Below are positions 1 to 64,000 of a stretch of 64,000 nucleotides of DNA, piece by piece. A model generated the notes under the pieces. That model was not told the origin of the DNA. It searched no databases and saw only the letters and a list, made by a program, of their open reading frames with translations. Both the position numbers and the translations under genes were made by a program. Positions within the stretch are counted from its first letter, which is position 1, and the number at the start of each line of letters is the position of its first letter. The stretch is from Nocardia arthritidis. GTDB lineage: Bacteria > Actinomycetota > Actinomycetes > Mycobacteriales > Mycobacteriaceae. The stretch lies in the NCBI RefSeq assembly GCF_011801145.1, contig NZ_CP046172.1, positions 9,796,001 to 9,860,000 on the forward strand, in the 5' to 3' direction.

Positions 1-12
1 ACCGATCCGACA

Positions 13-1023
13 ATGCCGACCGTCAGCCTGATCGATGTCGCGAGCTATCTGCCCGGCAATCCGGTGCCCACCGAATACTTCACCCAGTTCGCCCGTTCGG
101 ACCGGATGGCCAAGAACGTCATGTTCCGCGCGCCCAAGGGCCGCCATCATGTCGCGCGCGACGAAACCGCGGTCGATATGGTCGAGCGGGCGGTCGCGCC
201 GCTGGTGCAACGCCATGGCAGCCAACTACTTTCGCGGATCGACGTGCTCATCACGCACACCCAGCTGCCGGACAATCCGGTGCTCGGCTGCGGGCCGGAG
301 GTGGCGCGCAGGCTCGGCATGCGGCCCGGCCACGTCTTCGATATCCACAACGGCGGCTGCGCGGCCTTCGTGCACATGATGGGTTTGGCCAGGATGATCC
401 TGCAAACCACCGACGCGCGCACCGCGCTCATCGCGGCGACGCAGAACTGCGCGGGCCCGGTATTCACCCAGACCGAGATCCGCAAGCTGGCCCAGGCTCC
501 GGTGCCCGGCGACGGCTGCGGCGTCGGGCTGCTGGTCAAGGACGACAGCGCGCCGATTCTCGACATCGAATGCCGCACCTATCCCGAATTCGCCGGGGAT
601 ATGGACTTTTCCACCAACGGCGCGCGCAAGTACTGGGAGCCGGGCGTGGGGCAGGGCTGCGTCAGCTTCACCGAATCCAAGGTCACCAAGGTGTTCGCGC
701 GCGGCAATCGGCTGGTGCCGGAGGTGGCGCTCGCGGTCTGCGAGCGCATCGGCGTGAAGGGCCGCGATATCGACACCTTCGTCACCAATCAGCCGAACCG
801 GCTGTTCCTGCGCAACTGGCACGATGCGCTGGAACTACCGGCCGAACGGCATCCGGACACCTTCGATCGGTGCGGAAACCTTTTCGCCGCAGGCATTCCC
901 GTCACCCTCGACATCACGAACCGGGCGGGCGGGCTGCGCAACGGTTCGGTGGTGCTGATGGCCGCCTTCGCGCATGCGGGCGATTTCGCCGGGGCGGCGG
1001 CGGTGCGGTGGGGCGCGGCATGA
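13..1023 (+). CDS. Ketoacyl-ACP synthase III-like (FabH-type) protein with altered catalytic triad
   Basis: A 336-residue thiolase-fold protein of the ketoacyl synthase III family. The nucleophile region is HNGGCAAF (Cys116) and the C-terminal Asn lies in CGNLFAAG (Asn289). The place where FabH enzymes carry His in HQAN reads NQPN (Asn259-Asn262), so the catalytic His appears to be Asn. Known KAS III enzymes condense an acyl-CoA with malonyl-ACP, and divergent members in secondary metabolism act as acyltransferases; which applies here is not visible. It overlaps the following aminotransferase by 4 nt (ATGA), so the two are translationally coupled and probably act in one pathway. The start lies 12 nt inside the window, so upstream partners may be missing. 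The family is clear; the reaction is not. Confidence 0.8.
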   Translation: MPTVSLIDVASYLPGNPVPTEYFTQFARSDRMAKNVMFRAPKGRHHVARDETAVDMVERAVAPLVQRHGSQLLSRIDVLITHTQLPDNPVLGCGPEVARRLGMRPGHVFDIHNGGCAAFVHMMGLARMILQTTDARTALIAATQNCAGPVFTQTEIRKLAQAPVPGDGCGVGLLVKDDSAPILDIECRTYPEFAGDMDFSTNGARKYWEPGVGQGCVSFTESKVTKVFARGNRLVPEVALAVCERIGVKGRDIDTFVTNQPNRLFLRNWHDALELPAERHPDTFDRCGNLFAAGIPVTLDITNRAGGLRNGSVVLMAAFAHAGDFAGAAAVRWGAA

Positions 1024-2057
1024 GTATCCGGCTGGCCGACGACACTCGCCCGGCACCGCGACATCGCGCGGGCGCGACGACCAGATTCGATCTCAGCCTG
1101 AGCGAAAACCCCTTTCCGCCACTGCCTTCGGTGCTCGCGGCGGTGCACGGCGTGCTGGCGCAGGCGAACCGGTATCCGGAATTCCTGCCGCGCACGCTGC
1201 CACGGCTCATCGCCCGGCATCTCGGCGTGCACGAGGATCAGGTGGTGGTCGGGGCCGGTGCGACCGGGGTCGCCATGCAGATCATGCAGTCCCTCACCGC
1301 ACCGGGCTCGGGCATCGTCTTCGGCTCGCCCACCTTCGACGGCTACCCGATCATGGCCGAGATGGCCGGGTTGGACGCGGTGCCGGTCCGGCTGGATTCC
1401 GCTGGCGGCCAAGATATTCGGTCGATGGTGCGGGCCATCGACAAGCGGACCGGACTGGTCGTGCTGTGTCGTCCGCACAATCCGACCGGGACGGTGCTTC
1501 CGCTCGATGAGCTCAGGGCGTTCCTGTGCGCGGTACCGTCGCGCATCCCGGTGATCCTGGACGAGGCGTACGCGGAATTCCTCGCGCCCGCCGATCGCGC
1601 CGACAGCATCGCGCTGCTCGAGCGTCACCCCAATCTGCTTGTGCTGCGGACCTTTTCGAAGGCATACGGGCTGGCCGGACTGCGCATCGGCTACTGCTTC
1701 GGCAGGCGGGAGCTGGCCGGGCGGGTGCGTAAACTGCAGCTGCCGTTCGGCGTCAGTGCCGCCGCGGTGGTCGCGGTCGCCGAATCGTATGCCGCGGAAC
1801 CGGAATTGCGCGCGCGCATCATCCGCATCACCACTCAGCGGGAGGCGCTGCGGAATTCGCTGCGGCGCTGCGGGATCGCGGTCCCGCGCAGTCACGCCAA
1901 CTTCCTGTACCTCCCGGGGCCGGGCGTGGCGACGGCGCTGCGGCGCGCGGGAATCGGCGCGAAGGCCTATCCGGACGGCAGCGCGCGGGTGGCGGTCGGC
2001 GATCCGGAGGCCGACCGGGCGGTGCTGGCCGCGCTCGAATTCCTGCGGCCGGGGTGA
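1020..2057 (+). CDS. HisC-like class I/II pyridoxal phosphate aminotransferase
   Basis: A 345-residue fold-type I PLP enzyme. Visible are the NPTG loop (about 154-157), the PLP-pyridine Asp in LDEAYAEF (Asp181) and the Schiff-base lysine in TFSKAYGLAGLR (Lys214), the pattern of histidinol-phosphate aminotransferases. The start ATG overlaps the stop of the KAS III-like gene (ATGA), so the pair form an operon. A lone hisC-like gene coupled to a KAS III relative is more likely a specialised-metabolism or amino-acid-modifying aminotransferase than the histidine-pathway enzyme. The substrate cannot be read from the sequence. Confidence 0.85.
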   Translation: MSIRLADDTRPAPRHRAGATTRFDLSLSENPFPPLPSVLAAVHGVLAQANRYPEFLPRTLPRLIARHLGVHEDQVVVGAGATGVAMQIMQSLTAPGSGIVFGSPTFDGYPIMAEMAGLDAVPVRLDSAGGQDIRSMVRAIDKRTGLVVLCRPHNPTGTVLPLDELRAFLCAVPSRIPVILDEAYAEFLAPADRADSIALLERHPNLLVLRTFSKAYGLAGLRIGYCFGRRELAGRVRKLQLPFGVSAAAVVAVAESYAAEPELRARIIRITTQREALRNSLRRCGIAVPRSHANFLYLPGPGVATALRRAGIGAKAYPDGSARVAVGDPEADRAVLAALEFLRPG

Positions 2058-2250
2058 CGCTTCCGCGGGGCACACCTCGGTGACTCGGGTATACGAGCGA
2101 TCCGGCACCATGATCGGGGAGCGGAATCTCGCGTCGCTGCCACCGGGCCGATCCGGCCGTTCGCGCGATCGACAGCGGCGATTTCACTCCAATACAGGTA
2201 GCTTCGATAGCGTGCAACCGTTTGTATGCAGCTAGAACGAGGATTTGCCG

Positions 2251-3036
2251 GTGGAACGACGCCAATTGCTGACATTGCTCGCCGCGGGTACCGCGCTGGT
2301 GGTGACCGGTTGCACGTCCGCGACGGGTGCACCGATCGACAGCGGTTCGGCCGGTAATCCGCTGGCCCCGCCCGCGCCGCCGCTGCTGCCGCCACCCGGC
2401 GGCCCGAAGTCGCCGATCCCGGCGGGCACCATCACCGCGCTGCCCGGCGCGGGCAACGGCATCGCGCTGACGGTGGACGACGGCGCGAGCCCCGAGGTGG
2501 TCGGCGCGTACATCCAGTTCGCCAGGGACACCGGCGCGCGCTTCACCTTCTTCGTCACCGCCTACTACGACTCGTGGAATATCCACCGGAACGCGTTGCG
2601 TCCCCTGGTCGACTCCGGCCAGATCCAGCTCGGCAACCACACCTGGGATCACCCGGACCTGACCAAGCTGTCGGCATCGGCCGTCTCGTCCCAGCTGGAC
2701 CGGGCGAAGAAGTATCTCCGCGACAATTTCGGCACCGACGCCACACCGTACTTCCGCCCGCCGTACGGCAGGCACAACGCCACCGTCGACAAGGTGGCCG
2801 CCGACCTCGGCTACACCGTGCCGACCATGTGGTACGGCTCACTGGCCGACTCCGGCGTGATCACCGAGCAGTATCTGATCGAATGCGCTCGCAAATACTT
2901 CAACCCGCAGACCATCGTCATCGGCCACGCCAACCACCCGGCCGTGACCCACTGCTACGGCCAGCTCGTCGACATCATCAAGGAGCGCAAGCTCGCCATG
3001 GTCACGCTCAACGACGTGCTGCTCCCGCCCCGCTGA
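2251..3036 (+). CDS. Polysaccharide deacetylase (NodB domain) lipoprotein
   Basis: A 261-residue exported protein. It opens with a short basic and hydrophobic signal ending in the lipobox VTGC (Cys21), then a Pro/Ala-rich spacer, then a NodB homology domain (carbohydrate esterase family 4). Motif 1 is TVDDG (Asp76, Asp77), motif 2 is NHTWDHP with metal ligands His130 and His134, and motif 3 is RPPYG (169-173). Such enzymes remove N-acetyl groups from peptidoglycan or other glycans in a metal-dependent way outside the cell. GTG at 2251 is chosen because AGGA lies 7 nt upstream; an in-frame TTG at 2245 is the alternative. The glycan target is unknown. Confidence 0.88.
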   Translation: MERRQLLTLLAAGTALVVTGCTSATGAPIDSGSAGNPLAPPAPPLLPPPGGPKSPIPAGTITALPGAGNGIALTVDDGASPEVVGAYIQFARDTGARFTFFVTAYYDSWNIHRNALRPLVDSGQIQLGNHTWDHPDLTKLSASAVSSQLDRAKKYLRDNFGTDATPYFRPPYGRHNATVDKVAADLGYTVPTMWYGSLADSGVITEQYLIECARKYFNPQTIVIGHANHPAVTHCYGQLVDIIKERKLAMVTLNDVLLPPR

Positions 3037-3043
3037 ATGTTCA

Positions 3044-3073
3044 ACGGCCCCTGCGCTTTACGCGCGGGGCCGT
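3044..3073. terminator. Hairpin between convergent deacetylase gene and leuS
   Basis: An inverted repeat with ACGGCCCC and GGGGCCGT arms, extended inward by GCGC/GCGC with one bulged base, fills most of the 49-nt gap between the two convergent genes. It lacks a long T tract, as is usual for actinobacterial terminators. Confidence 0.6.
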
Positions 3074-3085
3074 CGACAGCGCCCA

Positions 3086-5929
3086 TCAAGCGACGATATT
3101 GACCAAACGCCCCGGCACCACGATCAGCTTGCGCGGGGACGCACCGCCGAGCAGTTCGGCGATCCGCTCGTCGGCCAGTGCCGCCGCCTCGATCGCGGCC
3201 TTGTCGGCATCGGCGGGCACCTGAATGCGGCTGCGCACCTTGCCGTTCACCTGGATCGGGTACTCCACCGACGCGTCGACCAGCAGCGCCGGATCGGCCA
3301 CCGGGAAGGGGCCGTGCGCCAGGGATTCGTTGTGGCCCAAGCGTTCCCAGAGTTCCTCCGCGATATGCGGTGCCAGCGGGGCGAGCATCAGCACCACCGG
3401 TTCGACCACCGAGCGGGGCGCGCCGTCCGGGTAGGTCTTGGTGAGATGGTTCGTGAGCTCGATCAGCTTGGCGCCCGCGGTGTTGTCGCGCAGCGCGGCA
3501 TAATCCTCGTCCACCCCGGCGATGGTCTTGTGCAGCAGGCGCAGCGTCTCGTCCGACGGTTGCCCGTCGGTGACGCGCACCGCGCCGGACTCCTCGTCCA
3601 CCACCAGTCGCCACACCCGCTGCAGGAACCGGTGCGCGCCGACGACATCCTTGGTCGCCCACGGGCGCGAGGTATCCAGCGGGCCCATCGCCATCTCGTA
3701 GAAGCGGAAGGTGTCCGCGCCGTAGAGATCGCACATCTCGTCCGGGGAGATGGCGTTCTTCAGCGACTTGCCGATCTTGCCGTACTCCTGGAACACCTCG
3801 ATCTCGGCGCCCGCTGTATCGGTCCAGAAGAACTTGCCATCGCGCTCGACCACCTCGGCGGCGGGCACGTACGCGCCGCGCTCGTCGGTGTAGGCGAACG
3901 CCTGGATGTAGCCCTGGTTGAACAGCCGCCGGTACGGCTCGCTGCCCGATACGTCACCCAGGTCGTAGAGCACCTTCTGCCAGAAGCGCGCGTAGAGCAG
4001 GTGCAGCACCGCGTGCTCGACACCGCCGACGTACAGGTCGACGCCGCCGGGATCGTTCGCGCCGTGCTCACCGGTGCGCGGGCCGAGCCAGTACTGCTCG
4101 TTCTCCTTGGCGCAGAAGGCCTCCGAATTGGTCGGGTCGGCGTAGCGCAGCTGATACCAGGAGCTGCCCGCCCAGTTCGGCATGACGTTGGTGTCGCGGC
4201 GGTACTTCTTCGGACCGTCGCCGAGGTCGAGTTCCACGTTCACCCAGTCGGTGGCCTTGGCCAGCGGCGGGGACGGCTCGGAGGCGGCGTCGTCCGGGTC
4301 GAAGGTGACCGGCGCGAAGTCGTCGATCTCCGGAAGCCGAACGGGCAGCATGGATTCGGGCAGCGCGTGCGGTGCGCCGTCCTCGTCGTAGACGATCGGG
4401 AACGGTTCGCCCCAGTACCGCTGGCGGGCGAAAAGCCAGTCGCGCAGCTTGTATTGGACGGTGCCGCGGCCGTGCCCGTCGGCCTCCAGCTTCGCGATGA
4501 TGGCCGCCTTCGCAGCCTCGACCGAAAGGCCGTTCAGGAAGCCGGAATTCACGATCTCGCCATCGCCGCTGTATGCCGCCTCGGTCACGTCGCCACCCGC
4601 GACGACCTCTTCGATCGGCAATCCGAAGGCGTTGGCGAACTCCCAGTCGCGCGGATCGTGGCCGGGCACCGCCATGATGGCGCCGGTGCCGTAGCCGCTG
4701 AGTACGTAATCGGCGATGAAGATGGGCACCGCGGCGCCGTCGGCCGGATTGGTGGCGTAGGCGCCGAGGAAGACGCCGGTCTTCTCCTTGTTCTCCTGGC
4801 GCTCCAGGTCGGATTTCGCGGCGATCGACTTGCGGTACGCCGCAACGGCTTCCACCGGGTTCGCGGAGTTGTTGGTCCAGCGCGGATCGACGCCGTCCGG
4901 CCACTGCGCGGCGGCCAGCCGGTCTACCAGTTCATGCTCCGGCGCGAGCACGACGTAGGTCGCGCCGAACAGCGTGTCGGGCCGGGTGGTGAACACCTCG
5001 ATCGAGCCCGCGGGCGAATCGAATTTCACCTGTGCGCCGCGCGAGCGCCCGATCCAGTTGCGCTGCATGGCCTTGACGTTCTCGGGCCAGTCCAGCCGCT
5101 CCAGATCGTCGACCAACCGGTCGGAGTACGCGGTGATGCGCATCATCCACTGCCACAGGCGCTTACGGAACACCGGGAAGTTACCGCGCTCGCTGCGGCC
5201 GTCGGCGGTGACCTCCTCGTTGGACAGCACCGTGCCGAGCCCGGGACACCAGTTGACCATCGAATCCGTCTGGTACACCAGGCGATACGAGTCGAGTACG
5301 GCGGCCCGCTCGGCGGCGGTCAGCGCATCCCAGGAGCGGCCGTCCGGTGTCGGCCTTGCGCCGGAGGCGAATTCGGCGGCCAGCTCGCCGATCGGGCGGG
5401 CGCGCCCCAAATCCTCGTCGTACCAGGCGTTGTAGATGCGTAGGAAGATCCACTGGGTCCAACGATAGTACTCGGGATCGGTGGTCGCGAACGAGCGGCG
5501 CCGGTCGTGGCCGAGGCCTAGGCGATCCAATTGCCGCTGCATCGTCGCGATATTCGACTCGGTGGTGACCCGTGGGTGCGCACCGGTCTGCACCGCGTAC
5601 TGCTCGGCGGGTAGGCCGAACGCGTCGTAGCCGAGCGCGTGCAACACATTGCGTCCGCGCATCCGGTGGAACCGCGCGAAGACGTCCGTGGCGATGTAGC
5701 CGAGCGGATGCCCGACGTGCAGTCCCGCACCGGAGGGGTACGGGAACATGTCCTGAACGAATAGCTTGTCGGCGGGTGTCGGACCGGCCAGCGGACCGAC
5801 CGGGTTGGGCGCATGGAAGGTTCCCCGCTCGTTCCACGTCCGCTGCCACCGCCGCTCGATGCGGCCGGCAAGCTCCGCGTTGTACCGATGCTGGGGTACA
5901 TCGCTTTCGGTTGCACGGGTGTCCTGCAC
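3086..5929 (-). CDS. leuS: Leucyl-tRNA synthetase
   Basis: A 947-residue class I aminoacyl-tRNA synthetase that charges tRNA-Leu. The HIGH signature appears as HVGHPLGY close to the N-terminus and the KMSKS equivalent as KIGKSLKN in the C-terminal part. A CP1 editing-domain region with [12 protein letters not shown] lies between them. The C-terminus carries the anticodon-binding domain and a short LeuS tail ending [16 protein letters not shown]. The start is GTG preceded by AGGACC. It is monocistronic, convergent with the deacetylase gene, and has a 373-nt upstream gap. In M. tuberculosis leuS likewise lies upstream of the ino1-ponA1 block. Confidence 0.98.
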
Positions 5930-6302
5930 GGTCCTGCCTTCTTGTTATCGCGATCCCCGACAAACTACGTCTATCAGGGTAGAACGTGGCATCGGCGGGT
6001 CCGGCGCATGGGCCGTGCTGAATTTGCCGCAGCGGCGTTCCGGTTTGCCGCGCCGGCCCGATCCGCTATGTGTGATGCCTTGCGTTACACCAACTTTCGC
6101 GTTTTCACACCGATCGACCGCTCGGTGTGAAAAGGTGCGTTTGCTGTGCGTCCGGCCGCGCGTTCGGCAATGTGGAATGCGCTCTTCCGGGCCGTGCGAC
6201 ACCGGCTGCTGAATAATTGCTCGATCTTGATCCCGGCCCGGTGCACAGGTGCGGGAAGGTGCGGGCGGGCGACGATACCGAGCGGTGCGCTAGCCTGCAT
6301 GG
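5930..6302. other. Intergenic region between divergent leuS and the SdpI-like gene
   Basis: A 373-nt gap that must hold the leuS promoter on the minus strand and the promoter of the small membrane-protein gene on the plus strand. Its one striking element is the 32-bp perfect inverted repeat at 6102-6133, listed separately. I see no convincing gene, tRNA or T-box-like specifier structure in it. Confidence 0.6.
6102..6133. repeat. Perfect 12-bp inverted repeat with 8-nt spacer
   Basis: Arms TTTTCACACCGA and TCGGTGTGAAAA are exact reverse complements around the spacer TCGACCGC. The T run is 5' and the A run 3' on both strands, so a transcript hairpin would not be followed by a U tract. This argues against a terminator and for a dimeric protein-binding site. 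It lies about 170 bp from both flanking start codons. Confidence 0.6.
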
Positions 6303-6710
6303 GTGTTCGTCGTCGCTCTCGTCCTGTTCGTGCTGGCCGCCGTGGCCATCGCAACCGGCGTACTCGGGCTGACGGGTCGGCTCCCGCGCAACCGCTTCGT
6401 CGGTGTGCACACCGAGACCGCCCTCGCCAGCGACGAGGCCTTCCGGATCGCGAACCGCGTCGCCGCCCCCACCTCCGTCGCGGCGGGCGTGCTGCTCTTC
6501 GCCGGCGGCCTCGTCACCTTCGCCGCCACCGGCCCCGTCGCCATCGTGGTGCCCATCGCGGTGGCCGTCATCGCGGTATTCACCCTCGGCGGCGGCGCGA
6601 ACGCGGCCACCAATGCCATCGCCCATCTCGCGCCGGTCCCGGTGACGGAGGGCTGCGGCCAGGCATGCGGCGCGTGCTCGCTGCGCGACGCCTGCTCCAC
6701 CGCGAACTGA
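6303..6710 (+). CDS. SdpI-like small membrane protein with cysteine-rich tail
   Basis: A 135-residue protein starting with GTG. It has three likely membrane segments: the N-terminal VVALVLFVLAAVAIATGVLG, a second around VAAGVLLFAGGLVTFAATG, and a third around VAIVVPIAVAVIAVFTLGG. Between the first two, GRLPRNRFVGVHT resembles the SdpI-family loop. The tail contains four cysteines spaced C-x3-C-x2-C-x5-C, which could bind metal or form disulfides. SdpI proteins were described as immunity to a cannibalism toxin, but most actinobacterial relatives have no assigned role. It ends 1 nt before the convergent cupin gene. Confidence 0.65.
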   Translation: MFVVALVLFVLAAVAIATGVLGLTGRLPRNRFVGVHTETALASDEAFRIANRVAAPTSVAAGVLLFAGGLVTFAATGPVAIVVPIAVAVIAVFTLGGGANAATNAIAHLAPVPVTEGCGQACGACSLRDACSTAN

Positions 6711-6711
6711 A

Positions 6712-7098
6712 CTACTCCCCGGGCGATTCGACCGGCCGGGACAGCGGGCTGCCCACCGGATTCCGATAGAGCACGAACAACGTCACCGGCGTCGTGCCCC
6801 GATTCCGCGCGACGTGCGGATACCGCGGACCGCTCGGCTCGACGAAGACGCGGCCGCGCCGATAGGTGACCGGCACGCGGTCGGCGCCAGGATGATCCAG
6901 GGTGCCGCGCGCGACCAGCACCAGCAGCGTCCCATCGTGATAGTGCCAGCCGCTGCTGCCGCCCGGTTCGATCCGGGTCTGGCGGAGCAGATATTCGCGG
7001 CCGCCCAGGCGGAATCGGAACCACTCCCGGCTCGCGGTACCCGTGGCCGGCGGCGGATTCGGCCGCAGTCCGCGTCGCGCCGTCATGACCTCCATCAA
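6712..7098 (-). CDS. Small cupin-domain protein
   Basis: A 128-residue single-domain beta-barrel protein. The cupin metal site is suggested by GWHYHDGTLLVLVARGTLDHP and the later PHVARN. The fold is a common metal-binding barrel found in dioxygenases, isomerases and sensor proteins; no particular reaction can be read here. The start is uncertain: ATG codons occur at 7098, 7095 and 7086, and a GGAGG lies only 2 nt before the 7086 ATG. Single gene, convergent with the SdpI-like gene. Confidence 0.75.
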   Translation of the reverse strand: MMEVMTARRGLRPNPPPATGTASREWFRFRLGGREYLLRQTRIEPGGSSGWHYHDGTLLVLVARGTLDHPGADRVPVTYRRGRVFVEPSGPRYPHVARNRGTTPVTLFVLYRNPVGSPLSRPVESPGE

Positions 7099-7190
7099 AC
7101 CATCGGGCAGGCAAGATCAATCGTCCTATGATTCTGCGAGATGCGTCACCATTTCGAGGCCGCGGCGCGGGCCGGAGTTAGCGTGTCGCC

Positions 7191-8195
7191 GTGCGGTTTC
7201 TGAGCAGGTTCTATATAGACGGGTTCATCCTCGCGATCCTCGCCACGGTCGGCGTAGCGAGCGTGTTCCCGGCGCGCGGCTCGTTCGCCGACGTCGTCAC
7301 CTGGGCCACCAAGATCGCCATCGCCATCCTCTTCCTGCTCTACGGCACCCGCCTGGCCCCGCGCGAGGCGCTGGCCGGGCTCACCCACTGGCGGTTGCAC
7401 ACCGTGGTGCTCGGCTGCACGTTCATCGTCTTCCCGCTGCTCGGGCTGGCCGCCGTGGTGCTGAAACCGCATGTGCTCACCGACGACCTGTACACCGGCC
7501 TGCTGTTCCTGTGCCTGGTGCCGTCCACCGTGCAGTCCTCCATCGCGTTCACCTCGATCGCGAAAGGCAATGTGCCCGGCGCGATCGTCAGCGCGACCAC
7601 CTCGAACCTGTTGGGTGTCTTCCTGACCCCGCTGCTGGTGATCGCGCTGATGAACACCACGGGCGAGGCCAAGGTCAATTTCTCCTCGATCCTCGACATC
7701 GTGCTGCAGCTGCTGGTGCCGTTCCTGATCGGCCAGCTGATCCGGCCGAAGGTCATCGGCTGGCTGAAGCGCTACGCGGAACCCACCAAGCTGGTGGATC
7801 GCGGCTCGATCCTGCTCGTGGTCTACAGCGCCTTCAGCGCGGGCATGGTGGAGGGTATCTGGCACATGATGTCGCCGTGGCGCATCCTCGCGCTGGCCGC
7901 CGTCTGCGCCGGCCTGCTCGCGCTGGTGATGAGCGTCACCATGGTGCTCGGCCGGATGCTCGGATTCGAGCGGGCCGACCGGATCGTCATCGTGTTCTGC
8001 GGCTCCAAGAAGAGCCTCGCCTCCGGATTGCCCATGGCCACCGTGCTTTTCACGGGTCAGCCGATCGGCCTGATCGTGCTGCCGCTGATGATGTTCCATC
8101 AGATCCAGTTGATGACCTGCGCGGTGCTCGCCCAGCGCTGGTCGCGCACCGACGAATCCGGCGCGGCGGATCAGGCGCTGCCCGAGGCGGCGTAA
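7191..8195 (+). CDS. Bile acid:sodium symporter-like (SBF-like) transporter
   Basis: A 334-residue polytopic inner-membrane protein with about nine to ten hydrophobic segments throughout its length. It has the arrangement of the SBF-like branch of the bile acid/arsenite/riboflavin transporter superfamily, including IVFCGSKKSLASGLPMATV near the C-terminal repeat. In bacteria these carriers move organic anions with sodium; the substrate is unknown here. Start is GTG 7191. The gene ends 1 nt before the convergent kinase-like gene. Confidence 0.82.
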   Translation: MRFLSRFYIDGFILAILATVGVASVFPARGSFADVVTWATKIAIAILFLLYGTRLAPREALAGLTHWRLHTVVLGCTFIVFPLLGLAAVVLKPHVLTDDLYTGLLFLCLVPSTVQSSIAFTSIAKGNVPGAIVSATTSNLLGVFLTPLLVIALMNTTGEAKVNFSSILDIVLQLLVPFLIGQLIRPKVIGWLKRYAEPTKLVDRGSILLVVYSAFSAGMVEGIWHMMSPWRILALAAVCAGLLALVMSVTMVLGRMLGFERADRIVIVFCGSKKSLASGLPMATVLFTGQPIGLIVLPLMMFHQIQLMTCAVLAQRWSRTDESGAADQALPEAA

Positions 8196-8196
8196 T

Positions 8197-8907
8197 TCAG
8201 CCCCGGACGATCGATGGACGGTCGAATGCCGAATTGTCGATGACGATGTCGGCCCGACGGGCGGGATCGACCTCGTCCACGTACACCTGCTCGGCGACCG
8301 CGTAGCGGTCGCGGTGCACGTCGGCGGCATCGGCGCCGTCCCGTTCGACGCCGCGCCGGAACGCGGTCTCGGCGTTCACCGCCAACCAGATTCGATAGTT
8401 CCAGTAACGGTTTATCTCCGGACGGAGCGCGAAGACTCCGTCGACGATCAGCACCGCGTCGTCGGCCGCCTGGGTGCGGACGGCGGAATGATCGATCTGG
8501 GTGAGCGGATCGATGCCGCACAGCGCGCAATCGCCCGAACCGCCCGGACCGAGCGGTTCGAGCAGCAGGCGCGCCACCGCGTCGTAGTCGAAAGCGTTGC
8601 GGTAGTACCCTTCTCCCGACTCACGGTCGTAGAGGTGCCGGTCGCGCCATGGCCGCTTGAAGTCGTCGAGGCTGGCCCGCAGCACCTGCCGTCCGGTACC
8701 GGCGATCCGCTCGGCCAGTTCGTGACCGAAGCTGGTCTTGCCCGCACCGGTCGGCCCGTCGACGGCCACCAACGGACGGGTGACGGGCAGCGCGAGCACC
8801 CGCTCGGCAACCCGCGTCACCAGGGTGTTCCGCTCGGACGATGCCGAACCGGGCAAGGGCTGCTGCCAGCTGGACACCGAATGCCGCACTGCCGGATGTG
8901 ATCGCAT
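8197..8907 (-). CDS. Uridine kinase-like P-loop nucleoside kinase
   Basis: A 236-residue cytoplasmic ATPase-fold protein. Walker A is DGPTGAGKTSFG, followed by SLDDFKRPWRDRH, a region that in uridine kinase/phosphoribulokinase relatives binds the phosphate acceptor. Next come VLIVDGVFALRPE and an Arg-rich lid region, GVERDGADAADVHRDRY. The family phosphorylates uridine, pantothenate-like or other small alcohols. The start is ATG at 8907; longer in-frame extension upstream runs antisense to other sequence and is low-quality. The divergence from true Udk leaves the substrate open. Confidence 0.78.
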   Translation of the reverse strand: MRSHPAVRHSVSSWQQPLPGSASSERNTLVTRVAERVLALPVTRPLVAVDGPTGAGKTSFGHELAERIAGTGRQVLRASLDDFKRPWRDRHLYDRESGEGYYRNAFDYDAVARLLLEPLGPGGSGDCALCGIDPLTQIDHSAVRTQAADDAVLIVDGVFALRPEINRYWNYRIWLAVNAETAFRRGVERDGADAADVHRDRYAVAEQVYVDEVDPARRADIVIDNSAFDRPSIVRG

Positions 8908-8965
8908 GGCCCGAGAGTATCCGGGCCGCTCGCCGCTGCGACAGACGTCAATCCGGCGGGGCGAA

Positions 8966-9661
8966 TCAGTATGGGCGCAGGACGATTTCGGTCGGATGGG
9001 CATCGCGCGGGGTGTCGATGGCATTGCGCACCGTCCATGCGACGGTCTCGGCGCGCAGGAATTCGTCCGGGTGGTATTCGCGCCCCTCGCCCGCGATGAT
9101 CTCGCGCTGCATATCGGTGTCGATGCGGCCCGGGTGAATCGAGGTGACGCGCAGCGACGGCTCCTCCAGCCGCAGCGCGTCGCCGAAGGCGCGCAACCCG
9201 AATTTGCTCGCGGCATAGGACGCCCAGCCCGGATTCGCACGCAGGCCCGCACCCGAATTGATCAGCACCACATGGCCGTTCGCGCTGCGCAGGGCCGGAA
9301 GCAGCAACCTGGTGAGCTCCGCGACCGCGATCAGGTTGGCCTCCAAGGTCTTTCGCCACTGCTCCACCGAGGAGTCGGCGATGGTGCCGATATCGGCGAT
9401 TCCGGCGTTGTGCACCAGCACGTCCAGGCGCGGAATCGCCGCGGCCGCGGCGGCGACCACCGGATAGTCGGTGAGGTCGACGGGCCAGCCGGTGGCGCTT
9501 GGCAATTCGTCCAGGATCTTGCGCAGCGAATCCGCGGACCGCGCGCCGAGCAACAGTTCGTGCGTCGGCGCGAGCGCGCGGGCGATGGCCGCGCCGAGGC
9601 CGCGGCTGGCGCCGGTGATCAGTGCGACGGGCGGTGGGGTGCTGGTCACGGGCTCGGTCAT
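8966..9661 (-). CDS. Short-chain dehydrogenase/reductase
   Basis: A 231-residue Rossmann-fold oxidoreductase. It shows the cofactor motif TGASRGLG, the NAG motif in VLVHNAGIADIG, the catalytic serine region INSGAG and the YxxxK pair in YAASK. These define a classical SDR that uses NAD(P)H on a carbonyl or alcohol. Substrate unknown. It lies 58 nt downstream of the start of the kinase-like gene on the same strand and is divergent from the glucosylglycerate hydrolase gene. Confidence 0.88.
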   Translation of the reverse strand: MTEPVTSTPPPVALITGASRGLGAAIARALAPTHELLLGARSADSLRKILDELPSATGWPVDLTDYPVVAAAAAAIPRLDVLVHNAGIADIGTIADSSVEQWRKTLEANLIAVAELTRLLLPALRSANGHVVLINSGAGLRANPGWASYAASKFGLRAFGDALRLEEPSLRVTSIHPGRIDTDMQREIIAGEGREYHPDEFLRAETVAWTVRNAIDTPRDAHPTEIVLRPY

Positions 9662-9829
9662 AGAGCAACCGTAGCGAGCCCCGAAAAGGACACGTCAAGA
9701 TCGGTAGCATCCGGGGCGCGCGCCGCGATGCTTGCATACATGACGGGGTATGCCGCGCTCAGCTCGACCGAATCACGACCAGGTACCGCAGGGCGGGCGT
9801 ATCTACCGGTGACATCGCAGAATAGTTGG

Positions 9830-11167
9830 ATGGCACATCCGGGTTTCACCCCCACTCAGCTCGCGGCCCGCGCCGCGTACCTGCTGCGTGGCAACGACCT
9901 GGGCACCATGACCAGCGCGGCGCCGCGGCTGTATCCGCACATGTGGAGCTGGGACGCCGCCTTCGTCGCGGTCGGGCTGGCCCCGCTGAGCGTGGAACGC
10001 GCGGTGATCGAGCTCGATACGCTGCTCTCGGCGCAGTGGAAGAACGGGATGATCCCGCACATCGTCTTCGCCAACGGCGTCGACGGATACTTTCCCGGCC
10101 CGGCCCGCTGGGAGTGCCGCAAGCTGGCCGCCAACGCCCCCGACGGACCGGATACCTCGGGCATCACGCAACCGCCGGTGCACGCCATCGCGGTGCAGCG
10201 CATCCTGGACCATTCACGCAGGCACGGCCGCAGCACCAGGGCGGTGGCCGAGGAATTCCTGAACCGCCGCTGGCCCGATCTGGTGCGCTGGCACCGCTGG
10301 CTGGCGCATGCGCGCGACCCGAAGGAGAGCGGCCGGATCACGCTGTACCACGGCTGGGAATCCGGGATGGACAATTCGCCGCGCTGGGATCGCGCCTACG
10401 CCAACGTGATTCCCGGCGAGCTGCCGCCGTATCAGCGCGCGGATATCGCGGTGGTGTCCGATCCGACGCAGCGGCCCAGCGACCGCGAATACGAACGGTA
10501 TCTGTGGCTGGTCGAACAGATGCGCCGCGCGGGTTACGACGACTACCAGCTCGCATCGACCATGAGCTTCGCCGTCGAGGATGTCTTCGTCACCGCGATA
10601 TTCGCGCTCTCCTGTGAGGTGCTCGCGCAGATCGGCGAGGAGTATCACCAGCCGAATGCCGAGGTCCGCGAGCTGTTCGGCTGGGCGGACCGGTTCCGCG
10701 ACGGTGTCATCGCGACCACCGACGCGCGCACCGGCGCCGCCCGCGATTTCGATGTGCGGCTACAGCGCTGGATCACCACCGAAACCCTGGCCATGTTCGC
10801 GCCGCTGCTGTGCGGCGGCCTGCCGAGGGAAACCGAGCGCAGCCTGCTGCGGGTGTTCGAGGGTCCGCGCTTCTGCGGACATCCGGATCTGCGCTACGCG
10901 CTGCCGCCATCGACCTCGCCGGTATCCAAGGATTTCCGGCCGCGCGAATATTGGCGCGGGCCGGTCTGGCCGGTGATGAGCTGGCTGTTTTCCTGGGTGT
11001 TCGCCCGGCGCGGGTGGGCCGAACGCGCCTATATGCTGCGCGCCGAGGGACTGCGCCAGGCCAGCGACGGCAGCTTCGCGGAGTACTACGAACCGTTCAC
11101 CGGTGAACCGCTCGGCAGCATGCAGCAGTCGTGGACCGCGGCGTCGGTACTGGACTGGTTGGGTTGA
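9830..11167 (+). CDS. ggH: Glucosylglycerate hydrolase (GH63)
   Basis: A 445-residue (alpha/alpha)6-barrel glycosidase that matches, as I recall it, the mycobacterial glucosylglycerate hydrolase (446 residues in M. hassiacum) over its whole length. Recognisable blocks are FTPTQLAARAAYLLRGND, YPHMWSWDAAF, ESGMDNSPRWD and FAEYYEPFTGEPLGSMQQSW. The described catalytic acid and base, Asp182 and Glu419 in that enzyme, correspond to Asp181 and Glu418 here. It hydrolyses glucosylglycerate, which mycobacteria accumulate under nitrogen limitation and use on recovery. The ATG at 9830 gives the same N-terminal length as the known enzyme; GTG 9809 is an alternative. No synthesis genes are nearby. Confidence 0.92.
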   Translation: MAHPGFTPTQLAARAAYLLRGNDLGTMTSAAPRLYPHMWSWDAAFVAVGLAPLSVERAVIELDTLLSAQWKNGMIPHIVFANGVDGYFPGPARWECRKLAANAPDGPDTSGITQPPVHAIAVQRILDHSRRHGRSTRAVAEEFLNRRWPDLVRWHRWLAHARDPKESGRITLYHGWESGMDNSPRWDRAYANVIPGELPPYQRADIAVVSDPTQRPSDREYERYLWLVEQMRRAGYDDYQLASTMSFAVEDVFVTAIFALSCEVLAQIGEEYHQPNAEVRELFGWADRFRDGVIATTDARTGAARDFDVRLQRWITTETLAMFAPLLCGGLPRETERSLLRVFEGPRFCGHPDLRYALPPSTSPVSKDFRPREYWRGPVWPVMSWLFSWVFARRGWAERAYMLRAEGLRQASDGSFAEYYEPFTGEPLGSMQQSWTAASVLDWLG

Positions 11168-11260
11168 TCCAGCCGCGTTGACAGGTTCGAGCTACCAATT
11201 CGCAAACGCACCATCCGAAACTCTGGTCACATCTAGAGCAAATGGCTATCGTCTGACGCC

Positions 11261-11989
11261 ATGGATACCACGAGTTGGAGAGCGAACATCCGGCGCTGCG
11301 CGACAACGTTGTCCATGATCGCCATTACCGGCATCCTCACCGCAAATGCCATGGCCGCCGCGGCGCCGAGCGGCCCGGATGTCTCGTCATGGCAGCACAT
11401 CGACGGCCGGGCGATCGACTGGTTCTCCGTCAAACGCGCCGGGCACGACTTCGCCATGGTGAAGGCGACCGAGGGCCTCAACTACGTCAACCCCTATTTC
11501 GTCCAGGACAGCCTGCTCATGCGCACGGCCGGAGTGGCCCGGGGGACATACCATTTCGCGCGGCCCAATATGGCGCCGGAGGCACAGGCCGCGCTCTACT
11601 CGACCGTGGTACTCGGCCAGAACGGCCCACTCGACCTGCCGCCCGTGCTCGACCTGGAGAGCTCCGGCGGCCTCGCACCCGCCGCGCTGATCAACTGGAC
11701 GCACCGGTATCTCAACACCGTCCAGGCGCTCACCGGCCGGACACCGATCATCTACACCTATCCCCGGTTCTGGCAGACCGCGATGGCCGACAGCAATGAA
11801 TTCACCGGTTACCCACTGTGGATCGCGGATTACCGTGGCAACTCCGCACCCGAGGTACCCGGCGGCTGGCCTACCTGGACGTTCTGGCAGACCACCGACA
11901 GCGGCAACATTCCCGGCATCAACGGCGGCACCGATGTCAACGTATACAGCGGCGCCCAAGGCGATTTCGCCCGCTTCGCGCATATGTGA
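11261..11989 (+). CDS. Secreted GH25 lysozyme (N-acetylmuramidase)
   Basis: A 242-residue protein with an N-terminal signal peptide (basic RRC region, then a hydrophobic core, likely cut after Ala-Met-Ala near residue 32). The rest is one GH25 domain. It starts at DVSSWQ (Asp40) and contains the catalytic DxE pair in PPVLDLESSG (Asp131, Glu133), YTYPRFW and WQTTDSGNIPG. GH25 enzymes cleave the MurNAc-GlcNAc bond of peptidoglycan. There is no separate cell-wall-binding domain, so it probably acts on the producer's own wall or on neighbours after secretion. Monocistronic, with a strong hairpin just downstream. Confidence 0.9.
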   Translation: MDTTSWRANIRRCATTLSMIAITGILTANAMAAAAPSGPDVSSWQHIDGRAIDWFSVKRAGHDFAMVKATEGLNYVNPYFVQDSLLMRTAGVARGTYHFARPNMAPEAQAALYSTVVLGQNGPLDLPPVLDLESSGGLAPAALINWTHRYLNTVQALTGRTPIIYTYPRFWQTAMADSNEFTGYPLWIADYRGNSAPEVPGGWPTWTFWQTTDSGNIPGINGGTDVNVYSGAQGDFARFAHM

Positions 11990-11996
11990 ACATGCG

Positions 11997-12034
11997 ACGA
12001 ATCCGCTACGCCCCCTCGGGCGTAGCGGATTCGT
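11997..12034. terminator. Perfect 17-bp hairpin between convergent genes
   Basis: The arms beginning ACGAATCCGCTACGCCC are exactly complementary to the downstream arm across a CCTC tetraloop. It starts 8 nt after the lysozyme stop and faces the convergent alpha/beta hydrolase gene, so it can serve both. Confidence 0.8.
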
Positions 12035-12088
12035 TGCGGCTACGTCGGCAAACCCACTGCGGTCGGGACTCACGCAAACCGTGGTCGC

Positions 12089-12928
12089 TCAAACCCGATG
12101 CGCCAGTAGATGTTCCATTATCAACCGGGTCAACGCCTCGGGCGCCTCCTTCGGGATCCAGTGCGAGACGTCCTCCAGCATCTCGAATCGATACGGCCCG
12201 CGGACATATCCTTCCGCGGCCAGCGCGGCGGTCGACCCGACGGCGGAATCCTCGGTGCCCCAGACATATAGCGTCGGCACCTCGACCTTCCCGACCGGAC
12301 CGCTCAAATGCATTGCGCGGTACCAGTTCAGCGCGGCGGTCAGCGCCTCCTGCTGCCCCAACCGGCCGACGTGCTCCTCGATCCGCTCCTGCGGAACCTT
12401 CCATTCGAAGGCTTTGCGCAGTGCGGCGCAGTCGTCGGCGAGCAGTGTCCGCTCGGCCACCCGCGGCTGCCTCAGCAGCTGCATGTACGCGGACCGCTGG
12501 GCCTGATCCTCGTCCTCCGCGATGGCCTTCAGGAAGGCGGCGGGGTGCGGCACCGAAACCGCGGTGAGGCTGCGGACCCGCTCCGGCTGTTCGGCCGCGA
12601 ACGCCCACGCGACATACGCGCCCCAATCGTGGCCGACCAAATCGAAACGCCGCCAATCGAGTTCGTCGGCGATGGCCGCGACATCACCCACCAGCTCTTC
12701 GAGCCGGTACTCGGCGACCCGTTCGGGCCGGACGCCCGGGGAGTAACCGCGCTGGTTGGGCGCCACCGCATGACATCCGCCGCCGCCGAGCGCGGTCAAC
12801 TGGAATTCCCATGCGGCGGCCGACTCCGGAAAGCCGTGCAGCAGCAGGACTTCCCGGCCGCCCGGTGCGCCCGATGACAGCGCGTCGAAGGTTCCGGCGG
12901 CCGTGGGAATGTTGATCGCTTCCAGCAC
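12089..12928 (-). CDS. Alpha/beta hydrolase, epoxide hydrolase-like
   Basis: A 279-residue soluble alpha/beta hydrolase. The oxyanion HGFPESA motif near the N-terminus and the nucleophile elbow GHDWGAY, with Asp as nucleophile, are typical of soluble epoxide hydrolases and haloalkane dehalogenases. The late Asp lies around VWGTEDSAVG and the catalytic His in EDVSHWIPKEAPE. The presence of HGFPE favours epoxide hydrolase over dehalogenase. The natural substrate is unknown. Single gene on the minus strand. Confidence 0.85.
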   Translation of the reverse strand: MLEAINIPTAAGTFDALSSGAPGGREVLLLHGFPESAAAWEFQLTALGGGGCHAVAPNQRGYSPGVRPERVAEYRLEELVGDVAAIADELDWRRFDLVGHDWGAYVAWAFAAEQPERVRSLTAVSVPHPAAFLKAIAEDEDQAQRSAYMQLLRQPRVAERTLLADDCAALRKAFEWKVPQERIEEHVGRLGQQEALTAALNWYRAMHLSGPVGKVEVPTLYVWGTEDSAVGSTAALAAEGYVRGPYRFEMLEDVSHWIPKEAPEALTRLIMEHLLAHRV

Positions 12929-12997
12929 GGCCCCGACTCTAACCCCTCAGGCTTGTCGCGAAGATCGGCTGGGCAGCGGTTCGAGACAGGACTCAGC

Positions 12998-13045
12998 CCC
13001 ACCCGTCGCCCGACCACCACCCCTCATCGAATCGCTGCGCGCTGC
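12998..13045. repeat. 48-bp dispersed repeat, copy A
   Basis: Shares CCCACCCGTCGCCCGACCAC at its 5' end and ATCGAATCG-C-GCGCG at its 3' end with two further copies at 16964 and 17015. All three copies align over 48 nt without gaps. It lies between the hydrolase start and the histidine-rich gene. Nothing here suggests a coding role. Confidence 0.7.
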
Positions 13046-13051
13046 TAGAAC

Positions 13052-13348
13052 TCAGTGCTCGTCGTAGTGACCGTCGTGCGCCGCGTGCCGATGTCCATCG
13101 TGCAGGTAATCGACGTGATCGCCGTGCCGGACCGCGGTATGACCGCAGCCCTCGCCGTGCACATGGTCGTGCGTCGCGTGCTGGACGTGGCCGGTCGGCT
13201 CGCATTCGTCGTAGTGGCCGTCGTGTTCGCGGTGCAGGTGGCCATCGTGCGCGTAGTCGATGTGATCACCGTGCTGGACGGCGAGGTGGCCGCAGCCGTC
13301 GCCGTGCCGGTGATCGTGTCCGGTGTGCTCTGCGTGTGCCGTAGTCAT
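13052..13348 (-). CDS. Histidine-rich two-repeat metal-binding protein
   Basis: A 98-residue protein in which 27 residues are histidine. It consists of two tandem units of roughly 45 residues, each with the order HDHxHGxGCGH, AVxHGDHxDYxHDGHxH, HDGHYDE. Such density of His, Asp and paired GCGH cysteines indicates binding of several Zn, Ni, Co or Cu ions. There is no signal peptide or membrane segment. Similar small proteins occur in actinobacteria without firm function; storage or buffering of metal is an inference. The ATG is preceded by AGAGG at good spacing. Palindromes lie about 60-90 bp upstream. Confidence 0.8.
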   Translation of the reverse strand: MTTAHAEHTGHDHRHGDGCGHLAVQHGDHIDYAHDGHLHREHDGHYDECEPTGHVQHATHDHVHGEGCGHTAVRHGDHVDYLHDGHRHAAHDGHYDEH

Positions 13349-13404
13349 CCGGATGCCTCTTTCCGTGTGCGGACTTATGAGTCACGAACCCCGGATACCC
13401 TAAC

Positions 13405-13438
13405 GGATGCGCATCCATGCATGTAGCTATTCGATAGC
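13405..13438. promoter_or_regulatory. Palindromes upstream of the histidine-rich gene
   Basis: GGATGCGCATCC (13405-13416) is a perfect 12-bp palindrome, followed by GCTAT-TCG-ATAGC (13426-13438). Both lie between the ABC ATPase stop and the histidine-rich start on the same strand, where a metal-responsive repressor could act. No specific regulator consensus is matched. Confidence 0.35.
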
Positions 13439-13445
13439 CGGTATG

Positions 13446-14171
13446 TCACAGCACCTGGGAGAGGAACCGTTGCAGGCGCGGCGTCTCGGCGGCGTCGAAT
13501 ACCGCGTCCGGCGTCCCCGTCTCGACGACCTGCCCGGCGTCCATGAACACCACCGTGTCGGAAACCGATCTGGCGAAACCCATTTCGTGCGTCACCACGA
13601 TCATCGACATACCGCCGGCGGCCAGCTCGCCCATCAGCGCGAGCACACCCTTGACCAGCTCCGGATCCAGCGCCGAGGTGGCCTCGTCGAAGAACATGAT
13701 CTCCGGGCGCATGGCCAGCGCCCGCGCGATGGCCACCCGCTGCTGCTGCCCGCCGGACAGGTTCGACGGCCGGGTGTCGGCCTTATCCCGCAGGCCGACC
13801 ACCTCCAGCTGCTCCAGCGCGAGCGCCCTGGCCTCCTCCTTGGACAGGCCGCGCAGCTTGCGCGGACCGAGCGCGACATTGTCGGCCACCGTACGGTGCG
13901 GGAAGAGATTGAAGTGCTGGAACACCATTCCGATGCGCTGGCGCAGCCGGTCCGGATTCTCGGTGAGCACCGACTTGCCGTCCAGCAGCACATCGCCCGC
14001 ATCGGGTTCGTGCAGCCGGTTCAACACCCGCAGCAGCGTCGACTTCCCGGAACCGGACGGGCCGATCACCGTCGTCGTCTTGCCCGCGTCGACATGGATA
14101 TCGATACCGCGCAGCACCTGATTGCCGCCGAGCCGAAGATGCAGTCCGGTACCGGTGAGTGACGAGCTCAT
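13446..14171 (-). CDS. Polar amino acid ABC transporter ATPase (GlnQ/GluA type)
   Basis: A 241-residue ABC ATPase of the polar amino acid uptake family. Walker A is GPSGSGKST, the Q-loop lies in MVFQHFNLFPH, the signature is LSGGQQQR, Walker B is IMFFDEATSALDPE and the switch His is in VVTHEMGF. It energises import of glutamine/glutamate-type amino acids through the fused binding protein/permease encoded 2 nt upstream. Start ATG at 14171. The two genes form the whole transporter, since the permease can work as a homodimer. Confidence 0.92.
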   Translation of the reverse strand: MSSSLTGTGLHLRLGGNQVLRGIDIHVDAGKTTTVIGPSGSGKSTLLRVLNRLHEPDAGDVLLDGKSVLTENPDRLRQRIGMVFQHFNLFPHRTVADNVALGPRKLRGLSKEEARALALEQLEVVGLRDKADTRPSNLSGGQQQRVAIARALAMRPEIMFFDEATSALDPELVKGVLALMGELAAGGMSMIVVTHEMGFARSVSDTVVFMDAGQVVETGTPDAVFDAAETPRLQRFLSQVL

Positions 14172-14173
14172 GG

Positions 14174-15985
14174 TCAGCGCCCTTCCGTGATCACGGCCTG
14201 CTCGACCGGATCGATCGGCCGATCGGGACCGGTCCGCATCCGCCGGTCGATGTAATTGACGAGGTGGGTGAGCGGAATCGTCAGCAGCAGGTACACCAGC
14301 CCGGCCGCGACCAGCGGGGACAGATTGCCGGTCTGCGCGTTGAGATCCCGGCCCACCGCGAACAACTCGCGCTGGGAGGCGAGCAGTCCGAGGAAGTAGA
14401 TCAGTGAGGAATCCTTGATCAGCGCGATGAACTGGTTCATCAGCGCGGGCAGCACCCGGCGCACACCCTGCGGAATCACCACCAAGGTCATTGCCTGCCG
14501 GTAGCCGAAACCGATGGCGCGCGCCGCCTCCAGCTGCCCCGGCTCGACCGACTGGATACCGGAGCGGAAGATCTCCCCGATGTACGCGGAGGCGAGCAAT
14601 GCCAGCGCTATCGCGCCGAGCCAGTACGGATTGTTCCCGGTGATATCGCGGACCACCGGGCCGACGCCGAGCCCGATCACCAGAATGATCACCACCGCGG
14701 GCAGCCCGCGGAAGATGTCGGTGTACACCCTGGCGGGCCAGCGCAGCCAACGGGTGCGGGAGATGCCCGCCACCGCGAGCAGCATGCCGAGTACGGTGCC
14801 GAGCGCGCCCGAAACAAGGGCCAGCACAAGGGTATTCGGCAAGCCGGTCTTGAAGAGATCGGGAAATGCCTTGCGGTACAACGACCAGTCGAGGAAGGTG
14901 TCCTTCAACTGTCGCAGTGTGGATTTCGGCGCCTGCTGCGCCGTATCGTCCGGCTTGTGCTGTGCCGCGATGGCCGCGAAGTCGGGGAGCTGGGGCACCG
15001 GTGCGGCCTTCGAACCGGGTTTCCAGCCGGGCGGCAGCTGGCGCGGCACCCAGTCGGCGTACAGCCGGGCATAGGTGCCGTCGGCGATCACCGCGTCCAG
15101 CCCGCTGTTCAGCGCGTCGATCAGCGGCTGGTTGTTCTTGCGCACCGCGTAGCCGACGAAATTGTCCAGGCTGAAGGTGTTCTGCGCCACCGAGGTTCCG
15201 TCACCCGGTTTGACCAGACCCTGGGCCTGCACCGACGGGGCGACCCAGGCGTCGACCTGACCGGACTTCAGGTTCGCGTACGCGGTGTTGTAGTCCGGGA
15301 ACTTCACCGGATCCAGGTGCAGCTGATTGACCACATAGTCGTCCTGGACCGTGCCCTGTACGACGGCGATCCTGGTGCCGCGATTCAGATCCGAAAAGCC
15401 TTTGATAGCACTGCCATTCGGCAACACCAGGGAGAAGTACCCGAAATCGTAGCCGTTGGTGAAGCCGACCAGCCTGCGGCGCTCGTCGGTGGTGGTGATG
15501 TTCGACGAGCCGACATCGAACCGCCCGCCGGCCACCTGGGATAGCAGCGGCGCGAATTCGGTACCCGAAAACTCCACTTGCAGACCGAGTTTCGCGCCGA
15601 TCGCGCGCAACAGCTCGTTGTCGAAACCGGTGTACACGCCCGCCGCGTTCACACAGATGCTCGGCGGCGCGTCGGAGATGGTGCCGACGCTGAGCTTGCC
15701 CGGCGTGCTTAAGCCGAGCTTCGAGGTGTCCACGGCGTTCAGCGGCACCACGCCGTCGGTGGTGTAGCGGTCGACGCCCGCGCCGGTCCCGGTAGCCAGA
15801 TTCGTCGGTGCGGCGGAGGCCGCGGCGATACCGGGCGGCGCGCACTGGGAGGGACCGCCGCCGCCGGAACCGCAGGCCGTCGCGGCGATACCGACGGCGA
15901 GCAGCAGCACGGCGAGTATCGAACGAGACCGTGCCCGCGAACGAGAACCGGCGGAGTAAGTGCGCACAGCGGGCAGACCAGCCAT
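14174..15985 (-). CDS. Fused amino acid-binding lipoprotein and ABC permease (GlnP-like)
   Basis: A 603-residue membrane protein. An N-terminal lipoprotein signal ends in ATAC (Cys38). Residues of about 60-335 form a family 3 periplasmic-binding domain (SVGTISDAPPSICVNAAGVYTGF is its first strand region, abbreviated). Residues of about 370-590 form a HisM/GlnP-type permease with several transmembrane helices and the EAA-like segment QLEAARAIGFGYRQAM. Receptor-permease fusions are known in lactic acid bacteria GlnP, where each homodimer carries tethered receptors. It is followed after 2 nt by its ATPase. The exact amino acid is not readable. Confidence 0.9.
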   Translation of the reverse strand: MAGLPAVRTYSAGSRSRARSRSILAVLLLAVGIAATACGSGGGGPSQCAPPGIAAASAAPTNLATGTGAGVDRYTTDGVVPLNAVDTSKLGLSTPGKLSVGTISDAPPSICVNAAGVYTGFDNELLRAIGAKLGLQVEFSGTEFAPLLSQVAGGRFDVGSSNITTTDERRRLVGFTNGYDFGYFSLVLPNGSAIKGFSDLNRGTRIAVVQGTVQDDYVVNQLHLDPVKFPDYNTAYANLKSGQVDAWVAPSVQAQGLVKPGDGTSVAQNTFSLDNFVGYAVRKNNQPLIDALNSGLDAVIADGTYARLYADWVPRQLPPGWKPGSKAAPVPQLPDFAAIAAQHKPDDTAQQAPKSTLRQLKDTFLDWSLYRKAFPDLFKTGLPNTLVLALVSGALGTVLGMLLAVAGISRTRWLRWPARVYTDIFRGLPAVVIILVIGLGVGPVVRDITGNNPYWLGAIALALLASAYIGEIFRSGIQSVEPGQLEAARAIGFGYRQAMTLVVIPQGVRRVLPALMNQFIALIKDSSLIYFLGLLASQRELFAVGRDLNAQTGNLSPLVAAGLVYLLLTIPLTHLVNYIDRRMRTGPDRPIDPVEQAVITEGR

Positions 15986-16123
15986 GATAGGTAACCCTAG
16001 CCGCCGCCCACCTGCTAATTCGCGGCAACCCCCGGTCGCCTGACCAGTCGCCCGTGACGGCGGAATCGAGACCGTCGTGATCCGAATTCCGTCGGCACGG
16101 GAAGCCGCTATCGAGCAACCGGA

Positions 16124-16918
16124 TCAGGCCAGTCCGTTGACCGGCTCCGGGTTCACCTCGTCGCGCCAGCGAATCGCCTCGCGCACCTCGGCCAGGTCGT
16201 AATCGGGTCCGCTGACCCCGACGGTGAACAGCGACACCCCGGCCTCGTGCAGCTTCAGCGCCCGATCCGCACCCGGCCACTGCACCGACCGCTCGATCTT
16301 GGTCTGATCGGCGCCGACCTGCGCGCAGTGCTCGGCCAGGATCCGGTTCTTGCGATCGAGCACCTGCAGATCGGCGAAGGTGTGCCAGATCTGGGCGTAT
16401 TCCGCCACCAAACGCAGCGTCTTCTTCTCACCGCCGCCGCCGATCAGAATCGGGATCTCCCTGGTCGGCTGCGGGTTCAGCTTTCCGAGCCGGGCCGTGA
16501 GCCGGACCAGGTACTCCTTCAGCAGGGCCAGCCTGCTGCCCGCGGTCCCGAAGTCGTAGCCGTATTCGAGGTAGTCCTTCTCGAACCACCCGGCGCCGAT
16601 ACCGAGGATGAGCCTGCCGTCGCTGATGTGGTCGACGGTGCGCGCCATATCGGCCAGCAGGTCCGGATTGCGGTAGCCGCCGCCGGTGACCAGCGCGCCG
16701 ATCTCCACCCGCTCGGTCTGCTCGGCGAATGCGGCGAGCATGGTCCAGCACTCGAAGTGCGCCCCGTCCGGATCGCCGGACAGCGGGAAGAAGTGGTCCC
16801 AGTTGAAAATCACGTCGACGCCCGCGTCCTCGGCCCGCAGGACCGCGTCGCGGATGAGTCCGTACTTCGGTGCGTGCTGCGGCTGCAGCTGAACTCCGAT
16901 ACGAACCGGACGACTCAT
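16124..16918 (-). CDS. LLM-class F420-dependent oxidoreductase
   Basis: A 264-residue luciferase-like TIM-barrel flavin or F420 enzyme. Segments typical of the LLM family are IGVQLQPQHAPKY at the N-terminus, FNWDHFFPLSGDPDG, RLILGIGAGWFEKDYLEYG and PILIGGGGEKKTLRLV. Actinobacterial members usually use coenzyme F420 for hydride transfer to varied substrates. The ATG at 16918 is chosen because GAGGAG lies just upstream. The divergent intergenic region carries two copies of a 48-bp repeat. Confidence 0.88.
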   Translation of the reverse strand: MSRPVRIGVQLQPQHAPKYGLIRDAVLRAEDAGVDVIFNWDHFFPLSGDPDGAHFECWTMLAAFAEQTERVEIGALVTGGGYRNPDLLADMARTVDHISDGRLILGIGAGWFEKDYLEYGYDFGTAGSRLALLKEYLVRLTARLGKLNPQPTREIPILIGGGGEKKTLRLVAEYAQIWHTFADLQVLDRKNRILAEHCAQVGADQTKIERSVQWPGADRALKLHEAGVSLFTVGVSGPDYDLAEVREAIRWRDEVNPEPVNGLA

Positions 16919-16963
16919 GAGGGCTCCTCGGTTTCGGGATCTACTTCCGTAAACGACATTAGG

Positions 16964-17011
16964 CCCACCCGTCGCCCGACCACCACCTCTAATCGAATCA
17001 CCGCGCGATGC
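16964..17011. repeat. 48-bp dispersed repeat, copy B
   Basis: Same 48-nt unit as at 12998, differing at only a handful of positions. It stands in direct orientation 3 nt before copy C in the divergent LLM/UgpC intergenic region. Confidence 0.7.
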
Positions 17012-17014
17012 ATG

Positions 17015-17062
17015 GCGCACCTGTCGCCCGACCGGCACCCCCATCGAATCGCCGCGCGGTGC
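17015..17062. repeat. 48-bp dispersed repeat, copy C
   Basis: Third copy, tandem to copy B, conserving TGTCGCCCGACC and ATCGAATCGCCGCGCGGTGC. It ends about 120 bp before the UgpC-type ATPase start. Confidence 0.65.
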
Positions 17063-17183
17063 CGAGCCGTTCGATCACTTCGCGCAGCCGCCTGCGGGAT
17101 CGGCTTTCGCCCAGTAAGATCGCCGCAACCCTGTACTCGGATCGTCCGGCACGTTCCTGCCGGTGAATGGGATGTGATTTGTC

Positions 17184-18266
17184 ATGGCCACAGTGACCTT
17201 CGACCGTGCGACGCGGCTCTACCCCGGTGCCACCAAACCCGCCGTCGACGCGCTGGATCTCGAGATCTCCGACGGTGAATTCCTGGTTCTGGTCGGCCCG
17301 TCCGGCTGCGGAAAGTCCACCTCGCTGCGCATGCTCGCCGGCCTGGAGGATGTCAACGACGGCCGAATCCTCATCGGCGCCAAGGACGTAACGCACGCCG
17401 AACCCAAAGAGCGCGATATCGCGATGGTGTTCCAGAACTACGCGCTCTACCCGCATATGACCGTCGCGGAGAATATGGGCTTCGCACTGAAGCTGGCCAA
17501 GGTCGCCAAGGCCGAGAAGGAAAAGCGGGTGCAGGAGGCGGCCAAACTGCTCGACCTCGAGCCGTATCTGGACCGCAAACCCAAGGCGCTGTCCGGCGGT
17601 CAGCGCCAGCGCGTCGCGATGGGCCGGGCGATCGTGCGCCAGCCGCACGTATTCCTCATGGACGAGCCGCTGTCGAACCTCGACGCGAAACTGCGCGTGC
17701 AGACCCGCACCCAGATCGCGCAGTTGCAGCGCAGGCTCGGCACCACCACCGTGTACGTCACCCACGACCAGGTCGAGGCGATGACCATGGGCGACCGGGT
17801 GGCGGTGCTGAAAGACGGTCTGCTGCAACAGTGTGCGACGCCGCGCGACCTGTACCGGGATCCGGCCAACGCCTTCGTCGCCGGATTCATGGGTTCGCCC
17901 GCGATGAATATGTTCACGCTGCCGATCACCGACGGCTCGGTACAACTCGGCGGGTACGCGCTGCCGGTGCCGCGCCACGTGGCCGACGCCGTGCAGGGCT
18001 CGGTGCAGGTCGGCGTGCGCCCAGAGCATCTGGAAATCGGCTCGGACGGTATCGAAATGGAGGTAGACGTGGTGGAGGAGCTCGGCTCCGACGCCTACAT
18101 CTACGGCAGGACCGTTGCCGACGGCTCGTCCAACGGCGCCGGGGAAACCGTTGTGGCACGGGCTGATTGGCGTAACCCGCCGGCCAAGGGCACCCGGGTG
18201 CGGCTGTCGACCGACCCGGAGCACACCTACTTCTTCGACGCCGCCGACGGGCGCAGGCTGCACTGA
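17184..18266 (+). CDS. Carbohydrate ABC transporter ATPase (UgpC/MsmK/SugC type)
   Basis: A 360-residue CUT1-family ABC ATPase. Walker A is GPSGCGKST (38-46), the signature is LSGGQRQR, Walker B is [12 protein letters not shown], the switch His is in [15 protein letters not shown], and a C-terminal TOBE domain runs from roughly residue 235. It powers sugar or glycerol-phosphate uptake. No permease lies next to it. The LpqY-SugA-SugB-like system at 25031-28237 lacks its own ATPase, so this orphan could serve it, as shared MsmK-type ATPases do elsewhere. That pairing is inferred. Confidence 0.92.
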
Positions 18267-18356
18267 TACGCCCACGGCGAAACGACCGCGCGGCCGGTGC
18301 CGCGTCCGTAAGCTTCGAAGTCTCGGTTAAGCCTTTGCAGGGCAGGAGAGTTGACG

Positions 18357-19001
18357 ATGAAGATTGCGGTATTCGGCACCGGTGAGGTCGGTAGGCGGTT
18401 GGCGAGCAAGCTCGTCGAGCTCGGACATGCGGTGACGCTCGGCTCACGCACCGCCGACAATGCGGCGGCGAGCGAGTGGGCCCGCGAAACCGGCGGCGCA
18501 CACGGCACTTTCGCCGATGCCGCGGCCGATGCCGAGCTGATCGTCAACGCCACCGCCGGCACGGCGTCGGTGGCCGCGCTCACCGCGGCGGGCGCGGCGA
18601 ACCTGAGCGGCAAGGTGATCATCGACGTCTCGAACGGACTCGAATTCACCAGCGGCGGACCGAAACTGGTGATTCCCGAGGCCGGGAGCGTCGCGGAGGA
18701 ACTGCAGCGGGCCTTTCCGGAGGCGCGCGTGGTGAAGACGCTCAACACCATGAACAACAAGACCATGGTGGACCCGTCCCGGGTTCCCGGCCCGCACAAC
18801 GTCTTCCTGAGCGGTGACGATGCGACGGCCAAGGCCGATGTCGCCGGGCTGTTGCGGTCGTTCGGGTGGGGTTCGGAGCAGATCATCGATCTCGGCGATC
18901 TGAGCACCGCGCGAAGCACCGAACCGCTGGTCATGTTGTGGATCAACCTGTCTCGCACATTCGGCACCGAGAACATCAACCTCGCGGTGCGGCACGACTG
19001 A
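18357..19001 (+). CDS. NADPH-dependent F420 reductase-like NAD(P)-binding protein
   Basis: A 214-residue Rossmann-fold protein beginning MKIAVFGTGEVGRRLASKL, with a GxGxxG dinucleotide motif, then TLGSRTADN, VNATAG and VVKTLNTMNNK. This matches the F420H2:NADP oxidoreductase-like superfamily, whose members reduce F420, iron complexes or small carbonyls with NADPH. The ATG at 18357 is preceded by AGGAG 8 nt upstream; a TTG at 18351 is less likely. It is monocistronic and convergent with the HxlR gene. Confidence 0.85.
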   Translation: MKIAVFGTGEVGRRLASKLVELGHAVTLGSRTADNAAASEWARETGGAHGTFADAAADAELIVNATAGTASVAALTAAGAANLSGKVIIDVSNGLEFTSGGPKLVIPEAGSVAEELQRAFPEARVVKTLNTMNNKTMVDPSRVPGPHNVFLSGDDATAKADVAGLLRSFGWGSEQIIDLGDLSTARSTEPLVMLWINLSRTFGTENINLAVRHD

Positions 19002-19012
19002 GTCGAAACCCG

Positions 19013-19531
19013 TCAGCCTTTGCGCCCCGGGGCTTTCCGCCGCTTCCGTTCCCGCATGTAGTCCTCGTTCAACCGCACGCCCAGTTCCTCCAACGAAATC
19101 TCCCGTCCGCTCGCACTGCGCACCTCGACCCGCACCGGCGCACCGGTCGACTCCTCCACCAGAAGTAGCGGTGCGGGGCCCGGCTGCAGGTATTTGTCGC
19201 CCCACTGCATCAGGGCCAGCACCACCGGTAGTAGATCGCGGCCCATTTCGGTTAGGACGTACTCGTGGCGGGTGCGCTTGCCCTCCTCCTGGTACGGCTG
19301 TTTGGCGAGCAAACCGGATTCGGTCAGCTTGCGCAGCTGACTGGCGGCGGCCGCGTCGGTGATGCCGACCCGAGCGGCGAAACCGTCGAAACGTGTTGTC
19401 CCGTAATAGGCTTCGCGCAGGATCAGCAGCGCCGACCGGGTGCCGACCAGATCGAGCGCCTTGGCGATCGAGCATTCCACCGGCTTCCACGAACTCAGAT
19501 CCGCGAGCGAGCCCTCCATCACTGCTGCCAT
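19013..19531 (-). CDS. HxlR-family transcriptional regulator
   Basis: A 172-residue winged-helix regulator. The HxlR domain runs from CSIAKALDLVGTRSALLILRE through RFDGFAARVGITDAAAASQL to the wing YQEEGKRTRHEYVLTEMGRDL, then a basic tail ending RKRRKAPGRKG. HxlR proteins often sense electrophiles or redox state. It is divergent from the thiolase gene with an inverted repeat between them, so it likely controls that gene and itself. ATG 19531 is preferred; an in-frame ATG at 19564 would extend it into the inverted repeat. Confidence 0.9.
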   Translation of the reverse strand: MAAVMEGSLADLSSWKPVECSIAKALDLVGTRSALLILREAYYGTTRFDGFAARVGITDAAAASQLRKLTESGLLAKQPYQEEGKRTRHEYVLTEMGRDLLPVVLALMQWGDKYLQPGPAPLLLVEESTGAPVRVEVRSASGREISLEELGVRLNEDYMRERKRRKAPGRKG

Positions 19532-19554
19532 GACGCACATCATAGCCCAGCTGA

Positions 19555-19610
19555 CTTGCCTCAACTATCGCCAGGCGTAATCTGACTATGTGTTGATAGA
19601 GCCAGGCAAG
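19555..19610. promoter_or_regulatory. Candidate HxlR operator between divergent genes
   Basis: CTTGCCT-caa-CTATC (19555-19569) is mirrored by GATAG-agcc-AGGCAAG (19595-19610) with spacers of 3 and 4 nt. The pair sits 23 bp upstream of the HxlR start and 32 bp upstream of the thiolase start, the expected place for shared control. Confidence 0.5.
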
Positions 19611-19642
19611 GCGGCCGGGCTCTCGATCCGGAAGGAAACGCC

Positions 19643-20812
19643 ATGAGAGACGCGGTGATCGTCGAGGCGGTGCGCACCCCCATCGGCAAGGGCAAGCCCA
19701 ATGGCGCGCTGCACGATGTCAACGCGGTGGATCTGCTCGCGCACAGCCTGCGCGCGTTGATCGACCGCAGCGGTATCGATCCGGCGCTGGTCGACGACGT
19801 CATCGGCGGCATCGTCACCCAGGTCGGCGAACAGGGCATGAATATGACCCGCCGGGCGGTGCTGGCCGCGGGCTTTCCGGAATCGGTGCCCGCGACGACC
19901 GTCGACCGCCAGTGCGGCAGCAGTCAGCAGGCCATCCACTTCGCCGCACAGGGCGTTATCGCCGGGGCCTACGACATCGTGATCGCGGCGGGCGTGGAAT
20001 CGATGGGCCGAATTCCGATGGGCGCCAACCTGATCGGCTCCGACGATCCGAACGGGGCCGGATTCGCCGCGCGCTATCCGCAGGGTTGGGTCGGGCAGGG
20101 CATCAGCGCCGAACTGATCGCGGCCGAATGGGGACTGACCCGGACCCAACTCGACGAGTTCGCCCTGTCGAGCCACGAAAAGGCCGCGCTGGCAACGAAA
20201 AACGGGTTGTTCACCAGCGAGCTCGCGCCGATCAACGGGCTGGAGACCGATGAGGGCATCCGAGTCGGCAGCACACTGGAAACCCTCGCCAAGCTCAAGC
20301 CCGCGTACTACGACCCCGCGATGGCCGAACGCTTCCCGCAGATCGACTGGCGGATCACCGCGGCATCGGCGAGCCCGATCAACGACGGCAGCGCGGCGGT
20401 CCTGATCATGACCGGCGAGCGCGCCAAGGAACTCGGACTGAAGCCGCTGGCCCGGGTGCACAGCTTCGCGGTGGCCGCCGACGATCCGCTGCTGATGCTC
20501 ACCGCGCCCATTCCGGCCACGCGAAAGGTATTGCGGCGGGCCGGACTTCAGCTGTCCGATATCGATCTGGTGGAGATCAACGAGGCCTTCTCCCCGGTGG
20601 TGCTGGCCTGGGCGCACGAAACCGGCGCCGATATGCGCAAGGTGAATGTCAACGGCGGCGCCATCGCCATCGGCCACCCACTCGGCGCGTCGGGCGCGCG
20701 ATTGGCCACCACGCTGGTGCACGCGATGCGGGATCGCGGCGCCCGCTACGGCCTGCAAACCATGTGCGAGGCGGGCGGTTTGGCGAACGCCACCATCTAC
20801 GAACGCATTTGA
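19643..20812 (+). CDS. Acetyl-CoA acetyltransferase (thiolase), FadA5-like
   Basis: A 389-residue degradative or biosynthetic thiolase. The acyl-enzyme cysteine is in DRQCGSSQQA (Cys91). The other two catalytic motifs are NGGAIAIGHPLGASGA (His) and the C-terminal TMCEAGG (Cys), which has an inserted Glu compared with the usual CxGG. It resembles the steroid-associated thiolase FadA5 of mycobacteria in its GEQ and INEAF segments, but no other steroid catabolism genes are nearby. Reaction: thiolytic cleavage of, or condensation to, 3-ketoacyl-CoA. Probably regulated by the divergent HxlR protein. Confidence 0.92.
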   Translation: MRDAVIVEAVRTPIGKGKPNGALHDVNAVDLLAHSLRALIDRSGIDPALVDDVIGGIVTQVGEQGMNMTRRAVLAAGFPESVPATTVDRQCGSSQQAIHFAAQGVIAGAYDIVIAAGVESMGRIPMGANLIGSDDPNGAGFAARYPQGWVGQGISAELIAAEWGLTRTQLDEFALSSHEKAALATKNGLFTSELAPINGLETDEGIRVGSTLETLAKLKPAYYDPAMAERFPQIDWRITAASASPINDGSAAVLIMTGERAKELGLKPLARVHSFAVAADDPLLMLTAPIPATRKVLRRAGLQLSDIDLVEINEAFSPVVLAWAHETGADMRKVNVNGGAIAIGHPLGASGARLATTLVHAMRDRGARYGLQTMCEAGGLANATIYERI

Positions 20813-20819
20813 GTCGCCG

Positions 20820-20857
20820 AGGCGCGGCGTTCGGCCCACGGGCCGGGCGCCGCGCCT
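20820..20857. terminator. Hairpin downstream of the thiolase gene
   Basis: AGGCGCGGCG and CGCCGCGCCT form a 10-bp stem; a nested GGCCC/GGGCC pair fills the loop. It begins 8 nt after the stop codon. Confidence 0.65.
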
Positions 20858-20961
20858 TCGTATGTCCACGCCGAACCCGGTTCGGCTCAGCACATTTCGA
20901 GCTATCAACAAAGTGTCTAAATTAATTAGCCATTTGTAAAGTACTGCGTTATGCTGCGAAG

Positions 20962-21585
20962 GTGACCGCCCATCGAACCCCCGAGCCCGCCGACCGTGTG
21001 CGCGATGCCGAACGCACCAAGCGCTGCCTGCTGGAGGCGGCGCTCGACGAGTTCGCCGCGCACGGTTACGCCGGAGCGCGGGTGAGCGAAATCGCCGCAC
21101 GGGCGCGTGTGAACAAGCAGCTGATCACCTACTACTTCGGCGGCAAGGCCGGGCTGTACACGGCGCTACAGCGGTACTGGCAGGAGCGGGAACGCGATAT
21201 CGACGATCCCGGGCTGCCGCTCGCCGATGTCGTACTGCGCTACCTCGAGCATGTGCTGCACGACCCGCGCGGCCTGCGCCTGCTCATGTGGCGCGGACTG
21301 TCCGACGCCGAAACCCCGTCCGGCATCACCCCGATCACCGAAACCGACCTGGCCGAGGCCCGGACGCGGCAGCGGCGCGGAGAAATCGCCGCCGACCTCG
21401 ACCCGGCCGCCTACCAGCTCGCCATCCTCGGCATGGTCGCCGCGCCGGTGCTGTTACCGGCCCAGGTGCGCACGCTCTTCGGAATCGACCCGCAGACACC
21501 GGAATTCGAACGGCACTACGGCGAACAGCTGCGCCGCATCATCTCTCGTCTCGCCGAATCCAACGAACAAGGAGTACAAATATGA
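20962..21585 (+). CDS. TetR-family transcriptional regulator
   Basis: A 207-residue regulator with an N-terminal TetR helix-turn-helix (ALDEFAAHGYAGARVSEIA, then VNKQLITYYFGGKAGLY) and an all-helical ligand domain. It overlaps the next gene by 4 nt (ATGA), so it is cotranscribed with the NmrA-like oxidoreductase it probably regulates. The upstream 149 nt contain a local A/T-rich patch (about 20911-20945) in an otherwise GC-rich sequence, a plausible promoter and operator, but without a clean palindrome. Start is GTG 20962. Confidence 0.9.
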   Translation: MTAHRTPEPADRVRDAERTKRCLLEAALDEFAAHGYAGARVSEIAARARVNKQLITYYFGGKAGLYTALQRYWQERERDIDDPGLPLADVVLRYLEHVLHDPRGLRLLMWRGLSDAETPSGITPITETDLAEARTRQRRGEIAADLDPAAYQLAILGMVAAPVLLPAQVRTLFGIDPQTPEFERHYGEQLRRIISRLAESNEQGVQI

Positions 21586-22385
21586 CCTACCTGGTCACCG
21601 GTGCCGGTGGCGGTGTCGGCCGCGCCGTCATCGAAACGCTGCGCACAGCCGGAAAACCCGTGCGGGCCACCAGCTCTCACCCGGATCGAGTCGAACTGCC
21701 AGACGGTGTCGAGCTGATCGGTCTCGACTTCACCGACCCGGACGCGGTCGCGGCCGCGCTGGACGGCGTGGACAAAGTGTTCCTGTACGCGCTCGACGAG
21801 GGCATCGAGAACTTCATCGCCGGGGCGCGGTCCGCGGGCGTCGAACATATCGTGCTGCTGTCGTCGATCGCCGCGGCGAACGACCAAAATCCGATCGGCG
21901 CAAGACATGTCGTGGTCGAGCGCCCGCTGCTCGCATCGGGGCTGCCGGTGACGATCCTGCGGCCGGGCGCCTTCGCCGCCAATGCCCGGCAGTGGTTCCC
22001 CTCGATCAAGGCCGAACGCGTTGTGCGCCTTCCCTTTCCGGATCTGCAGCTCACCCCCATCCACGAGGCCGATCTGGCGGATGCCGCGATCGCCGCGCTG
22101 GACGACCCGGCGCACGCGGGCAAGATCTATCCGCTCACCGGGCCCGAATCGCTGACGCACCGCCAGCAGGTCGACGCCATCGCCGCCGCGCTGGGCGAAC
22201 CGGTCGAGCTGGTCGAACTGAGCTACGAGCAGGCCAAGGAGTTCTACTGGCAGCCGGTGCTCGACCTGTGGGCGAAGGCGGGAACCGGACCGAGCCCGGT
22301 CGGCCCCACCGCCGAATCGGTGACCGGAAAACCGGCACGCACCTTCGCCCAGTGGGCAATCGACCACGTAGCCGAATTCCGCTGA
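21582..22385 (+). CDS. NmrA/NAD(P)H-binding atypical SDR
   Basis: A 267-residue Rossmann-fold protein beginning MTYLVTGAGGGVGRAVIETL. It contains VFLYALDEGIENFIAGARSAG and LLSSIAA but lacks the YxxxK pair of classical SDRs. NmrA-like proteins bind NAD(P) as quinone reductases (QorB/AzoB-like) or redox sensors. It is translationally coupled to the TetR gene (ATGA). AAGGAG lies 8 nt before the ATG. Regulated quinone or xenobiotic reduction is a reasonable inference. Confidence 0.85.
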   Translation: MTYLVTGAGGGVGRAVIETLRTAGKPVRATSSHPDRVELPDGVELIGLDFTDPDAVAAALDGVDKVFLYALDEGIENFIAGARSAGVEHIVLLSSIAAANDQNPIGARHVVVERPLLASGLPVTILRPGAFAANARQWFPSIKAERVVRLPFPDLQLTPIHEADLADAAIAALDDPAHAGKIYPLTGPESLTHRQQVDAIAAALGEPVELVELSYEQAKEFYWQPVLDLWAKAGTGPSPVGPTAESVTGKPARTFAQWAIDHVAEFR

Positions 22386-22458
22386 CCTTCCTGACGCTGG
22401 GCATCCGCTCCCGGCCATGCGAAGTCCGAGGACGGCTGTGCCCGTTAAGCTGGCGGCG

Positions 22459-23445
22459 ATGATCGAGCCGACCGCCAGCCTCGTGTACGCCGTCCCGCTG
22501 CGGACCCGCTTCCGCGGCATCACCGTGCGGGAGGGGATGCTGATCGAGGGTCCGCTCGGCTGGGGTGAATTCTGCCCGTTCCCCGAGTACGACGATCGGG
22601 AGGCGGCGGGCTGGCTGGCCACCGCGCTCGAACAGATCGCCGTCGGGTGGCCGGAACCGGTGCGCGACCGGATTCCGGTCAATTGCACGGTGCCCGCGGT
22701 GGATCCGGAGCGCGCGCACGCCATCGTCACCGGTTCGGGCTGCCGCACCGCCAAGGTGAAGATCGCCGACCACCCGGATTCGCTGCCCGAGGATCTGGCC
22801 CGGGTCGAGGCGGTCAGGGACGCGCTGGGGCCCGCCGGCGCGGTCCGGGTGGATGCCAACGCGGTATGGGATGTCGAAACCGCGGTCGCCGATATCCGGG
22901 AAATCGACCGGGCCGCAGGCGGTTTGGAATACGTCGAGCAACCATGCCGCACCATCGACGAACTCGCCGAGGTGCGTCGCCGGGTGGATGTCCGCATCGC
23001 CGCCGACGAATCCATCCGTCGCGCGGAGGATCCGCTGCGGGTCGCGGTCGCGGGCGCCGCCGATATCGCGGTGATCAAATGCACGCCGCTGGGCGGGGTT
23101 CGGCGCGCCCTCCGGGTGGCCGCCGCGGCCGGACTGCCCTGCGTCGTCTCCTCGGCGCTGGAGACCAGCGTCGGGCTGGCCGCGCAACTGGCGCTGGCCG
23201 CCGCACTGCCGGAACTCGAATTCGCCTGCGGCCTGGGCACTTTATCCCTGTTCACCGGCGATCTGGTGACCGACTCGCTGCGCCAGGTCGACGGATACCT
23301 CACCGTGCCGCGCACCGCCCCGGCCCCCGACCCCGGCCTGATCGAGAAGTACCGTCATCCCGATCCCGAGCGGGTCGACTGGTGGCACAAACGACTGGCC
23401 CGTGTGCTGCCACTCGCCCAAGAAATCCTGCTTCCGGCAAAGTAG
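22459..23445 (+). CDS. menC: o-Succinylbenzoate synthase
   Basis: A 328-residue enolase-superfamily enzyme of menaquinone synthesis that dehydrates SHCHC to o-succinylbenzoate. Catalytic lysines are in TAKVKIADH (Lys99 and Lys101). Metal ligands are in RVDANAVWD (Asp132), LEYVEQPC (Glu160) and IAADESIR (Asp183), and the second lysine is in AVIKCTPLGG (Lys207). The sequence follows the mycobacterial MenC pattern, including RFRGITxRE and GxGWGEF. ATG 22459 gives the usual length; an upstream in-frame ATG at 22417 is less likely. No other men genes are in the window. Confidence 0.93.
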   Translation: MIEPTASLVYAVPLRTRFRGITVREGMLIEGPLGWGEFCPFPEYDDREAAGWLATALEQIAVGWPEPVRDRIPVNCTVPAVDPERAHAIVTGSGCRTAKVKIADHPDSLPEDLARVEAVRDALGPAGAVRVDANAVWDVETAVADIREIDRAAGGLEYVEQPCRTIDELAEVRRRVDVRIAADESIRRAEDPLRVAVAGAADIAVIKCTPLGGVRRALRVAAAAGLPCVVSSALETSVGLAAQLALAAALPELEFACGLGTLSLFTGDLVTDSLRQVDGYLTVPRTAPAPDPGLIEKYRHPDPERVDWWHKRLARVLPLAQEILLPAK

Positions 23446-23554
23446 CCGGATAGTAGCGCCCGCTTCCCCGGCAGAGCGGCAAAGGGACCCGAGGACTCAG
23501 CAGATCCCAACCCACTACGCGACTGGCGCATATTCCGGTTCATCCGAAACCGGA

Positions 23555-24061
23555 TCAGCCGATCTCCACCCCGCACCCGAGCATTGTGGTGCGCAGCAGC
23601 AGCGCGGCCTCCGGCCCGATCACGCCATCGACCAATTCGAGATACCGCGAACAGAATTCGGGTCCGTGCGGGGCGACCTCGGCGGGATCCGGCTCCAGAT
23701 GATGGGTCAGCTCGTGCAGCACGACGAGTTCCCGTAGCGCCCAGGCGGTTCCGCCGGAGTGCAGCGGGACGGCGAGCACTCCATCGGCCGTCTCGTAGTG
23801 CGCCGCCGTCGCACCGGCGCGAGCGCGCACCCGAACCGTTACCGCGGCCCGCTCCCATTGCGCCCTAACCCAATTCAAGGCCAACACCTTGTCGGCGTAG
23901 CTCTGCACCGACGCGACCGACGCGAACCGGCGCTCGATCGGCAGGGTCAGCTGCGAACCGTACAGCTCGACGGTGCGGTTGCCGTATTCGTCGGCCCGGT
24001 CGAAAACCCCACGGACCAACTGTTCGGCGTCATACACCTTGGCGCGCTGCGCATCCCGCAC
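23555..24061 (-). CDS. Predicted zinc metallohydrolase, TIGR04338-like
   Basis: A 168-residue protein with a clear zincin motif, HELTHH (116-121), followed by His132 in PHGPEF. This is the gluzincin/metzincin-like arrangement HExxHx(10)H. It resembles the actinobacterial TIGR04338 putative metallohydrolases. The start GTG overlaps the stop of the DUF2786 gene by 1 nt (TAGTG), so the two are translationally coupled and probably cooperate. No signal peptide is visible, so it should act in the cytoplasm. Substrate unknown. Confidence 0.85.
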   Translation of the reverse strand: MRDAQRAKVYDAEQLVRGVFDRADEYGNRTVELYGSQLTLPIERRFASVASVQSYADKVLALNWVRAQWERAAVTVRVRARAGATAAHYETADGVLAVPLHSGGTAWALRELVVLHELTHHLEPDPAEVAPHGPEFCSRYLELVDGVIGPEAALLLRTTMLGCGVEIG

Positions 24062-24906
24062 TACCCGTCGCTCCCCGACGTCAATTGTCCCCTGGCGGAA
24101 CCGAGTTCGGGTGAATTTCCCAGTCGCGCCGCCTTGCCCGCCCGGTCGCCGGCCCGTCGCGCCGCCGCCGAATGTCCCGCCGACGCGGCCGGTCCGCGCC
24201 AGGTGCCCCGCGCCTCCGAGGTGCTGCGATAGAAGTCGGTGAGCTCGATCTCCTTGTTGCGCAAGGCGAGTGCGGTGCCGGTCGAGCCGGCGGCCTCGGG
24301 CACCGCCTCCGCCTCGACCTCGGCCTTCACCTCGGCCAACCGCTTGCCGATGCGCGCGGCGAAGGCCATCTGGAAATTCAGCCGTGCCGTCACCGCCGCC
24401 ACCGGCGCCTGCACCCGCCGCTCGACCGTTCTGCCCCAACGCTTTTCGACAACGATCTTCTCGACGGTCGCGGACCGGTACTGCCCGGATTTGATGTAGT
24501 GATCCGAGGCTCGGACCATCTGCACCAGCAAGCTGGTGTAAAGCGCCTCGCACGTATCGATATCGGAATCGAATCCGTACGCGTAGACCTGGGTCGAGGT
24601 GCGGGCAACATCACAGCGCACGTCGTTCGCGTGCGCGATGGCCACGAAAAGCTGGACGTAGGTTCGCAATCCCTTCTTGCCCGGCTCGCCGATCGGGATC
24701 ACCCGCTGCACCGGCGTCGGCCGCCGCTCCCGGCCCGCGACGTGCGCACGCGCCACCGCCAGGTCGATCGACGACCGGGTGGCGAGCCGTTGCGCCGCCG
24801 CGAGAAACGCCTCGGCCTCGTGCTCGTTATCGGTCGATTCGGCCTGGCGCAAGAGCCCGCCGATGCGGGTGAGCATCCGGTCGGGAACCGCGTTGGGCGA
24901 AGTCAT
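24061..24906 (-). CDS. DUF2786-domain protein
   Basis: A 281-residue cytoplasmic protein. The N-terminal part MLTRIGGLLRQAESTDNEHEAEAFLAAAQ is a DUF2786-type helical hairpin, which in phage and bacterial proteins often accompanies SprT-like or other metallopeptidase domains. The middle (about 85-170) carries a second conserved region with CDVARTSTQVYAYGFDSD. The tail is basic and Ala-rich. It is cotranscribed with the downstream metallohydrolase. Function unknown; a role with the protease-like partner is inferred from coupling. Confidence 0.8.
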   Translation of the reverse strand: MTSPNAVPDRMLTRIGGLLRQAESTDNEHEAEAFLAAAQRLATRSSIDLAVARAHVAGRERRPTPVQRVIPIGEPGKKGLRTYVQLFVAIAHANDVRCDVARTSTQVYAYGFDSDIDTCEALYTSLLVQMVRASDHYIKSGQYRSATVEKIVVEKRWGRTVERRVQAPVAAVTARLNFQMAFAARIGKRLAEVKAEVEAEAVPEAAGSTGTALALRNKEIELTDFYRSTSEARGTWRGPAASAGHSAAARRAGDRAGKAARLGNSPELGSARGQLTSGSDG

Positions 24907-25030
24907 CGACAGTCAGATTAGCCAGACTTTCCAGTGCAATTCCGACAAGGCAGATGAACACCATGTATCTTGCCTTGTGCACCGGCATTGGGTGTGCTGC
25001 TGCTCACGTCTCGATACTGGAGAGTTCGCG

Positions 25031-26323
25031 ATGGCCTTGAAGAAGTCCCTACGTTGGTCGCTCGTGCCGCGAGTCGCGGGTGCGGTGGCCGCGGCGGCGT
25101 TGTTGACGCCGATGTTCACCGCCTGCTCCAGCAACAGCGGCGGAAACCCGCAGAGCCAGAACCTGAACGACCGCGGCCCGATCACCTATGTGGAGGGCAA
25201 GGACACCACCGAAACCGGTGCTGTCAAACAGCTCATCGAGCGCTGGAACGCCGCGCATCCGAGCGAGCAGGTGACGTTCAAGGAGCAGTCGAACGATGCC
25301 TCGCAGCAATACGACGACCTGGTCGAGCACATGCGCTCCAAGCAGTCCAGCTACGACGTCGTCGCGCTCGACGTGCCGTGGACCGCGGAGTTCGCGGCCA
25401 AGGGCTGGATTCAGCCGCTGAAGGACAATTTCTCGATCGACACCTCGGCGCTGCTGCAGCCGCCGGTCACCAGCGCCACCTACAACGGCACGCTGTACGC
25501 CGCGCCGCGAAACACCAACGGCGGCCTGCTGTACTACCGCAAGGACCTGGTGCCGACCCCGCCGAAGACCTGGAAGGAAATGCTCGGCGACTGCCAGATC
25601 GCACAGCAGCACAATATCGGCTGCTACGCAGGGCAATTCGCGTCCTACGAGGGTCTGACGGTGAATGTGGCCGAGGTGATCAACGCATTCGGCGGCAGCT
25701 TCGTCGGTCCCGACGGCCGCAAGCCGACGGTGAACAGCCAGCAGTCCAAGAACGGTCTGAAGACGCTGGTCGACGCGTACAAGAACGGCGACATCCCCAA
25801 GGAAGCCATCACCTACAAGGAGCCGGAGAGCCAGGACGCCTTCGAACAGGGCAAGCTGCTGTTCCTGCGCACCTGGCCGAGCTTCTACGGCCCGGCCGGT
25901 AGCGATGCCTCCGCGGTGAAGGACAAGTTCGGCGTCGCGCCGCTGCCCGGCGAGAACGGCGTCGGCGCCTCGACGCTCGGCGGCTACAACGCGGCCATCA
26001 GCGTGTACTCCAAGCACAAGGCGACGGCGCTCGACTTCCTGCGCTTCCTGATCAGTGAGGACGCCCAGCACATCGTCGCGACCGGCGCACTGCCCTCGGT
26101 GCGCGCATCGCAGTACGACGACCCGGCCCTCATCGCCAAGATGCCGTACCTGCCCGCGCTGAAGGAGTCGATCGCCAGCGCCGTTCCGCGCCCGGTCACC
26201 CCGTTCTACTCGGCCGTTTCGAAGGCCATCCAGGACAATGCCTATGCGGCACTGCAGGGCACCAAATCGGTCGACGACGCCATCACCGGAATGGAAAAGG
26301 GCATTTCGGCGGCGGGATCGTAA
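25031..26323 (+). CDS. Sugar ABC transporter substrate-binding lipoprotein, LpqY-like
   Basis: A 430-residue family 1 solute-binding protein. The signal ends in the lipobox FTAC (Cys34), so it is a lipid-anchored receptor. The segment VVALDVPWTAEFAAKGWIQPL closely resembles the corresponding part of mycobacterial LpqY, the trehalose receptor, and AAPRNTNGGLLYYRKDL is also LpqY-like. It delivers a sugar, perhaps trehalose, to the two permeases encoded next. ATG 25031 has GGAGAG 6 nt upstream. It heads the importer operon. Confidence 0.9.
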   Translation: MALKKSLRWSLVPRVAGAVAAAALLTPMFTACSSNSGGNPQSQNLNDRGPITYVEGKDTTETGAVKQLIERWNAAHPSEQVTFKEQSNDASQQYDDLVEHMRSKQSSYDVVALDVPWTAEFAAKGWIQPLKDNFSIDTSALLQPPVTSATYNGTLYAAPRNTNGGLLYYRKDLVPTPPKTWKEMLGDCQIAQQHNIGCYAGQFASYEGLTVNVAEVINAFGGSFVGPDGRKPTVNSQQSKNGLKTLVDAYKNGDIPKEAITYKEPESQDAFEQGKLLFLRTWPSFYGPAGSDASAVKDKFGVAPLPGENGVGASTLGGYNAAISVYSKHKATALDFLRFLISEDAQHIVATGALPSVRASQYDDPALIAKMPYLPALKESIASAVPRPVTPFYSAVSKAIQDNAYAALQGTKSVDDAITGMEKGISAAGS

Positions 26324-26373
26324 GCTGACGGAATGATCAGCGGACCCGACCAACCCGTAGGAGAGAGATAACG

Positions 26374-27357
26374 GTGTCGGATCCTTCGGGAACGGCGTCA
26401 CGCGCGTCGGCATTTGTTTTGGAACTGCGGCGCTCGGGCCGGGCATGGCTTTTCGTGACGCCGGTGCTCATCGCGCTGGCCGTCGTGGTCGGCTACCCGG
26501 TCACCCGGGCGATCTGGATGTCCTTCCAGAAGGACTCCGGACTCGATCAGGCGACCGGGATGTTCGTCGAGGGCGGCGGCGCCGGCTTCTCGAACTACAC
26601 CCACTGGCTGCTGCAGCAGTGCCAGGTCGCGGGTGAGACCACGTCCTGCCCGACCGGCAATCTCGGTTCGGCGTTCTGGTCGTCGATCGGGGTCACCCTG
26701 CTGTTCGCGGTGGTCACCGTGACGCTGGAGGCCACCATCGGCCTCGGCATGGCGATGATCATGGGCAAGACCTTCCGCGGCCGGGCGCTGCTGCGCGCCG
26801 CGGTGCTCATCCCGTGGGCCATCCCGACCGCGGTGACCGCGCGGTTGTGGGAGTTCATGTTCCAGTACAACGGCGTAGTGAACCGGGTGCTCGGTACGCA
26901 CATCCTGTGGACGACAGATCCGTTCTTCTCGCGGGTCGCGGTGATCGTCGCCGACGTGTGGAAGACCACCCCGTTCATGGCGCTGCTGATTCTGGCCGGC
27001 CTGCAGGTGATTCCGGGCGACGTGTACGAGGCGGCCAGGGTGGACGGCGCCTCGGCCTGGCAGCGGTTCACCCAGATCACCCTGCCGCTGTTGAAACCCG
27101 CGCTGCTGGTCGCGGTGCTGTTCCGCACGATGGACGCGCTGCGGCTGTACGACCTGCCCGCGATCATGACGCTGGGCAATCCGAGCACCCGAACCGTCTC
27201 GATCCTGGTCGTCGATCAGGTGCGGCAGGGCCCGAACAGCGCGGCGGCACTGTCCACCCTCACCTTCCTGATGATCTTCGCGGTGGCCTTCGTGCTGGTG
27301 AAGGTCTTGGGCGCGAACGCCGTCCGGACCCAGGAAGCGCAGCGGGAGGCGCACTGA
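26374..27357 (+). CDS. Sugar ABC transporter permease, SugA/MalF-like
   Basis: A 327-residue inner-membrane permease with six or more transmembrane segments. The ATPase-docking EAA loop is EAARVDGASAWQRFTQITLP. A periplasmic insertion with two cysteines (CQVAGETTSCP) sits in the first loop. It starts at GTG 26374 with GGAGAG upstream and is followed after 1 nt by the second permease. It forms the translocation pore with that protein for the sugar bound by the LpqY-like receptor. Confidence 0.92.
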   Translation: MSDPSGTASRASAFVLELRRSGRAWLFVTPVLIALAVVVGYPVTRAIWMSFQKDSGLDQATGMFVEGGGAGFSNYTHWLLQQCQVAGETTSCPTGNLGSAFWSSIGVTLLFAVVTVTLEATIGLGMAMIMGKTFRGRALLRAAVLIPWAIPTAVTARLWEFMFQYNGVVNRVLGTHILWTTDPFFSRVAVIVADVWKTTPFMALLILAGLQVIPGDVYEAARVDGASAWQRFTQITLPLLKPALLVAVLFRTMDALRLYDLPAIMTLGNPSTRTVSILVVDQVRQGPNSAAALSTLTFLMIFAVAFVLVKVLGANAVRTQEAQREAH

Positions 27358-27358
27358 T

Positions 27359-28237
27359 ATGACCACGACCACCGCCGAACCCACTGTCGCGCAGTCGATT
27401 CCGTGGACCAAGCGACTCGGTTCGCTGCGCGTCTACGTCGGCGCGCTGATCATCCTGGTGTGGGGGCTCGGGCCGTTCTACTGGATGGCCGTCACCGCGT
27501 TCCGCGACGAGGCGTACACCTTCGACAACACGCCGTGGCCGACCCACCTCACCTGGGCCAACTTCAGCAATGCCTTCGACACCAGCCGCGGCAACAACTT
27601 CGGCAAGGCGCTGATCAACAGCCTGATCATCGGATCGATCACCACCGCCATCGCGCTGCTGGTCGGTGTCATGGCGGCATATGCGTTGGCGCGCATCGGA
27701 TTCCGCGGCAAGTACCTGGTGTCCGGATTGATCCTGAGCGCATCGATGTTCCCGGTGGTCGTGCTGGTGACCCCGCTGTTCCAGCTGTTCACCGACCTCG
27801 GCTGGATCGGCCAGTACCAGGCGATGATCATTCCGAACATCTCGTTCGTACTGCCGATGACCGTCTACGTACTGTCCTCGTTCTTCTCCGAACTGCCGTG
27901 GGAGCTCGAGGAGGCGGCGCGCATCGATGGCGCGAGCAAGCTGCAGGCCTTCCGGCTGGTGATGCTGCCGCTGGCCGCGCCCGCCGTATTCACAACGGCC
28001 ATCCTGGCTTTCATCGCCGCGGTGAACGAGTACCTGCTCTCGCGGCTGCTGTCCAACGACCGGACCGAACCGGTGACCGTCGCGATCGCCCGGTTCTCCG
28101 GCAATGATCCGCACGCCATCCCCTATGCGGCGATCATGGCGGCGGGCACCATGGTCACGGTGCCGCTGGTGATCATGGTGCTGCTGTTCCAGCGCCGCAT
28201 CATCTCCGGTTTGACCGCCGGTGGCGTGAAGAGCTGA
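27359..28237 (+). CDS. Sugar ABC transporter permease, SugB/MalG-like
   Basis: A 292-residue permease with six predicted transmembrane segments and the EAA loop EEAARIDGASKLQAFRLVML. It lies 1 nt after the SugA-like gene. In mycobacteria the order is lpqY-sugA-sugB-sugC, but here a strong terminator and a penicillin-binding protein follow instead of the ATPase. The ATPase is probably supplied in trans, possibly by the orphan at 17184. Confidence 0.92.
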   Translation: MTTTTAEPTVAQSIPWTKRLGSLRVYVGALIILVWGLGPFYWMAVTAFRDEAYTFDNTPWPTHLTWANFSNAFDTSRGNNFGKALINSLIIGSITTAIALLVGVMAAYALARIGFRGKYLVSGLILSASMFPVVVLVTPLFQLFTDLGWIGQYQAMIIPNISFVLPMTVYVLSSFFSELPWELEEAARIDGASKLQAFRLVMLPLAAPAVFTTAILAFIAAVNEYLLSRLLSNDRTEPVTVAIARFSGNDPHAIPYAAIMAAGTMVTVPLVIMVLLFQRRIISGLTAGGVKS

Positions 28238-28250
28238 TCAGCCCCCTACC

Positions 28251-28290
28251 GAACGCCGGAATCCGCTGTGCGCAGCGGATTCCGGCGTTC
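28251..28290 (+). terminator. Perfect 17-bp hairpin ending the sugar importer operon
   Basis: Arms GAACGCCGGAATCCGCT and its exact complement surround the loop GTGCGC. It starts 14 nt after the permease stop and confirms that no sugC-like gene belongs to this transcript. Confidence 0.8.
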
Positions 28291-28546
28291 GTCGTTCGTA
28301 CGGACCGGCACGGAAGCGACATTTCCGGCGAGTATGTGAAAACACAGTGACCGCCGCGCAGCGGTGTTAGCATCGCCGGTCGGCTCCGAGCGGTAAAGTC
28401 GAGCGCATCGTGCCCTGAATTGGCGTAAATGTTTCCGTCCAGGTGAGTTTTACCGACGCTCCGGAGGGAGATCAGGTCGTGAACGAGCTTGCGAGCGAAC
28501 CATCGACACGGCGTGCCGCGCGCCCGACTACCGGCGAGGTGGGGTC
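28291..28546 (+). promoter_or_regulatory. Leader region of the first PonA1-type gene
   Basis: A 256-nt stretch between the terminator and the penicillin-binding protein start. It must contain that gene's promoter; I see no clear sigma-A boxes. Near its 3' end is a strong Shine-Dalgarno (GGAGGGAGA, 28462-28470) that serves the short leader frame at 28479 rather than the penicillin-binding protein itself. Confidence 0.45.
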
Positions 28547-28550
28547 GTGA
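28479..28550 (+). CDS. Possible 23-residue leader peptide overlapping the PBP start
   Basis: GTG at 28479 follows a strong Shine-Dalgarno by 8 nt and opens a 23-codon frame whose TGA (28548-28550) overlaps the PBP start GTG at 28547 as GTGA. This geometry suits translational coupling, since the PBP start itself has only a weak GAGGTGGGG ahead of it. The peptide is Arg/Glu/Ala-rich with no recognisable function. It may instead be an untranslated sequence. Confidence 0.3.
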   Translation: MNELASEPSTRRAARPTTGEVGS

Positions 28551-30862
28551 GTTCGTTCCGCAAGCGGCGCGACCGCGGACAGCACGGCGCCAGGGGCACA
28601 CCGGACAACACCTTCGTCACCAGTTGGAACGCGCGGTCCACCTCCCGCGCCAGTCGGCGGCGGAACACCGGTTCGGCCAAGACTTCTCGCTACCCGACGG
28701 AATCGCGACCGGCCTGGCCCGGTCCGCAGCAGGCCCGCTGGAGCGGCACCCGGCCCGGCTCATCGCCGCGTTCCGGGGCGGCCCAGCCGCGCCGCAGTCG
28801 CGGCGAACGCATCCGCCGCCTGACGCTCGCCCTGTTCATCATCTTCGTCGCCTTGCCCGCACTGCTTTTCGTGCTGGTCTACTGGAGCGCCGAGATACCC
28901 GACCCGGCCTCGGTGCAGACCAATCAGATCGCCACCATCCTGGCCGCCGACGGCGCCACGGTGATCGCGAAAGTCGTTCCGCCGGAAGGTAACCGCACCC
29001 CGGTCCCGTTGAGCGACGTCCCGCAGCCGGTCCGCGACGCGGTCATTGCCGCCGAAGACCGCAATTTCTACGGCAATCCGGGCTATTCGGCCACCGGCTT
29101 CCTGCGCGCGGCCCGGGACAACCTGCTCGGCCGAGAGGACGCCGGCGGCGGTTCCACCATCACCCAGCAGTACGTCAAGAACGCCTTCCTCGGCTCCGAG
29201 CGCACGCTGACGCGCAAGATGCGCGAGCTGGTCATCGCCGCCAAGATGGCGCGGCAGTGGAGTAAGGACGACATACTCGCCGCCTACCTCAACACCATCT
29301 ACTACGGCCGCGGCGCGTACGGCATCGCCGCCGCCGCGAAATCCTACTTCGGCAAACCGGTCCCGCAGCTCACCGTCGGCGAAGGCGCGATGCTGGCCGC
29401 GCTCATCCGCACCCCGTCGATCCTGGATCCGGAGACCCACCTGCCCGATCTGCAGGCACGCTGGCGGTATGTGCTCGACGCCATGGTCGAGATGGGCAAA
29501 CTCTCGCCGGCGGATCGCGATGCCACCACCTTCCCGCAGGTCGTCCCGATCACCGAGGTGGCCGACGACAATGTCGCGCACGGCCCGGAGGGGTTGATCC
29601 GCACCAAGGTGGTTCGCGAACTGCGCGCCTCCGGCATCAGCGAACGCGAACTCGACACCGGCGCACTGCAGATCACCACCACCATCGACGCCAAGGCACA
29701 GCAGGCCGCGCTCGGCGCGGTGCACGACCGGCTCGACGGGCAGCCGCCCGAGTTGCGCGCCGCGGTGGTGTCGATCGACCCGCGCTCCGGCGCGGTGCGC
29801 GCCTACTTCGGCGGCTACGACGGAACGGGTTACGACTACGCGCAGGCCCCGCTGCAGACCGGGTCGGCGTTCAAGGTGTTCGCGGTGATCGCTGCGCTGC
29901 AGCAGAACATTCCGCTGTCCAGGGTGATCGACAGTTCGCCGGTCACCGATCGCGGCACCAAGATCACCAATGTCGACGGCGAATCCTGCGGCCGGTGCAC
30001 CATGGCCGAGGCGCTGAAGCGCTCGCTGAACACCAGCTTCTACCGGCTCACCATGTCGATGTTCGACGGGCCGAAGGCAATCGCCGACGCCGCGCATCAG
30101 GCGGGTATCCCGAAGCAGATCCCCGGTGTCGCCGGGGAGACGCTCACCGAGAACGGCGAGCACCCGCTCAATGGAATCGTCTTGGGTCAGTACCTCGTTC
30201 GGCCGATCGATATGGCATCGGCCTACGCGACCATCGCCGCCTCCGGCGTCTACCACGAACCGTACTTCGTGCAGCGGGTGGTCACCGGCGACGGCCGGGT
30301 GCTGCTCGATCGCGGCGAAGGCCAGATCGGCGAGCAACTGCCGCAGGGCCAGCAGCGCATCCCGAAACCGGTCGCGGAGAACACCATTCAGGCGATGATG
30401 CCGATCGCGGCCTACTCGAACGGACATCAATTGGCGGGCGGGCGGCCGTCGGCCGCCAAGACCGGCACCACCCAGCTCGGCGACTCGGACCGCAACAAGG
30501 ACGCCTGGATGGTCGGCTTCACGCCGTCGCTGTCCACCGCGGTCTGGATCGGCACCGAACACTCGCAACCGATCCGCACCGCCCGTGGCGGCGATATCTA
30601 TGGATCCGGCATGCCGAGCGATATTTGGAAGCAGACGATGGACGGCACGCTCGACGGCGCCCCCATCGAACAGTTCCCGGCGCCCGCACCGGTCGCCGGT
30701 CAGGCCGGGTTGCCGAAACAACCATCCGGCAGCGGCCCGTACGACATCCTCAACCCGCCGCCACCGCAGCAGCGAGAGCCGGTCGTCATAATTCCACCGA
30801 CTACGGCACCCCCGAAAGAGGTGGAAATCTTCCCCGGGCTCAGCATTCCGGTGCCGGGCTGA
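28547..30862 (+). CDS. Class A penicillin-binding protein, PonA1-type (first copy)
   Basis: A 771-residue bifunctional murein synthase. A basic cytoplasmic tail (1-90) precedes one transmembrane helix (about 92-113). The GT51 glycosyltransferase domain contains IAAEDRNFYGNPG (catalytic Glu170) and GGGSTITQQYVKNAF. The transpeptidase domain has SxxK in GSAFK, SLN and KTGTT. A Pro-rich tail closes it. It polymerises glycan strands and crosslinks peptides outside the membrane. It is a paralogue of the protein at 34340, with nearly the same domain layout but a shorter cytoplasmic tail. Confidence 0.93.
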   Translation: MSSFRKRRDRGQHGARGTPDNTFVTSWNARSTSRASRRRNTGSAKTSRYPTESRPAWPGPQQARWSGTRPGSSPRSGAAQPRRSRGERIRRLTLALFIIFVALPALLFVLVYWSAEIPDPASVQTNQIATILAADGATVIAKVVPPEGNRTPVPLSDVPQPVRDAVIAAEDRNFYGNPGYSATGFLRAARDNLLGREDAGGGSTITQQYVKNAFLGSERTLTRKMRELVIAAKMARQWSKDDILAAYLNTIYYGRGAYGIAAAAKSYFGKPVPQLTVGEGAMLAALIRTPSILDPETHLPDLQARWRYVLDAMVEMGKLSPADRDATTFPQVVPITEVADDNVAHGPEGLIRTKVVRELRASGISERELDTGALQITTTIDAKAQQAALGAVHDRLDGQPPELRAAVVSIDPRSGAVRAYFGGYDGTGYDYAQAPLQTGSAFKVFAVIAALQQNIPLSRVIDSSPVTDRGTKITNVDGESCGRCTMAEALKRSLNTSFYRLTMSMFDGPKAIADAAHQAGIPKQIPGVAGETLTENGEHPLNGIVLGQYLVRPIDMASAYATIAASGVYHEPYFVQRVVTGDGRVLLDRGEGQIGEQLPQGQQRIPKPVAENTIQAMMPIAAYSNGHQLAGGRPSAAKTGTTQLGDSDRNKDAWMVGFTPSLSTAVWIGTEHSQPIRTARGGDIYGSGMPSDIWKQTMDGTLDGAPIEQFPAPAPVAGQAGLPKQPSGSGPYDILNPPPPQQREPVVIIPPTTAPPKEVEIFPGLSIPVPG

Positions 30863-30901
30863 CCGTGATTCCGACCACCTCGACCACAGGGAACGGATGA
30901 C

Positions 30902-31081
30902 ATGGCAGCATCGTTTGCCAGAGTGCGCAAATCAGACCGGGCCGACGCCGCCGCGGCGACATCGATGCGGAAGGATAGACGCACGAGCGACGACAGCGGC
31001 GCGAACGACAGGCCAGGAGGCGGTACCTGCGTAGCCAGGAAAGGCCAGGGAGCGCCGCCGATGCAGACAGACGAGACATAG
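30902..31081 (+). CDS. Possible 59-residue small protein
   Basis: An ATG-initiated frame of 60 codons after AGGGAACGG, in the 230-nt gap between the PBP and the GyrI-like genes. The product is highly charged (Arg, Lys, Asp) with a Gly-Gly-Gly-Thr-Cys segment, without membrane segments or recognisable domains, so it looks disordered. It ends 11 nt before the GyrI-like start. With no homology visible, chance in GC-rich DNA is a real alternative. Confidence 0.25.
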   Translation: MAASFARVRKSDRADAAAATSMRKDRRTSDDSGANDRPGGGTCVARKGQGAPPMQTDET

Positions 31082-31092
31082 GGGCTACGCCG

Positions 31093-31551
31093 GTGGATTT
31101 CAATGTCGTTGACCAACCCGAGACGCTGGTTGCCGGGACCGTGCTCCGCAGCCCGGCGCTCGCGGTCGAGGGACCGCGGCGCGCGAAGGTGGAGGAGGCG
31201 TGGAAGCGCAATCTCGCGCGCAGCCTGCCCGGCCCGCCGACCACCGCATATGTCGATCACGCGCCGGAGATCAACTCGTATCTGACCCATATCGTCGGCT
31301 ACCGCTGCCGCAGCCTCGACGACCTGCTGCCTGGTGATGTGCTGGCCAGGGTGCCCGCGGGCCGGTTCGCCCGTTTCATCGCCAGCGGCGAGAATCTGGG
31401 CGACACCATCGTCAGCGTGTGGCGGGCGGTGTGGGACGCCGAGGCGGCGGGCCGTTTCGTGCGCGCGTACACCGGCGACTGGGAGCACTATCCCGAGGCG
31501 AAGACCGTCGAGGTCTTCGTGGCGTTGGCGGACGATCAGGTCGACGGGTAG
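31093..31551 (+). CDS. GyrI-like small-molecule-binding protein (first of tandem pair)
   Basis: A 152-residue stand-alone GyrI-like (AraC effector-binding-like) domain. It shows the opening VDQPETLVAGTVLRSPAL, the conserved centre IVGYRCRSLDDLLPGDVLARVPAGRFARF and the end KTVEVFVALAD. These small proteins bind or hydrolyse hydrophobic cyclic compounds, or sense drugs when fused to regulators. No DNA-binding part is present. The next gene is a paralogue 9 nt downstream, so they form an operon. The ligand is unknown. Confidence 0.8.
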   Translation: MDFNVVDQPETLVAGTVLRSPALAVEGPRRAKVEEAWKRNLARSLPGPPTTAYVDHAPEINSYLTHIVGYRCRSLDDLLPGDVLARVPAGRFARFIASGENLGDTIVSVWRAVWDAEAAGRFVRAYTGDWEHYPEAKTVEVFVALADDQVDG

Positions 31552-31560
31552 GAACGGACT

Positions 31561-31989
31561 GTGGTGGACTTCGAAATCGTCACATTGGACGAAAGCCTGA
31601 TCGCCGGACTCACCGTCCCGCTCGCGGGCCGTGAGGTGACCGCACGCGACCTGGACCTGGTGAACTTCACCTGGGATCGCTACCTGGCGCGGGAGAAGAC
31701 CGTGCCGAGGGTGGCCGCCTACATCGGCCAGAACGATCATGCGGTCGCGGTACTCGGCTATGAGGTGAAGGGGCTGGACGACCTGGACCCCGGCGATGTG
31801 CTGACCCGCATCCCCACCGGCCGCTACGCCAAATTCGTCGTCTCCGACAAACCGTACGATCTGCTGCGCACCGCATGGGCGCAGGTCGCCAAGGCGGAGA
31901 GCGCGGGCACCATCACCCGTTCGCACACCGCGGAGATCGAGCGTTACACCGGACCGACCTCGGTCGAGGTCTACGTCTCGCTGGACTGA
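31561..31989 (+). CDS. GyrI-like small-molecule-binding protein (second of tandem pair)
   Basis: A 142-residue paralogue of the preceding protein. It shares VLGYEVKGLDDLDPGDVLTRIPTGRYAKF in the centre (given in part) and TSVEVYVSLD at the end. The start is GTG 31561; a second GTG follows directly. Tandem duplication with divergence suggests either a heterodimer or different ligands. A convergent terminator separates it from ino1. Confidence 0.8.
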   Translation: MVDFEIVTLDESLIAGLTVPLAGREVTARDLDLVNFTWDRYLAREKTVPRVAAYIGQNDHAVAVLGYEVKGLDDLDPGDVLTRIPTGRYAKFVVSDKPYDLLRTAWAQVAKAESAGTITRSHTAEIERYTGPTSVEVYVSLD

Positions 31990-31998
31990 ATACGGATC

Positions 31999-32028
31999 GG
32001 CCCCGGAAAACCAGCGTTTTCCGGGGCC
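31999..32028. terminator. Bidirectional hairpin between GyrI-like pair and ino1
   Basis: GGCCCCGGAAAA and TTTTCCGGGGCC are perfect 12-bp arms around CCAGCG. The A and T runs inside the stem and the convergent gene ends fit a shared terminator. Confidence 0.75.
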
Positions 32029-32041
32029 TGTTCCGAAGAAA

Positions 32042-33133
32042 CTACTCGGCTCCCACGATGAACGCCTCGAGCTGGGCCCGGGCGATATCGTCGGCGAGCT
32101 GCTGCGGCGGGGACTTCATCAGGTAGGCCGAGGCCGGGAGGACGGGTCCGCCGATGCCGCGGTCCTTGGCGATCTTGGCCGCGCGCACCGCGTCGATGAT
32201 GATGCCCGCCGAGTTCGGCGAATCCCACACCTCGAGCTTGTATTCCAGGTTGAGCGGCACATCGCCGAAGGCGCGGCCCTCCAACCGGACATAGGCCCAC
32301 TTGCGGTCGTCGAGCCAGCCGACGTGATCGGACGGGCCGATGTGCACGTCGTTGGCGCCGAGCTCCTTCTTCAGGTTGCTGGTGACCGCCTGGGTCTTGG
32401 AGATCTTCTTGGACTCCAGCCGATCGCGCTCGAGCATGTTCTTGAAGTCCATATTGCCGCCGACGTTCAACTGCATGGTGCGGTCGAGCTGCACGCCGCG
32501 ATCCTCGAACAGCTTGGCCATGACGCGGTGGGTGATGGTGGCGCCGACCTGGCTCTTGATGTCGTCACCGACGATGGGAACGCCTGCCGCGCGGAACTTT
32601 TCGGCCCACACCGGATCGGAGGCGATGAACACCGGCAGCGCGTTGACGAAGGCGACGCCGGCGTCGATGGCGCACTGGGCGTAGAACTTGTCGGCCTCCT
32701 CGGAACCCACCGGCAGGTAGGACACCAGCACGTCGACCTTCGCGTCCTTCAGGACCTGCACCACGTCGACCGGCTCGGCCTCGGACAGCTCGATGGTTTC
32801 GGCGTAGTACTTGCCGATGCCGTCGAGGGTCGGGCCGCGCTGCACGACGACGTCGGCGGGCGGCACATCGGAGATCTTGATGGTGTTGTTCTCGCTGGCG
32901 AAGATGGCCTCGGCGAGATCGAAGCCGACCTTCTTGGCGTCGACGTCGAACGCGGCGACGAATTTCACGTCGCGCACATGGTAGGGGCCGAACTTCACGT
33001 GCATGAGGCCGGGCACGGTGGTCTTCTCGTCGGCGTCGCGGTAGTACTGCACACCCTGAACCAGGGATGAGGCGCAGTTACCGACACCGACGATGGCCAC
33101 CCGCACTTCGGTGGTGTTCTCGAGATCACTCAT
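32042..33133 (-). CDS. ino1: Myo-inositol-1-phosphate synthase
   Basis: A 363-residue NAD-dependent enzyme that turns glucose 6-phosphate into 1L-myo-inositol 1-phosphate. This is the first step toward phosphatidylinositol, mannosides, lipoarabinomannan and mycothiol in actinobacteria. The N-terminal Rossmann segment is [19 protein letters not shown]. Also visible are [32 protein letters not shown] and NVGGNMDF. Length and sequence fit M. tuberculosis Ino1. Its ATG overlaps the stop of the PadR gene (ATGA), so regulator and enzyme are cotranscribed and coupled. Confidence 0.97.
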
Positions 33134-33684
33134 GGCCGATATTTCCCTCTTTCTGTGGTGCCGCCTTCGTCGATTGCTTGCTCTGCCGCAATCAACTCGT
33201 TGAGCCAGCGCACTTCGCGCTCGCTTGATTCCAGACCGAGCTGATGGAGCTGGCGGGTGTAGCGATCCAGCGAGCCGCTGGCTCGTTTGATGGCCTCCCG
33301 CAACCCTTCTCGGCGCTCCTCGACCTGCCGTCGCCTGCCCTCGAGAATCCGCATCCGCGCCTCGGCGGGGGTGCGGCTGAAGAAGGCCAGGTGAACGCCG
33401 AAGCCGTCATCGGTGTAGTTCTGCGGGCCGGTGTCGGCGAGCAGCTCCTTGAATCGCTCCTGTCCGGCCGGTGTCAGTTGGTAGACCCGCCTGGCCCGGC
33501 GGGTGATACCGGGGGTGTTCTCCTCGTCGATCAACCCGTCGGCCTGCATGCGGCGCAGCGTCGGGTAGAGCGAGCCGTAGGAGAAGGCCCGAAACGGTCC
33601 GAGCAGGCCGGTGAGCCGCTTGCGCAGCTCATAACCGTGCATGGGCGCTTCGAGGAGCAGCCCGAGGATTGCCAGCTCGAGCAC
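33130..33684 (-). CDS. PadR-family transcriptional regulator coupled to ino1
   Basis: A 184-residue protein with the PadR winged helix ([47 protein letters not shown]) and a C-terminal coiled dimerisation region rich in Arg and Glu. It starts with GTG and overlaps ino1 by 4 nt, an order also found at Rv0047c-Rv0046c. It probably represses its own operon and perhaps the divergent DUF5318 gene. The inducer is unknown. Confidence 0.92.
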
Positions 33685-33738
33685 CGGGCGTCACCCCCTG
33701 ACTATTGAACGGACCTAACGGTGGATGCGATTACCCAC

Positions 33739-33755
33739 TATATCGGAGCGATACA
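33739..33755. promoter_or_regulatory. Candidate PadR operator
   Basis: TATATCG-gag-CGATACA is an inverted repeat with one mismatch in the 7-bp arms. It lies 55 bp upstream of the PadR start and 63 bp upstream of the divergent DUF5318 start. Confidence 0.4.
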
Positions 33756-33817
33756 TCCAAGAACAGCCCGACAAAGACCCGGCGCGGTAGGCAGCAGGCC
33801 CCGCTACTCTGGTTCTC

Positions 33818-34237
33818 GTGCGAATTCAGCGGCAAGTGGTGGACTACGCGCTCCGGCGCAGATCACTGCTGGCTGACGTCTACGCGGGCCGTGTCGATGT
33901 CGCCGAGGTGTGTGATGCCAACCCGTACCTGTTGCGGGCGGCGAAGTTCCACGGCCGGGGGAGCGAGGTCACCTGCCCCATCTGCCGGAAGGAACAGCTC
34001 ACGCTCGTAAGCTGGGTCTACGGCGACGACCTCGGGCCGGTGGCCGGATCCGCTCGCACACCGGAGGAGCTGATGCGCCTCGCCGAGACTCGGGAAGAGT
34101 TCTCGGTCCATGTCGTCGAGGTATGCCGGACCTGCAGCTGGAATCATCTGGTGCAGTCCTATGTATTGGGATCCGCTCCGGCGCCGACGCGCAGGCGCGG
34201 CGGATCCCGCACGAACCGGCGCACCGCCGCCGAATGA
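33818..34237 (+). CDS. DUF5318 zinc-ribbon protein (Rv0049-like)
   Basis: A 139-residue protein conserved upstream of ponA1 in mycobacteria (Rv0049). It begins MRIQRQVVDYALRRRSLLADV. It carries two CxxC pairs, VTCPICRKEQL and EVCRTCSWNHL, that would form a zinc ribbon, and ends in a basic tail (RRRGGSRTNRR). No enzymatic domain is visible. Its constant place beside ponA1 hints at a link with cell-wall growth, but the function is unknown. Start is GTG 33818. Confidence 0.85.
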   Translation: MRIQRQVVDYALRRRSLLADVYAGRVDVAEVCDANPYLLRAAKFHGRGSEVTCPICRKEQLTLVSWVYGDDLGPVAGSARTPEELMRLAETREEFSVHVVEVCRTCSWNHLVQSYVLGSAPAPTRRRGGSRTNRRTAAE

Positions 34238-34339
34238 TGCGCCTGGTCATCCCACGGATGACATGCGGAGCCGTCATGTGTCCGCAGCGGTTCCGGCCGC
34301 ACCGCACGCAGACCGTTACGAGTTATGGAGACCTTGTCA

Positions 34340-37072
34340 GTGAATTCGCCCTACGAGACTTCCCCCTACGGCGATGAACCGCACGGCGGCCGTCCTTCGC
34401 GAAGCTCACAGCCGGGTCCCAATCCGCGTCAGGGTCCACCGCCCGGTATGCGCCCCGGCCCGCCGCCCGGCGGGCCGCGCCCTTTCGCCGGTGATCCGCG
34501 CGGACCACAGCCGCCGCGCAGGCCGGGCCCGCCCCCGCAGGGACGGCCGCCGCAGGGCCCCGGTCCACAGGGTCCGCGTCCGCAGTCGCAGAGCGGTCCA
34601 CAGGGCCGCCCGCCCCAGGGACGTCCACAGCCCGGCCCGCAGGGCACCCAGAAGATCGAACGCGGTTCGCTGAGCGAGGCCGTCAATCGGCGGTCCGGTC
34701 CGGCCACCGGCCCGCGCCCCGCGGCGGCGCGCCCCGGCACCGGAGAACGGCCCGCGGCGCGCCGCACCGAAAACGGCATGAACACCGGTGAGCGCAGGGC
34801 GCAGAGCGGCCCGCCATCGGGTCCGCCGCCCCGACGCGGGAACGGCGGCAGCGGCGGCTCGGGTGGTCCGGGCAAACGCGGTCCCGGGCAGCAGAAGAAG
34901 AAGTCGGCGTGGCGCTGGGTCCGCCGGGTCTGCTACGTCGGCCTGGCATTCGTTCTGGTCGGTGTCGTCGCGGGCGTTGTCGCCTACACGACTGTCCCGA
35001 TACCCCAGCCGGGCGATCTCAAAACCAATCAGGTGGCGTCGATTTTCGCCTCCGACGGCACCACGATCATCAGCAAAGTCGTTCCGAAGGACGGCAATCG
35101 GAGCGAGGTCTCGATCGACCAGATCCCGCCGCACGTACGCAACGCGGTGATCGCCGCCGAGGACCGGGACTTCTACACCAATCCCGGCTTCTCCATCAGC
35201 GGCTTCGTCCGCGCCGCCAGGGACAACATCCTCGGCCGGGAGAGCGCCGGTGGCGGTTCCACCATCACCCAGCAGTACGTGAAGAACGCGGTGGTCGGTG
35301 ACGAGCACTCGTATTCGCGGAAACTGCGCGAGCTGGTGATCTCGGCGAAGATGGCGAACAAGTGGAGCAAGGACCAGATCCTCGCGGCCTACCTGAACAC
35401 CATCTACTTCGGTCGCGGCGCCTACGGCATCGATGCCGCGTCGAAGGCCTACTTCAACAAGCCCGTCAACGAGCTGACGCTGCCCGAGGGCGCGGTGCTC
35501 GCCGCGGTTATCCGGTCGCCATCCGGCCTGGATCCGGAGAAGAATCCGGATGGTGCCAAGGATCGCTGGAACTATGTGCTCGACGGCATGGTGCAGGGCG
35601 GCTCACTCTCTGCGGCCGATCGGCAGAAGCAGCAGTTCCCGCAGGTGGTGCCCGCCGCGCAGACCAGCGACAAGACGCTGGACTCAGGTCCCGAGGGCCT
35701 GATCAAACAGCAAGTGCTGACCGAACTTTCGGCGGCCGGTATCAGCGAGCAGCAGCTGAACCAGGCGGGCCTGCAGATCACCACGACAATCGATCCGAAG
35801 GCGCAGCAGGCAGCGGTCGACGCGGCCCGCAAGGTGATGGACGGCGAACCCGAAAAACTCCGCACCGGAGTCGTTTCGGTGGATCCGCACACCGGCGCGG
35901 TTCGCGCCTACTACGGCGGTGAGAACGGCCAGGGCTGGGACTTCGCCGGTGCGCCGCTGCAGCCGGGTTCCTCGTTCAAGGTGTTCGGTTTGGCCGAGAA
36001 CCTGGCCGAGGGCAAGCCGCTGTCGCAAATGTATGACAGCTCGCCGCTGCAGGTGCCCGGCGTCAAGATCACCAACGTCGCGAACGATCAGTGCGGCATG
36101 TGCACCATCGCCGAGGCCCTCAAGCGATCGCTGAACACCAGCTTCTACCGGATGGAAATGGAGATGCAGAACGGTTCGCAGAAGATCGCGGACATGGCGC
36201 ACAAGCTCGGCATCCCGGACACCATTCCGAAGTTCGGCAAGACGCTCGTCGAGCCCGACGGCGGCCCGCCGAACAACGGTATCGTGCTCGGCCAGTACCC
36301 GGTCCGCGTGCTCGACATGGCCTCGGCCTACGCGACTTTGGCGGCCTCCGGCATCTACCACGCGCCGCACTTCGTGCAGAAGGTGGTCACCGCCGACGGT
36401 CAAGTGCTGCTGGATCGCGGCGAGGTCGCCGGTGAGCGCCGCGTCGACGCGGCGGTCGCCGACAACGTCACCGACGCGATGAAGCCGATTGCCGCGTGGT
36501 CCAACAAGCACAACCTGGCCGGAAATCGCGATTCGGCAACCAAAACCGGCACCGCCCAGCTCAACGACACCGATGAGAACAAGGACGCCTGGATGGTCGG
36601 CTACACGCCGTCGCTGTCCACGGCGGTGTGGGTCGGCAGCACCGACAATACGAGGCTGCGAAACGCCAACGGCAGCATGATCTATGGCTCCGGCCTGCCC
36701 GCTGACATCTGGAAGGCCACCATGGACGGCGCGCTCAAGGGCACGCCGAACGAGACCTTCCCGAAGCCCGCCCCGATCAAGGGCCAGGCGGGCGTCCCGG
36801 CGTACACCGCGCCCTACACCCCGCCGTCCACCACCGAGCAGCCGATCCTGCCGCCGGTGATCAACCTGCCCCCGACCATCGATACGCCGTTCGGCCCGGT
36901 GCAAAACCCGTTCGCACCACCGCAACAGCGACAGAACCCGCAGCCGGAACCGCAACGCTCCCAATCGCACGAGCCCGACCCGGGCCCGCTGCCGGGTCAG
37001 CCGATCGCGCCACCGGACGGTGGGCAACCGACTGCGACGGGCGCACCGAAGCCATCCACCAGTAACCGGTAG
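34340..37072 (+). CDS. ponA1: Class A penicillin-binding protein PonA1
   Basis: A 910-residue bifunctional murein synthase. About 190 residues of Pro/Gly/Gln/Arg-rich cytoplasmic tail precede one transmembrane helix. The GT51 domain contains VIAAEDRDFYTNPG and GGGSTITQQYVKNAV. The transpeptidase domain carries GSSFK, SLN and KTGTA, and a long Pro-rich extracellular tail follows. The location after DUF5318 and before the GT87 gene matches M. tuberculosis ponA1, so this is taken as the orthologue and the copy at 28547 as its paralogue. GTG 34340 has GGAG 9 nt upstream; the ATG 34325 has no ribosome-binding site. Confidence 0.95.
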   Translation: MNSPYETSPYGDEPHGGRPSRSSQPGPNPRQGPPPGMRPGPPPGGPRPFAGDPRGPQPPRRPGPPPQGRPPQGPGPQGPRPQSQSGPQGRPPQGRPQPGPQGTQKIERGSLSEAVNRRSGPATGPRPAAARPGTGERPAARRTENGMNTGERRAQSGPPSGPPPRRGNGGSGGSGGPGKRGPGQQKKKSAWRWVRRVCYVGLAFVLVGVVAGVVAYTTVPIPQPGDLKTNQVASIFASDGTTIISKVVPKDGNRSEVSIDQIPPHVRNAVIAAEDRDFYTNPGFSISGFVRAARDNILGRESAGGGSTITQQYVKNAVVGDEHSYSRKLRELVISAKMANKWSKDQILAAYLNTIYFGRGAYGIDAASKAYFNKPVNELTLPEGAVLAAVIRSPSGLDPEKNPDGAKDRWNYVLDGMVQGGSLSAADRQKQQFPQVVPAAQTSDKTLDSGPEGLIKQQVLTELSAAGISEQQLNQAGLQITTTIDPKAQQAAVDAARKVMDGEPEKLRTGVVSVDPHTGAVRAYYGGENGQGWDFAGAPLQPGSSFKVFGLAENLAEGKPLSQMYDSSPLQVPGVKITNVANDQCGMCTIAEALKRSLNTSFYRMEMEMQNGSQKIADMAHKLGIPDTIPKFGKTLVEPDGGPPNNGIVLGQYPVRVLDMASAYATLAASGIYHAPHFVQKVVTADGQVLLDRGEVAGERRVDAAVADNVTDAMKPIAAWSNKHNLAGNRDSATKTGTAQLNDTDENKDAWMVGYTPSLSTAVWVGSTDNTRLRNANGSMIYGSGLPADIWKATMDGALKGTPNETFPKPAPIKGQAGVPAYTAPYTPPSTTEQPILPPVINLPPTIDTPFGPVQNPFAPPQQRQNPQPEPQRSQSHEPDPGPLPGQPIAPPDGGQPTATGAPKPSTSNR

Positions 37073-37083
37073 CCTCGGATGAC

Positions 37084-38817
37084 GTGACCGATCAGCAACT
37101 GGCGGATCAGCGGATGGATGGGGGCGTGCCGCGGGACGTCGTGTTGTCGGCGGATGGGCGGCGGTACGCCTCGCCGGGACCGTTGGCGGCGGATCTGCGG
37201 TCGGCCGATGCGCGAGATCGGCCGAGCCGCAACGATTCCGTGACGGCGCAGCTGAGCAACGTCATCGGCGGGCCGGTCGGCGAGCACGCGCTGATCGGGC
37301 GGGCCAGGTTCTGGACACCGATGCGGGTGCTGTTCCTGTTCACGGTGGTGTTCCTGGCCTTCGGCTGGTTCGGTAAGGCCGGCTGCATCCAGCAGACCAG
37401 CACGGGGAACGGCACTTTGACGCTCGACTGGAACAACGGGCGTCAATACACCGCCATGTGCTATTCGGACACCGTGCCGCTCTACGGCGCCGAGCGGTTG
37501 AACGAGGGCGCGTTCCCGTACAAGAAGAGCTGGGTCGAGAAGGACACCGACGGCACCGTGGAGACCAGGTACATGGAGTACCCGGTGCTTTCCGGTCTGT
37601 ACCAATACTTTTCGATGCGGGTGGCCAAGGCGTGGGACGCGTCGCCGCTGCCGGGCGCGCTGCAGGTGGTCATCTATTTCAATGTGGTGGCCTTCGGGTT
37701 GGCGCTGGCCTGGCTGGTGACGGTCTGGGCGTCGGCGCTGCTGTCCGGGCGGCGGGTGTGGGATGCCGCGCTGGTCGCCTGCTCACCGCTGGTGATCGTG
37801 CATATCTTCACCAATTTCGACGCGCTGGCAACGGCTTTCGCGGCCACCGGCCTGCTCGCCTGGGCGCGCAGGCGCCCGCTGCTGGCCGGGATGCTGCTCG
37901 GACTCGGCGGCGCGGCGAAGCTGTATCCGCTGCTGCTGCTGGGTCCGATCGTGGTGCTGTGCCTGCGCGCCGATCCGATGGAAGACACCTGGAACGCGAA
38001 ACTCGCGCTGCGGCTTCGTGATATCGACAGCCTGGCCGCACTGCGGCAGTGGCTGCGCGAAACCCCTTACCGCACCGCGCTGCTCACCGCCCGCCCGCTG
38101 GGCGCCGCACTGCTCACCGTCGGCGCGGCCATGGCCACCTGGGTCGCGGTGAACCTGCCCATCGCCGTGCTCTACCGTCCCGGCTGGCAGGAGTTCTTCC
38201 GGCTCAACACCACTCGGCACGCCGATCCGGATTCGGTGTACAACGTCATCACCTCGTTCACCGGCTGGTCCGGCTTCGACGGCAGCCTCACCCATGCCGA
38301 GCCGCCGACCATCCTGAACGTGGTGTCGCTGCTGGTCTTCCTCACCGCCTGCGCACTGATCGCCTACATCGGGCTCACCGCGTCGCGCCGTCCACGGCTG
38401 GCCCAGCTGGGTTTCCTGGTGGTGGCCGCCTTCCTGCTGACCAACAAGGTGTGGAGCCCGCAGTATTCGCTGTGGCTGGTGCCGCTGGCCGTACTCGCGC
38501 TGCCCCACCGGCGAATCCTGTTGGCGTGGATGACGATCGATGCCCTGGTGTGGGTGCCGCGAATGTTCTACTACCTCGGCATCGACAAAAAGGGCCTGCC
38601 CGAGCAGTGGTTCACCGGCACCGTCGCCCTGCGCGACCTGGCGGTAATCGGCCTGTGCGCCTTGGTAGTCCGCCAGATCTACCGACCGGAGGAGGATCTG
38701 GTGCGCCGCGACTTCGTCGACGACCCGGTCGGCGGCATCGTCGACCGCGCCCCCGACCCCCAGCGCCCATGGCTCCCTGAACCCCTGCGCCCCAGGGAAA
38801 CGTTCGCCCGCGCCTGA
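37084..38817 (+). CDS. GT87-family membrane glycosyltransferase (Rv0051-like)
   Basis: A 577-residue polytopic protein with about ten or more transmembrane segments. It has a cytoplasmic N-terminus and an early extracellular Asp/Glu-containing loop (YMEYPVLSGLYQYF) typical of the DUF2029/GT87 polyprenyl-phosphate-mannose-dependent transferases. NKVWSPQYSLWLVPL is another family mark. It begins 11 nt after ponA1, so they are cotranscribed, as in mycobacteria. It presumably adds mannose or another sugar to an envelope lipoglycan outside the membrane; the acceptor is unknown. Confidence 0.85.
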   Translation: MTDQQLADQRMDGGVPRDVVLSADGRRYASPGPLAADLRSADARDRPSRNDSVTAQLSNVIGGPVGEHALIGRARFWTPMRVLFLFTVVFLAFGWFGKAGCIQQTSTGNGTLTLDWNNGRQYTAMCYSDTVPLYGAERLNEGAFPYKKSWVEKDTDGTVETRYMEYPVLSGLYQYFSMRVAKAWDASPLPGALQVVIYFNVVAFGLALAWLVTVWASALLSGRRVWDAALVACSPLVIVHIFTNFDALATAFAATGLLAWARRRPLLAGMLLGLGGAAKLYPLLLLGPIVVLCLRADPMEDTWNAKLALRLRDIDSLAALRQWLRETPYRTALLTARPLGAALLTVGAAMATWVAVNLPIAVLYRPGWQEFFRLNTTRHADPDSVYNVITSFTGWSGFDGSLTHAEPPTILNVVSLLVFLTACALIAYIGLTASRRPRLAQLGFLVVAAFLLTNKVWSPQYSLWLVPLAVLALPHRRILLAWMTIDALVWVPRMFYYLGIDKKGLPEQWFTGTVALRDLAVIGLCALVVRQIYRPEEDLVRRDFVDDPVGGIVDRAPDPQRPWLPEPLRPRETFARA

Positions 38818-38956
38818 ATTCCGCAGGCATACGTATAGCGCGGCGGAAAGTACTTATACGCGACTGATTCGGGGCACCCCGGCGCGGAAATAACGTAGTT
38901 CCTGTCACCGAGACCGGGACACAAACCGCAGCTCAGAGCCCCGAAAGGATCTGAAA

Positions 38957-39313
38957 ATGAACGAGATCGTCGCCCAGTACCTGGAGGCATGGAACACCAC
39001 CGACGCCGCCGCCCGGCAGGCCGCCGTCGCCCGGGTGTTCACCGAGGACGCCGGCTACGTCGACCCGCTGATGGCCGTCAACGGGCACGCCGAGATCGAC
39101 GCGGGCATCGCCGCCGCGCAGGCCCAGTTCCCCGGCCTGGTGTTCCGGCAGGCGGGCGCGGTCGACGGCCACCACGACCAGGTCCGCTTCACCTGGGAGC
39201 TGGGGCCGGCCGACGGCCCGGCCATCGTGGTCGGCTTCGATGTCGCCGTGCTCGAAAATGGCCGCATCGCAAAGGTTTACGGGTTCCTGGACAAGGTTCC
39301 CGCCGCCGCCTGA
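38957..39313 (+). CDS. SnoaL/NTF2-like protein
   Basis: A 118-residue cone-shaped NTF2-like domain: MNEIVAQYLEAWNTTDAAAR, FTEDAGYVDPLM, then RFTWELGPADGPAIVVGFDVAVLENGRIAKVYGF (in part). Such proteins are ester-shuffling cyclases, isomerases or ligand binders; no catalytic pair can be assigned. AAAGGATCTGAAA precedes the ATG. It is followed 97 nt later by a small membrane protein gene in the same direction. Confidence 0.82.
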   Translation: MNEIVAQYLEAWNTTDAAARQAAVARVFTEDAGYVDPLMAVNGHAEIDAGIAAAQAQFPGLVFRQAGAVDGHHDQVRFTWELGPADGPAIVVGFDVAVLENGRIAKVYGFLDKVPAAA

Positions 39314-39410
39314 CCGGCCCCGGCGCAGCTCTGCGCCCTGGGCCGGGTTGTCCGGCAACGCAATCCGGCCCGCGGGCGCCCGATCCACTTCATCTTTCGA
39401 GGAATACGTC

Positions 39411-39827
39411 ATGACCGCCACCACCGGCTACCTGTCCACCCTGCTCGCCCCCGGCCAGCTTCTGCTCCGCCTTTCGCTGCGCCTCGACGCCGTCGTCACC
39501 ACCGTCAACGGCCTCGCGTACCTGGCGCTGGCGAAGCCGCTGGAATCGTTGCTCGGCCTCGACGCCGGGATCGGCATCCCCGTCGGCATCTTCCTGACCA
39601 TCTACGGCATCGCCGTCGCACTGACCAGCGCGCCTGCCACCATCAACCACACCGCGGCCCGCGTGGTCGCCTCGGGTAACGCGGCATGGGTGGTGCTCTC
39701 CCTGGTGGCGCTCGGCGAGGGTGCGCTCGATGTCAACCTCGTCGGCGGCGTGTGGACCGTATTGCAGGCGATCACCGTCGGCGCGTTCGCGGCACTGCAA
39801 TTCCTCGGCGTGCGCCGCGCCCGATGA
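39411..39827 (+). CDS. Small four-helix membrane protein, unknown function
   Basis: A 138-residue protein with four hydrophobic segments: around AVVTTVNGLAYLALA, IPVGIFLTIYGIAVALTSA, AARVVASGNAAWVVLSLVAL and GGVWTVLQAITVGAFAALQF. It ends with a short basic tail. ATG 39411 follows CGAGGA. It resembles small integral membrane proteins of unknown role in actinobacteria. It probably belongs to the same transcript as the NTF2-like gene and is closed by a strong hairpin. Confidence 0.75.
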   Translation: MTATTGYLSTLLAPGQLLLRLSLRLDAVVTTVNGLAYLALAKPLESLLGLDAGIGIPVGIFLTIYGIAVALTSAPATINHTAARVVASGNAAWVVLSLVALGEGALDVNLVGGVWTVLQAITVGAFAALQFLGVRRAR

Positions 39828-39848
39828 TCGGCCATCCACAAACGGAAT

Positions 39849-39896
39849 ACGCGCGAATGCGGCACCGGACCACGCTCCGGTGCCGCGTTCGCGCGT
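39849..39896 (+). terminator. 21-bp hairpin after the small membrane protein gene
   Basis: The arms begin ACGCGCGAATGCGGCACCGG and pair over 21 positions with one G-T wobble around CCACGC. It marks the boundary before the Ter region. Confidence 0.75.
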
Positions 39897-40084
39897 ATCG
39901 GCGAATCGTCGGCCGACCGCCGTCCGAATACCTGGAAACCGGGATGTTTGCCGAGGGCGCGGAACGGGAATCCAGCGAATTCTTCGGATACCGAACTGCG
40001 TAGCGCCGTCCCGACGAACTCTGTCGGTGACCTTTACGCGACGTAGAGTGGCAGTCGAACGCACCGACAAGCGAAGGGTCGAAC

Positions 40085-41455
40085 TTGTCCGCAACACTCG
40101 TCAAGGGCCAGAACGGTCCGCTGACCGTATCCGACGTGGTGATCTCCGTTCAGTTGGCCGCGCCGGCGGATTTGTCCGCGCTGCTGGTCACCGAGCGGGG
40201 CAAGGTCCGATCCGATGCCGACTTCGTCTTCTACAACCAGCCCTCCGGCCCCGGCGTGAACCTGCTGCCCGCCGTCGCCGGGCAACCGACCTCGCTCGCG
40301 ATATCGCTGAACTCGGTGCCGCCGGATATCGATCAGATCCGCGCCGTCGTCACCCTCGACGACAGCACCAGCAATTTCGGCCGTTTCCCCGCACCGGTCG
40401 CGCATGTGGCGAATTCGGTGGGCGAGGTGCTCTACGAATACCGGATCGAGGGTTTGACGAGCGAATCGATCGTCATCGCGCTGGAAGTGTATCGGCGGCA
40501 AGGCGGTTGGAAGGTGCGCGCGGTCGGGCAAGGCTACGCGGGCGGATTCGCCGCGCTGGTCACCGATCACGGCGTCAAGGTCGACGAGGCGCCATCGCAG
40601 TCGGGCTATCCCGCACCGAGTTATCCGGCCCAGCAGGACTATCCGACCCAGCAGGCACCCAACTATCCGCCGCCCGCGCCCGCCTACCCGCCGCAGGTGC
40701 CCCAATATGCCCCTGCCACCGGTTATCCGCCGCCCGGCCCCGGCTATCCGCCGCAGGCGCCGGGGTATCCGCCGCAGGGGCAAGGCTATCCGCCACAGGG
40801 ACAGGGCTATCCGTCACAGGGACAGGGTTATCCACCGCAGGGGCAGCAGCGCCCCGGCGACCTCATCGGATCCCATCCGGTCAGCCTGACGAAGGGCCAG
40901 CAGGTCACCCTCCGCAAGGAGGGTGGCGCCGCGCTGACCTTCGTCAAGATGGGCCTCGGCTGGGATCCCGTGCGCACCAAGATGTTCAGCAACCGCACCG
41001 TCGATATCGATCTCGACGCGTCGGTGGTGATGTTCGCCGATATGAACCTGGTCGATGTCTGCTACTACGGCCAGCTGACCTCCAAGGACGGCTCGATCCG
41101 GCATCAGGGCGACAACCTGACCGGTGAGGGCGAGGGCGACGACGAGACGATCCTCGTCGATCTCACCCGCGTTTCGGCGCATGTGAACACGCTGCTGTTC
41201 ATCGTCACCTCCTACAAGGGGCACACCTTCGAACAGGTGCAGAACGCCTACTGCCGCATGGTCGACGGCGTCACCAACGCCGAGTTGGCCAGGTATTCGC
41301 TGGCGGGCGGTATGCCGTTCACCGCCATCGCGATGTCGAAGGTCTACCGGGTCGGCAACGACTGGAAACTGCAGGCGCTCGGCGAGGGCTTCCACGCCAA
41401 ACATCCGGGCGAGGCGGTGCCCCAGCTCGGGCGGTTCCTCGGCTCCGGCCGCTGA
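40085..41455 (+). CDS. Double TerD-domain protein with Pro/Tyr/Gln repeat linker
   Basis: A 456-residue protein starting at TTG after GAAGG. Residues 1-168 form a TerD-like domain (LEVYRRQGGWKVRAVGQGYAGG) that lacks the usual acidic calcium sites. Residues 170-256 are a low-complexity linker with GYPPQGQ heptads. Residues 260-456 form a second TerD domain with both calcium-binding motifs, VDIDLDAS and HQGDNLTGEGEGDDE. TerD proteins are cytoplasmic calcium-binding stress proteins linked to tellurite, phage and oxidant resistance. The linker resembles those of phase-separating or membrane-associated proteins, an inference only. Confidence 0.9.
   Translation: MSATLVKGQNGPLTVSDVVISVQLAAPADLSALLVTERGKVRSDADFVFYNQPSGPGVNLLPAVAGQPTSLAISLNSVPPDIDQIRAVVTLDDSTSNFGRFPAPVAHVANSVGEVLYEYRIEGLTSESIVIALEVYRRQGGWKVRAVGQGYAGGFAALVTDHGVKVDEAPSQSGYPAPSYPAQQDYPTQQAPNYPPPAPAYPPQVPQYAPATGYPPPGPGYPPQAPGYPPQGQGYPPQGQGYPSQGQGYPPQGQQRPGDLIGSHPVSLTKGQQVTLRKEGGAALTFVKMGLGWDPVRTKMFSNRTVDIDLDASVVMFADMNLVDVCYYGQLTSKDGSIRHQGDNLTGEGEGDDETILVDLTRVSAHVNTLLFIVTSYKGHTFEQVQNAYCRMVDGVTNAELARYSLAGGMPFTAIAMSKVYRVGNDWKLQALGEGFHAKHPGEAVPQLGRFLGSGR
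40742..40846 (+). repeat. Five tandem 21-bp units coding GYPPQGQ heptads
   Basis: In-frame repeat inside the TerD linker: GYPPQAP, GYPPQGQ, GYPPQGQ, GYPSQGQ, GYPPQGQ. The units are near identical at DNA level, so copy number may vary between strains. Confidence 0.85.
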
Positions 41456-41488
41456 GCACACCGGGTGCGAAAACGGGGGATCAGCAAG

Positions 41489-43057
41489 ATGATTCAGCTC
41501 GCGGCGGGCCAGAACACCCGGCTCACCGCCGATACGCTCCAATTCAGTGCGAAAGCCGATGTGGCGCTGGATGTTTCGGCGCTGGTGGTGGCGCCGAACT
41601 TCCAGGTGTTCGACTCCGACGATTTCGTCTTCTACAACCAGCCGCAGGCCGCGGGAGTGCGTCTCACCGATGACGGCATAGTCGTCCGGTTGAGCGAGAT
41701 CCGGGCGGATGCCCGGGCGGTGTTGCTGGTGGTGAGCGTCGATCCGGACGCACCGCCGCGCGAATACGGGCTCGGCACCATCACCGCGACTTTGGCCGAA
41801 AAGGATTCGGTGCTCGCGGAATTCGTCACCACACCGGCCTTCGGGGAAACGGCGCTGATCTGCCTGGAGGTATACCGCCGCGGGGACGAATGGAAGCTGC
41901 GCGCCGTCGGGCAGGGGTATTCCGGCGGGTTGGCGGTGCTGCTCACCGCGCACGGCGTCGAGGTGGAAGACGCGTCGGGTCAGCCGACCGGTGGTGAATA
42001 TATCGGCGCGACAACACATTCCGAGTCACAGGTGCTGACGGCGCCGAATGCGTCGTTCGAGGTCGACCACGGCCTGGAGCGGCTGTGGATGATCTTCGAG
42101 GACGCGGCCCGCTCCGCCGCCGCCCTGGTGTCGGCCCGCGACTTCGCCGAACGCAGGCTCGACGACGAATTGTCCGCGGCGGTGGCCGATCCCGCCGTCA
42201 GGAACTCCCCGGCCGCGGCGAGCGCCAGGCAGGCGGCGCAGCAGCGCTGCGACGAGCTCATCGTCATCGCCGAACGCAACCATCTCACCGACAGCCACCA
42301 GCTGATGCGTGAGCTCGCCGCCGCCGATCGAATCCTGCCGCCCGCCTTGGCATCCTGGGACGCACCGACCTGGGACGGTCCGCACGCCGCCGCCGACGGC
42401 ATCCGGCTCGGCGAGCTCTACGCACCCGACCGGGGACAGCTGCGGGTGCCCTACTGCGTGCCGGTACCGCTCACCCGTCCGCTGTGGATCGACAGCGAAT
42501 CCTCCGCCGCGGTCGCGCCAGTGGTCGGCGCGCTGCTGGCCCGGCTGCTCGCCGCGACACCGGATCGGCGCACGCTGCTCGACATCGTCGACCTGAGCCG
42601 CGCCTTCACCGGCCTCACCGAATTACTCGCCCCGGCGCTGAACGGCCCGCCGATAACCGAATTCGGCGATATCTCGCCCCGGTTGCAGGCGCTGGCCGAC
42701 GCCGCTGAGCTCGCCGAATTGGCCTACACCAGCGGCGGTTTCACCCCGCCGATGGATCATCGGGTGCTGCTGCTCGCCGATTTCCCGCACGGTTACGTGT
42801 CATCGGATATCCGCCGATTCGCCGGACTGATGGTCCGCGGCGAGCTGATCGGGCTGTCCACCATCATCATCGGCCCCGACGAATCCGATTCCGACGACGC
42901 GACATTGGCCGGGCTCGCCCGATCCTGCCGCCACCTCCCGACCACCGGCGCCACCCCGCTTTTCGATCCGTGGACCGGCAGCCCGTGGCTGCTCGACCTG
43001 GATATTCTGCCCCGCGAACCGGGTCGTCAAGCGAAGCTGCTGCGCCACAACCACTGA
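41489..43057 (+). CDS. TerD-domain protein with degenerate FtsK-like C-terminal part
   Basis: A 522-residue protein. Residues 1-165 are a TerD-like domain (LEVYRRGDEWKLRAVGQGYSGG) closest to the N-terminal domain of the preceding protein and also lacking its calcium motifs. A helical segment (about 185-280) follows. The last 240 residues resemble the FtsK/SpoIIIE-like ATPase modules of actinobacterial Ter loci: a strand-helix LLARLLAATPDRRTLLDIVD and HRVLLLADFPHGYVSSD, but no GKS/T Walker A is visible. It may be a structural partner of a DNA-processing complex. ATG 41489 is preferred over GTG 41465. Confidence 0.75.
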   Translation: MIQLAAGQNTRLTADTLQFSAKADVALDVSALVVAPNFQVFDSDDFVFYNQPQAAGVRLTDDGIVVRLSEIRADARAVLLVVSVDPDAPPREYGLGTITATLAEKDSVLAEFVTTPAFGETALICLEVYRRGDEWKLRAVGQGYSGGLAVLLTAHGVEVEDASGQPTGGEYIGATTHSESQVLTAPNASFEVDHGLERLWMIFEDAARSAAALVSARDFAERRLDDELSAAVADPAVRNSPAAASARQAAQQRCDELIVIAERNHLTDSHQLMRELAAADRILPPALASWDAPTWDGPHAAADGIRLGELYAPDRGQLRVPYCVPVPLTRPLWIDSESSAAVAPVVGALLARLLAATPDRRTLLDIVDLSRAFTGLTELLAPALNGPPITEFGDISPRLQALADAAELAELAYTSGGFTPPMDHRVLLLADFPHGYVSSDIRRFAGLMVRGELIGLSTIIIGPDESDSDDATLAGLARSCRHLPTTGATPLFDPWTGSPWLLDLDILPREPGRQAKLLRHNH

Positions 43058-43111
43058 CCGCGCCGGAAAAATCAGTGGAACCGGCCGGTACCGTCGCCGT
43101 AGCCTGCGGCT

Positions 43112-43276
43112 ATGAGTATCGAAACAAATGCGGGAGCCGGGGTGAGCCGCAACCTCGCCGCCGAGCGATGTCCGAAATGCGGTGTGAAAATGCGGTTCGG
43201 TGACGAACCATGCCCGCGCTGTGCGGGTCGGGGCGATCTGATCATCGAGCGCCCCGCCATCTGGTTCGTCCGCTGA
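43112..43276 (+). CDS. 54-residue zinc-ribbon protein
   Basis: A short ATG frame of 55 codons starting 54 nt after the FtsK-like TerD gene. Two CxxC knuckles, ERCPKCGVKMRFG and EPCPRCAGRGD, separated by 12 residues, define a zinc ribbon, followed by LIIERPAIWFVR. The motif density makes chance unlikely. Such small ribbons act as nucleic-acid or protein adaptors. A GTG at 43142 would give a shorter version. It ends 18 nt before the convergent HAD gene stop. Its association with Ter genes is by position only. Confidence 0.65.
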   Translation: MSIETNAGAGVSRNLAAERCPKCGVKMRFGDEPCPRCAGRGDLIIERPAIWFVR

Positions 43277-43294
43277 ACGAACCGAAAGTTGTTG

Positions 43295-44143
43295 TCAGTC
43301 AGCGAGTTCAGGGGAGGCAGAGATGAACCAGTCGACGATTTCCGCACCGGCGAGGATGCCGGAGGCTCTGGTTACGGTCAGGTTGGGATGAGTCCAGTTG
43401 AGCTGTTCGAGCTCGCCGTGGCGCGGGCGGATGGCAGCGTCGGCCGTGCGCAGCATGGCGGCATCGAGCGCGCCGTCACCGGCGGCGAAAGTTCTTGCCT
43501 CATCGGCTAATTCGCCGTTCTCCCGAAGGCGGCGGCGCACCTCGGCCACCGCGCGGCTCTTGCAGACGGCATCGGGCATCGCATAGATCTTGCGCCCCTG
43601 CTGGGATACGGACCAACCACGCGCCCGGCACCACGAATCCCATTCCGCGAGAAATCCTTCCGGAACCGCCCTGGGTTTGACCACCAGATAGCAGAAGAGC
43701 TGGTCGGCGACCCGGAATTTATCCACCCACGAATCATCGATGCGGTCCGCGAGCGCCGCGGTGACCTCGGTGAGCGTTGCGCCACCCGCCCGCACCAGCG
43801 CATCGATATCGCCCCGCCAGTACCGATCCGGCACACCGTCCACCAGGATATTGCCGCCATTGCTGGTGATCGCGTACCGCCAAGGCGCACCCGGCAATTG
43901 GATCCGATCGAACTGCTTGATGGTGCGGGTGGTCGCGGGTACGACGGCCGCCGATACGGTCAGCGCCTGCATCCGCAGCGCGGCCGCGGTGGTCATGAAC
44001 GACAGCGGCGAGCCGTCCAGCTGTTCCACGCAGACGGTCGGCACGTCGGTCGCGGTGTCGAAGGCATTGCGCGAGTAGATCATCGTCCGGTCCAGGTCGG
44101 TGGCTACCAGCGCATGTCTTCGGCGCCTGTGGAATTGGATCAT
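43295..44143 (-). CDS. HAD-family hydrolase of the Ter biosynthetic operon
   Basis: A 282-residue HAD phosphatase. The nucleophile motif DxDxT is in ALVATDLDRTMIYS (Asp16, Asp18), the C2-type cap includes ITSNGGNILVDG, and the acidic motif IV is in FAAGDGALDAAML. Its ATG overlaps the stop of the phosphoribosyltransferase fusion by 1 nt (TGATG), making it the last gene of the operon. In Ter loci a HAD enzyme is predicted to dephosphorylate a nucleoside-like metabolite; that function is predicted, not shown. Confidence 0.85.
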   Translation of the reverse strand: MIQFHRRRRHALVATDLDRTMIYSRNAFDTATDVPTVCVEQLDGSPLSFMTTAAALRMQALTVSAAVVPATTRTIKQFDRIQLPGAPWRYAITSNGGNILVDGVPDRYWRGDIDALVRAGGATLTEVTAALADRIDDSWVDKFRVADQLFCYLVVKPRAVPEGFLAEWDSWCRARGWSVSQQGRKIYAMPDAVCKSRAVAEVRRRLRENGELADEARTFAAGDGALDAAMLRTADAAIRPRHGELEQLNWTHPNLTVTRASGILAGAEIVDWFISASPELAD

Positions 44144-46533
44144 CAGCGCACATCCCTGATCAGTCCCATACACGAATAGGCCAGCTCCGGCACCACCTCG
44201 ACCGGCACGCCGCGGGCCGCGGCGAGCAGGCGGATATGCGCGTGTTCCGGTGCGTCCGCCGACCGGACCAGCACCCGCCACGGCACCCGGCGCAGCAGCA
44301 CCCGAGTGGTCTCGCCGACGCCCGGCTTCACGAAATTCACTCCGGCGATGCCGTATTCGGCGCGCACCCGCTCCACCGAGGCCCAGCCGGACCAGGTCGG
44401 GGTGCGATCGGTGGCGCGCACGGCGGCGACGGCCGCGGCCACCCGCGGCCGCACGGTGTCGAAGGCGGCCGTCACCGTGTCGAGCAGGTGGGCGGACACA
44501 TCGGCGGCGGCCAGTTCCCGGTAGAACTTCGCGCCGTGGAAATCTCCCGGCCCGATGAGCTCGGTGTTCAAGACGGTTCGCGAAACAAGGCCGGAGACGG
44601 TCGAATTCAGGCAGGCCGAGGCGATCAGGAAATCGTCGCGGGTGCCGAAGGTGCGCACACAGTGGCCCGGGTCGGCGAGCACCGCGAGTTCGGCGACGAA
44701 CCGCGCGCCGCCCGCTGCGTGATAGGCGTCGAGCGCGGCGGTGAGCTCGCGGGCGATCGCACCCTTGCCGGTCCAGCCGTCGACGAATACCACCGATGCC
44801 GGATCATGGTGCCCGGCAAGATAATCCAGCGCCACCGCATCGATGCCGCGATCACGCACGATCGAAACGGCGTAGTGCGGTACGGTCAGCCGCGGCAGTC
44901 CGGCGTCGCGTCCGAAGGCCAGCCAGCGCCGCATCAGAATGCCGACCGGCGTACCGGCCCTGGCCAGCGACGCCAGCACGATATCCGGACCGCGTTCGGC
45001 GACAACGAGTTCCGCAACGGTCGCGACCGCGAGCGCCAACCGCTCCGCGCTCGCCGCGAGTACCTTCTCGAACAGCTCGCGATAGTCGGCATCCGGCTGA
45101 TATTCGATCGGCAGCGACTCCGCGTAATGCGCGGTACCCGCCTGGATGCGTTTCTCCCGCTCGGCGATATCGGCCTCGAGATCGGCCTGCGACAGATCGG
45201 TCAGCAGCCAGGAGACCTCGTCCGCCGCATACGATCCGAAATCCGGACCGTGCAGCGGACGAGGCAGTTCCCGTGCGGCGCGCAGTTCCCGCGGATCGGC
45301 GACGGGCAACACCGCCAGCAGGACATCTGACCCGGCGGCGGTCAGTACATCGATCAATCCGCCGTCGGCCGTCAGCGCATCGGTGTCGGCGGGCGCGTCG
45401 ATCACCACGAGCAGAATCGGATCGGATCCACCCGACTCGTCCGGCCACTGCGCGTTGTACAAATAGCGCGGCTGATCCTCACCCGGTTCGGGAGCTGTGA
45501 AACGAAAGCCGCGGCGCAGCGGATAACCGGGCTCGTCCAGAACGTAAGCCGGTGAGCGAGTTGTCGTTTGGAAGCGCGTCGGCGTGCCTGACTCGGCCAG
45601 TCCGGCGGCCAGCCGCAGCGGAAGATACATCAGTTCTTCATGCCCGAGCACGATCACGGGCCTGCCGGGTTCGACGCGCGCTCGCAGCACGTCGGTCGCC
45701 GCGGCAACGGCCGAATCGAAGGCCGCACCATCGGAATCCAGGAAACCGTGCCTACCGCCCTCTGGAACCCCTGCGGGCCAAGGCAATTCGATTCGATCGA
45801 AGGAACCGCGCCACGGCGCTACCGGATTCAACGACGGTTCGGGCAGCTCCGCGACCTTGGTGATCAGATCCTGCGGCAGCACCGTCCGCCCCGACGCCAG
45901 GCATACCGTGTCGATCCGCGCCCCGAGTTCGATTGCCGCGGATTCGAATGCGGCTCGATGCGCGTCCGTCCGCATATCGACGAGCGATGCGAGCACGTAA
46001 TGCGACCGCAGCGCGAACTCGTGCAACGCCCGTATCGCGTCGATGGCCGTCGCACCGGTTGAGATCTCGTCGTCCACCAATACCAGCGGCAGGTCGTTGA
46101 CGAAGATGTCCGCGGGCGCCGGCTGTAGCAGATGGGAGGTGGCGTGCGAATGTCCCTCCTCGAATCCGGTCAGCGTCTCGGCCGTCGCGACCGCGCGCCT
46201 TGTCGAATGCAGGTAGCAGCGCGCCCCGATCCTGGCCGCCACACAGTGGCCGAGACCCGTTGCGGTTTCGGCGAATCCGAGCACAACGGCGTCTCGGTCG
46301 CCCAGTGCCGCGCGGACCAGATCACCAAGCCGATGCCCGGCATCGAGTACGCGGTGCGGGTCGGCGGGCAGGTGTTTGCCGAGCACCGTCGAGACCAGCA
46401 GATGAGCCCGCCGCGGATTGCGCCGCAGACCCGGCCGGATCAGCTCGTCGACCGATGGCCCGGCACCGTCCGGGCCACGCCGCAGCTCGAGTCCCAGAAC
46501 CCGTGTGGCCCATGGGATTTCGTTAGGCGTCAT
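44143..46533 (-). CDS. Fused phosphoribosyltransferase, TRSP, StiP-like and PELOTA-like protein
   Basis: A 796-residue multidomain protein. Residues 1-225 are an orotate-type phosphoribosyltransferase with the PRPP loop VLVDDEISTGAT (151-162). Residues of about 285-365 match TRSP, with VIVLGHEELMYLPLRLA. Residues of about 425-690 match the StiP domain: GSYAADEVSWLLTDL, ARAGTPVGILMRR, HYAVSIVRDRGID, FVDGWTGKGAI and NSTVSGLVSRTVLN. The C-terminal 70 residues look like a PELOTA RNA-binding domain. In proteobacterial Ter operons these parts are, to my knowledge, usually two proteins. ATG 46533 overlaps the aldolase stop (ATGA). Confidence 0.88.
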   Translation of the reverse strand: MTPNEIPWATRVLGLELRRGPDGAGPSVDELIRPGLRRNPRRAHLLVSTVLGKHLPADPHRVLDAGHRLGDLVRAALGDRDAVVLGFAETATGLGHCVAARIGARCYLHSTRRAVATAETLTGFEEGHSHATSHLLQPAPADIFVNDLPLVLVDDEISTGATAIDAIRALHEFALRSHYVLASLVDMRTDAHRAAFESAAIELGARIDTVCLASGRTVLPQDLITKVAELPEPSLNPVAPWRGSFDRIELPWPAGVPEGGRHGFLDSDGAAFDSAVAAATDVLRARVEPGRPVIVLGHEELMYLPLRLAAGLAESGTPTRFQTTTRSPAYVLDEPGYPLRRGFRFTAPEPGEDQPRYLYNAQWPDESGGSDPILLVVIDAPADTDALTADGGLIDVLTAAGSDVLLAVLPVADPRELRAARELPRPLHGPDFGSYAADEVSWLLTDLSQADLEADIAEREKRIQAGTAHYAESLPIEYQPDADYRELFEKVLAASAERLALAVATVAELVVAERGPDIVLASLARAGTPVGILMRRWLAFGRDAGLPRLTVPHYAVSIVRDRGIDAVALDYLAGHHDPASVVFVDGWTGKGAIARELTAALDAYHAAGGARFVAELAVLADPGHCVRTFGTRDDFLIASACLNSTVSGLVSRTVLNTELIGPGDFHGAKFYRELAAADVSAHLLDTVTAAFDTVRPRVAAAVAAVRATDRTPTWSGWASVERVRAEYGIAGVNFVKPGVGETTRVLLRRVPWRVLVRSADAPEHAHIRLLAAARGVPVEVVPELAYSCMGLIRDVR

Positions 46534-47741
46534 ACGGTCACCATGGCGGTCAGCAGGTCGACGAACGACACACCCTTGTTCGCGACCCCGAAAACCCGCG
46601 CCCGCAACAGCGTCTGCCGCGCCCAATTCCGGTGCGGCTTCATCTCGTTCATCTTGTTCCGGTATGCCGAGGCGGCCACCCCGCCGACCTCCTCGCGCAT
46701 GATGTGCGAGGCGTCGGAATATTCCTCGTGCGTCACCACCGAAAGCGCGTGCACCGCGGCGACGTGTGCGGGATGGATCACCGTCTTGCCCTGAATCCCG
46801 TTGGCGCGATCCAGCGTTATCTCGCGCAGCAGCCCGTCCAGGTCCCGGCTCACCAGGTACTGACGGAACGGCACCGCATCGGATTCGGCGAACGGCGCGG
46901 TGCGCAGCAGCGGCCGGAACATCCGCTCGTGGTCGGCGAAGTACTCCCACACCGGCCCGGTGATCACGAAACCGGTTCCGTCCGCGCGCCCGAGGTAGTT
47001 CACGATATCGGCGATCACGTCCGCGACCACCCGCACGTCATAGATGGTGAGGTCGCGATCGCGACGAATTCCGAAGGTGGAGCACATATCGGTGGCGCCC
47101 ACGCGCACCGCGAGCACCCTTTCCCGATGTTCGTCGAGTAGCCGGGCGATCCGGCCGAGTTCGCGATCCCTGGTCTGCCGATGCACCAGCTCCGGCGATT
47201 CGAGCACCGGCATGCCGAACACCGGGCGCTCCAGGATTTCGCACGCTTTATCCAGCGCGGCAAGGTATTCCGGGCCCGAGGCGGCCGTGAATTTCGGAAA
47301 GACGAAGCCGGTGAGCACCCGCGCGCCCGCGCCGAGCTGTCCGGCGATCTCGACCACCGATGCCGCATCGCGCACCCGGACGAACAGCAGCGGATTCGGA
47401 TCGACGCCGCCGGCAAGCACATTCAGCGTCTCCACGGCCAGATGCTCGGCCAGCTCCAGCTCGTCGTCGGCGACCGCGTCCTCCAGATCGATCACCATCG
47501 AGCACACGCCCTGCGCGGCCCGCCGCTGAATGGTCCGCACCAGATCGGGCCGGGTGGCCGGGGCATAGAGCGTCGCGCCGAGCGCGACGGCCAGCAGTTC
47601 TCGATCGGCGCTGCCGCCGAACGGTTCTGGCTGCCGATAGAACAGCTCACGCAGTCGCGGACCCTCGACCTGTTGAAAATGCCGCAGCGGAAACCGTTTC
47701 CGCAGGGATACCGTCGGCCGGACGGCGAAACCCGCGGTCAC
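46530..47741 (-). CDS. HpcH/HpaI aldolase (CitE-like) of the Ter operon
   Basis: A 403-residue TIM-barrel enzyme. Visible family motifs are LYAPATRPDL, the metal and substrate region SMVIDLEDAV (81-90), FVRVRDAASVVEI, FVFPKFTAASG and GMPVLESPELV. Such enzymes make or break C-C bonds with CoA thioesters or pyruvate-type substrates. In Ter loci a CitE-like aldolase is part of the predicted metabolite pathway. GTG 47741, 10 nt after the coiled-coil gene stop and with GAGAG upstream, is the chosen start; a longer frame would overlap that gene. Confidence 0.85.
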   Translation of the reverse strand: MTAGFAVRPTVSLRKRFPLRHFQQVEGPRLRELFYRQPEPFGGSADRELLAVALGATLYAPATRPDLVRTIQRRAAQGVCSMVIDLEDAVADDELELAEHLAVETLNVLAGGVDPNPLLFVRVRDAASVVEIAGQLGAGARVLTGFVFPKFTAASGPEYLAALDKACEILERPVFGMPVLESPELVHRQTRDRELGRIARLLDEHRERVLAVRVGATDMCSTFGIRRDRDLTIYDVRVVADVIADIVNYLGRADGTGFVITGPVWEYFADHERMFRPLLRTAPFAESDAVPFRQYLVSRDLDGLLREITLDRANGIQGKTVIHPAHVAAVHALSVVTHEEYSDASHIMREEVGGVAASAYRNKMNEMKPHRNWARQTLLRARVFGVANKGVSFVDLLTAMVTV

Positions 47742-47751
47742 CGGTTGACTC

Positions 47752-48969
47752 TCATACTTCTCGTGGTCCTGCTTGCTTTCTGATTCGGTCGACAACGCCC
47801 GCGACGAATTCGGCGACGGCATCGAGTTCGGTCACATACGCCCAGTAGTCGGGGTGGCGCCCGGTCAGCGACTCGGTGATCCGGTCGATCCTGGCGGACT
47901 GCGCGTCGAGTACCGAACCCCATTCTGCGGTGAGCCCGCGACCCACCGCGAGCATCTGCGCGTCGCGCAGCCGGAATCGTGTGGCCTTGGCTTTCTCCTG
48001 TGGATTCTCGCGAACCTCCCGCAACAGGGTGAGCCGCTTGGTGACGGCGTCGACCAACCGGTCGGCCTCGGCGAGGTGATCGCGAGCGGCAGTGGTCAGA
48101 TCAAGGGCAAGCTCCGGGTTGTCGTCGGTCAGTGCCGCGCGAGCCCGGCCGAGCGCGGAGTCCGCGGCGTCGATGGCCCGCTGGCTTTCACGCCCATTGT
48201 TAGCCAGATCCGCGGAACTCGCAGCATTGAATTCTCGCAGCAGACCCGAATACGCCGGATCGAGCCGCTCGGCCCTGGTGCGAACGGCGGCGAGCCGGGT
48301 GGTCGCCGACGCGATCGCGGTGGTTGCCGTGCCGCGCCGAGATGGGGCCTGCGCCAACGCATCCGACAGCTCCTTCGCCGCCGTCGCCAACCGGTTCGCG
48401 GCCTCGCGTTGTGCGTTGACATCACCCTGCGCGCCCGCGGCCTCCAATGTGAGCAGAGCCTCATCCACAGCCGCGGCGTGTTCGCGCACAGAGGGATATC
48501 CCGCGTACTCGGATTCGGCCGCCTCCCGCCGCGCCCGCGCCGCGTCGGCGGTCACCTGCTGCACCAGCTGCGGCACCGCGCCGAGCACGGAGACGGCGTG
48601 TTCCAGCGCACCCTGGTTGCCGCGATAGAACTCGTCCACCCCTCTTGCCGCATCGGCGAGCTGCCGCAGCACCGCGTCCACCTTGGCTTGGCCCTGGTTC
48701 ACCGGAGTCTCATCGCGCTCGGCGGCGTCCAGTTCCTCGGTCAGCGCGAGATACGCACCCGCCGCGGCATAGCACCTGGCCCGCACCGCATCCCAGCGCG
48801 CGCCGAGCCGCCGCTCCGGAAAGACCTGATCGGCCGCGACCGTCGCCGCCTCGGCCACACTCTGCCGCTTGTCCATATCCAGGAAAGCGGCCGTCAGCGG
48901 CGGCCGGACCTGTTGAAACCACTCGGTGTTCCCGGAGGATCGGAACCACCCACGCCTACGGCCTGCCAC
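47752..48969 (-). CDS. Long coiled-coil protein heading the Ter biosynthetic operon
   Basis: A 405-residue almost wholly helical protein, rich in Ala, Arg, Glu and Gln with heptad-like spacing (for example around ADAARARREAAESEYAG and AKELSDALAQA). There are no membrane segments, signal or catalytic motif. The N-terminus is basic (MAGRRRGWFRSSG). It is the first gene of the four-gene minus-strand operon and is divergent from terD. Helical proteins accompany many Ter loci, possibly as scaffolds, but I cannot assign this one to a named family. Confidence 0.75.
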   Translation of the reverse strand: MAGRRRGWFRSSGNTEWFQQVRPPLTAAFLDMDKRQSVAEAATVAADQVFPERRLGARWDAVRARCYAAAGAYLALTEELDAAERDETPVNQGQAKVDAVLRQLADAARGVDEFYRGNQGALEHAVSVLGAVPQLVQQVTADAARARREAAESEYAGYPSVREHAAAVDEALLTLEAAGAQGDVNAQREAANRLATAAKELSDALAQAPSRRGTATTAIASATTRLAAVRTRAERLDPAYSGLLREFNAASSADLANNGRESQRAIDAADSALGRARAALTDDNPELALDLTTAARDHLAEADRLVDAVTKRLTLLREVRENPQEKAKATRFRLRDAQMLAVGRGLTAEWGSVLDAQSARIDRITESLTGRHPDYWAYVTELDAVAEFVAGVVDRIRKQAGPREV

Positions 48970-49133
48970 GAAACCGATCGTAGGAGATCCGCGGCGGCCA
49001 GGACCGTTACGCGGTCAGCCGGATGTCCGGTGGGAGCCAATCGCCGCGGAAGCTATTACTGTCGTAAGACGTACCCGGCGTTTCGGACATTGCTGGGGAA
49101 CCGAGCAGGCAGAACGATTGGAAGGATCCCCGC

Positions 49134-49709
49134 ATGGGCGTCAGTTTGTCGAAGGGCGGCAATGTCTCGCTGACCAAGGCAGCGCCGAATCTGACCGCGG
49201 TTTCGGTCGGTCTGGGGTGGGATGTCCGCACCACGACCGGCACCGATTTCGACCTGGACGCGAGCGCCATCGCGACCGGCGCGGACAAGAAGGTGCTCTC
49301 GGACAAGCACTTCGTGTTCTTCAACAACCTCCGCTCCCCGGAGGGCACCATCGAGCACACCGGCGACAACCTGACCGGCGAGGGCGAGGGTGACGACGAG
49401 ACCATCAACGTCGACCTGGCCAACACCCCGCCGAATATCGAGTCGATCGTCTTCCCGGTGTCGATCTACGACGCCGACGCTCGCGGACAGTCCTTCGGCC
49501 AGGTGCGCAACGCCTACATCCGCGTTGTCGACCGCAGCAGCGGCGCGGAGCTGGCCCGCTACGACCTGACCGAGGACGCCTCCACCGAGACCGCGATGGT
49601 CTTCGGCGAGCTGTACCGCAACGGCGCCGAGTGGAAGTTCCGGGCCATCGGTCAGGGCTACGCCTCCGGCCTGGCCGGCATCGCGCGCGACTACGGCGTC
49701 AACGTCTAA
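49134..49709 (+). CDS. terD: TerD-family calcium-binding stress protein
   Basis: A 191-residue single-domain TerD/TerE protein of canonical length. Both calcium sites are intact: FDLDASAIATG and HTGDNLTGEGEGDDETI. The end is KFRAIGQGYASGLAGIARDYGV. It starts MGVSLSKGGNVSLTK. Homologues bind calcium and support tellurite and oxidative stress resistance. It is divergent from the biosynthetic operon across 164 nt and is followed by its own terminator, so it can be expressed highly and alone. Confidence 0.96.
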   Translation: MGVSLSKGGNVSLTKAAPNLTAVSVGLGWDVRTTTGTDFDLDASAIATGADKKVLSDKHFVFFNNLRSPEGTIEHTGDNLTGEGEGDDETINVDLANTPPNIESIVFPVSIYDADARGQSFGQVRNAYIRVVDRSSGAELARYDLTEDASTETAMVFGELYRNGAEWKFRAIGQGYASGLAGIARDYGVNV

Positions 49710-49727
49710 CGCGCGCAACGGCATTGG

Positions 49728-49755
49728 TCTAGGGGCCCGACAGTGGGCCCCTAGA
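49728..49755 (+). terminator. Perfect 11-bp hairpin after terD
   Basis: TCTAGGGGCCC and GGGCCCCTAGA arms around GACAGT, 18 nt after the terD stop. Confidence 0.7.
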
Positions 49756-49804
49756 CGCGCGTTCGGGCTGGTCAATGCGCTAGCGCGCAGTGTTGGACAT
49801 CCGG

Positions 49805-49857
49805 CGGTTCAGCGGTCACGCTGATTTCGACTGCCGCCATCCGATTCCGCTGAACCG
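49805..49857 (+). promoter_or_regulatory. Inverted repeat in the leader of the TerC-like gene
   Basis: CGGTTCAGCGG (49805-49815) is exactly complementary to CCGCTGAACCG (49847-49857), 31 nt apart and ending 18 nt before the likely GTG start. It could form a leader hairpin that affects translation or be a binding site. The yybP-ykoY manganese riboswitch core is not recognisable. Confidence 0.4.
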
Positions 49858-49875
49858 ATAATGAAAGGTCCCCGC

Positions 49876-50955
49876 GTGGTACTGCGTATTTTCGGCCTCT
49901 CCGCCGTCGTGACGGTGATCTCGCTGATCGCGGCACTCATCTACGGCGGGCCGACCGCCCTCGCGCTCTGTGCCATCCTCGGCGTGCTCGAAGTGTCACT
50001 ATCCTTCGACAACGCCGTCATCAACGCCACCGTGCTGGAGCGGATGAGCGAGTTCTGGCAGAAGATCTTCCTGACCGTCGGCGTCGTGATCGCCGTATTC
50101 GGCATGCGGCTGCTGTTCCCGCTTGCCATCGTGTGGATCACCGCCAAGCTCAACCCGATTCGCGCATTCGACCTGGCGCTGAACCCACCCACCGACGGCA
50201 GCAAGACCTACGAGCAGCTGCTCACCGACGCGCATCCGCAGATCGCCGCGTTCGGCGGCATGTTCCTGGCGATGCTGTTCCTGAACTTCATCTTCGAGGA
50301 ACGGGAGATCACCTGGCTCAGCTGGCTGGAGAAGCCGCTGGCCCGGGCGGGCAAGCTGGATATGCTCTCGGTGGCGGTCGCGGGTGTCGGCCTGCTGCTC
50401 ACCGCGGAATTCATTGCCTCCGACGCGAATCGGTCGACGGTGCTGATCGCGGGGCTGCTCGGCATGGTCTCCTACATCGTGATCGACGGACTCGGCTCGT
50501 TCTTCCACACCGACGAGGAGGGCGAGGGTGGACCGTCGAAGCTGGTGAAGGCCAGCGGCAAGGCCGCGTTCTTCCTCTTCCTGTACCTGGAGGTGCTCGA
50601 CGCCTCGTTCTCCTTCGACGGCGTGATCGGCGCCTTCGCCATCACCTCCGACCCGATCATCATCGCGCTCGGCCTCGGCCTCATCGGCGCCATGTTCGTG
50701 CGATCGATCACGGTGTTCCTGGTGCGCAAGGGCACGCTGTCGGAGTACGTCTACCTGGAGCACGGCGCGCACTGGGCCATCGGCGCGCTGGCGTTCATCC
50801 TGTTCCTCTCGATCGGCGTGGAAATCAACGACATCGTCACCGGTCTGGTCGGTGTCGGATTCATCGGCGCCGCATTCATCACGAGCATCATTCGCAACCG
50901 CCGCGAGGATGCCCGCGACGTCGATGCCGAACGGGAACGGACGCCGGTAGGCTGA
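49876..50955 (+). CDS. TerC-like membrane protein (DUF475)
   Basis: A 359-residue polytopic protein of the DUF475 branch of the TerC family. Typical blocks are LEVSLSFDNAVINATVL, FWQKIFLTVGVVIAVFGMR and YLEVLDASFSFDGVIGAFA, the two SFDN/SFDG repeats with acidic residues inside membrane helices. TerC relatives export manganese or other divalent metals and work with TerD proteins. GTG 49876 preceded by GAAAGG is preferred; ATG 49861 has no ribosome-binding site and would add five residues. Confidence 0.9.
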   Translation: MVLRIFGLSAVVTVISLIAALIYGGPTALALCAILGVLEVSLSFDNAVINATVLERMSEFWQKIFLTVGVVIAVFGMRLLFPLAIVWITAKLNPIRAFDLALNPPTDGSKTYEQLLTDAHPQIAAFGGMFLAMLFLNFIFEEREITWLSWLEKPLARAGKLDMLSVAVAGVGLLLTAEFIASDANRSTVLIAGLLGMVSYIVIDGLGSFFHTDEEGEGGPSKLVKASGKAAFFLFLYLEVLDASFSFDGVIGAFAITSDPIIIALGLGLIGAMFVRSITVFLVRKGTLSEYVYLEHGAHWAIGALAFILFLSIGVEINDIVTGLVGVGFIGAAFITSIIRNRREDARDVDAERERTPVG

Positions 50956-50995
50956 TTTCGCGGCCGAGCATTCGAAATTGACGAGGGGGATCGCG

Positions 50996-51619
50996 ATGAC
51001 GACCAACAATCCTGGTGGGGTGAACCTATCCAAGGTGACGCTCACCAAGGCGACGCCGAGCATCAGCCTCACCAAACCCGGTGACCAGCACGGAATCATG
51101 CGGGTGAACCTGAATTGGACGACGGGCGCGCGACGCGGGCTGTTCAAGCGGTCGAACCCGATCGATCTCGATCTCGGCTGCCTCTATGAATTGTCCAGTG
51201 GCAAAAAGGGTGTCGTGCAGGCGCTGGGCAACAGCTTCGGCGCCCTGGATGGCGAGCCCTATATCCGGCTCGACGGCGACGACCGCAGCGGCAGCGCGGC
51301 CGGCGGCGAGAATATGCACATCAATCTCGAACGGCCCGACCTGTTCCGGCGGATCCTGATCTTCGCGTTCATCTACGAGGGCGTGCCGAACTGGGCCGCC
51401 GCCGACGGCGTCGTGACCCTGTTCCCGACGGCGGGCCCGCAGATCGAGGTCCGGCTCGACTCCCCGGTGGACGGTGCTCGCTCGTGTGCCATTGCCCTGC
51501 TACAGAATCAGGGCAATGGCATCACGGTGCACCGCGAAGTGCATTACATCAACGGTGCGCAGCGGGAGATCGATAAGGCATACAACTGGGGGATGGACTG
51601 GAAGAGCGGCCGTAAGTAG
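50996..51619 (+). CDS. TerA-like tellurium resistance protein
   Basis: A 207-residue TerD-superfamily protein of the TerA/TerF-like branch. It begins NLSKVTLTKATPSISLTKPG, carries the acidic sites IDLDLGCLYEL and RLDGDDRSG, and the conserved FAFIYEGVPNWAAADG and HREVHYINGAQREID. It is likely cytoplasmic and metal-binding. ATG 50996 follows GAGGGGGA. It lies 40 nt after the TerC-like gene, so they are probably cotranscribed and cooperate at the membrane. Confidence 0.9.
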   Translation: MTTNNPGGVNLSKVTLTKATPSISLTKPGDQHGIMRVNLNWTTGARRGLFKRSNPIDLDLGCLYELSSGKKGVVQALGNSFGALDGEPYIRLDGDDRSGSAAGGENMHINLERPDLFRRILIFAFIYEGVPNWAAADGVVTLFPTAGPQIEVRLDSPVDGARSCAIALLQNQGNGITVHREVHYINGAQREIDKAYNWGMDWKSGRK

Positions 51620-51693
51620 GCCGTTCGTTCCTGCTCCTCTCGTGGGCGAGCTCTGCTCACGAAGAGCGTTCGCCTGGCTCGATCCGCCTGTCT

Positions 51694-51729
51694 TGTGGGG
51701 GTGCAACCCCCACACCCCGCCCGGCGGGG
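51694..51729. repeat. Paired GC-rich palindromes between convergent genes
   Basis: TGTGGGGGT-GCA-ACCCCCACA (51694-51714) is followed at once by CCCCGCC-C-GGCGGGG (51715-51729). The flank continues with a run of C/G-rich sequence. The composition is unlike the coding DNA and resembles REP-like intergenic palindromes of actinobacteria. It may also end the TerA transcript. Confidence 0.55.
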
Positions 51730-51767
51730 CTACGCCCCCCGGACCCCCCGGTTTCGCTGGTTGCGTT

Positions 51768-52670
51768 TCAGCGAACCGCAAGCACCGCAGCGGGGCCGGG
51801 TTGCCGCACCGGCTCGGCGCTCGGCTTGCGCGAGGCGAACATCATGCCTGCCAGACCGATCGCGAGCCCGGCAATTGTCAAGGGGTGCAGCGGTTGGCCG
51901 ACGATCAGCCAGGCCGCGACGGCCGTCACCGCGGGCGTGACGAACAGCAACCGGCTCACCCGGGTGGCGTCCATGCGCCGCAGCATCCAGAAGTAGAGCA
52001 GGAATGCGGCGATCGAATTCAGCAACACCATCCAGGCGATCGCGCCGCTGAACCGGACCACGTCGTAGACGTGCAATTGCCCGGTGGCCCAAGCGATTAT
52101 CCCGGCGACGGGGGCGCTGATGAGCAGGTGCACCGAGGTCGCCGCCTTCGGATCCACCCCGGATACATAGCGCTTCTGATAGATGGTGCCGAGGCTCAGA
52201 CCGAGCAATCCGGTCACGCAAAGCAGCAGTCCCGCAAGGGAAAACGAGGTCTTGTCCAGTACCGCGAGCGCGACGCCGACGCCACCGATCGCGAATCCGA
52301 ACCACTGCCGCGGCGTGATGGATTCGCCGAGGAATCCGGCGAACAATGCGATCACCACCGGGCTCAGTCCCTGTATCAGCGCGATGACCGCACCGGGCAC
52401 GTGCTGACCCATCGCCGAGTAGAAGCCGCCGAACTGCACGATCTGCAGCAGTAATCCGGCGACGATCACATGCCCGAGTTCTCGTCCGCGCGGCCATTTC
52501 ACCCGCACGAGCATCGAATAGGCGGCGAGTAGTACGCCCGCGATGCCGAAGCGCGCGAACAGCACCGTCATCGAGGGCGCCGCGCCGACACCGATGATCC
52601 CGGCGATGAAAGCACTGCTCCACATGAGCACGAACAGCGGCTGGACACCCGCCGCGAAATAGGTCTTCAC
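51768..52670 (-). CDS. EamA/DMT-family exporter
   Basis: A 300-residue transporter with ten predicted transmembrane segments in two EamA repeats (FVLMWSSAFIAGIIGVGAAPS in the first, ATGQLHVYDVVRFSG at the junction). Members of the drug/metabolite transporter superfamily export amino acids, nucleosides or drugs. Near its start codon, at 52685-52705, lies a perfect inverted repeat shared with the divergent CGNR gene, so it is probably controlled by that regulator. Substrate unknown. Confidence 0.88.
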   Translation of the reverse strand: MKTYFAAGVQPLFVLMWSSAFIAGIIGVGAAPSMTVLFARFGIAGVLLAAYSMLVRVKWPRGRELGHVIVAGLLLQIVQFGGFYSAMGQHVPGAVIALIQGLSPVVIALFAGFLGESITPRQWFGFAIGGVGVALAVLDKTSFSLAGLLLCVTGLLGLSLGTIYQKRYVSGVDPKAATSVHLLISAPVAGIIAWATGQLHVYDVVRFSGAIAWMVLLNSIAAFLLYFWMLRRMDATRVSRLLFVTPAVTAVAAWLIVGQPLHPLTIAGLAIGLAGMMFASRKPSAEPVRQPGPAAVLAVR

Positions 52671-52684
52671 GATCTTCCCTCCAA

Positions 52685-52705
52685 GTAACCCCTCAAGGTG
52701 GTTAC
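52685..52705. promoter_or_regulatory. Operator 1 for the EamA/CGNR pair
   Basis: GTAACC-N9-GGTTAC, a perfect 6-bp inverted repeat with the core CCTCAAGGT, 15 bp upstream of the exporter start. It is the twin of the site at 52724. Confidence 0.65.
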
Positions 52706-52723
52706 ACCCTCACACGATCCGCG

Positions 52724-52744
52724 ATAACCTGTCAAGGTGGTTAC
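52724..52744. promoter_or_regulatory. Operator 2 for the EamA/CGNR pair
   Basis: ATAACC-N9-GGTTAC with the core TGTCAAGGT; 39 bp from operator 1 centre to centre, in the same orientation. It abuts the CGNR start, so binding would block that gene's translation start region and transcription. Confidence 0.65.
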
Positions 52745-52745
52745 T

Positions 52746-53288
52746 ATGGAGCTCATGCACACCTTCGTCAGTGGGAACCTCGCCCTCGACTTCGCGGGGA
52801 CGGTCCGGGGCCGCACCACCTACAACGAGGACACGCTCACCGATCCGGCCGCCTTCGGCCGGTGGACGGTCGCGGCGTCGGTGCTGGACCAGGCGCCGGA
52901 CTGCGACGCGCCAACGCTGGACCGGGCGATCCGGGTACGCGAGGCGAGCTATCGGCTCGCGCTCGCCGCTATCCGTGGCACCGCGGCCGACGACGCCGAC
53001 CGCACCGTGCTCAACGCGGCCGCAGGCGAATTGCCAACGCTCACTTTGCAATCCGACGGCACACTGACCAGGACCGGCGATGCGAACGCGGCCATTTCCG
53101 CCATCGCGCGGGCCGCGCTCGAACTGCTCGGCACCGATCAGCGCCACCGCATCAAGGAATGCGGCCGGGACGAATGCACTCGGCTGTATGTCGATACCTC
53201 GCGCGGCGGTTCCCGGCGCTGGTGCGATATGACCGGCTGCGGTAACCGCGCCAAGAGCGCCGCCTTCCGCGCCCGGCACGCGGACTGA
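52746..53288 (+). CDS. CGNR zinc-finger transcriptional regulator
   Basis: A 180-residue member of the CGNR/ABATE family. An N-terminal stress-sensing ABATE-type domain (FVSGNLALDFAGTVRGR) is followed by the C-terminal zinc finger KECGRDECTRLYVDTS and CDMTGCGNRAKSAAFR, with the name-giving CGNR. These are DNA-binding regulators, often divergent from the transporter they control. ATG 52746 is chosen because AAGGTGG lies 5 nt upstream and the GTG at 52737 falls inside operator 2; ATG 52755 is also possible. Confidence 0.9.
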   Translation: MELMHTFVSGNLALDFAGTVRGRTTYNEDTLTDPAAFGRWTVAASVLDQAPDCDAPTLDRAIRVREASYRLALAAIRGTAADDADRTVLNAAAGELPTLTLQSDGTLTRTGDANAAISAIARAALELLGTDQRHRIKECGRDECTRLYVDTSRGGSRRWCDMTGCGNRAKSAAFRARHAD

Positions 53289-53294
53289 GGGGGT

Positions 53295-53972
53295 TCACGT
53301 CCCGGACGGTCCGAGACCCATTCGGTGTGCCTGCGCGATCGCCTGGGCGCGATCGCGCACCCGCAGCTTCGCGAACAGCGAGTTGACGTGGCTCTTGACC
53401 GTGCTCACCCCGATGAACAACTCCTTGGCGATCTCGGAGTTGTTGCACCCCTTCGCCATAAGCCGCAGCACATCGAGTTCCCTTGCGCTGAGTCCCAATT
53501 CGGTTGGCGTCGGGAGCTGGGGCGCCGTCGTGAGCGCCGCGACCAGGCGCTGCCCTACCTCGGCGGAGAAGGTGGCCTGCCCGCCCGCGACGGCCCTTAT
53601 CGCCGTGGCGATTTCGTGTCGGCCCGCATCCTTGGTGAGATATCCGCGCGCGCCCGCCCGCAACGCACCCGCGATGGATTCATCATCGGCATAGGTGGTC
53701 AGCACCAGCACGGCGGTGCCGGGACACGCCGCGGCGATCGCGGCCGTCGCGGCGACACCGTCCAGCACCGGCATCCGTAGATCCATCAGCGCCACATCCG
53801 GTGCCAGCCGCGTCACCAACTCGACCGCCTCGGCGCCATCGCGCGCCTCACCGACCACCTCGATATCCGGCAGCAGCGACAGCACCGTGGTCAACCCCTC
53901 CCGCACAATGGTCTGATCGTCGGCGACCACCACCGAAATCACCTGTGCTTCACCATCTTTCGCGTCAGGCAC
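53295..53972 (-). CDS. NarL/LuxR-family response regulator
   Basis: A 225-residue two-domain regulator. The receiver domain shows the acidic pair VVADDQTIVREGL, the phosphoacceptor in VALMDLRMPVLDG and the conserved Lys in GYLTKDAG. The LuxR helix-turn-helix is LSARELDVLRLMAKGCNNSEI through STVKSHVNSLFAKL. It pairs with the histidine kinase encoded 61 nt upstream. Start GTG 53972 follows GGGAGA. Targets unknown. Confidence 0.93.
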   Translation of the reverse strand: MPDAKDGEAQVISVVVADDQTIVREGLTTVLSLLPDIEVVGEARDGAEAVELVTRLAPDVALMDLRMPVLDGVAATAAIAAACPGTAVLVLTTYADDESIAGALRAGARGYLTKDAGRHEIATAIRAVAGGQATFSAEVGQRLVAALTTAPQLPTPTELGLSARELDVLRLMAKGCNNSEIAKELFIGVSTVKSHVNSLFAKLRVRDRAQAIAQAHRMGLGPSGT

Positions 53973-54033
53973 CGATCATCTCCCGCTGGGCCATCGAGTA
54001 TTCCGCGCCCGATCACCGAGTCGACACACCGAT

Positions 54034-55182
54034 TCATCGGCGCGGCACCGTAATTCGAACGGCCCACAGCTCACCGACCTTTCCCGCCTCGGCGGTCCCG
54101 CCGAGCGCGCCGACCCGCTCACGCATGCCGAGTAGCCCCGCACCCATACCCGAGGCCGCCAGCAGTCCGGCTCGGGCACCGAGCGGGTTCTCGGCCGTCA
54201 GCTCCACCGATTCCGGTCCGGCAACCAGGCGCAGCGTAACCGCGGCGCCCGGTGCATGCTTCCTGGCGTTGGTCAGCGCCTCCTGCGCGCCGCGCAACAG
54301 CGCCAGGCTCACCTGCTCACCCAACTGTTCGACCGGGCCATCGATATGCAAGTCCACCTGGCCGCCCGCCGCCCGGTGCTCGTCCGCCACCCGAGCCAAT
54401 TCGGTTGGCAGATCAATACTTTCGGCACGCAACGCACCGACGACCCGGCGCGCGTCGGCCAGTCCGGACGCGGCGAGCCCGCGCGAGGTCCGCACCAACG
54501 CCCCGGCCCGGTCCACCTCGCCCGCCTCGAGCAGCGCATCGGCCGCATCCAGTTGCAGCACCAGTCCGCCGAGCGTATGGGCCAGCACGTCGTGCACCTC
54601 GCGCGCGATGCGGCCGCGCTCGGCCAGCGCGGCCGCCCGGTCCCGCTCGGCGCGGATCTCCCTGCTCTGCTCGACCAGCAGCCGATTCTGTTCCGCGGTC
54701 ACCCGGAACTGCCTGCGGCTGGAGCCGAGCAGCGAGACCAGCGCGATACCACCGAGCAGACCCACGATCACGCCGAGCGGCGCATGACGCAGCAGCGCCG
54801 AACAGCTCATCGTCACCGCGGCGAGCACCGCGACCGCGATACCGAACGGCAACGAATGTTGTTGCAGGGCAATGGCTACGAAGACGGCGACCCATACGAT
54901 GATCGCCGAGCCGCCGAACCACGCGACCGTCAGCCCGCCGCACACCGTCATCACCAGCAGCGCGGCATGATCGATCAGCAACCGGTCCGCGGGCAGCAGC
55001 GCCCAGATCAGATAGGCAAGCGCGCCGATCCCGGCCAGCACCAGCACCGGGACGCCGAGCCGGTCCAGGTCGTAACCGCGCAGCCAGGCGAAAACGGCGA
55101 CGAGCCCGGCCAGGCGTACGAGCCTGACCAGGATCGTCGGCTGCGGGACGTTCGCGCGGTCGAACATCCGGTCAGTATCCAT
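54034..55182 (-). CDS. DesK/NarL-type sensor histidine kinase
   Basis: A 382-residue membrane kinase. About five transmembrane helices fill the first 160 residues with almost no extracellular domain. A coiled linker leads to the HisKA_3 motif IAREVHDVLAHTLGGLVLQ (phosphorylated His). The ATPase domain has QEALTNARKHA and GLLGMRERV. Such kinases sense membrane state or internal signals. The gene lies 18 nt after the small membrane protein and before its response regulator: one operon. Confidence 0.92.
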   Translation of the reverse strand: MDTDRMFDRANVPQPTILVRLVRLAGLVAVFAWLRGYDLDRLGVPVLVLAGIGALAYLIWALLPADRLLIDHAALLVMTVCGGLTVAWFGGSAIIVWVAVFVAIALQQHSLPFGIAVAVLAAVTMSCSALLRHAPLGVIVGLLGGIALVSLLGSSRRQFRVTAEQNRLLVEQSREIRAERDRAAALAERGRIAREVHDVLAHTLGGLVLQLDAADALLEAGEVDRAGALVRTSRGLAASGLADARRVVGALRAESIDLPTELARVADEHRAAGGQVDLHIDGPVEQLGEQVSLALLRGAQEALTNARKHAPGAAVTLRLVAGPESVELTAENPLGARAGLLAASGMGAGLLGMRERVGALGGTAEAGKVGELWAVRITVPRR

Positions 55183-55200
55183 TGCCGCGGCGGGACCGAT

Positions 55201-55713
55201 TCACGCCGCGGGCGTCCGAACCGGCACCGGCCCGGCCAGCCGCTCGACCCGCCGCGAGATGATCAGTATCCGGCCGAGCCGATTGATCCCGAGCATCGCG
55301 ACCAGCGCACCCGCCGATGCCACCGCCGTCGCGCCGTAACCGACTGCGACAACATCTATTACGATGCGCACCACGATCAGCACCAGCCACAGCGAGGAAG
55401 CGAGCGGTCCGGTCCGAACCAGCAACCCGCCCTGCGGATCCCGTGCGAACTGCGACATCGCGCCCATCACCGCGCCGACCGCGAGCGAGAGCGCGCCCTC
55501 GAACACCAGCAATGCGATATCGACCGTCCCGAGCGCGGCGACCTCGACGGAATTCACAAAGATGACGGCCCCGACGATCCCGAAGATCAGCGGCGCCCGC
55601 CACATGCGCGCCGGATCGTAGAGCCGCCACTGATTCTGGCGATAGATGATCCAACCGACGATGACGACGGCGATTGCGATGGAGAGCAGGGTCTGCTGGT
55701 TCATGCCTCTCAC
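55201..55713 (-). CDS. Four-helix membrane protein, DUF1453/CcdC-like, with two-component genes
   Basis: A 170-residue protein with four or five transmembrane helices, including LLSIAIAVVIVGWIIYRQ and LWLVLIVVRIVIDVVAVGY. Residues YRQNQWRLYDPARMWRAPLI resemble the loop of DUF1453/CcdC-like proteins. It precedes the kinase by 18 nt, so it is probably an accessory sensor or the first target of the system. GTG 55713 or ATG 55704 may be the start; both are close to a GAGAGG. Confidence 0.72.
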   Translation of the reverse strand: MRGMNQQTLLSIAIAVVIVGWIIYRQNQWRLYDPARMWRAPLIFGIVGAVIFVNSVEVAALGTVDIALLVFEGALSLAVGAVMGAMSQFARDPQGGLLVRTGPLASSLWLVLIVVRIVIDVVAVGYGATAVASAGALVAMLGINRLGRILIISRRVERLAGPVPVRTPAA

Positions 55714-55830
55714 CCTGCGCTTTTCGCCTGTGCGACAGCACCGCCCGAGGGTGGAACGCGGGTGGAATCCGCCGGTCCACCTTCAAGCGTGGAGACGGCC
55801 CAGGGTATGGATGCCGGTGGCGTCGATTCT

Positions 55831-57324
55831 CTAGACGGGTACGAGTTCACCTGGGTCGTAGCGCGGCACCGGGGGCGTCGGTGCTCGATAGCCGCGCGGC
55901 GTGGCCCGCAGAAAGAGGAAGAAGAAGATTGCCAGCAGCACCGCACGTCCCCAGACGCCGAACAGCACGACGTTCTCCATCTGGTTCATCCCGGACGCGC
56001 CGGTGGCGATCACATAGAAGTACCGGAACACACCGATCCCGATCGCCGCGTCGGCGAGCAGGTAGCCGCCGATCAATGTCCACGGCACGTCTAGCAGCAC
56101 GAAGAAGGGTAGTAGCCACAGCGTGTACTGCGGCGAATGCACCTTGTGGAACAGCAGGAAGCCGCACAACATAGCACCGCTCACGCCCAGCCATGGGAAT
56201 ACGCCGGTGGAACCGTAACGCTTCCAGCCCAACCACATCGCCAGCGCGAACGACGAAAGCACCAGCGCCGGTGAGGCAACCGAAACCGTGTGCTGGAAAA
56301 ATGCCTCGCTCGCAACGTCATCCGGGGCGAACAAACGCCGAAGCCCCCAGTACCAAATGGAATTGGTGGTGATATCGGCCTGGCGCAGCTGCTGGAAGGT
56401 GATCGATGCGCGCCAGCCGTCGTATCCGGCCACCGCGAACGGCAGATTCACCGCGACCACCGTCGCCACGGCCGACGCGGCCGTCAGCAGGGCGCCGCGC
56501 ACATCGCGACCGGCGCGTTCCACCCCGCCGGTGAGCACGTACACGGCCAGCGGCAGCACGAAGATCCCCGGATAGAGCTTCAGGCAGAAGCCGATCCCGA
56601 GCAGTACCGCTGCCGCGATCCCTCTGGCGCGCAACGAATATCGGGTCGGCACGGTGACGATGTACACCGCCGCCACCGTCGTGGCGACCACCGGTAGCTC
56701 CCAATTGTGGAAGGCGTAGAGCACCAGCGGCGGCCCGGCCGCCCACAGCAGCGCCGCGCGGCCGCCGAGTCGGGCCAGCAGCAGCGCCGTCAGCAGCGCG
56801 AACGGTGCGAGCAAGAGCGCGCTGTGCGCGAGGAATTCGGCGTCGTTGTGCGCACCCTGACCGCCCAGCCACATCAGCACGCCGCTGAGCACCGGATATT
56901 CGACCGCGCCGCCGACGAGCTGACCGTCCGGGGTGATGTCGCCGTTCACGTACGGAAAGACGTGCTGGTCGATATCCCGTCCGAGCCACAGGAATTGGAT
57001 ATCCGAATAGCAGACGTCGGAATCCTTGATGAGGTCGAAGGCGATGCTGCGGCCGCTCGCTTCGAACGGCGCGCCCGCACATCGTGCCTTGTTCGCGTAT
57101 GCGAGCAGCAGCGTGAGTCCGCACAGCAGCATCACGACCGCGGTCAGCGCGGTTTGCCGGGTCACCCGCCCGGCGAACAGGTCGCGGGCGACGAGTCCGG
57201 TCGGCATGGGCACCACCCTAGGTGCCAATCGGCCGAATTGCCGGTAGTCCCCCGCGAGAACCGGCGCCGTGCCTTGTTCCACCCGCGCACCGGTCGGCTC
57301 GCCGGACCTGATTTCGCTGCTCAC
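55831..57324 (-). CDS. GT87-family membrane glycosyltransferase, second copy
   Basis: A 497-residue polytopic protein with about ten transmembrane segments. It has the same landmarks as the protein at 37084: [16 protein letters not shown] in the first outer loop, [20 protein letters not shown] and [20 protein letters not shown]. It is therefore a polyprenyl-phospho-sugar-dependent transferase acting on envelope glycans. It is divergent from rpsF. GTG 57324 is the most plausible start, since a longer frame enters the rpsF promoter. Confidence 0.82.
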
Positions 57325-57371
57325 CGGCCCTTCATGTAGCCTTGTCGGGTTGCTGACGCAACGACCCTCCT

Positions 57372-57390
57372 GCCACGGACCGTCCGTGGC
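57372..57390 (+). promoter_or_regulatory. Candidate S6:S18-binding hairpin in the rpsF leader
   Basis: GCCACGG-ACCGT-CCGTGGC forms a 7-bp stem (9 bp by symmetry) whose loop contains CCG, the trinucleotide known to be recognised by the S6:S18 complex in rpsF leader autoregulation. It lies 16 nt before the AGGAGG of rpsF. Confidence 0.5.
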
Positions 57391-57421
57391 CGTTTCCCAG
57401 TCCACAGGAGGTGATTGGTCC

Positions 57422-57709
57422 GTGCGTCATTACGAAGTGATGGTCATCCTCGATCCGAGCCTGGACGAGCGCACTGTTGGTCCGTCGCTGGACAACATGC
57501 TCAGTGTCGTTCGCACCGATGGCGGCAAGATCGACAAGGTCGACATCTGGGGCCGTCGCCGGCTCGCATACGAGATCCGCAAGCAGGCCGAGGGCATCTA
57601 CGCCGTGGTCGATCTGACCGCCGAGCCCGCCACCGTGAGCGAGCTCGACCGCCAGCTCGGACTCAACGAGTCGGTGCTGCGCACCAAGGTTCTGCGCCAC
57701 GACAAGTGA
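57422..57709 (+). CDS. rpsF: 30S ribosomal protein S6
   Basis: A 95-residue ribosomal protein that binds S18 and 16S rRNA. It begins with the family signature [16 protein letters not shown] and contains [21 protein letters not shown] and the end [13 protein letters not shown]. Start is GTG 57422 with AGGAGG about 10 nt upstream. It opens the conserved rpsF-ssb-rpsR-rplI operon, whose leader carries a candidate autoregulatory hairpin. Confidence 0.98.
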
Positions 57710-57835
57710 CCGCGTCCGCACGATCGTCCCGGTGAAAGCCGGGATGACGACTCCTCGATTGCGTCGGTGTCTATCTCTAGGCTCTAGCGCGACAGCGAGT
57801 TGCATGCGGACCGCACACCGAGCAGGAGGAACCAC

Positions 57836-58372
57836 ATGGCAGGCGACACGGTCATCACCGTCATCGGAAATCTGACGGCAGACCCCGAGCTTCGATTCAC
57901 GCCCGCGGGGCAAGCGGTGGCGAATTTCACCGTCGCGTCCACTCCCCGTGTGTTCGATCGCAATTCGAACGAATGGAAAGACGGCGAGGCTCTGTTCCTG
58001 CGCTGCAATATCTGGCGCGAAGCTGCGGAGAATGTCGCCGAGAGCCTGACTCGCGGCTCCCGAGTGATCGTGAGCGGACGACTCAAGCAGCGCTCCTACG
58101 AAACCCGCGAGGGTGAGAAGCGCACGGTCGTCGAGCTCGAGGTCGACGAGGTCGGCCCCTCGCTGCGCTATGCCACCGCGAAGGTCAACAAGTCCAACCG
58201 CGGTGGCGGTGGTGGCGGCGGCTTCGGTGGCGGCGGTGGTTTCTCCGGCGGTGGCAACACCGGTGGTGGTGGCGGTGGTCGTTCCGGCGGAGCCGAGGAC
58301 GACCCATGGGGCAGCGCGCCCGCGGCAGGCTCCTTCGGGGGCGGCCGCATGGATGACGAACCGCCGTTCTGA
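57836..58372 (+). CDS. ssb: Single-stranded DNA-binding protein
   Basis: A 178-residue protein with an N-terminal OB fold ([51 protein letters not shown]), a Gly-rich linker from residue 120 and the acidic tip MDDEPPF that recruits partner proteins. It coats single-stranded DNA in replication and repair. ATG 57836 follows AGGAGG. Its place between rpsF and rpsR is universal in this group. Confidence 0.98.
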
Positions 58373-58432
58373 CAAACGGCACTGATCGGCCCGATTTGTT
58401 TTGGGCCACAATAATTTACGGAGTAGAAGACC

Positions 58433-58684
58433 ATGCCTAAAGCGCCCGCGCGCGAAAAGGTGCTGAAGAAGAAGGCCTGCGCTTTCTGCAAGGAAGCCAA
58501 GTCCGGCGTCGTTTCGATCGATTACAAGGACACGACGCTGCTGCGCAAGTACGTCAGCGACCGCGGCAAGATCCGCGCCCGCCGCGTCACCGGCAATTGC
58601 GTGCAGCACCAGCGTGATATCGCCGTCGCCGTCAAGAATTCGCGTGAGGTCGCGCTGCTGCCTTACGTGTCGACGGCTCGCTGA
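58433..58684 (+). CDS. rpsR: 30S ribosomal protein S18 (zinc-binding type)
   Basis: An 83-residue ribosomal protein. It keeps cysteine pairs in [10 protein letters not shown] and [10 protein letters not shown], so it is the zinc-containing C+ form, in contrast to the zinc-free paralogues induced by zinc starvation. [11 protein letters not shown] and [12 protein letters not shown] are family marks. It lies 60 nt after ssb and 16 nt before rplI. Confidence 0.97.
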
Positions 58685-58700
58685 GAAAGGGAGGCACACA

Positions 58701-59156
58701 ATGAAGTTGATTCTGACCGCTGATGTGGACAACCTCGGTGCCCCCGGTGACACCGTCGAGGTCAAGGACGGCTACGGCCGCAACTACCTGCTGCCGCGCG
58801 GCCTGGCCATCGTGGCCAGCCGGGGCGCTCAGAAGCAGGTCGAGGGCATCCGCCGGGCCCAGGAGGCCCGCCGGGTGCGCGACCTGGATCACGCCAACGA
58901 GCTGAAGCAGGCCATCGAGGCCCTGACGTCGGTGTCGCTCTCGGTGAAGACCGCGGGCACCGGCAAGCTGTTCGGCTCGGTGACCCAGTCGGATGTCGCC
59001 GCTGCCATCAAGGCGGCGGGCGGGCCCGTCGTCGACAAGCGCAGCATCGAGCTGCCGAAGGCGCACATCAAGACGACCGGTAAGCACGGCGTCGTGGTGC
59101 ACCTGCACCCGGATGTGGTTGCCAAGTTCGACCTTCAGGTCGCGGCGGCCAGCTAA
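58701..59156 (+). CDS. rplI: 50S ribosomal protein L9
   Basis: A 151-residue protein with the N-terminal L9 domain [21 protein letters not shown], then [15 protein letters not shown], a long connecting helix and a C-terminal domain ([27 protein letters not shown]). It binds the L1-stalk base of 23S rRNA. GGGAGG precedes the ATG. Last gene of the operon, closed by a strong terminator. Confidence 0.98.
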
Positions 59157-59170
59157 TACCGCATCGGTCG

Positions 59171-59203
59171 AAGCCACTCTTGTGATCACCACAAGGGTGG
59201 CTT
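59171..59203 (+). terminator. 14-bp hairpin terminator after rplI
   Basis: AAGCCACTCTTGTG pairs with CACAAGGGTGGCTT (one G-T wobble) around ATCAC, 14 nt after the rplI stop, followed by TTCGG. Confidence 0.85.
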
Positions 59204-59776
59204 TCGGCTGCGCTTCTTCGGGTGCTATCTGCGGTTAGCTCTGAATTTGCTTGCGTGTCGCTGCCGGTGTGTCGTGAATGGTTGGGCGATTGATCGAAAT
59301 GGTTCGACCTCCGGTTATTCGACCTGTGGATTACCGGCAAAACCGACCGGACGTAATGTGACTCAGCTCATATCCGGTCCATGTGCTGTTAACCCAACAC
59401 GCCCGGCCGTTCAACTTGGCCGACACGCCGCAACTTCATTCATCCACACGTGGATAGATCGGGAAATCCGGGCCTATCTGCGCATTCAGGCGATGTGACC
59501 TGGGTTTTCCCCAAGTTGTACACAGGGGGTGCACACCGTTAGGTGAACAGTCCCCAACTTATCCACAGCTGTGTGCACAGTGTGGTTTGGCGACTGCCCG
59601 CCGGGTCGCCTAGGTTCGTCGCATTGCCGTGAACGAGCCGCCCGGAACGGCGCGAGTCGTCCCATGCCTCGGCGATAGCTGGCCACCGGGTATCGGACAT
59701 GTCGGACCCCGGGGGTAGAACGTGTCATCGATAGGTTGGGAACCCGGTCGTGGGGTAGAGAGGACGGTCGAGTCAG
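59204..59776. promoter_or_regulatory. dnaB upstream region with DnaA-box-like sites
   Basis: A 573-nt non-coding stretch, AT-richer than its neighbours around 59300-59580. It holds one perfect DnaA box TTATCCACA (59559-59567) and near matches: TGTGGATTA (59325-59333, reverse of TAATCCACA), TCATCCACA (59441-59449, within the ATCCAC-AC-GTGGAT palindrome) and TTGTACACA (59516-59524). The dnaB promoter should lie after about 59600. DnaA control of dnaB is the simplest reading. No gene is seen. Confidence 0.55.
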
Positions 59777-62410
59777 GTGACAGCCACCGATGACCGTGGG
59801 CACACGGACTTCCCGCCCGAACCGCCCGGCGAGGACTTCGGGCGGCAGCCACCGCACGATATGGCGGCCGAACAGTCGGTGCTCGGCGGCATGCTGTTGA
59901 GCAAGGACGCCATCGCCGATGTGGTCGAGGTGATCCGGCCCGGCGATTTCTACCGTCCCGCGCACCAGTCCATCTACGACACCATCCTCGATCTCTACGG
60001 CCGCGGCGAACCGGCCGACCCGGTCACCGTCGCCGCGGGCCTGGACCGGCGCGGTGAACTCAAGCGCATCGGCGGCCCGCCCTATCTGGTGACGCTCACC
60101 CAAACCGTGCCGACCGCCGCCAACGCCGGCTACTACGCCGAAATCGTTGCGGAGAAGGCCATTCTGCGGCGTCTGGTGGAGGCGGGCACCCGCATCGTCC
60201 AGTACGGCTACGCGGGCGCCGACGGCCAGGACATCGCCGAGGTGGTCGACCGCGCCCAGGCCGAGGTCTACGAGGTCACCGAGCGCCGCAGCAGCGAGGA
60301 CTTCCTCCCGCTGGAGGAACTCCTGCAACCGACGATGGACGAGATCGACTCCATCGCCAGCCGCGGCGGCATCTCCCTCGGCGTCCCAACCGGTTTCACC
60401 GAACTCGACGAGGTCACCAACGGCCTGCACCCCGGCCAGATGATCATCGTCGCGGCCCGCCCCGGTGTCGGAAAGGCGCTCGCCCTCGACACCCCGCTGC
60501 CAACGCCGACCGGCTGGACCACCATGGGCGAGGTGCAGGTCGGCGACGAACTCCTGGACGCCCATGGTCGCCCCACCCGCGTGGTCGCGGCCACCGAGAT
60601 CCTGCTCGGCCGCCCCTGCTACGAGGTCGAATTCTCCGACGGGACGGTGATTGTCGCCGACGAGCAGCATCAGTGGCTGACCGAGACCCGCGCCTCGCGG
60701 CGGTCCGCGCAGCAGGCCTCCACCGGGTACAACGGATATCGCAACCAGCGCACCTTCGCCGCCGTACGCACAACTGCCGATATCTTGCGGACCCTGCGCT
60801 GCGACACCGCCGATCGCCGGCTCAACCACTCGGTGACGAATACCCGGGCGTTGGAACTGCCGACACGTGAATTGCCGATTCCGCCATACACATTCGGCGC
60901 ATGGCTCGGCGACGGGACGTCCGCGGCGGCACAGCTCACAACAGCGGATCCGGAGATCGTCGCGCGCATCGAAGCGGAGGGGATCGTCGCGATCGCCTCA
61001 TCTACCGCGCCGCTGCGGTACCAATTGCGGCTGCCCGCCGACGAACCGGTCGCCCAACGCGAATGTGCCATCTGTGGCGCGGAATTCGTGCCACAGACCA
61101 GTCAAGTGCGCACCTGTGGCAGGTCATGCGGCGGTAAGGCACGCTTCCACTCCGCACCGGTGCCCGCGCCGACATGCGGCCACTGCGGCGGGCCGTCGAG
61201 TGGTCACCGGATGTGCCAGTCGTGCCGAAACACCGTGGGCAGCGTCCAGGCCCGGCTTCGTACCTTGGAAGTACTCGGCGACAAGCACATTCCAGCCCTC
61301 TACCTGCGCTCCGGGCAAGCGCAGCGTCGCGCACTGCTCGCGGGCCTGCTGGACACCGACGGAACCGTCACCAAGGGCGGCTCGGTCCAGTTCTCGGTGA
61401 CCAGCGAGCGACTGGCCAACGATGTTCGAGAGCTCATCGTCGGTCTCGGTTATCGCTGCCACATCTCCACCAAGCGCGTGCGTGGACGGTCCGAGAAGTC
61501 ATCGATCGCGTACACACTGACCTTCGCCACCGATGACGAGGTTTTCGGACTCTATCGAAAAGCGCTCCTACACAAGGAGCGTAGAGCGGGTCGCAACGAT
61601 GCGCGGTCCGGGTCGCGGTTCATCGTCGCAGTGCGCAAGGTCGACAGCGTGCCTGTGCGGTGTGTGGAAGTCGACAACGCAGACCATCTGTACCTCGCAA
61701 GCCGTTCCATGGTGCCGACGCACAACTCCACGCTCGGTATGGATTTCATGCGGAGTTGCTCGATCAAGCATGGGTTGGCGAGCGTTATTTTCTCGTTGGA
61801 GATGAGTCGCACCGAAATCGTTATGCGGCTGCTTTCGGCCGAGGCGAAAATCAAGCTGGGCGATATGCGTTCGGGGCGGATGAGCGACGACGACTGGACT
61901 CGGTTGGCGCGGCGGATGAGCGAAATCAGCGAGGCGCCACTGTTCGTCGACGATTCGCCGAACCTGACGATGATGGAGATCCGGGCCAAGGCGCGGCGGT
62001 TGAAGCAGCGTCATGATCTGAAACTCGTTGTGGTGGACTACCTTCAGCTGATGACCTCCGGTAAGAAGGTCGAATCCCGTCAGCAGGAAGTCTCGGATTT
62101 CTCCCGAAACCTGAAGCTGCTGGCCAAGGAACTCGAGGTCCCGGTAGTCGCGATCAGTCAGCTGAACCGTGGCCCCGAACAGCGAACCGACAAGCGCCCC
62201 ATGGTCTCCGACCTCCGCGAATCCGGATCGCTGGAACAGGATGCGGATATGGTCATCCTGCTGCACCGCCCCGATGCGTTCGAACGGGACGACCCGCGCG
62301 GCGGCGAGGCCGATCTCATTCTCGGTAAACACCGTAACGGTCCGACGGCCACCATTACCGTTGCGCACCAGCTGCATCTGAGCCGGTTCGTGGATATGGC
62401 CCGCGGCTGA
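59777..62410 (+). CDS. dnaB: Replicative DNA helicase DnaB with intein
   Basis: An 877-residue precursor; removal of the intein (residues 234-650) leaves a 460-residue DnaB. The N-terminal helical domain (DMAAEQSVLGGMLLSKDAI) is followed by a linker and the RecA-like motor. Its Walker A reads ARPGVGK before the intein and STLGMDF after it, so the helicase is inactive until splicing. Walker B is LVVVDYLQLM, and later motifs include VAISQLNRGPE and GKHRNGPTATI. It unwinds DNA at the fork as a hexamer. Start is GTG 59777. Mycobacterium tuberculosis dnaB carries an intein at the same site. Confidence 0.97.
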   Translation: MTATDDRGHTDFPPEPPGEDFGRQPPHDMAAEQSVLGGMLLSKDAIADVVEVIRPGDFYRPAHQSIYDTILDLYGRGEPADPVTVAAGLDRRGELKRIGGPPYLVTLTQTVPTAANAGYYAEIVAEKAILRRLVEAGTRIVQYGYAGADGQDIAEVVDRAQAEVYEVTERRSSEDFLPLEELLQPTMDEIDSIASRGGISLGVPTGFTELDEVTNGLHPGQMIIVAARPGVGKALALDTPLPTPTGWTTMGEVQVGDELLDAHGRPTRVVAATEILLGRPCYEVEFSDGTVIVADEQHQWLTETRASRRSAQQASTGYNGYRNQRTFAAVRTTADILRTLRCDTADRRLNHSVTNTRALELPTRELPIPPYTFGAWLGDGTSAAAQLTTADPEIVARIEAEGIVAIASSTAPLRYQLRLPADEPVAQRECAICGAEFVPQTSQVRTCGRSCGGKARFHSAPVPAPTCGHCGGPSSGHRMCQSCRNTVGSVQARLRTLEVLGDKHIPALYLRSGQAQRRALLAGLLDTDGTVTKGGSVQFSVTSERLANDVRELIVGLGYRCHISTKRVRGRSEKSSIAYTLTFATDDEVFGLYRKALLHKERRAGRNDARSGSRFIVAVRKVDSVPVRCVEVDNADHLYLASRSMVPTHNSTLGMDFMRSCSIKHGLASVIFSLEMSRTEIVMRLLSAEAKIKLGDMRSGRMSDDDWTRLARRMSEISEAPLFVDDSPNLTMMEIRAKARRLKQRHDLKLVVVDYLQLMTSGKKVESRQQEVSDFSRNLKLLAKELEVPVVAISQLNRGPEQRTDKRPMVSDLRESGSLEQDADMVILLHRPDAFERDDPRGGEADLILGKHRNGPTATITVAHQLHLSRFVDMARG
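60476..61726 (+). other. DnaB intein, class 3, with LAGLIDADG homing endonuclease
   Basis: Encodes 417 residues from Ala1 (ALALDTPLPTPTGW) to the terminal THN, followed by extein Ser. Residue 1 is not a nucleophile. Instead the class 3 signature is present: Trp after the block B His (EQHQWL), Cys in block F (VRCVEVD) and Thr in block G (PTHN). The endonuclease motifs are FGAWLGDGT and LLAGLLDTDGT. Between them lies a cysteine-rich insertion (about 61064-61225) with four CxxC-like pairs that looks like two zinc fingers. Splicing joins GVGK to STLG. Confidence 0.92.
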
Positions 62411-62484
62411 TTCGGGGTATCCATCGGCCTTGCGGGCGGCCCGTGTGATCGTTTCGGCCAGTAGGCCGTTCCCGCCGATAGGGC

Positions 62485-63360
62485 TCAGAGGCCGTTTTCG
62501 GCGCGGGAACTGTAGCTGCGTTCTGCGACCTGGACGAAGCTGCGGATCAGCGGGCTGCGAGCGGTTTTCAGCCACGCGACGACGAGATGGCTTGGCGGGC
62601 GATGGCGGAACGGGACGGTGACCAGGCCAGGGGGTAGCGGCTGGTCGACCGGGGCGAGCGCCGACGTTCCGTTCCATAGGACGGCTTGCAGGCATTCCTG
62701 GATCGTCCGCATCGGGGGTGTTACGGCGTCGTGCGCGTCGCCGGTCCAGTAGGCGGTCCATGCTGGGTCAGTGCCGGGTGGCAGCCGGACCCATCGGCGG
62801 GCGGTCAGGTCGACCGGCGACACCGAAGTACGACGGGCGAGTGGGTCGTCGTCACGCATCACGACGCCGACAGGTACCGAGCGCAGGATGCGCATGCTGA
62901 TTCCGTTGTCGTCGAAGGGCGTTCGAGTTAGCGCCACGTCGACGAGCCCGGCGTTGAGCCCGGCCGTCGGATCACCGAGATCGGCTTCGTGAACGCTGAC
63001 GTTGATGTGCGGATGGCGTGCCCGGAACGATGCCACCAGCTGGCCGCAGACGTGCGCGGCGGTATCGGCGAGCGTCCCGATCGTGAGGGTCGCGGCCCCC
63101 GCGGCGGTTCTCACCCGGTCGCGGATCCGGTCGGCTCGCTTCAGCAGTGCACTCGCCTCGTCATACATCGTCGCGCCGGCCGGAGTCAGGACGACGCCCT
63201 TGGGGGTGCGCTCGAACAGGATGACGCCGAATTCGTCCTCGAGCTCCCGGATGGCCCGGCTCAGCGGCGGCTGCGTCATGTGTAGGCGATTCGCCGCCCG
63301 GCCGACATGACGCTCCTGCGCGACCGCCACAAAGTACCGGAGCACACGAAGATCCACCAC
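62485..63360 (-). CDS. LysR-family transcriptional regulator
   Basis: A 291-residue LysR protein. The N-terminal winged helix is LRVLRYFVAVAQERHVGRAA through RLHMTQPPLSRAIRELEDEFG and FERTPKGVVLTPAG. The effector domain follows (LTIGTLADTAAHVCGQLV, RILRSVPVGVVM). The start is GTG 63360 or the next GTG. A perfect ATAC-N7-GTAT site lies 5 nt upstream, and the divergent partial gene is its likely target, probably induced by an aromatic or related substrate. Confidence 0.92.
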   Translation of the reverse strand: MVDLRVLRYFVAVAQERHVGRAANRLHMTQPPLSRAIRELEDEFGVILFERTPKGVVLTPAGATMYDEASALLKRADRIRDRVRTAAGAATLTIGTLADTAAHVCGQLVASFRARHPHINVSVHEADLGDPTAGLNAGLVDVALTRTPFDDNGISMRILRSVPVGVVMRDDDPLARRTSVSPVDLTARRWVRLPPGTDPAWTAYWTGDAHDAVTPPMRTIQECLQAVLWNGTSALAPVDQPLPPGLVTVPFRHRPPSHLVVAWLKTARSPLIRSFVQVAERSYSSRAENGL

Positions 63361-63364
63361 AACA

Positions 63365-63383
63365 CGATACCTACGCGGTATCG
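63365..63383. promoter_or_regulatory. LysR-type operator
   Basis: CGATACC-tacgc-GGTATCG is a perfect 7-bp inverted repeat containing the classic ATAC-N7-GTAT (T-N11-A) LysR box, between the divergent LysR gene and the decarboxylase-like gene. Confidence 0.65.
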
Positions 63384-63465
63384 CGATTGCGGAGATGGAC
63401 TTGGACAGCCGCGATCCGACGGAGAACTGTCGAAAGCGTAGGAGCTGACAAGGAGATCCACGCTC

Positions 63466-64000
63466 ATGACCAACGCCATTCTCAGTATCGGATGCTTCCG
63501 ATACGACACCACGCGGACCCTTTTCGACGGCGGTGCCACTGTCGACGGCAGCGGCGTCACGATGGAAACCGCGGCCACGCTGCCCGAGATCTTCGAACGG
63601 CTGATTCGCGGAAACGAGTTCGACATCGCCGAACTCGGGCTCACGTTCTACCTGCGCCTGCTCGAAACAGGCACGCCGTATATCGCGCTACCGATCTTCC
63701 CGAATCGGGTGTTCCGGCACTCGTGCATCTTCGTGAACACCCACAGTGGCATCACCCACCCCGCACATCTCACCGGACGCACCATTGGAGAATTCGGTAC
63801 CTACGGCCAGGACTCCGGCGTATGGGCCAAAGGGATCCTCACCGACGAGTACGGGTTCCGGCCCGAACGGAACCGCTGGGTTATCGGCGGCCTCGAATCT
63901 CCCACGCCTCCTTTCGATTTCATCCCGCACCCGCATCCGGCCGATCTCGAGGTGACCACCGCGCGGGGCACGACACTGAGCGCGATGCTCGATGCCGGGG
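63466..64000 (+). CDS. 4,5-dihydroxyphthalate decarboxylase-like / NMT1-type binding-fold protein (3' truncated by window)
   Basis: An open frame of 178 codons that runs off the window end. It begins MTNAILSIGCFRYDTTRTLF after AAGGAG. The pattern EFDIAELGLTFYLRLLETG, ALPIFPNRVFRHSCIFVN, YGQDSGVWAKGILTDEYGF and WVIGGLE fits the periplasmic-binding-like fold shared by 4,5-dihydroxyphthalate decarboxylases and NMT1-type solute-binding proteins. There is no signal peptide, which favours the cytoplasmic decarboxylase branch of phthalate or related aromatic catabolism. Divergent control by the LysR gene is likely. Confidence 0.75.
   Translation, partial: MTNAILSIGCFRYDTTRTLFDGGATVDGSGVTMETAATLPEIFERLIRGNEFDIAELGLTFYLRLLETGTPYIALPIFPNRVFRHSCIFVNTHSGITHPAHLTGRTIGEFGTYGQDSGVWAKGILTDEYGFRPERNRWVIGGLESPTPPFDFIPHPHPADLEVTTARGTTLSAMLDAG

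Follow-up and report, generated by a model that had tools for sequence, protein, structure and literature searches.

The 64,000-nucleotide stretch of the Nocardia arthritidis genome analysed here (the window) contains a single uninterrupted reading frame that encodes four domains, PRTase_2 (a phosphoribosyltransferase, PRTase), TRSP, StiP and PELOTA_1 (Table 1). The end of the C-C bond lyase gene overlaps the start of this fused gene by 4 bases (ATGA), and the start of the downstream HAD-like gene overlaps its stop codon by one base (TGATG). Upstream of the lyase lies a gene for a 405-residue protein that also adjoins the lyase in loci L253, L254, L255 and L256. The TerD, TerC/DUF475 and TerD-like genes are located on one side, on the strand opposite to the fused gene, and two TerD genes on the other; the product of the second of these two has approximately 360 residues without a Pfam match after its TerD domain. 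With a lyase, a PRTase pair and a HAD-like gene beside TerD and TerC, the locus has the composition of a Ter biosynthetic operon. An ATP-grasp member is present in some Ter loci and is therefore not strictly defining. Searches by tblastn with two ATP-grasp proteins of other Ter loci gave no match in the window at E 1e-4, and matches to PF15632 (ATP-grasp) in the genome were all below the cut-off; among 114 loci elsewhere, 19 were matched, in many cases over a short stretch.

Table 1. Genes, domains and loops of the fused-gene locus (positions in the window)
Feature	Position	Strand	Remarks
Fused gene PRTase_2-TRSP-StiP-PELOTA_1	44143..46533	-	796 aa, start ATG
PRTase_2 domain, APRT-like type I phosphoribosyltransferase	45889..46443	-	residues 31-215, hmmscan E 3.4e-62
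PRPP loop VLVDDEISTGAT of PRTase_2 domain	46048..46083	-	residues 151-162
TRSP domain	45343..45762	-	residues 258-397, hmmscan E 3.9e-33
StiP domain, PRTase fold by prediction	44473..45237	-	residues 433-687, hmmscan E 4.9e-102
StiP loop FVDGWTGKGAI at PRPP-loop position	44755..44787	-	residues 583-593
PELOTA_1 domain, L7Ae-like	44155..44394	-	residues 714-793, hmmscan E 1.1e-34
C-C bond lyase (PF15617)	46530..47741	-	start GTG chosen by eye
HAD-like hydrolase	43295..44143	-	match to Pfam HAD (E 0.0062) under the family cut-off
405-aa protein	47752..48969	-	no Pfam match
TerD	49134..49709	+	
TerC / DUF475 membrane protein	49861..50955	+	
TerD-like protein	50978..51619	+	no Pfam match; 48% identity to stretch of Pantoea gene annotated TerD family
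Protein with two matched TerD stretches	40085..41455	+	
TerD domain with long C-terminal part	41465..43057	+	

The four-domain fusion, proposed originally from the letters of the sequence, is real: all motifs quoted in that proposal are present in the translation, and hmmscan recovered every domain, StiP included, far above its curated Pfam cut-off (bits/cut-off 209.8/28.8 for PRTase_2, 114.5/25 for TRSP, 340.8/28.7 for StiP and 118.5/25 for PELOTA_1). PADLOC returned no match for the fused protein. A misassembly or frameshift that joins two genes is very unlikely, since the N. arthritidis genome is one 10.0-Mb contig, in which the fused gene is present in single copy, and since fused orthologues account for 90 of the 150 rows of our tree, 47 of them from other genomes of Nocardia.

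Surveys of related genomes, in which the state was read from the reading frames of the retrieved loci, revealed that the fusion is ordinary in its own groups, not rare. Homologues occur in 64 of 78 Nocardia genomes, in 48 as a fused gene and in 15 split into adjacent genes; the remaining one (G500) is broken by contig ends and unplaced, which leaves 63 classifiable. In the wider family 27 of 61 genomes match; after subtraction of three Nocardia, six of these have the fused gene and 17 the split pair, while G043 is incomplete. Matches were found in 56 of 61 genomes of family f4, probably the Streptomycetaceae, with 34 fused, 21 split and one carrying StiP alone (G526), and in 20 of 396 genomes of a phylum-wide draw in which two candidates per genome were scored. 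With a fused f4 gene as query, a DNA search matched plasmids of Tsukamurella, Streptomyces and Prescottella at 73-76% identity. At least 586 stretches in genome_contigs encode relatives; the best 80 of these, mostly Bacillota owing to the gut contig from which the lead sequence was taken, comprise 72 with separate genes, seven with the StiP half only (three of which sit at a contig end) and one fused locus (L096), in a Marinisporobacter MAG. Plasmid records match in 2,567 of 72,556 cases, and among the 50 matches listed most annotate StiP and PRTase as distinct genes, with a few hypothetical parts and one partial match; an unannotated N. farcinica record among those listed (NZ_LN868939.1) is fused, with its match at 828605-831325. 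Three viral contigs from IMG/VR (L112, L113 and L114) encode PRTase-TRSP and StiP-PELOTA as separate genes, as does the phage ME3 locus (L031), which is probably identical to L114. The expectation that the two halves are usually separate genes thus agrees with the best 80 genome_contigs loci, Pantoea, P. aeruginosa and phage ME3, but does not apply to Nocardia (48/63 fused) or f4 (34/56 fused). No report of this fusion was found in the literature searched, which left out the main Ter biosynthetic paper (Anantharaman et al., 2012), where the fusion likely already appears.

In related bacteria the pair has been fused or split repeatedly. A FastTree phylogeny of 150 rows, of which 90 are fused and 60 split (142 Actinomycetota and eight outgroup), requires a minimum of 20 state changes, compared with a mean of 47.3 when labels are shuffled; 19 fall within the Actinomycetota rows and the starred branches alone force 11, although this is a quick tree with long outgroup branches and the counts carry no direction (fusion versus splitting). 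The 35 fused f4 rows in the state count include one (L013) from the phylum-wide draw. At the split junctions, counted without one further split row (L154), 42 of 52 have a 4-base overlap between the stop codon of the first gene and a possible start codon (ATG, GTG or TTG) of the second. The linkers of the fused proteins range from 15 to 163 residues with a median of 35.5 (106 reading frames, some representing one locus twice). Such variable linkers speak for tethering more than for a rigid channel through which a ribosylated intermediate might pass from one site to the other, as was originally suggested. Inspection by eye around the linker in the window found no ATG that has an evident ribosome site and could start a separate StiP; GTG and TTG codons do occur. 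In some linkers of fused f4 copies (L146, L222, L225 and L228) a methionine lies a few residues ahead of the StiP domain, perhaps an old start that is either a relic or still used.

Frequent changes of state, genes that mostly overlap already when split and linkers of varying length are also what neutral drift would leave, with the stop codon lost by a small indel at the start-stop overlap and the fusion meaning nothing beyond membership of one operon. We consider this a serious possibility, albeit one on which we would not bet, as it leaves unexplained why the halves stay together in either state; the overlap is kept in 42 of 52 split pairs. Repeated fusion or splitting, start-stop overlap, a shared operon and co-occurrence with the lyase indicate that the two halves very probably act on one pathway, as was originally proposed. 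With regard to the last of these, a lyase match below 1e-100 is present in 64 of 64 Nocardia genomes with the pair and in none of the 14 without it, while a weaker lyase match over the family cut-off is found in all 78. The drift view and an enzyme with two sites on one chain, to which we return below, are mutually compatible.

The first domain combines the PRTase fold with a PRPP loop that contains the acidic pair and T-G-x-T, the features of a type I PRTase, and residues D155, E156, G160 and T162 of this loop are conserved in 223 of 223 rows. In fold and PRPP loop it resembles adenine phosphoribosyltransferase (APRT), of which the best match has 14% identity. It differs from APRT in retaining H128 and H130 in all 223 rows and S129 in 222, a set for which we know of no counterpart in APRT, and in being followed by the TRSP domain in the fused chain.

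Profile comparison suggests that TRSP is likely a PRTase repeat that has decayed and has no PRPP loop. Alignment of TRSP with PRTase_2 by hhalign gave 72.9% (E 3.1e-5), 58.1% in the reverse direction and 82.9% (E 9.2e-6) with other rows. The score of 35.7 compares with a maximum of 18.4 in 60 column shuffles and with 22.2 for the reversed profile; nine decoy families (five represented by just 3-4 rows) scored at most 15.5 against TRSP, though one reached 24.1 against PRTase_2. Against this reading, Actinomycetota rows alone scored 24.7 (8.6%), hardly more than their shuffles (23.1), and crossed row sets gave 48.9% and 7.7%. The alignment places G-x-E-E of one family on G-x-A-E-T of the other and T-T-R-S-P on S-T-R-R, and in the model the helices and strands follow one another in an order that, by eye, agrees with it. 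Also against the reading, searches with TRSP found no PRTase match in Pfam or the PDB and, by sequence, no relative of solved structure. No paper on tandem or pseudo-PRTases was found in the literature searched. PRPP synthetase, as generally described, consists of two PRTase-fold repeats, one of which has no PRPP loop; in the fused chain the active repeat would come first.

For structure prediction the two halves of the chain were folded separately, because a mixed alignment of the full chain placed PRTase rows on StiP. In the Foldseek search with the StiP model, the top rows by E-value were aminotransferases, a likeness that we attribute to chance given an rmsd above 20 Å and a probability of 0.5-0.7; PRTases came next, with a probability of up to 1.00 and a best E of 2.4e-3. 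Profile comparison of StiP with PRTase_2 was not significant (10.1%, or 0.1% with Actinomycetota rows alone), and no PRTase relative of the StiP part was found by sequence among solved structures. At the position of the PRPP loop, D585, G586, W587 and G591 are conserved in 221 of 221 rows, so that DGW replaces the acidic pair and every row has one acid (D585-G586). With only one acid in the loop, StiP is classed as a PRTase-like fold and not as a PRTase, and it may not bind PRPP. The original prediction had assigned PRTase and StiP to distinct kinds of enzyme; model and conservation instead give StiP a PRTase fold too, which we hold with moderate confidence. The chain is probably composed of three PRTase-fold domains and one L7Ae-like domain.

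The likeness of PELOTA_1 to L7Ae (E 0.0026; Ribosomal_L7Ae was matched in eight of 73 members, at best with 5.4e-4) makes it a putative RNA binder. A StiP-PELOTA unit might then be a PyrR-like, RNA-binding regulator that senses a nucleotide made or removed by the fused PRTase. We regard this as doubtful, since PyrR and HGPRT are tied as structural matches of StiP, less than 1 apart in Z, and since, on RNA binding by PELOTA_1, PMC5571608 reports modelling, docking and simulation only. StiP also differs from both PyrR and HGPRT in its DGWTGKG loop with one acid and in its L7Ae-like tail.

The name "cysteine protease StiP", which is the current Pfam title of PF11202, is used by NCBI and recurs in plasmid annotations, would imply a protease coupled with a PRTase on one chain. 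Conservation of C641 in 210 of 221 rows and of H553 and H666 in 218 of 221 might favour this, but the cysteine is not invariant: the 11 rows without C641 (L027 from Pantoea, L028 from P. aeruginosa, L031/L114 from phage ME3, L113, L023-L025, L070, L111 and L134) carry I, L, S, A or F at this position, L134 being a fused Nocardia gene with serine. As L027, L028 and L031 have PRTase and HAD genes in their loci, as the predicted fold matches PRTases and as the domain table of PMC13109261 lists PF11202 as PRTase_1, we consider a protease very improbable. With StiP modelled as a PRTase fold, DGW invariant and the cysteine not, the protease name probably misleads. In L027, L028 and plasmid annotations it is also the product name of proteins that have no cysteine where C641 would be.

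The fused chain probably makes a nucleotide-derived metabolite, and in our preferred reading, to which we assign a probability of roughly two in three, it is an enzyme of a Ter biosynthetic operon with two phosphoribosyltransferase-type sites on one chain. The first domain would join a base, or a base-like acid supplied by the lyase, to PRPP to form a nucleotide, while TRSP, as a repeat without a PRPP loop, would complete or regulate this site. StiP would use either the nucleotide so formed or a second PRPP, the HAD-like enzyme would take off a phosphate, and the L7Ae-like domain would bind RNA or help to hold the substrate. Such a pathway would yield a nucleoside-like compound that serves the Ter response as a signal or protectant. 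Passages of PMC7824862 and PMC8115787 predict a nucleoside-like product for the Ter biosynthetic genes, and PMC8115787 also states that terZ-F alone confers tellurite resistance on E. coli; on that account the biosynthetic half is not needed for the tellurite resistance phenotype. Fusion would set a 1:1 ratio and nearness of the sites, which split copies may achieve by start-stop overlap. A bolder version, which we consider unlikely, would have the active APRT-like domain paired with TRSP as a decayed copy and internal pseudo-dimer partner, and StiP, third in the row of PRTase folds, taking its neighbour's nucleotide instead of PRPP, for which reason its loop would have lost the second acid. 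The polypeptide would then carry out two steps towards a nucleotide not described before, and its L7Ae-like domain would load it on RNA or place it under RNA control.

Several loci argue against an enzyme with two sites. In f4, the 99% complete genome G526 encodes StiP-PELOTA but gave no PRTase_2 match, although its StiP-PELOTA gene (L257, 7287-8576), which lies beside TerD/TerC, lacks part of the conserved N-terminal segment (IQSG-HYxE) and the cysteine. Four Bacillota MAGs (L088, L091, L093 and L095) encode StiP-PELOTA without PRTase_2 in the 6 kb upstream or the 1.1 to 6 kb downstream, although each of these genomes carries PRTase_2 elsewhere. A HAD-like gene follows StiP in L093. Gene order also varies, and L032 and L041 differ again from the arrangements described below. 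The ATP-grasp partner not seen in the window, the single acid in the StiP loop and the lack of a significant profile match between StiP and PRTase_2 count against this reading as well.

In Pseudomonadota the Ter biosynthetic operon comprises ATP-grasp, PRTase_2-TRSP, a HAD-like gene, StiP-PELOTA and an HpcH/HpaI lyase, and so brings together the same families beside TerD. Like the window, Pantoea (L027) and P. aeruginosa (L028) have TerD adjoining, and L027 has TerC too; in both, the genes are separate, HAD is between the two PRTases and ATP-grasp is present, whereas the window has a fused gene, HAD last and no ATP-grasp seen. The Ter set of Acinetobacter phage vB_AbaM_ME3 similarly includes PRTase, HAD and StiP genes, but these are separate. 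In the literature consulted, the Ter biosynthetic product is only predicted. The single-chain form occurs naturally and is common in two families of actinomycetes; it offers one protein for probing PRPP use and product. The results for StiP and TRSP bear on annotation, and both domain names deserve a new look.
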